Part shown: in pieces, positions 1 to 21,741 of the stretch
Layout: every line of letters starts with the position of its first letter
Position numbering within the stretch: position 1 is the first letter of the stretch
IMG/VR virus record: IMGVR_UViG_3300020213_000124
Span: 1 to 21,741 of that record
Length of the DNA: 21,741 nucleotides
Origin: a virus
Strand: one strand, 5' to 3'
Position numbers and translations under genes: made by a program
Notes under the pieces: model-generated
The model's input: the letters and a program-made list of their open reading frames with translations, nothing else
The model's database searches: none
Told to the model about the DNA's origin: nothing

Positions 1-66
1 GGCCCACGCCGTGGGATATGCGCGGGACTGTGTGCGCCACGAGTGCGCCGGATGCGTCGTTGGCGC

Positions 67-135
67 TCGACCGAGCAATCGACCGACGATCGACCGAAAA
101 TCGACCGATCGATCGATAAATCGAACGATCGACCG
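67..135. repeat. Spaced array of the 7-mer TCGACCG
   Basis: TCGACCG occurs at 67, 79, 90, 101 and 129. The first four copies are 12, 11 and 11 bp apart, about one helical turn. A run of ATCGATCGAT-like bases fills the space before the last copy. Such phased short repeats often bind proteins, and T7 has short-repeat arrays beside its terminal repeats. Confidence 0.85.
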
Positions 136-162
136 CTCGGTCGCCCGGCCCAGGCGGCACAC

Positions 163-187
163 GGCGACCCCCCCATAGGGGGGCGCC
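163..187. repeat. C-tract/G-tract hairpin
   Basis: Six C (169-174) pair with six G (178-183) over ATA. GGCG (163-166) pairs with CGCC (184-187) across a two-base bulge, giving about 10 GC pairs. Such a structure could stall polymerases and lower read coverage. Confidence 0.8.
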
Positions 188-246
188 CCGGCGCGCGAGG
201 GGGGACAACACCCGACGAATAATTCTGGGGGATTGGAGGTGGGCGC

Positions 247-268
247 CCCCTAGGTCCCCCCTAGGTCC
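247..268. repeat. Perfect 11-bp tandem duplication CCCCTAGGTCC
   Basis: Two exact adjacent copies (247-257 and 258-268). Each contains the palindrome CCTAGG. Confidence 0.9.
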
Positions 269-317
269 CCCAACGCCCTGAGCCAGTCGATCCGTAGTTC
301 GCTCTACGGCCCCGCCT

Positions 318-342
318 GCCACCAGGGTAGCGCCCCGGTGGC
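318..342 (-). terminator. Stable hairpin after the last gene, possible terminator
   Basis: On the plus strand G318-G327 pairs with C333-C342 (10 bp with one G-T pair) around a 5-base loop, 30 bases after the 86-aa stop. A smaller perfect hairpin, TAGGA/TCCTA, sits at 353-365, and CCGTAG/CTACGG at 292-309. None has a T-run on the minus side, so termination or RNA processing is only suggested. Confidence 0.4.
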
Positions 343-371
343 CGACGCGCTGTAGGACGCTCCTATGGGCC

Positions 372-632
372 TTAGCGTTCATCCACGGATTTCGGCAGAT
401 CCTCGCCGGCCGTTACCGCGGAGTTGAGGACGTCCCCCGGGTCCTTGATGGCGGACCTGCTGCGCTCTTCCTCGGGCGCCTTGGCGATCTCGGCGGTGGC
501 CCATCCTAGGGCCTCCGCGTGGGCCGAGGGGCGCCCTAGGGGCGCGTCGAATGTCCGCAACGTCCCCCGGGCGGGGTCAATCACGGAGACGTATCGCACT
601 CGGCTGTCAGTCTCGATGGTGAGCGTGGGCAT
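372..632 (-). CDS. Unknown small protein after the large terminase (86 aa)
   Basis: Not recognised. ATG at 632 with AGGA 8 bases upstream, 16 bases after the terminase stop. The first 30 residues look beta-like (MPTLTIETDSRVRYVSVIDP); the rest is an acidic helical region (EALGWATAEIAKAPEEERSR) and a polar end. No membrane span or signal. T7 carries small genes (19.2, 19.3, 19.5) at this place, before the right end of the genome; homology is not claimed. Confidence 0.65.
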   Translation of the reverse strand: MPTLTIETDSRVRYVSVIDPARGTLRTFDAPLGRPSAHAEALGWATAEIAKAPEEERSRSAIKDPGDVLNSAVTAGEDLPKSVDER

Positions 633-648
633 GGTGTGTCCTGTGCAG

Positions 649-2397
649 CTAGCTTCGGTTGTATTCGGATTCGTCGCTGTACTCGATGCGGCGCGCGATG
701 CGGCCGTCCGGCAGGCGGCGGGAGCGCACGGTTCGGGTAGCGCTCGATCGCAGGAAGAGCAGTGTTTCCTCTTGCTCCCGTTCCCAGTCGATCAGCTTCG
801 CGGCTTCCTCGGCCCGCTGCTGGTCGACCATGAGGGCGTGGGCGAAGTAGCTTACCCCGCCGGCTATCGCGTCAATACGGTCGTCGTGGCTCAGTGCCCC
901 ACGGTCGCGCGTAATGTGCGTGAGCTGATACATGGTCTTCTCGTCGCGGGCTACCCGCTCGTCGATGACCAAGCGGTGACCGCCCATTACAGGTTCGAGC
1001 GTGTCGCATATGCGTTGCTCTTTGGAACCCTTGGCCCATTCCGCTTCGACCACCGAGCATCCCCCGGGCCACTCGCGGGCTATCACGGGATTGAATGCGG
1101 CTATCCACACTCCGGGGGCAAAGTTCGGCTCGACGGCTACGGCGTTGACGTTGTTCTTTTTGGCGCACCGCGCGACCATCGCCATGGCTTCCTCAGGGTT
1201 GCCGGCGTGGCCTCCGGTCTCGACGACGAAGAACGTCCCGTTGAGGACCTTGATGATTGCCCAGGCGGTTTCGTCTTTCCCGCGCCCGCCGGGGTCGACG
1301 AAGCATACAGAGCCGGTGAACTCGCGCCACTGGTCGTCTAGGAACAGCGGCCCCATAGCGTAGTCGCCCGTGAAGCCGTAGTTGGGGATCTCGTGCAGTA
1401 TGTTACGGTTGTCCGAGAAGCGCCCCCAAGTGATCGTAGCGGGGCCTTTAGGGCCACTGATGGACATTACGATGAGGTCGCGCGCCCGTAGCGGGTAGCG
1501 CTCTGCGTCGCTTAGCGACGTGTCCAGCATGTATTGGAGCGCGAAGAAGGCGCGGCCCCGGCTTTCGCGGCGGGCCAGTTCGCCCTCGTCGAAGCGCTCT
1601 GGGTCGGTGGCTTTGCCGACAACCTCCGGGTTGGCCTGCATCCTCGCCATGAGCGGGGCGGCCAGGATGTTAACCTGCGTGCCGTTGTCCCGCTTGACGA
1701 TGTAGTTCTTCAGTTTCTCGGCGGACGGGTAGCGGGCCGGCCAGCAGAAGCAGTCGTAGCCTTGCTGTTTGATCTTCGCGTTGTAGATGGACTCTTCCGT
1801 CTGGGGGGTTCCCAGATACAGGATGTCCCCGCCCGGAAGGATGATGGCCTCGAAGTCCTGCGTGATGCGCAGGAGGTTGGAGCGCTGGGCCTCGGTCTTG
1901 GAGTTGTCGACGATCTCTATGTCGTCTGGGAGGATCAGCGTTGCGCGTGATCCGGTGATCTGGCCGGTTATGCCGGCCGCCTTCATGGAGGGGGACTGTT
2001 CGTTTCTGGCGCCGTTAACGTCGAAGCGGTCTACCATGTCGCGCTGGTCGAAGCGCGGCCGGATGAACTCCAACATGGGCATTGTCATCAGGACGCCCTT
2101 AGCCTGCGCCACGAACTCTTTAGCCTTCACTCCGGAGGCGGACGCAACGAGTACCTTCTCGTTGACCGGATCCTTAGCGAGGCGCCAGAGGCCGTAGGCG
2201 GCGGCGGCGGTCGACTTGGCGACGCCCCGGAAGCCCTCTAGGATCTCCCGGCGCCCCGCGGTGCCCGCGCCTGCGAACCCATGTTGTAGAAAGGTCGCGA
2301 GTTCGTATTGCGCGGGCGTCGGGTCGGGAAGTCCTATGTGTTTCCAGAACAAGTACAGGAAATTTCTAAAGTCCCCCGCTACCTCTTCGGGGAGCAT
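649..2397 (-). CDS. terL: Large terminase subunit, T7 gp19-like packaging ATPase/nuclease (582 aa)
   Basis: Pumps DNA into the procapsid and cuts concatemers. ATPase part: Walker A GFRGVAKST (55-63), Walker B LILPDDIE (154-161), and coupling motif YLGTPQT (194-200). Nuclease part: VCFVDPGGRGKDETAW with D368, AVEPNF with E423, and SHDDRIDA with D505/D506. Other T7 gp19 stretches are QYMLDTSLSDAERYPLR and ICDTLEPVMGGHRLVI. Length matches T7 gp19 (586 aa). The start overlaps the preceding stop as TAATG. The similarity to gp19 implies a T7-type packaging strategy with direct terminal repeats, an inference from family. The plus-strand frame opposite its 3' half is a shadow. Confidence 0.96.
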   Translation of the reverse strand: MLPEEVAGDFRNFLYLFWKHIGLPDPTPAQYELATFLQHGFAGAGTAGRREILEGFRGVAKSTAAAAYGLWRLAKDPVNEKVLVASASGVKAKEFVAQAKGVLMTMPMLEFIRPRFDQRDMVDRFDVNGARNEQSPSMKAAGITGQITGSRATLILPDDIEIVDNSKTEAQRSNLLRITQDFEAIILPGGDILYLGTPQTEESIYNAKIKQQGYDCFCWPARYPSAEKLKNYIVKRDNGTQVNILAAPLMARMQANPEVVGKATDPERFDEGELARRESRGRAFFALQYMLDTSLSDAERYPLRARDLIVMSISGPKGPATITWGRFSDNRNILHEIPNYGFTGDYAMGPLFLDDQWREFTGSVCFVDPGGRGKDETAWAIIKVLNGTFFVVETGGHAGNPEEAMAMVARCAKKNNVNAVAVEPNFAPGVWIAAFNPVIAREWPGGCSVVEAEWAKGSKEQRICDTLEPVMGGHRLVIDERVARDEKTMYQLTHITRDRGALSHDDRIDAIAGGVSYFAHALMVDQQRAEEAAKLIDWEREQEETLLFLRSSATRTVRSRRLPDGRIARRIEYSDESEYNRS

Positions 2398-2714
2398 TAC
2401 GTGTAGATGCGCATGGGCGCGATGCCGTGGAATCGGACCGTCGGAACTCCGCTAGTCCACGCGGTCGTATTCAACCGGATCCATTTAACGCCAGTCACGT
2501 TGAAAATAACGAGCGAGCTGGAAGTCACCGCGGACCCAATCGAGGTCCAAGTTACGTTGTCGTGCGAGACCTGGACGGTAGTTGTTAGGGTCCCCGTCAA
2601 CACGAAGTGCCCAATCACGGCCGTGCCGTTCGGGAACGACGGGGAAACCGCTACGGGCGTACCGGCAGCCACGGCGGCGGCAGTTGTTAGAGTTACGGAG
2701 CGTTCATAGGGCAT
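2397..2714 (-). CDS. Unknown beta-rich small protein between the terminase genes (105 aa)
   Basis: Not recognised. The protein is Thr/Val/Ser-rich and alternates like beta strands. VSHDNVTWTSIG (about 49-60), then VKWIRLNTTAWTSG (about 76-89), resembles the small beta-sandwich units seen in phage head-decoration and tail proteins (a pattern like W-VA---VK-IR---TAYTSG). No Cys, no membrane span, no charged DNA-binding surface is obvious. It is coupled on both sides: TGATG with the putative small terminase and TAATG with the large terminase. T7 has a lysis gene (18.5) in this slot, which this does not resemble. A minor virion protein is my best guess. Confidence 0.65.
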   Translation of the reverse strand: MPYERSVTLTTAAAVAAGTPVAVSPSFPNGTAVIGHFVLTGTLTTTVQVSHDNVTWTSIGSAVTSSSLVIFNVTGVKWIRLNTTAWTSGVPTVRFHGIAPMRIYT

Positions 2715-3013
2715 CAGTTAGGCGTCCTGCTGTGGAGGGTTGCGAACGGGAGGGCGCCGCCTGTGGCGGACGTCTCCGTGTGGGACGTCTGCGCGAGGAA
2801 CTTTGAGAGAATCCCAGTGGCCCTTGAGGGTTGCGGGATGTTCAACGGGGGGAACGCCTTGACGTAGTCCTTGGCTACCGATAGGTAGGCGGCCGGGGCG
2901 GGCGCCAGATGGACGTTCCCCTCCCCGTCAAGGACGGGCACGCCGTCCTTGAGGGTCTTGAGAAGGACGTCGACTAGCGCGTCGCGTACTTCATCGGCGC
3001 GCGAATCGCCCAT
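2714..3013 (-). CDS. Putative small terminase subunit (99 aa)
   Basis: Would recognise phage DNA and regulate the large terminase. Residues 7-25 form an amphipathic helix (DEVRDALVDVLLKTLKDG). A stretch at about 36-56, APAPAAYLSVAKDYVKAFPP, resembles the helix pair of podoviral small terminases, which often read A-A-LNVARQFLKDN. The C-terminus is Ser/Thr-rich and probably disordered. T7 gp18 is 89 aa, so length fits, and the gene sits near the large terminase as in T7, with one small gene between. Start and stop overlap both neighbours (TGATG at each side). The call combines position, length and a weak motif. Confidence 0.6.
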   Translation of the reverse strand: MGDSRADEVRDALVDVLLKTLKDGVPVLDGEGNVHLAPAPAAYLSVAKDYVKAFPPLNIPQPSRATGILSKFLAQTSHTETSATGGALPFATLHSRTPN

Positions 3014-3294
3014 CAGCTTGCCGCCGTCAGAACCGCGTTAAGGGCATTCGACGAGTTGTACACCGCCGCCACCGAGAGGCGCGAGGGGTGCCAGCTGCGC
3101 GAACCTGCGACGCTTCCGGCGTCGATGGTGAGCGCTACGCGGGTAATGTTAGTCTTAGTGCGGTCGCCCTTGGACGAGGAACCGGAGAGTTTGTAGGCTT
3201 CCCCCGCGCCGTTGTGGTTCAGCTTTACGTCGTACCGAATTCCGTTGGAGTTCTCGAAGATGAAGCGGCGCTGGGATTGGTCTTTGATTGCCAT
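3013..3294 (-). CDS. Unknown small protein (93 aa)
   Basis: Not recognised. ATG at 3294 with AAGGAAAT upstream that begins within the stop of the spike gene (9-base gap). It opens MAIKDQSQRRFIFENSNGIR. The body looks like alternating polar beta strands (RYDVKLNHN, TRVALTIDAG), with a Ser/Lys-rich centre and an Ala/Asn-rich end. No signal peptide, membrane span or coil. Its stop overlaps the next start as TGATG. Tight linkage to the esterase and the terminase genes suggests a small virion or packaging accessory, but this is only positional. Confidence 0.7.
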   Translation of the reverse strand: MAIKDQSQRRFIFENSNGIRYDVKLNHNGAGEAYKLSGSSSKGDRTKTNITRVALTIDAGSVAGSRSWHPSRLSVAAVYNSSNALNAVLTAAS

Positions 3295-3303
3295 TTGATT
3301 TCC

Positions 3304-4632
3304 TTACACAATGGTATTTGTAAAGTCGAGAATGTCCACGCCCATGCGCCCAACGTCCACGGTGTAGCCCGAACTCACGGCCTGCGTGAAGAACGTTAGG
3401 TCAAGACGGTGCGTGGAGGTAGTGGCGAAGAGCTTGAAGGGGGCGGTGCGCAGGACAATAACCTCGCCGGCTCTCCACAAGATAGGTACGTTATTGAACG
3501 CCTGTTGGCCGGTTTGTACGGTTACGGACGTTCCCGCGTTGTTGACGAACTGGAGGCTTGGATACGGCGCCGCGTCGGAATCGATGGTGGCGTTAGGCCA
3601 CCGTACTTCCGCCATCGCCTGCATCCACGTGCCGACAGGAACACCGGCCCCCGCGAAGTCCAAGCTATTGCGCCGGATGATCACGCGGTTGGAGAGCGCC
3701 GTCCACGATAAACCCTGCGTCACCGCAAAGCGCACCCAGTTTCCCGGGATAGGGTCGGTGGCGTCGCGCGCCACGATGGAAGCGACCGCGGCATGATTGG
3801 TGCCCAGATTGACCGTTTCCCACGGCGAGGCGGGCATGGTCCCAGTAACGCCGCCGCTGGCGGCCTGCGAGCCGAGGTTGAGGCCATTGCGAAGAATGCC
3901 CCGGGGGTCCGTGGACGCCACGCCCATGTTGTTAACGAAAAGGTCGCCGCCCCTAAGTAGGTGTGGAGCCTTGAGCGAGATCTGTCGGGCGAGTTCGCGG
4001 CCGACGATCACGCATCCAGCAGAATTCCAATGGACGAGGTCCGTGGAGTAGGAGCTGCTCATTGTGGCATACGTGCCAGATACGTCGTGGACCAGCGCCA
4101 ACACCGCGATATTGAGAACCAGCAGGTTGGGGTTGTTCTCGCCCATCTGGAGCAAGCGGCTATTGAAGTCTGCCATCCAAGCGGCTTTGACGGCAGTATT
4201 GCTAAAACTAAGGGCGTGGATTGTCGGGATGATCACCACGCCGCCGGTCGCAGCTACTTGCCGCACGTAGGCGGAGACATAGTCTAGGCGACTAGTCACA
4301 GTAGGAAGCGCCGTCAAGTTCATGTCGTTAACGCCCAGTCCCAGAACAACGATGTTCGGGCGCGTGCGCGCGATCAGTTCCGGGCCGTCGTAAGCGCGCG
4401 TGTCAAACGTTGCGCCGTCGGTGCCTAAGACGCCAACGACGCGCCAGGGGGCCTTTAGGAACGCCAAGGCGGCGCCCCAAAATGAATCGTTGCCGGGATT
4501 GGCGAGGGCCGGCGTAACCGCCGTGGCGCCAAAGAAACGCTGCATGGTGCTGGAACCAATGAAAGCGACGGTAAGGGGTCCGAATGCCGCTCCAACTTTG
4601 GAGAGGCCTTGTAGATAGGAGTTGTCGGTCAT
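3304..4632 (-). CDS. SGNH-hydrolase spike/esterase (442 aa)
   Basis: Start chosen at 4632 (MTDNSYLQGL), one base after the holin stop, with AAGGAAAG upstream; the longer form from 4659 would overlap the holin. SGNH esterase blocks are visible: block I, IGSSTM with S28 as probable nucleophile; block III, GVND at 100-103; block V, D188 and H191 in STDLVHWNSAG. These enzymes remove acetyl or acyl groups from polysaccharides. Residues about 235-442 are beta-rich with many Thr/Val/Asn and could form a sandwich or sugar-binding domain. Such proteins are often tail spikes or capsule/LPS deacetylases. It lacks the gp17-type attachment domain, so how it joins the virion, if it does, is unclear. Usual block I is GDS; here Ser replaces the Asp. 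Confidence 0.85.
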   Translation of the reverse strand: MTDNSYLQGLSKVGAAFGPLTVAFIGSSTMQRFFGATAVTPALANPGNDSFWGAALAFLKAPWRVVGVLGTDGATFDTRAYDGPELIARTRPNIVVLGLGVNDMNLTALPTVTSRLDYVSAYVRQVAATGGVVIIPTIHALSFSNTAVKAAWMADFNSRLLQMGENNPNLLVLNIAVLALVHDVSGTYATMSSSYSTDLVHWNSAGCVIVGRELARQISLKAPHLLRGGDLFVNNMGVASTDPRGILRNGLNLGSQAASGGVTGTMPASPWETVNLGTNHAAVASIVARDATDPIPGNWVRFAVTQGLSWTALSNRVIIRRNSLDFAGAGVPVGTWMQAMAEVRWPNATIDSDAAPYPSLQFVNNAGTSVTVQTGQQAFNNVPILWRAGEVIVLRTAPFKLFATTSTHRLDLTFFTQAVSSGYTVDVGRMGVDILDFTNTIV

Positions 4633-4633
4633 G

Positions 4634-5035
4634 TTACTTCTTTCCTTTAATCTGCGCAAACAGGTCTACTAGTTTCCTGTAGCCGAAGCTGGCCGCGATA
4701 GCGACGCCTAGCGACGTCTGGTACCACAAGGGCATTTCAGTTAGGACTAGAAAGCCGGCCATGACAATGTCGGGGCGAATGAATGCCATAATAGCCGGGA
4801 TGGAAAGGATGAGCGTAAACCACTCGTCTTTCCAGGATCCGGCCATCTGGTTGATGCCGGCCACGTCCCAATCGATTTCGGCAGTTTGCGCGCGCTCGGA
4901 GATGCGAACGCGGGCCTCGGCCTCGGCGACGATAATGCGGCTTTCGGCCTCTGCGCGGACTGTCTGGCGCTTCTGCCAGTTTTCTACAGTGCCGCCCACA
5001 AGGCCGATTAGGCCCGAGATGATGCTCCAGATCAT
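4634..5035 (-). CDS. Holin, multi-pass membrane protein (133 aa)
   Basis: Makes the lesion in the inner membrane that starts lysis. A hydrophobic N-terminal segment (2-16) is followed by a long charged helix (20-60, AEAESRIIVAEAEARVRISE). Then comes SWKDEW at 67-72 and two or three hydrophobic segments (about 73-86, 90-99, 106-118). The sequence ends in a Lys-rich tail (KGKK). The order charged helix, then SWKDEW, then two membrane spans with PLWYQTSLGVAIAASFG is widespread in proteins annotated as phage holins of the three-span type. The start ATG overlaps the upstream stop (ATGA). It lies one base before the spike gene. No separate endolysin gene is adjacent; the only muralytic domain in the window is in the 1068-aa virion protein. 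Confidence 0.8.
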   Translation of the reverse strand: MIWSIISGLIGLVGGTVENWQKRQTVRAEAESRIIVAEAEARVRISERAQTAEIDWDVAGINQMAGSWKDEWFTLILSIPAIMAFIRPDIVMAGFLVLTEMPLWYQTSLGVAIAASFGYRKLVDLFAQIKGKK

Positions 5036-5259
5036 CGGGGAAGAACCCCCATGAGAGCGATCGCGGCGGTTAGAAGGCTTCCCAGAGCGGCGGCGCCGCC
5101 GGCAGTGACATACTGGCGGCGCTCTATCTTGAGCGTCCGCGCCTCCAAGAGGTCGTGGCCCTCGCCCTGCTTCTTGAGCAGAGTAAGGGCCAAGTCAACT
5201 TTGCCTTCCAGCCTCCCGAACGCCCGTTCGAACGTGGCGGTAGACGGGAGGGCGTTCAC
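5032..5259 (-). CDS. Small coiled-coil membrane protein of the lysis cluster (75 aa)
   Basis: Starts at a GTG (5259) that overlaps the stop of the 44-aa lipoprotein, with GGGAG almost adjacent. No ATG occurs until residue 70. Residues 10-48 form a charged helix, likely a coiled coil (ERAFGRLEGKVDLALTLLKK). Residues 51-73 form one hydrophobic segment, followed by a short end, PR. A charged coil followed by a C-terminal membrane anchor is the plan of XhlA-like lysis accessory proteins. An i-spanin (Rz) normally has its membrane segment at the N-terminus, so that call is weaker. It ends in an ATGA overlap with the holin, which supports a shared lysis role. No family was recognised by motif. Confidence 0.6.
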   Translation of the reverse strand: MNALPSTATFERAFGRLEGKVDLALTLLKKQGEGHDLLEARTLKIERRQYVTAGGAAALGSLLTAAIALMGVLPR

Positions 5260-5390
5260 TCTCCCGAACTTACGGGAGAGCCGCCGGAATCGTTGCTACC
5301 GCCCACGTCCAGGCGGGGATATTCGTAGGTGCATGCGGCCACCGCGAGGGTGAGCGCGAGGGCGGCGAGGATGGAATAAATACGCTTCAT
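5256..5390 (-). CDS. 44-aa lipoprotein, candidate outer-membrane spanin subunit or exclusion lipoprotein
   Basis: A very short gene read directly from the bases. ATG at 5390 with AGGAG 8 bases upstream, starting 14 bases after the oxygenase stop. The protein begins MKRIYSILAALALTLAVAAC, a complete lipoprotein signal: basic start, hydrophobic core and lipobox V17-A18-A19-C20. The residue after Cys is Thr, not Asp, which predicts outer-membrane sorting. The mature part is only 25 residues, rich in Gly/Ser and ending SSGE. Its TGA overlaps the GTG start of the next gene (GTGA). Next to a holin, a Rz1-like spanin is the obvious idea, but the mature part is short and not Pro-rich. A superinfection-exclusion lipoprotein is an alternative. 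Confidence 0.75.
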   Translation of the reverse strand: MKRIYSILAALALTLAVAACTYEYPRLDVGGSNDSGGSPVSSGE

Positions 5391-5404
5391 AGCTTGTGCT
5401 CCTA

Positions 5405-5968
5405 TTATTTCCACCGCGGCCCAATGCCGAAGGTGGCTAGTGTGTGGCGAACGCCACGAGTCACCGGAGTAACCCGGTGGATATGGAACGACGGGAATAC
5501 CGTCAACAGCCCTAGGCGCCTCGGGACACGGGCGGTCTTGTCCTCGTCCCGTATCTCCAGCGTCCCCCCGTCGTAGTCGTGCGGGTCGCTTAGCTGGACG
5601 ATGGCAGTTAGCTTACGGTAGGGTACGCGTGTGTGGAAAAAGTCGTCGTCGGGGTGCCATGCAAAGTCTTCGTGCAGGTCGCCAACGTAGCGGATTACGT
5701 CGGCGTACAGGCCCCCGGTAATGTCGAAGTTGAACACCGACAGGTTGGCCTCGTGGATCTTCGCGTGAACTTGGAGTACGGCCGGGTACAAGGCGTCGCC
5801 CTCGGCTATACGCACGGTGGAGTTATTGCGAATGCGCTTGTCGACGGTGTATTGCCCGTTGATCGTCATGCCGGCGGGCTTGAACTCCCGCCGGCTAAGC
5901 TCGTCCAAGAGGAAGGCGCACTGTGGGGCGGAGAAGAAATCTTCGGTTGTCTGATAGCGCATGGTCAT
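5405..5968 (-). CDS. 2-oxoglutarate/Fe(II)-dependent oxygenase, PKHD/prolyl-hydroxylase type (187 aa)
   Basis: The family uses 2-oxoglutarate and oxygen to hydroxylate a substrate. The iron-binding set is visible: H105 and D107 in AWHPDD, then H164 in the stretch FHIHRVTPVT, with R174 (RGVR) as the likely 2-oxoglutarate-binding Arg. VQLSDPHDYDGGTLEI and LTVFPSF before the second His are typical of PKHD-type hydroxylases. About 190 aa fits a single catalytic domain; there is no extra domain or signal peptide. The start is the ATG at 5968, 2 bases after the fibre 2 stop, with no clear ribosome site, so it may depend on coupling; a second ATG is two codons later. It sits between fibres and lysis genes. 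Substrate is unknown: a virion protein, a host protein or a surface polymer are all possible. Confidence 0.88.
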   Translation of the reverse strand: MTMRYQTTEDFFSAPQCAFLLDELSRREFKPAGMTINGQYTVDKRIRNNSTVRIAEGDALYPAVLQVHAKIHEANLSVFNFDITGGLYADVIRYVGDLHEDFAWHPDDDFFHTRVPYRKLTAIVQLSDPHDYDGGTLEIRDEDKTARVPRRLGLLTVFPSFHIHRVTPVTRGVRHTLATFGIGPRWK

Positions 5969-5970
5969 GC

Positions 5971-7134
5971 TTACAGGCCCACGCCCACGCCAACGGCAAA
6001 GGCGTCATCGTTTTTAGTGATGTTCAACGTTACCGTAACGTCGTTCGTGTTCTGAACGATGCTCAGCGATGCCGCCGTAATCTTGTTGTTAGTCGACCCG
6101 GCATTGGTGGTGCTTGTCGCCACCTTAAGCTGGCGGAACTGGAGATCCACCCCCGACTTGCCGGAGAATAGGCTCGAACCCCCGCCGCTGAGATTGGAGG
6201 CTGTGTTAGCCTCGCCGGATGCGGGAAGGGCCTGGAAAGAAGGATCAGACCCCGCGCCGTTAGAAGTGAGAACGTGGCCGGAAGTGCCTTCCCGCTTGAG
6301 GGCGGCAACCGCCACGGCGTTAGCGGCGATCGACGCCTCTTCTAGTTGTCCGAACACGGGATCAGCTCCGGCCCCCTGAGACTTCAAAACGTGCCCAGAA
6401 GTTCCCAGAGCCGGACCGTTCTTAAGGGTCTTACCACCGACGCCGGAGAACAGCGCGAGGGCGCGGTCCGTGCTAGACGCGGCGCCGACGGTGTCGCCCC
6501 CTCCGGGGGCCGTTGCCAACTCATAGGTTCCGCCGGTGCCGGCCGCGACGCGGACGAGCTTGCCGTTATCGCCGGGGGGAGCCGGAAGCGGGATCTTAGC
6601 GGCGGACACTGCCGCCGCCGCCGCACTCACGGCCGCTGCTGCCGCACTCGCGGCCGCTGCTATTGCCTGTCCGTTGGCCGCCAGAATCTCCGCCGATGTG
6701 GGACCAGCGATCGGCTGGCCGTCGCCGTCGAAGATGAGCGTGCGGGAAGCTCGGGATGCGGCGGCGGGCATAGAGTTCAGCGAGCTGGGGCCATCAGCGT
6801 CCGAAATATGTAGCGTCCGATCGGTCGCGCGGAAGTCCGCTTCCTGCGCAAGGTACATTGCTTGGAGCTTTGCGGTATCGAGGTCGGCCTCCGCAAGCAG
6901 CGCTCCGTTAGTGAAGTTGACGATAGGATCCCCGGGTGTCACGCGGCGAATGACTACGCGCGTGCCGGCCCCCGGAGCCGTGGTGGCCGTAACAAGGCCG
7001 TCGCTAATCCATGTGTATGTGGCCGCGACGCCCGCCACCGTAAAGGTAATGTCGTCGCGCGATAGAAATGAGAACGGCACCACGTATTGCGTGGTTGCCC
7101 CGTCCCCGGTGTAAAATCCTGGTGTGTAGCTCAT
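5971..7134 (-). CDS. Tail fibre protein 2, paralogue of fibre 1 (387 aa)
   Basis: The start chosen is the ATG at 7134 (MSYTPGFYTGDGATTQ), which has GGGAG just upstream and follows the fibre 1 stop by 8 bases. A start at 7164 would add ten residues overlapping fibre 1 and break the shared MSYTP beginning. The domain order equals fibre 1: attachment domain (1-150), Ala-rich helix (150-180), two SGHVL-S-GAG-DP-F modules (about 246-261 and 285-300), then GEANTASNLSGGG and GVDLQFRQ. About 25 of the first 44 residues are identical by eye. The tip after residue 335 differs. Two different fibres could widen host range, or one could be an adaptor for the other; neither is shown by sequence alone. Confidence 0.9.
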   Translation of the reverse strand: MSYTPGFYTGDGATTQYVVPFSFLSRDDITFTVAGVAATYTWISDGLVTATTAPGAGTRVVIRRVTPGDPIVNFTNGALLAEADLDTAKLQAMYLAQEADFRATDRTLHISDADGPSSLNSMPAAASRASRTLIFDGDGQPIAGPTSAEILAANGQAIAAAASAAAAAVSAAAAAVSAAKIPLPAPPGDNGKLVRVAAGTGGTYELATAPGGGDTVGAASSTDRALALFSGVGGKTLKNGPALGTSGHVLKSQGAGADPVFGQLEEASIAANAVAVAALKREGTSGHVLTSNGAGSDPSFQALPASGEANTASNLSGGGSSLFSGKSGVDLQFRQLKVATSTTNAGSTNNKITAASLSIVQNTNDVTVTLNITKNDDAFAVGVGVGL

Positions 7135-7142
7135 GATCTCCC

Positions 7143-8273
7143 TTACGTTAGGTCCGTTCTCCAAGTGTTTGTTAACACGATATCAACCGCGTTTGTGCCC
7201 TCGGTCAGCGAGAGCGATGCGTTGCTCAACATGGCCCCAGAGCTTCCCCCTGAGGTCGATACGGTGATCTGGCGAAATGTGAAGTCTACTCCGACCTTCT
7301 GCTTGAAGATGCCGGCCCCGCCGCTTCCTAGGCTGGATCCGGTGTTTGTTTCCCCCACCGCCGGAGGCGCTCCAAAGTATGAATCCGTAAGGGCGCCGCT
7401 GCTGTACAAGAGGTGTGTGGCGGTTCCCTCGCGCTTGCGCTTGGCGAGGCCTACGATGTTGACGGCGAACGCGGCTTCAACTACCCCCGAAACTGTTGGA
7501 TCCGCGCCGGCCCCGTTGGAGCGCATCGCGTGTTTGTTAGTTCCAAGTGCTGGGCCGTCCTTGAGCTGCTTGCCGCTTACGCCCGCAAACATCGGGACAG
7601 CGCGATCCGTGGAGCTGACCGCGCCTAAAAGGTCCGCCCCTGGTGTGGGGGTGAATAGCTCGAAATCGTCGGTCCCGTCGGACTTCGCGCGCATGAACTT
7701 TCCGTCGTCAGCCGGGACCGAGGGTGTCGGCACGTTGCCCGCTCGGGTCGCTGTGGCGGATGCCGAGGCGGAAGCGGCGGCCGCGCTGGCCGACGCGGCG
7801 GCCTGAGATACGGCGGATGCCGTAATGGCGCTAGCCGCTGGTCCGGTAACCAGCTGGCCGACAGCGTCGAAGAACATCGCGGTTCCCGCGCGCGCCGCGA
7901 TAAGCGGAAGGGCGCTGAGCGCTAGGGGCGTGTCAGTTGACGCCAGTCGAAGCGTGCGGCTTCTGGAATGATAATCAGCCTCCTGTGCTAGAAACAGTCC
8001 CTGCTGGAATGCGGTATTCAAGTCGCCTGCTGGGAAGACGTCTCCGCCCGTAAAGTCAACAAGCGGCGTGCTAGACGTGACGCGGTAGATAGCCACGCGC
8101 TTGCCGGCGCCGGGGGTTACGGTGGGCTGAACGGTGTTGGCGTCCACCCACGTAAACGTCGCGGCTAGTCCGTTAACCGCCATGTAGACGTGGGCGGTAG
8201 AGAGGTACGAAAACGACACGTCGAACTGTGTCGTTACCCCGTTCCCGGTGTAGAAGTTGGGTGTGTAGCTCAT
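7143..8273 (-). CDS. Tail fibre protein 1, T7 gp17 N-terminal type (376 aa)
   Basis: Host-recognition fibre. Residues 1-150 are the tail-attachment domain of T7 gp17-type fibres (MSYTPNFYTGNGVTTQFDVS, then LAQEADYHSRSRTL at about 95-108). An Ala/Ser-rich helical stretch follows (150-178), then a stalk with a SNGAGADPT module at about 252-260. A C-terminal module contains GETNTGSSLGSGGAGIFKQK and GVDFTFRQ. That last pattern recurs in many phage fibres. T7 gp17 is 553 aa, so this is a short fibre without a large receptor-binding tip. The ATG at 8273 has GGAGG 6 bases upstream. It is a close paralogue of the next gene downstream, aligning almost without gaps to about residue 300. Confidence 0.9.
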   Translation of the reverse strand: MSYTPNFYTGNGVTTQFDVSFSYLSTAHVYMAVNGLAATFTWVDANTVQPTVTPGAGKRVAIYRVTSSTPLVDFTGGDVFPAGDLNTAFQQGLFLAQEADYHSRSRTLRLASTDTPLALSALPLIAARAGTAMFFDAVGQLVTGPAASAITASAVSQAAASASAAAASASASATATRAGNVPTPSVPADDGKFMRAKSDGTDDFELFTPTPGADLLGAVSSTDRAVPMFAGVSGKQLKDGPALGTNKHAMRSNGAGADPTVSGVVEAAFAVNIVGLAKRKREGTATHLLYSSGALTDSYFGAPPAVGETNTGSSLGSGGAGIFKQKVGVDFTFRQITVSTSGGSSGAMLSNASLSLTEGTNAVDIVLTNTWRTDLT

Positions 8274-8295
8274 ACGTTTCCTCCATGAAATGAGT

Positions 8296-8312
8296 GCCGG
8301 GCTTCCACCGGC
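8296..8312 (-). other. GC-rich hairpin before the first tail-fibre gene
   Basis: GCCGG pairs with CCGGC across a 7-base loop in the 65-base gap between the gp16-like and first fibre genes. There is no T-run, so termination is doubtful. The rest of the gap contains the ribosome site GGAGG, 6 bases before the fibre ATG. Confidence 0.35.
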
Positions 8313-8338
8313 CGCGCCCCCTTCCCGGAGACTCTGCG

Positions 8339-11300
8339 TTAGTCACGTCCTCCAACAACCGCGCTGTGTAGCGCGAGGATCGGAAGAAGGTTTTGGAACG
8401 GCAGTAGCCGTGCCGCCTTGTCCAGAACCTTGCCATCCTGGCGCACCAGGGCCTGCGCCAACTCGGCTGTGTTATCTAGCAACCCCGCGGTAGGGCCTAG
8501 CGCGGTAGACCACGCCGCGCGCTCTTGCATGCGCGATGGTGGGGTAGCGAACAGCTTCAGGCCGATCGCGTCCTGCACCGGGCCTAGCATCAGCTTGCGC
8601 GTCACGTCCATTCCGATGGAGTAGGCGCCCGGAATGGCCGAGCGCGTTACCGCCTCGTACACCCAGTCGGCGGTGTTCTTTTTCGCGAGGCGGTCACCAG
8701 GGGATTCCCCCTTGAGGTTGACGCCCTTTACGTACTCGCGCGCGACGTATCCGAGCAACCCGGTTGCCATCATCATGTGAAAGGAGGCCAGAGCGTTGAC
8801 GTCGGCCTGCTGATACGCAAGGCGTGTCCATTTATTGGTCGACGCAAACGCGTAAGACATGAATTGCAAAACGAGCTTTCCCATTTCCTTGCTCATCAGC
8901 AGCGGCGTGTCCCCCATTCCTGGAGAGATCGCGCCTTCGTTCTGCACGCGGTGGAGGGCCGTGAGCCAGCGCATGCGCGCCGCCTTGTCGGTCCAATTCT
9001 GCGCAGCAGGTACGCGAACGCCGTCAATGTCTTCGCCGTGCGCCGTTAGCTGCTTCTGGATGCGTTCGGCCCACGTGCTGTCAATGCCCAGGCGGGCATA
9101 GCGCGTCTGCATCTTGGCGGACAGTGTGCCGAAGCGCGCGAAGTCGCGTTGCATGTTCTCAAGCTGCACAGTCCCAAACACGAATTTTAGATGAGCGGTC
9201 CACGCCCCTAGGCCGTTCAACGATTGCATGGCGCGCGAACTGGAGTCGAGCGTTCGGTCAATAGCCGACGTGATTGCGTAGGTTTTACCTGTGCCAAATC
9301 CGCCCGTGTTGCTCAGGTTGGAATCCTCGGGCATGAGGCGGCGAGTGTTGGCGCCAATGAAGCGGCTTTGCTCCAGACCTATAAGAAGGGCTCTTAGTTC
9401 TCTGTCGGGGATCTTATCCAGCGTCGCCTGCGCCTGCTTAAAGAACTTAGGCATCCACCCGAATGCGCTCTTAGTTGCAAGCGCTCCGGTTGCGATGTCC
9501 GTAAACGAAGAGAGAAGCGGCAGGCCCATCAGCCGGACCACGTTAAACCGCCGGACATTCCGGCTAAGGAAGGCCAGCTTAGACGCCGGGTCCATATCGT
9601 TTCCGAGCCGGCCCATGACGCGCATCCAAGTTCCGTTAAAGTCTTCGATGCTTTCCTTGGAGAGCGCTTCCGCGCGCTCCGGGTCCTTGATGCGCTCGCT
9701 CCAAGACGTGCGGATCTCGCGCTGTAGGTCGACAGGATTTTCGGTGCCGAACTTCTGCATCAGCGCCGCGCGGGGCGACAGGTCTCGCGAATAGCGGTCC
9801 GCGATATGCCCAGCGTCCCGAACAAGGAACTTCTGGAGGCGCGGGTCCATCAGGATGTTGCCCTCGAACAGCTCGCGCGACTTGACGCGTCCGCTCGTCC
9901 CTATGGCCTCTTCGAGCGTACCACGCGGTACGTCCCGCCCCGCCACCATGCGCTCTAGGATCTCGTCGACGCGTTCCTCGGTCGTCTTGATACGTCCTTG
10001 GTCCACGGCTTCTATAGTCTTGGTGGCCTTGTTCGCATCCCGCTGGGCGACCTTCCGGGCCTTTTCAGCGCCCCGGAGGTACTTAGCGGTTGCCGCCCGG
10101 CTGTCCTTCAGTGCCGCTAGCCGCCCGTCAAGTTCCCCACGGGCCGCGTGCAGATCCGCAAGGCGGACTTCTACCTTCGACAGGTCCTTGTCGATGGCGG
10201 CTAGCCGCTTGTTGGCTGCGTTCAGGTTGTCCCGGGCGATGCGCTCGGGAAGAGCGGCGGTGTTGCGCTCGCGGGCCTGGGCTGCGCCTGCCGGATCCCG
10301 GAACGCCGCTGCGTCGGCGACGTCCAGTTGCCGGACCTTGCCGGCCACGGCGTCTTCGAGCTGCGCAAGCTGCGCGCTCGCCCACTCGCGTTGCGCGGGG
10401 GATCCCTGCGCCATGGTGTCGACGACGTCGTCGAAGAACTTGTTTACGTCCTTCTCGGAGCGCGCCACGGCACGATCGGCGCGGCCGCTTGCCGCTAGTG
10501 CCCTCTCGCCGGCATCGGGGCCGGTACGCGGGGCGGTGCCCTCGCGCCCCAAGTTGCGCATCGCCGCTTCGTCTAGAGCCTTCTGCATGGCGAACTGCTC
10601 GGCTTCTGCCTGCTGTCTCGCGAGGCGCAGCGCCGAAAATTCTTGCTGCGTTTGCTCGGTGATCACCCGGGAGCGGGCCACCAAGTCGCGGGCGGCGGTG
10701 CGCGCGGTCTTCGCCTGTAGGCGTTCCCCGGCGCTCGCCCCCTGGGCGACTTCTGCAAGCCGCGCGGTGGCTTCCTTAAGCGACTGGCGGGCGGCCTTGT
10801 CGATGTCGTCTTTCTGCGAGATGACCCAATCCCCGAGCGCAAGCTCTCGGTCGGTGGCATCAAGGGCCTTGAGGTCGGTTACGCCCCACCGCGCTTCCAG
10901 CCACCCGGCGGGCGGCTGCGTCGCTAGGTGGTCCCGGAGGATCTGGCCAAGCTCTTCCCGGCCCAGGACCACGGCGCGGCGGTCCATTATCGATGGGACG
11001 TAGATGGCGCGCCGCTCGTCTTTGGATAGCATGCCGGCGCTTTCCAGCTGGTCGGCCCACTCGGTGTAGAACCGCTGTTCGACCTCGCCAGCGCGGCGGA
11101 TATAGTCGGCCACCTTCGGGTTGGGGTGTGGCGTCTCCGCCGCATTGCGGGCCGCCTGAGACGCGCCCTCGCCTTCGTAGTCTAGCACGCTCTGTGCGCG
11201 GCGGTAGTCCGTGATCGCCTCATAGAATTGCTCGGTGGTTAGGCGGCCTTCCTTGCGGTTTAGGGCGTTCTTTGCGGCGCGCACTACGGCGCCCTCTGCA

Positions 11301-12424
11301 AAGACTTCCTTGGCCATACCGTCATACAGCCTCTTCACGTCCACGTCTCGGATGAGTGAGCGCATGTGAAATAGCTCCGACAACATTTCGGCGCTTTCAG
11401 CGGTGGCGGCGCCCGCCTCGTTGCCCTTTGTCGCCACGCTCATCTCGTAGAGCCTCTGGTGGAGCGCGAAGTCCGCGGGGTTCTTGCTGGAGCGCGCGAT
11501 GGCGCGCCCTACGGGAGTGAGGGCGTCGAAGCCCATCATGCGGCCCCGCGTGCCCGCCTCGTCGCCCAGCGGGCTTGCCGCCGCGCCGCCGCTGCGTGTC
11601 CCGCCCAGCACGTCGCCCACTTCGACGCCCGGAGGGAGAACAATGTTCGGATCGCTCTCCAGCGAGAAAGCCTTGCGCGTCGACGAACCCGGCATGTCGT
11701 TCATGAGGAACTTGCCGAGCACGCCGCCTAGCGCCGTCCCCGCGCCAATGTCGGTGAACAGGTCCGTCACCCCGTACGTCTCGCGCGTGGCGAGGTGTAC
11801 GACGCCCGGAACGGCGCCCTCCACGGCGCCCGCAATGGCACCGCGAGCGAGGCCGCCTAGACGCATGGCGGCGCCCACCTTGGCGCCAATGCCAACGCCG
11901 ACCCAGGATATCGGATCGGTAACGGCGCCCAGCAAGCCGCCCGCGAGAAGCGGGAGGATGCCGGCGGATCCGGCCTTCTCGTTGCGTGCGTTTTCATCTC
12001 CCAGGTCGCCCACGTACTGCCAGAACTGCGTTTCATTGTGGAGGCGCGGGAGGGCGTCGGCCACGCGGTCGATAAGAAGGGGGGAAAGCTTCTTGATGCG
12101 CTCGTCGTTCACGCGGTCCTGAAGGTAGGTGTAGCTGTCGAAGTTGGGATCTACACTTGTGTCTTCTTCGTGCTTCTGAGATAGCCAGCTTCCGAGGCTG
12201 AACGTCGCGTTCGAGATCAGCGCGGCGCTCCCCATAGCGTCCAGGATAGACGGCCCCTCGGGGGCGCCCGAAACCATCGGGTTGTTAGGCGCCTGGGGGA
12301 GCGCCTCGCCGGCTTTGGACAATCCCGCTTGGACCTGAAGGCCCGTGGTGGATGGGGCCGCTAGCGGGTCAATCTCGGTGGTCGGGAGCGGCACGGAGTG
12401 CGGCTGTGAGGGGGGCTTGATCAT
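8339..12424 (-). CDS. Giant internal virion protein, T7 gp16-like ejection protein (1361 aa)
   Basis: Position and size fit T7 gp16 (1318 aa), the channel-forming ejection protein. The ATG at 12424 has AGGAG 7 bases upstream. Visible parts: a Pro-rich start (1-60); a hydrophobic Gly/Ala region (about 154-240) with possible membrane segments; a very long Ala/Arg/Glu/Lys-rich helical or coiled-coil region (about 540-830); and a C-terminal block (about 1175-1240) with LLMSKEMGKLVLQFMSYAFA and WTRLAYQQADVN. The last block resembles the conserved end of internal virion proteins in many T7-like phages. No transglycosylase motif is seen at the N-terminus, unlike T7 gp16; the lysozyme is in the preceding gene. 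Long plus-strand open frames opposite the helical region are composition shadows. Confidence 0.85.
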   Translation of the reverse strand: MIKPPSQPHSVPLPTTEIDPLAAPSTTGLQVQAGLSKAGEALPQAPNNPMVSGAPEGPSILDAMGSAALISNATFSLGSWLSQKHEEDTSVDPNFDSYTYLQDRVNDERIKKLSPLLIDRVADALPRLHNETQFWQYVGDLGDENARNEKAGSAGILPLLAGGLLGAVTDPISWVGVGIGAKVGAAMRLGGLARGAIAGAVEGAVPGVVHLATRETYGVTDLFTDIGAGTALGGVLGKFLMNDMPGSSTRKAFSLESDPNIVLPPGVEVGDVLGGTRSGGAAASPLGDEAGTRGRMMGFDALTPVGRAIARSSKNPADFALHQRLYEMSVATKGNEAGAATAESAEMLSELFHMRSLIRDVDVKRLYDGMAKEVFAEGAVVRAAKNALNRKEGRLTTEQFYEAITDYRRAQSVLDYEGEGASQAARNAAETPHPNPKVADYIRRAGEVEQRFYTEWADQLESAGMLSKDERRAIYVPSIMDRRAVVLGREELGQILRDHLATQPPAGWLEARWGVTDLKALDATDRELALGDWVISQKDDIDKAARQSLKEATARLAEVAQGASAGERLQAKTARTAARDLVARSRVITEQTQQEFSALRLARQQAEAEQFAMQKALDEAAMRNLGREGTAPRTGPDAGERALAASGRADRAVARSEKDVNKFFDDVVDTMAQGSPAQREWASAQLAQLEDAVAGKVRQLDVADAAAFRDPAGAAQARERNTAALPERIARDNLNAANKRLAAIDKDLSKVEVRLADLHAARGELDGRLAALKDSRAATAKYLRGAEKARKVAQRDANKATKTIEAVDQGRIKTTEERVDEILERMVAGRDVPRGTLEEAIGTSGRVKSRELFEGNILMDPRLQKFLVRDAGHIADRYSRDLSPRAALMQKFGTENPVDLQREIRTSWSERIKDPERAEALSKESIEDFNGTWMRVMGRLGNDMDPASKLAFLSRNVRRFNVVRLMGLPLLSSFTDIATGALATKSAFGWMPKFFKQAQATLDKIPDRELRALLIGLEQSRFIGANTRRLMPEDSNLSNTGGFGTGKTYAITSAIDRTLDSSSRAMQSLNGLGAWTAHLKFVFGTVQLENMQRDFARFGTLSAKMQTRYARLGIDSTWAERIQKQLTAHGEDIDGVRVPAAQNWTDKAARMRWLTALHRVQNEGAISPGMGDTPLLMSKEMGKLVLQFMSYAFASTNKWTRLAYQQADVNALASFHMMMATGLLGYVAREYVKGVNLKGESPGDRLAKKNTADWVYEAVTRSAIPGAYSIGMDVTRKLMLGPVQDAIGLKLFATPPSRMQERAAWSTALGPTAGLLDNTAELAQALVRQDGKVLDKAARLLPFQNLLPILALHSAVVGGRD

Positions 12425-12443
12425 GCAATCTCCTAGAAATGGG

Positions 12444-12467
12444 GAGGGCGGCCCGAAGACCGCCCTC
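12444..12467 (-). terminator. UUCG-capped hairpin between the two large ejection-protein genes
   Basis: On the minus strand, GAGGGCGGTC pairs with GGCCGCCCTC over 10 bp (one G-T pair), capped by TTCG closed by a C-G pair, the extra-stable cUUCGg tetraloop. It fills most of the 47-base gap after the 1068-aa gene. No T-run follows (CCCATTTCT), so it is a poor intrinsic terminator. It may attenuate transcription, protect mRNA ends or be a processing site. Confidence 0.7.
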
Positions 12468-12471
12468 TATG

Positions 12472-15400
12472 TTAGCCGCGAACCCCGAGGGACGCGGACG
12501 GCGTCGCCCGGTTGGGACCGCGCGGCGTGTGGCCATCGAGGCCCCGGAACTGCTCAGCCTCTTCAACACGCCGGCGGCGCCATTGGTCTTCGGTGAGATC
12601 CTTGGCTCGCTTGGACATTGTGCCGATTAGGTCGGCGGCGGCGGAGTAGTCCTTAGCCTTGATCGCGGTAACGAGTTCCGTGCTTACGAGGCCCGGACCG
12701 TGGTACGCGAGAGATACCAGCGCGAGACGCTGGTTTGTGGAAAGGGCGTCAATCGTGCCCTTTCCTACGCGCTTCTCTAGGAAGTCTTCCACCTGATTGA
12801 GCGTGTACTCTGCCAGTTTGATTCCCTGTTCCTTCGTGAGCGGCTTGCCGCCCGCCTTGACCTTGGCGAATGCGTCCTGGTCTAGGCCGAGCGCCTTGGC
12901 GAAGACTTCCGGGGCGTCCTTACGCTCCATGTTGAAGCCGTAGCCCACGGTTACGCTTCCAGTCACGGCGCCCGCGCCGGCGGGCTTCCCGCTGGCGTCG
13001 TCATAGGCATACTCGCGGTAGCCCTCGCGCTTGTGGATGACGTCAAGGCGCTGGTTCCTGTAGGTTTCGCTACCAGCCACGCCGCTAAACGGGGTGAAGC
13101 GCACGGACTGTCGGGCGTCCGTCATTAGCTTATCCAGGAACGCGCGGGCGTCCTCTACGGAGTTGATGCGCGGCGGTCCGACGCGGGATAGCCAGTCCGC
13201 CGACAATAGGCCGTTGTCTACGCCCTTCTCCGCGATGCTCTGGAGCATGCGGTCCATGTGGTAACCCACGCTGGTCTTGCGGCGCTCGTCGGCGTTGCCA
13301 ATAATAGACCTGTCCCCGGGCTTGACGCCCGCCAGTCCCGTCGCCCGGGAGCGGGCCTGAAACTCCGACAGTACGCCGCCATTAAGCTCGGCGGGGGGAG
13401 CGGCGGCGTCCTGCTTGGCCCGCGCGTCCAGCACGGCGCCCTTCAGAGTGTCGGCGTTGCTCTGCTCGGTGCGAAGCGCCTTCTCTGATGCGGTTTCTCC
13501 AACGTACATAAGCCCCACCTCGGGGCGCAGTACCGTGAAGAACTCGGCGTTGTCGTCCACGCGCCTCTCGGGCACCACGCGGCCCGTGGGGACGAGGGCG
13601 AACCCCGTGCCCCGGAGCTGCTCCGGAACGTGGCCGTAAGATGGAATGTCTACCGGGACTTCCATGTTGCCAATCCGCTGGCCGGCCAGGAATACCACGC
13701 TTCGGCGGATACCGTCGTCGCTGGTGGCAAACGCATCATAGCCACGGCCGTCGGCGCGCGGCCTCAGGCCGGTAAGCTTGGCGCCCTGGGATCCGAACGC
13801 GGTGGAGAGCTTGCCGAACTCCGCCGCCGCGGCGCTTATATCGTTTCCATCCAGGCCCCTTGAGGGGACTTTATGACCGTCTACCTCGATATGTTGGGGC
13901 ATTACGCGCTTGACCCAAATCAACGTCCCGTTTTCAAAGGCCGGCTGGATGTCCGCGCGCACGCTGCGAGCGGCCCATTCAGTGATGGCCTGTTGATCGG
14001 TCCCGCGTCCCAGCTGGCCGAACAGTGCGACGCCCACCTTTAGGCGGTCGCGGATCATCTGCTCGACTTCCCCGGTTGCGCCGCTTCGGCCGATCCAGAG
14101 ATCCATGCTCTTGTCGAGCTTCTCCAGGTGCGAGCGAACCCCGGCGTTCCAGACTTCTACCGTGGCGGGCTTACCGTCTCCCAGCTGGAGCTTTTCCAGA
14201 TCCGTGGGGCTGTTGAAGGTCACGGCGGCCGCACGCGCGGCGGCGTCGGCGGGAGACGCGCCCGACTTCACTTCGGCGTCCATGACCATGTAGCGCACTA
14301 GGCCGGAGTTGCCCGCCAGCTTGGTGAACATTTCCGGGTTGTCCCCAAAGCTGGCCTGGAGCACGCGGAGCTTCCCGTATGCCGCGACCACGCGGGCCGG
14401 GTCGGACGATAGCATCTCTGCTTCCGTCTGCTGCGCGAACTCGGCGGGCAACGAGTTGTTGGCCGCGAGTACGCCGCCGACACGCGCCCACGCCTCTTCA
14501 GGCGTGCGGCCACCGGACACTTCCCGCTGGTATATCGACGAGATAAGCTGTGGGCCAACCTCGTTCATTTCCTTGCTTGTCAGCGGATTCACGCCGGGTT
14601 GGCGCTCCGAGAAAGCGAGTGCGCGCTCTACAATAGACGCCTTAGTGGCGTCTTTCTGGAGGGCCACGATCGCGCCAACCGTGAGATCGCGCCACGGGTT
14701 GGACTCGCCGAACCGGGCGCGATGGGCCACTAGAGTATTAAGGGCGTCGACGGGCTTCATCATGCCCGTCTTGAAGCCGGTTTCGACTGTGTTCAAATCG
14801 TTCAACGCCGCCATAGACCGGACGGAGTTGCTCCGCCCCATACGCTCCCGCTCGACGTTGGCGATTTCCGCCGGGTACGTTTCGCGCAGCGAGCGGCCGT
14901 CTTCCTGCTTCATGTCGAAGAACTGCGACACGAATTCGTTGTCGCTCGCCGATGCCTGCCGGAGGACGGCCGTTAGGACGGCAGCGTGTGCCTGATCCTT
15001 CTTCCCCACGGGGAGCACGTCGGCAAGTGCCTGCACGCGCCCCTTGAACCATTCCGGTGTGGGCATGTTGCCGCTGGACAGGTCAGCCGCAATCGAGCTT
15101 GTGACGTTCTGCATGGCCGCGCCCACGGCGTCTTCGCGCGCGCGAGACTCCCATTTGAAGATCGCGCCGGCCGCGAAGTCGGCGGCGTGCTTGCGGTAGG
15201 CCAATTCGACACGCGGCTCGGCCCCCTTGATTTGGCCGTTAATGAACTGCTCAGCAGCAGCGCGGGGGTCGTCGCTCGGCCCGAGCTTGTCTATCGCCCC
15301 CTGGAGGGTGGAAGCGTCCTTCTGCCACATGGAGCCGCCCAAGGCGCCGTGGTACGCGTCTGCGTATGAGTTACGCTGAACCTTCGTGGGGTCGGGAGCT

Positions 15401-15678
15401 TCCCCGCGCTGCGCGCTAACTGTGCCCGCGATGGCGAGGTCTTTGTTCTCGCGCTCTACCTTGGAGTGTTCCGCGATTAAGTCCGCGTGGCCGAGACCCT
15501 GCAAGGCCGCCTGGGCGCCGGTGAAGAAGCCGCCCATAGCCTGCGAAAGTGCCCCCATGGTGCTGGCGACAGGGGCCACCGAACCGGGGTTGACGGGCGT
15601 GCGCTGAAACTGGACCTTGGCGCGGCCCTCGACTCCCGCGCGTGCAGTGTCGTTCTGTGACCGCTGAAACTTCGCCAT
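12472..15678 (-). CDS. Internal virion protein (gp15-like) with C-terminal GH24 lysozyme domain (1068 aa)
   Basis: A long, mostly helical ejection protein in the slot of T7 gp15 (747 aa), 3 bases after the gp14-like gene, with AGGAG about 10 bases before its ATG. The extra length is partly explained by a T4-lysozyme-type (GH24) domain near the C-terminus, about residues 883-1048 (roughly 12530-13032). E885 in KREGYREY, D894 in YDD and T910 in TVGYGFN fit the Glu-Asp-Thr catalytic set of that family. NQRLALVSLAY and WRRRRVEEAEQF are typical later stretches. In T7 the virion peptidoglycan hydrolase is a transglycosylase at the N-terminus of gp16, so here the activity has moved to another protein and another fold. 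It may open the wall during injection. Whether it also serves as the lysis enzyme is unknown. Confidence 0.85.
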   Translation of the reverse strand: MAKFQRSQNDTARAGVEGRAKVQFQRTPVNPGSVAPVASTMGALSQAMGGFFTGAQAALQGLGHADLIAEHSKVERENKDLAIAGTVSAQRGEAPDPTKVQRNSYADAYHGALGGSMWQKDASTLQGAIDKLGPSDDPRAAAEQFINGQIKGAEPRVELAYRKHAADFAAGAIFKWESRAREDAVGAAMQNVTSSIAADLSSGNMPTPEWFKGRVQALADVLPVGKKDQAHAAVLTAVLRQASASDNEFVSQFFDMKQEDGRSLRETYPAEIANVERERMGRSNSVRSMAALNDLNTVETGFKTGMMKPVDALNTLVAHRARFGESNPWRDLTVGAIVALQKDATKASIVERALAFSERQPGVNPLTSKEMNEVGPQLISSIYQREVSGGRTPEEAWARVGGVLAANNSLPAEFAQQTEAEMLSSDPARVVAAYGKLRVLQASFGDNPEMFTKLAGNSGLVRYMVMDAEVKSGASPADAAARAAAVTFNSPTDLEKLQLGDGKPATVEVWNAGVRSHLEKLDKSMDLWIGRSGATGEVEQMIRDRLKVGVALFGQLGRGTDQQAITEWAARSVRADIQPAFENGTLIWVKRVMPQHIEVDGHKVPSRGLDGNDISAAAAEFGKLSTAFGSQGAKLTGLRPRADGRGYDAFATSDDGIRRSVVFLAGQRIGNMEVPVDIPSYGHVPEQLRGTGFALVPTGRVVPERRVDDNAEFFTVLRPEVGLMYVGETASEKALRTEQSNADTLKGAVLDARAKQDAAAPPAELNGGVLSEFQARSRATGLAGVKPGDRSIIGNADERRKTSVGYHMDRMLQSIAEKGVDNGLLSADWLSRVGPPRINSVEDARAFLDKLMTDARQSVRFTPFSGVAGSETYRNQRLDVIHKREGYREYAYDDASGKPAGAGAVTGSVTVGYGFNMERKDAPEVFAKALGLDQDAFAKVKAGGKPLTKEQGIKLAEYTLNQVEDFLEKRVGKGTIDALSTNQRLALVSLAYHGPGLVSTELVTAIKAKDYSAAADLIGTMSKRAKDLTEDQWRRRRVEEAEQFRGLDGHTPRGPNRATPSASLGVRG

Positions 15679-15681
15679 TAC

Positions 15682-16209
15682 TTATCGTCTCCTGGCAGCG
15701 TCGAGATACGCCGCGTTAGTTTGGGACTTGCTGTAGATTTGCAGGCCGCTTCCAACCGTGGAAGCCACGGCGCTGATTGCCGACGAGCGGGCGTTGGCCG
15801 ACGCGCTTTTGACGGCGCGGGACGCGTCGTCGTGCGCGTATTCCTTGCGCCGCTGGAGGGCCGCAACCTCTCGGCTGCGATTGCTCTCTATGCGGGCCAC
15901 GTCCAGGCCCTCGAAGTATGCCGCTTCCCCCGATAGGCGGGAGGAATTCACGGTACCAAGGCCGCCGGTTTCCCCCGCGATAACGCGGAGCGTCGATAGC
16001 TCCCGGTCGGCCTCGCGGGCGCGGTCGCCCTTCTTCTGTCGCGAGTCCTCGTCAGCCTGCTTTTGTTGCTCGGTGAGTTCGCGGTTCTGCTGCTCAAATT
16101 GGGCATTGGCGGCGGAAGCGGCGGCCTTCGCCTGTGATCCCGCCGACGCAATGCCCATAACACCTTGGAAGACCGAGAGGCCAATTCCAAGAAGCATTTC
16201 AATTCCCAT
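15682..16209 (-). CDS. Internal virion protein, T7 gp14-like (175 aa)
   Basis: The start chosen is the ATG at 16209, sharing its A with the gp12 stop (TAATG) and preceded by GGGAG about 9 bases upstream. A longer form from 16248 would overlap gp12 by 40 bases and is less likely. From that start the protein opens with a hydrophobic helix (MGIEMLLGIGLSVFQGVMGI), then an Ala-rich stretch, then a charged coiled coil (roughly 30-80, rich in Q, E, K, R). It ends in another Ala/Ser-rich helical part. This is the plan of T7 gp14, the ejection protein thought to sit in the outer membrane after injection. Call depends on position and architecture more than on sequence motifs. Confidence 0.75.
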   Translation of the reverse strand: MGIEMLLGIGLSVFQGVMGIASAGSQAKAAASAANAQFEQQNRELTEQQKQADEDSRQKKGDRAREADRELSTLRVIAGETGGLGTVNSSRLSGEAAYFEGLDVARIESNRSREVAALQRRKEYAHDDASRAVKSASANARSSAISAVASTVGSGLQIYSKSQTNAAYLDAARRR

Positions 16210-18647
16210 TATGCATTTCTCCCAACGTCGTTGAAGAACCCAACCCACGAACCTGAGATGATCGTAAACGGGAGGTAACTATTGCTGCGCGCCTCAACCT
16301 TGACAGTATCGGCGCGGGACATTACGGGGAACTTGAAGGTTCCCCGAGGGGATATCGCGATGGCCCCCACCACGTTTTGAGCTTCGCCCAAGAAGCGAGC
16401 GTTGAACGAATAGGTATACGCTGCGCGCTCCGAAGGGGTGATGACAACGTCGAAGTAGCCGCTCTCCCGGTAGGACAGCGCCATGCGCTTGAGTTGCAGG
16501 CGCCCGGTAATAACCGCGGAGCCGTCTTCCTTGCGCACGTACTGCTTTGACAACACTACGCTAGACGTGAAGCTCGCCCCGGCGAACACGGCGAATGCCG
16601 AGAAGTCCCCGCCAGCCTTCCGAACGGTGGTGGTGGTCGGGTAGGTCAGCGCCGTAATCTCGGCGCCCCGTTCCCCTACGGGCCACGTTCCGGCGCGCAC
16701 AAGGCGCGTCAGGCTTCCGTGGGCGTATGGCGTGGTCCACGTCGTCCAGTTGTTCATCGCGTCGTATACTCCGGTCAAGGTAACTCGGCGGTCCAGAGCG
16801 ACCTCGAAGTTTAACACCGGGTCGGTGACGGCGCGGTAGGCGCGCACTTTCTCCAGGTACACACCGTCGCTTCGCGCGGCGACGATAAATAGCTCGTTGT
16901 CCAGAATGGTCATGCCGCGCACGGTGGCGCCGGCAATGGTCCAGCGGTGCCACGCAGACTGAGCTTTCTCTTCACCGGACCAGTACACGCTGTAGACATA
17001 GACCGCGTCGGGGTCGCCCGAGGTGAGAGAGAACAGTGTTCCAGAAGTTGGCTCGGCGACGAACTGCATGAGGCCCGTAGGGACGTAGCCCTCGGCGTGC
17101 TTCGTCACGTCCGCGGCCGTGTTGGAGATGGTGCGATCGTCGTAGAAATATTCAAAAACGATTGCGTTGTTTCCATCGGTCGATGCGAAGTACAGGCTAT
17201 CGCCCATGACCACGGGGCGGCACGTCCGCGACGCGCGGTAGGACGTTGTGAGGTCAATCGCCGCCGTCTTGGGCGTAAGCGAAGTGGTACCCTGAGAAAC
17301 CTCGAACTGGGCAAGCTCGGCGGAGACGAATAGCGACGAGCGAAACGGAACCGCCCAGTCGAATATCGTAACCTTAGACGTGGACGCGGCCTTGTCGATC
17401 GGGTCGCCGTCTAGAACCTCGGTGGCCTTGTCGGGCCAGAGATTGAAATAATCACCCGCTTGGGAGAAGAACACGTATTCGTCGGCCACAAATCCAAAGC
17501 GGTTCTTGTGCAAGAACACGTCGCGGATCTGGCGGGCGACGAAGTTAGGCTTAGGTACAAGCGACTCGTTGCCCACGGCGCGCGGGTCCCAATCAGCCTT
17601 TTTGAACGTGAACGTTCCGTTTGTCTCGCGCACCAGAATATGGGGCATCGTGACTTCTGAAAAATAAGACCGAGACGCCGGGTTAGCGACTTCTTCCCAC
17701 GAGCCGTCGGCGCGCCCCATGACGTAATAGTCGTCGAGCGTCGTAGCGTCGCCGTTGATCTTCCAGATTTGGTTGAGCACGGCCGGCTGCGCGAGGTCGG
17801 AGAATTTGCCCTTTGTGCCGTTGATGGCAACAGCGGAGTGAAACACCACCTCGGCCACGTCGATAGTTGCGGCGATGGCGACGGTGAACTTCAATCGCCA
17901 ATATCGGTAGGTGCTTGGCGCCTCATAGTCCCACATGTCCACCGCGCCGGCGACCGGCGTTGCGGTTTGCACTGTGGTATAGTTCACGGCGTCTGAAGAG
18001 TATTGCAATTGTACGGACGTCGCGCCCACGATTCCGGAGACGACGGCCCGCGTTACCATCTTCTCAGTGCCCGCCCCGTAGTCCTTTCCAACGTTGGCGT
18101 CTACGCTCGCGGCCTCGCTGGCCACGGTGACCGGGTTGGCGTCGAAGGCGGCCACAAGGCCACCGCTCGCCGTCATGTCTCCGATGTTAGTTCCAGTGCC
18201 GCCGGCGATGGCACTCCAAGCTGGGTTGGGCTTGAGCGCTACCTTCTGGGTGCGGTTCACAACAAACGTGTAATCCGCAACCGAAACACAAGCGAAGTCT
18301 GCGATAGGGTCGGACACGGCTAGGTAGCTCACGCCGTCGGGCGTGGCCACCGATATGGTGCTGCCTGTAAGGCCATTGAAAATAGAGATACTAGAGTTCC
18401 CCAATACAACTAGATACTTCTCCGAAGTATCGCGGTCAATTGGGTGAACGAAGTAGGTTGTCCCAGTCGCCAAGCCCGTCAGGAGGGAAACGTGGCGCGT
18501 TGCCGGGCGCCGTTGCGGGCCGCCGTTCACAACGCTTAGGATGACGTTATCCGCCTCTTCAACCTGCGCCGGAAGCCGGACGATGTCGGGCTGGCGCGAT
18601 ACGCCGTTGAAGAGCGACTTGATGTCGCCCGGAACCAGCTTGCCCAT
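16209..18647 (-). CDS. Tail tubular protein B, T7 gp12-like nozzle, with discoidin-like insert (812 aa)
   Basis: Forms the tail nozzle. The N-terminus (SLFNGVSRQPDIVRLP, then NGGPQRRPAT, residues 11-50) and the segment VADYTFVVNRT (123-133) match the T7 gp12 pattern. Further family stretches are MPHILVRETNG, RDVFLHKNRFGFVADEYVFF and DYFNLWPDKATEVLDGDPID. T7 gp12 is 794 aa. Residues about 150-270 look different from what I recall of gp12. They contain VQLQYSSDAVNYTTV, then YRYWRLKF and IDVAEVVF, a pattern of discoidin (F5/8 C-type) sugar-binding domains. That would place a possible glycan-binding module on the nozzle surface, which is inference. It starts by TAATG overlap with gp11 and ends by TAATG overlap with the gp14-like gene. 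Confidence 0.93.
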   Translation of the reverse strand: MGKLVPGDIKSLFNGVSRQPDIVRLPAQVEEADNVILSVVNGGPQRRPATRHVSLLTGLATGTTYFVHPIDRDTSEKYLVVLGNSSISIFNGLTGSTISVATPDGVSYLAVSDPIADFACVSVADYTFVVNRTQKVALKPNPAWSAIAGGTGTNIGDMTASGGLVAAFDANPVTVASEAASVDANVGKDYGAGTEKMVTRAVVSGIVGATSVQLQYSSDAVNYTTVQTATPVAGAVDMWDYEAPSTYRYWRLKFTVAIAATIDVAEVVFHSAVAINGTKGKFSDLAQPAVLNQIWKINGDATTLDDYYVMGRADGSWEEVANPASRSYFSEVTMPHILVRETNGTFTFKKADWDPRAVGNESLVPKPNFVARQIRDVFLHKNRFGFVADEYVFFSQAGDYFNLWPDKATEVLDGDPIDKAASTSKVTIFDWAVPFRSSLFVSAELAQFEVSQGTTSLTPKTAAIDLTTSYRASRTCRPVVMGDSLYFASTDGNNAIVFEYFYDDRTISNTAADVTKHAEGYVPTGLMQFVAEPTSGTLFSLTSGDPDAVYVYSVYWSGEEKAQSAWHRWTIAGATVRGMTILDNELFIVAARSDGVYLEKVRAYRAVTDPVLNFEVALDRRVTLTGVYDAMNNWTTWTTPYAHGSLTRLVRAGTWPVGERGAEITALTYPTTTTVRKAGGDFSAFAVFAGASFTSSVVLSKQYVRKEDGSAVITGRLQLKRMALSYRESGYFDVVITPSERAAYTYSFNARFLGEAQNVVGAIAISPRGTFKFPVMSRADTVKVEARSNSYLPFTIISGSWVGFFNDVGRNA

Positions 18648-19237
18648 TAGCTACCCCACTGTGCGTTTCTGCGCTGCGCGATAAAGCGCGCGCTGGCGCT
18701 GGATTGAAGAACATTGTCATTAGACGTGTCAGCGTTTTCGTCTTGCCACGCCGCCCACGCCTCGTCTTCGCGGCGCTTGGTGAAGCCGTCGAGCGCGGCG
18801 CTAGACATAGAGCCTTCTTGAAAGATGCGGCCCGCGCGACACATTACGTAGCTTGCGAGCGAATACGGGAGGTCGTCGAATTCTTGGAGTTCTACCAGAT
18901 TCACCGTTACGGACTTCTTGAAGACGTACGAGTTGGCGGCCATGTCGTAGAGCTTGCCGGCGCGGAATGTCACGCGCAGGATGGTGTCAACATCGCTACT
19001 ATCTACCTTGAGGGTAGTGGTCGGAAGGACGATCTCGCCGGAGATATTGGGCACCAGGACGAGGTCATAGAACGTGTTGCAGTCCCAACCCTTCGCGAGG
19101 ACGTTGCGGAGAACCTCGTCGATCTTACGCTCGGCGGCCTCGGCGTCGGCATTGCCGGAGCTTAGCGAATTGACCGGCGACTCGCCGATAGACGATAGAA
19201 TGAAATTTACTGCGTCGAGCTTTGGGAGGATTGCCAT
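18647..19237 (-). CDS. Tail tubular protein A, T7 gp11-like adaptor (196 aa)
   Basis: Forms the adaptor ring between portal and tail nozzle. The start chosen is the ATG at 19237 (protein MAILPKLDAVNFILSSIGES). An upstream ATG at 19324 would put the N-terminus inside the capsid gene and the terminator stem, so it is rejected. AGGCAG lies just before the chosen start. The N-terminal helix pattern, AVN-IL-SIGE-PV-SL, followed by A(E)RKIDEVLRNVLAKGWDCNT, is the T7 gp11 signature, and the length of 196 aa equals that of T7 gp11. The C-terminal DEAWAAWQDENAD stretch is also typical. Its stop overlaps the gp12-like start as TAATG, so the two are probably translationally coupled. Confidence 0.92.
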   Translation of the reverse strand: MAILPKLDAVNFILSSIGESPVNSLSSGNADAEAAERKIDEVLRNVLAKGWDCNTFYDLVLVPNISGEIVLPTTTLKVDSSDVDTILRVTFRAGKLYDMAANSYVFKKSVTVNLVELQEFDDLPYSLASYVMCRAGRIFQEGSMSSAALDGFTKRREDEAWAAWQDENADTSNDNVLQSSASARFIAQRRNAQWGS

Positions 19238-19248
19238 CTGCCTACTTG

Positions 19249-19290
19249 AAAAAAACAGGGTGAGGCCCGCGCTATGCGAGTCCCACCCTG
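19249..19290 (-). terminator. Strong intrinsic terminator directly after the capsid gene
   Basis: On the minus strand, CAGGGTGGGACTCGC (from 19290) pairs with GCGGGCCTCACCCTG (to 19256) across a 5-base loop ATAGC. The stem is about 15 bp with one mismatch and two G-T pairs. A run of seven T follows at 19255-19249. It begins only 6 bases after the capsid stop and ends about 12 bases before the next start. This is the position of T7's T-phi terminator. Partial read-through would supply the tail genes at lower levels than capsid. Confidence 0.92.
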
Positions 19291-19296
19291 ATAAGG

Positions 19297-20265
19297 TTAC
19301 GAGGTCTTGAACTCTACCGCGCACTCCGGACGGAGCGTGCCGTGTCCAACCGCCATTTTCGCAACCATGAAATCCTCCTGGCGACGAATGTCGCGGGTAG
19401 TCTCCATGTTCACGTCTTCCACAATAACCGTTCCAACCGCATCCGGAACCCAGAGGACTCCGGTGGTCGTGGAATAGTTCGCCCGGTACTTAGAATAGAC
19501 CGTAATATCGGCCGTGTCGTCCGCCGCGGGAATCGTGCGGAGCGCCATCACCTTAACGCCGTCGACAATCAACGTGTCAAGCTGGTCGGCAACCGCGCCT
19601 TCGTTGCGGTTCAGAATGAGGTAGCGGCCATTGACGTCCTTCGCGTACTTGAGCGCGTCGAGAACGGCGCGGCTGACAACCATGTAGCGCGGCTTGTCCT
19701 CGGGGACGTCCTTGCCAAACAACGCAATGTTAGCGTCGCGGATTGCATCAATCCACGCTTCGCCGTCAATCGCGCCGGACGACAAGAGGGCCGCGTCAGT
19801 GATTACGTTGCCGGCCGGGAACGGGCCGTCGGCAGCCGTGCGGGCGGCGGCGATGATCGCGCGGAGCACGTTCTTATCGTAGACGCGCGCGAGGGCGCGG
19901 CCCAGCTCAGCGGAAAATTCCGCCGTCACGTCGAAATGGGACATTTTCGCGTCGAGATCGTAGATCGCCGTATGCGCGACGAGCTTGCCGTCCACGGTGA
20001 TCGTCACTTCGCCGGTGTCGATGTCGTTGCCCAAGAGTTCCTGGCCCGCGGACATATATTCCGCCGTGGCTTTCCAGGTCTTCGGGAACTGCGCCGACTT
20101 AGCGCCGAGAAGCGTCTGCTCGCGCGACATGCCGCGCATAATGACGCGCTCAGTGAATGCCGTTAGGACTTCTCCGGAGAATGCTTTAAGAAAAAGGTTG
20201 CGGTCGTCGACCGCGGATTGCCCGTAACCAAACCGCGCGGGCTGGGAGCTATCGCCAAATGCCAT
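19297..20265 (-). CDS. Major capsid protein, T7 gp10-like (322 aa)
   Basis: Forms the icosahedral head shell (HK97 fold in this family). Recognisable stretches match T7 gp10: FLKAFSGEVLTAF at residues 25-37, KSAQFP at 56-61, and YDLDAKMSHFDV at 102-113, followed by EFSAELGRALA. Length is close to the T7 protein (about 345). The ATG at 20265 is preceded by AGAAAG about 10 bases upstream; no better start exists. It follows the 160-aa head gene after a 32-base gap and is followed directly by a strong terminator. I see no slippery site or extended frame at its 3' end, so no evidence for a T7-type 10A/10B frameshift product. Family call is firm. Confidence 0.95.
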   Translation of the reverse strand: MAFGDSSQPARFGYGQSAVDDRNLFLKAFSGEVLTAFTERVIMRGMSREQTLLGAKSAQFPKTWKATAEYMSAGQELLGNDIDTGEVTITVDGKLVAHTAIYDLDAKMSHFDVTAEFSAELGRALARVYDKNVLRAIIAAARTAADGPFPAGNVITDAALLSSGAIDGEAWIDAIRDANIALFGKDVPEDKPRYMVVSRAVLDALKYAKDVNGRYLILNRNEGAVADQLDTLIVDGVKVMALRTIPAADDTADITVYSKYRANYSTTTGVLWVPDAVGTVIVEDVNMETTRDIRRQEDFMVAKMAVGHGTLRPECAVEFKTS

Positions 20266-20297
20266 TGTTTGTACTTTCTATTCTTTGGTGTGCAGGC

Positions 20298-20780
20298 TCA
20301 GGCGACGACGCCGGCGGCCTTGAGGTCGTTGATAAGCAGAGCGAGCGCGGCGGCAATTGTAGCCGCCGTGGTCTCGCTGCCGGCAAATGTACGGGTCGCG
20401 CCGGGGGCGGTAATCGTCCACGCGTTGAGGTACGCCGAAGCGTCTTTGCCCAGCAGAACCACGTTCGCGCCGCGGAGGTCGGTCGCGCGGAAGTCTACGC
20501 GGCTGCCTGAGGCGGAAGAGTAGTGAACGTTGGCGTCGGAGCGCGTCCAGGTCTTGGAAGCGAGAACGTACGTCATAACGCCGGCTTCCCATTTGCGCGG
20601 GTCGTCGGCGGAGATCGCTACATAGGAAAGCGTATCGCCGTTCGCGAGGCTGGGAATTCCAGCGAAGAGCATGCGGCCGAAGGCTGCCTGCTCGGAAGAA
20701 CCGTCAAACGCGGCCGAGGCCGAAACGGCCTGAACAGTTTGACCGAAGAGAGCGGCCAGGGGGCCGCCAAAGTGTGCCAT
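20298..20780 (-). CDS. Small head protein, putative decoration or head-fibre protein (160 aa)
   Basis: Not recognised with certainty. A possible ribosome site, AGAAGG, lies about 9 bases before the ATG. Residues about 48-105 contain a pattern frequent at the start of phage tail and head-fibre proteins: GDTLSYVAISADDPRKWEAG, then an aromatic strand with TWTR, then SSASGSRVDF. The C-terminus is an Ala-rich helix ending NDLKAAGVVA. This resembles the short trimerising helix at the end of head-fibre proteins (ending in forms such as LKAAGL). It sits between scaffold and major capsid, so a capsid-surface role is the simplest reading. There is no signal peptide or membrane segment. T7 itself has no gene in this slot. 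Alternatives are a minor capsid protein or a scaffold accessory. Confidence 0.5.
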   Translation of the reverse strand: MAHFGGPLAALFGQTVQAVSASAAFDGSSEQAAFGRMLFAGIPSLANGDTLSYVAISADDPRKWEAGVMTYVLASKTWTRSDANVHYSSASGSRVDFRATDLRGANVVLLGKDASAYLNAWTITAPGATRTFAGSETTAATIAAALALLINDLKAAGVVA

Positions 20781-20809
20781 GAAAATAGGCCTTCTTGTTG
20801 AGGTTAGGG

Positions 20810-20841
20810 GGGTGTCTACTTTGACGCGCCGGTTATCTACT
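20810..20841 (-). promoter_or_regulatory. Two similar 11-mers spaced 21 bp, possible promoter or operator element
   Basis: On the minus strand AGTAGATAACC (20831-20841) and AGTAGACACCC (20810-20820) match at 9 of 11 positions. They start 21 bp apart, about two helical turns. They sit 30-60 bases before the start of the 160-aa head gene. Position suggests a phage promoter or protein-binding site, but no other copy was recognised in the window, so the call is tentative. Confidence 0.3.
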
Positions 20842-21056
20842 AAGGTTTAGACCCCGTGGGGTCCGCCGTTCGTGCCGGTCAGTCTCGGGTGGGGTTAAGC
20901 GCGCTCTCGGCGGGTTTCCAGCCTGTCGAACGCTCGCGGCCCCTGCCGCTGCTGGTAGGAAACCAGCGAAACTTCGCGCGCTCGACTACCGGGGCTTATG
21001 GCCCGCGGACGTAGGAGCGCGCTCGCGTTCTGCCTAGGAGGTTGGGCAGCGTGCGA

Positions 21057-21100
21057 AAACGAAGAAAGGCCCCTAACCGGCGCGTGGCCGAGAAAGGGGC
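21057..21100 (-). terminator. Putative intrinsic terminator after the scaffold gene
   Basis: Read on the minus strand just after the scaffold stop, GCCCC pairs with GGGGC. Between them an inner CGG/CCG stem closes a CCACGCG loop. A pyrimidine-rich run, CTTTCTTCGTTTT, follows at once. The stem has an internal loop and the T-run is interrupted, so it is weaker than the terminator after the capsid gene. It would separate scaffold messages from capsid messages, or leak. Confidence 0.45.
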
Positions 21101-21107
21101 GGGGTGC

Positions 21108-21741
21108 TTACTTAGCCAAGAACGCTACGTAGCGCTGGCGAACGTTGTTGCGGTACGCCGGGTCTACGGCATATAGCTTCTGGCCGCGCTCGTTTGTCCG
21201 GCCCATTGCCTGGAGGTAATCGGCCTGGGAGCTGAAGGACGGCCCACCGGATTGCGACCCGCTGTTGGCGCCGCTCACGGTAGCGGCCGGTTCCCCCGCG
21301 TTGCGGCGGGTATCGTTGTAGCGCTTCATCAGCGAGTCGACGCCGACTAGAAATTGCCGGCCGGCGAGCATGTCGTTGACTTCGGAGATATCCGGAGCGC
21401 TCATCCCGGTAACGGCCCACGCTAGGGCCTCGTTCAGCTTATCCTTGCCGCCCGCGCGCTCGTATGACTTCAACTCGTTTAGCTCGCGCTGCGCCTTCAT
21501 CCCCGCGACGTATCCGTCAACGACGTTGCGCGGGATGCCATTTTGCTCAAGCGCCGTGTAATCGGAATCGTCCAGCTTCCACGCGGATACGACCTTTTGC
21601 TCCAGGGCGTCGAAGTCTAGCCCGGCGTTCGCCACCGCTTCCTTGACCTCGGCGGCGTCTGCCGGGGCCGCTGCGTCTGCTGGGGCCGCTGCGTCTGCCG
21701 GAGCCGCTGCGTCTGCCGGGCCGGCGGGCACGGGGGCGGCC
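21108..21741 (-). CDS. Scaffold (capsid assembly) protein, T7 gp9-like, 5' end outside window
   Basis: Partial gene: the frame stays open to the right edge of the window. A GTG at 21731 could start it, but the codons before it (Ala-Ala-Pro) continue the same low-complexity stretch, so the true start is probably outside. The visible part opens with an Ala/Pro/Asp repeat (PADAAA units), then a charged helical region, a Gly/Ser-rich linker (about residues 150-168 counted from that GTG) and a basic helical tail containing YLQAMGRTNERGQ and DPAYRNNVRQRY. An acidic, helical body with a basic C-terminal helix that docks on capsid subunits is typical of podoviral scaffolds. T7 gp9 is about 300 residues, so roughly 100 are probably missing. 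It lies just before the head genes, as in T7. The product would guide procapsid assembly and leave before or during packaging. The family call rests on position, composition and the C-terminal motif. Confidence 0.75.
   Translation of the reverse strand, partial: AAPVPAGPADAAAPADAAAPADAAAPADAAEVKEAVANAGLDFDALEQKVVSAWKLDDSDYTALEQNGIPRNVVDGYVAGMKAQRELNELKSYERAGGKDKLNEALAWAVTGMSAPDISEVNDMLAGRQFLVGVDSLMKRYNDTRRNAGEPAATVSGANSGSQSGGPSFSSQADYLQAMGRTNERGQKLYAVDPAYRNNVRQRYVAFLAK
21655..21722 (-). repeat. 18-bp tandem repeat inside the scaffold gene
   Basis: Three near-identical 18-bp units start at 21655, 21673 and 21691, followed by a partial unit at 21709. On the plus strand each reads close to GCGTCTGCCGGGGCCGCT. 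In protein they give the hexapeptide PADAAA. Copies differ by single bases, so the array could expand or contract by slippage without breaking the frame. Confidence 0.9.

Follow-up and report, generated by a model that had tools for sequence, protein, structure and literature searches.

A noncoding, repeat- and hairpin-rich region downstream of the terminase gene of an uncultured T7-like phage, probably a part of its concatemer junction

Late genes and the region at their 3' end

The window, i.e. the whole stretch of DNA analysed here, is one entire linear viral contig of 21,741 b. Its recognisable genes all lie on the minus strand and encode the capsid, tail tubes, internal virion proteins and tail fibres as well as a GDSL hydrolase, a 2OG oxygenase and the large terminase (TerL). 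Given this orientation of the late block, the region 1–371, which is cut by the end of the contig, is also the 3' end of the block (Table 1). TerL belongs to PHROG 38 (E 7e-99 in the PHROG scan) and matches 2541 phage records, with T7 at 38.6% identity. The ORFs of 93, 99 and 105 aa that precede TerL, in the small-terminase position, have no PHROG matches, and neither does the 86-aa ORF, which occupies the place of gene 19.5 in T7. The preliminary description, in which a T7-type large terminase was next door to the region, is accurate as to the type of the enzyme but not as to adjacency, because the 86-aa ORF intervenes; the claim that the rest of the window is packed with genes holds broadly, except for a gap of ~330 b without a listed minus-strand ORF (20781–21107). 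The oxygenase gene (2OG-Fe(II) type, PHROG 61; 5405–5968, minus strand) is found among the structural genes, and an 18-b tandem repeat of 3.7 copies lies inside an ORF at the other contig end (21655–21720).

Table 1. Features at the terminase-proximal end of the window.
Feature	Position	Strand	Remark
Noncoding repeat- and hairpin-rich region; probable right-end/concatemer-junction region	1–371		~430 b more in L002
Contig end	1–9		positions 1, 3, 5, 6 and 9 differ from L002 (ungapped comparison)
Array A, iteron-like TCGATCGG/TCGACCGA repeats	67–143		self-complementary, long imperfect hairpin
Perfect stem	109–132
Hairpin GGTCGCC/GGCGACC	139–169	-	from fold
Hairpin CCCCCC/GGGGGG, perfect stem	168–183		loop of 4
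Tandem 11-mer	246–271		period 11, 2.4 copies, 100% match (TRF)
Perfect stem	249–265
Hairpin CCGTAG/CTACGG, perfect stem	292–309		no T-run after stem
Hairpin GCCACCGGGG/CCCTGGTGGC (minus-strand letters)	318–342		from fold
86-aa ORF between TerL and the noncoding region	372–632	-	read towards 1–371
T7-type terminase large subunit (DNA maturase B)	649–2397	-	read towards 1–371

A search of viral contigs with the terminase as the query led to two near-identical contigs; L002, which carries another sample number, is 99.4% identical to the window over 12,391 b and extends past the window end. One minus-strand ORF crosses the region (127 aa in the window, 160 aa in L002). The 10 differences from L002 within the 127-aa ORF are distributed over codon positions 1, 2 and 3 as 1/6/3, compared with 16/12/34 in real genes. 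Because the 127-aa ORF has no PHROG match and a codon-position pattern unlike that of real genes, it is rejected as a gene and is very probably untranslated, in agreement with the earlier view that these 371 b contain no gene.

Array A consists of units built on TCGATCG/TCGACCG, with periods of 11, 20 and 23, and its best TRF score, 77, is attained in none of 500 dinucleotide shuffles of the region, with a score of 50 in 3 of the 500. The second repeat is a perfect tandem with two CCTAGG palindromes 11 b apart. Globally, CCTAGG was rejected as an enriched word (8 copies in the window vs 7.25 expected), so that the clustering alone is notable. In exact pattern scans of viral contigs for the 11-mer pair and array A, the contig of L002 is the sole match.

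The number of perfect stems of at least six pairs, four, is unexceptional (mean of 1.7 expected; equalled in 19 of 200 shuffles), and two further hairpins come from folds. The total folding of the region, in contrast, is exceptional, with z of -4.3 for RNA and -5.2 for DNA, the lowest fold z among the 59 window segments of 371 b. The hairpin of array A is the largest, at 87 nt and z -4.3; since the array unit is self-complementary, the array and this hairpin are largely one feature, and the hairpins follow in part from the array. The hairpins, the perfect tandem 11-mer and the iteron-like array of the preliminary description are thus all present. No match to Rfam was found for the region and no tRNA that could be an integration site. 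The segments that rank second and third in strength of folding within the window are in 4676–5417, around ORFs of 133 and 75 aa and a 145-b gap (5260–5404).

Continuation of the noncoding DNA past the window end

In L002, a T7-type large terminase is followed by the 86-aa ORF, ~800 noncoding b and small genes, all in the same direction. The noncoding stretch runs from the stop of the 86-aa ORF (12026) to the first small gene (12826), which adds ~430 b past the window end, and includes another array, of about five copies of a 20-mer (12471–12570). The nearest other relative, L119 (61% in TerL), also has TerL, noncoding DNA and small genes in the same direction. In both contigs, the late genes are joined via noncoding DNA to same-direction genes that, from their position, would belong to the early side. 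The consensus scan yields one promoter-like and five terminator-like sites in L002, near chance numbers. No near DNA relatives of the region were found in the phage collection, where the L002 noncoding stretch and early side have no distant DNA match either, and none were found in the genome contigs. No duplicated end is visible in the window or in L002, both of which are fragments. Early and middle genes, among which the single-subunit RNA polymerase encoded by Autographiviridae would be expected, fall beyond these contigs.

The differences between the window and L002 are unevenly distributed. There are none in 199–371 but 10 in 7–198, where the remainder predicts 1.0 (P about 1e-7). Within this segment, positions 67–142 of array A contain no difference, and both flanks differ; in the hairpin 139–169, the pair G165–C143 of the window is A–T in L002, a single compensatory change that keeps the stem paired. 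In a comparison of two sequences, this pattern suggests constraint on array A and one hairpin within an otherwise fast-changing segment, to which poor quality of the contig end could add false differences. Both the excess of differences in 7–198 and the disagreement in positions 1–9 would be accounted for if the region or its end were an artefact of the contig end, i.e. low-coverage or chimeric sequence. This is hardly credible, given that both the arrays and the hairpins recur in a contig with another sample number, which extends beyond them, and that the difference at 165 has a counterpart at 143, with which it pairs. Elsewhere in the window, 15 of the 72 differences, in all codon positions, fall in the gene of the 451-aa GDSL-type hydrolase (Pfam PF13472; 3304–4659, minus strand), in the block between the tail fibres and the terminase, which suggests a fast-changing protein.

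Genome ends and repeat arrays in T7-like phages

End sequences were fetched for 14 reference records that have a T7-type terminase, and 13 of the records were compared at both ends (P-SCSP1p was left out). Exact direct terminal repeats of 127–259 b are present in 7 of the 13 (LUZ100, 244 b; T7, 160; BB8, 127; phiPst2111, 218; PP47, 151; Mak, 127; S2B, 259) and begin 169–1236 b after the TerL stop. The deposited sequences of the other six have no exact end repeat, so that the position rule rests on seven records; one of the six, CR44b, has an annotated end repeat. The repeats of LUZ100 and S2B are also annotated in the records, and the LUZ100 paper (PMC10134795) states repeats of 244 b. The frequent loss of terminal repeats in assembly, stated in the przondovirus paper (PMC10438801), fits the records without end repeats. 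When the two ends are joined, arrays with a TRF score of at least 40 appear in 5 of the 7 records with verified ends (none in BB8 and phiPst2111); the terminase controls contain no arrays at this score.

The T7 genome (NC_001604) resembles L002 in the succession of TerL, a small ORF (gene 19.5) and noncoding DNA with short direct repeats. Its 160-b terminal repeat is flanked on both sides by repeat arrays, called SRL and SRR, and is followed by the early promoters and early region; short repeats at the ends of T7 and T3 have long been known. The T7 repeat units CCTAAAG, however, are missing from the candidate junction of L002, and so is the pause word ATCTGTT that follows the T7 terminal repeat (position 161), which is not taken here as family-defining. 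Furthermore, the terminal repeat of T7 is mapped, whereas the candidate junction in the window and L002 is proposed from sequence features and gene order. The T7 arrangement also bears on the possibility that array A is a replication origin with initiator-binding iterons instead of a packaging or end-processing site. The iteron-like, self-complementary repeats and the identity of array A in the two variants would suit an origin, but in T7 the arrays in this position lie on either side of the terminal repeat, the primary origin of T7 is located inside the genome, and no initiator protein gene was recognised among the scanned window proteins, all of which makes an origin distinctly improbable.

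Two phages with GC-rich terminal repeats also offer parallels to the window phage. In LUZ100 (OP329100), the right terminal repeat (68% GC) starts 395 b after TerL; it shares no DNA with the noncoding stretch of L002, which has no match in the phage collection. Terminators are annotated in and before this repeat and, in the window, the hairpins come after the last late gene, as would be the case if 1–371 were only a late-transcript terminator and an intergenic spacer, with the physical ends elsewhere. However, the consensus scan detects no terminator-like sites (and no sigma-70 promoters) on either strand of 1–371, and a terminator would leave the tandem arrays unexplained at a place that, in the relatives, is occupied by terminal repeats; this explanation is therefore unlikely. 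Caulobacter phage S2B (MN857473) has its repeat (69% GC) 169 b after TerL and tandem units with CCTAGG, like the 11-mer of the window, but differs in array unit and length, and its repeat boundary is known.

Beyond the reference records, tandem arrays (TRF score of at least 45) were counted in viral-contig loci. In the first set of 65 loci with 1 kb after TerL, L002 included, 31 have an array in that kilobase and 34 have none. The 53 arrays amount to 0.82/kb, compared with 0.15/kb in the rest of the loci, and shuffled kilobases yield 0–3 arrays in each of ten rounds. Unit lengths of 10–13 b account for 28 of these 53 arrays vs 29 of the 107 elsewhere, and multiples of three for 18 of 53 vs 80 of 107, as expected if the other arrays are mostly coding repeats. 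In the second set (31 loci from a narrower profile, with at least three contigs common to the first set), 12 loci have an array after TerL and 19 have none (0.65/kb vs 0.052/kb), with multiples of three in 10 of the 20 near arrays and 9 of the 10 far ones. In the closer clade, TRF detects no array at score 45 within 1.5 kb after the TerL of L014, L015 or L016; another method detects a 22-b repeat in this interval of L015. No description of such a family-wide concentration of arrays was found in searches of open-licence papers. Contig ends show a weak excess on the downstream side of TerL (7 of 40 within 1.5 kb vs 2 of 40 upstream), and their clustering was rejected, as too weak, as a sign of physical ends.

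The DNA after TerL also stands out in folding and word content. Fold z below -3 is found in the first 300 b in 16 of 61 loci, compared with 2–4 of 61 for each TerL segment; in L002, the first 300 b are not unusual (z -0.8), and z is -4.1 in 300–600 b. At least four copies of CTNNAGG are present in 17 of 61 loci (shuffle mean 1.4; 6 in TerL), and of CTNTAGG in 7 of 61 (shuffle mean 0.0; 0 in TerL); word counting also flags the palindromes CTATAG and CCTNNAGG. The CCTAGG pair of the window and the CCTGAGG pair of L002 are similar to these words but are not the identical word. The candidate junction of L002 contains 5 CCT-n-AGG against 0.6, a number reached in 0 of 300 shuffles.

A probable concatemer junction

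With a probability of about 0.8, the region 1–371 belongs to the concatemer junction of a T7-like phage, of which it forms the part nearest the terminase gene, and the right copy of a short direct terminal repeat lies within it or next to it. Judging from the sequence, the order of TerL, the 86-aa ORF, noncoding DNA and small genes is that of a T7-type (Autographiviridae) concatemer junction, which would hold the terminal repeat and be the place of cutting and docking. The suggestion of a direct terminal repeat boundary or concatemer-processing site is borne out as to the kind of element, by the T7-type TerL upstream, the continuity in L002 and the position of the relatives' repeats, but not as to its placement within 1–371: with ~430 b more of noncoding DNA and another array past the window end, the cut sites may fall outside. 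By analogy with T7, the terminal repeat may be situated at about 12335–12470 of L002, in the interval that separates array A from the 20-mer array. The junction is an element of a known kind, and its sequence is new.

In the proposed mechanism, replication would produce concatemers of genomes joined head to tail. The junction would then connect the late genes, of which TerL and the 86-aa ORF are the last, with those of the early side. Recognition and cutting of the junction would fall to the terminase complex, possibly with the help of a phage RNA polymerase that pauses there, for which T7 is the reported precedent, and synthesis would duplicate the terminal repeat. Recognition and docking would take place at the arrays and palindromes, and the hairpins would be a by-product of the palindromic sites or an aid in copying the terminal repeat; hairpin ends occur in T7 processing. 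Direct terminal repeat ends arise by synthesis from staggered nicks, according to PMC5557969, a scheme that, by analogy, would apply to the window phage too. The T7 pause word is given in PMC11617373, and its absence from L002 implies that any polymerase pause there has a different sequence.

The arrays invite a tentative and rather doubtful generalisation, namely, that at T7-like ends, the letters of the arrays turn over wholly while the unit length stays near the helical turn (10–13 b), and the units, often with a short palindrome of the CCT-n-AGG or CTATAG kind, are phased docking sites that co-evolve with the small terminase or a partner. The CCTAGG 11-mers and the TCGATCGG array of the window would be one such pair. 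This stays a hypothesis for three reasons: the CCT-n-AGG reading was formed after the arrays were seen, the T7-type promoter core overlaps with CTATAG, and the TRF cut-offs favour units of ~10 b or more. If the docking reading is true, recognition would depend on spacing and symmetry more than on a fixed sequence. To our knowledge, the features of the junction to which the T7 packaging machinery responds are still poorly defined, and a set of diverged junctions makes T7-type junction recognition amenable to comparison. For this uncultured T7-like phage, the sequence by itself allows the genome end to be narrowed down to ~800 b, and the family-wide clustering of tandem arrays downstream of TerL provides a simple indicator of terminal regions in contigs from metagenomes.

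On the other side of the noncoding stretch, L002 carries two tandem paralogous proteins of 224 aa (13578–14249 and 14350–15021). The first has no Pfam match; by eye, the paralogues resemble the N-terminal motif of sliding clamps (ATDG.TLLA). Four early-side genes of L002 have a common leader of 78–94 b, ~94% alike, directly before the start codon (13120–13211, 13488–13580, 14257–14350 and 15029–15122, all past the window end). In the hairpin of this leader, an A–T pair turns into C–G between copies, and the element has the appearance of an RNA leader or processing site present in repeated form.
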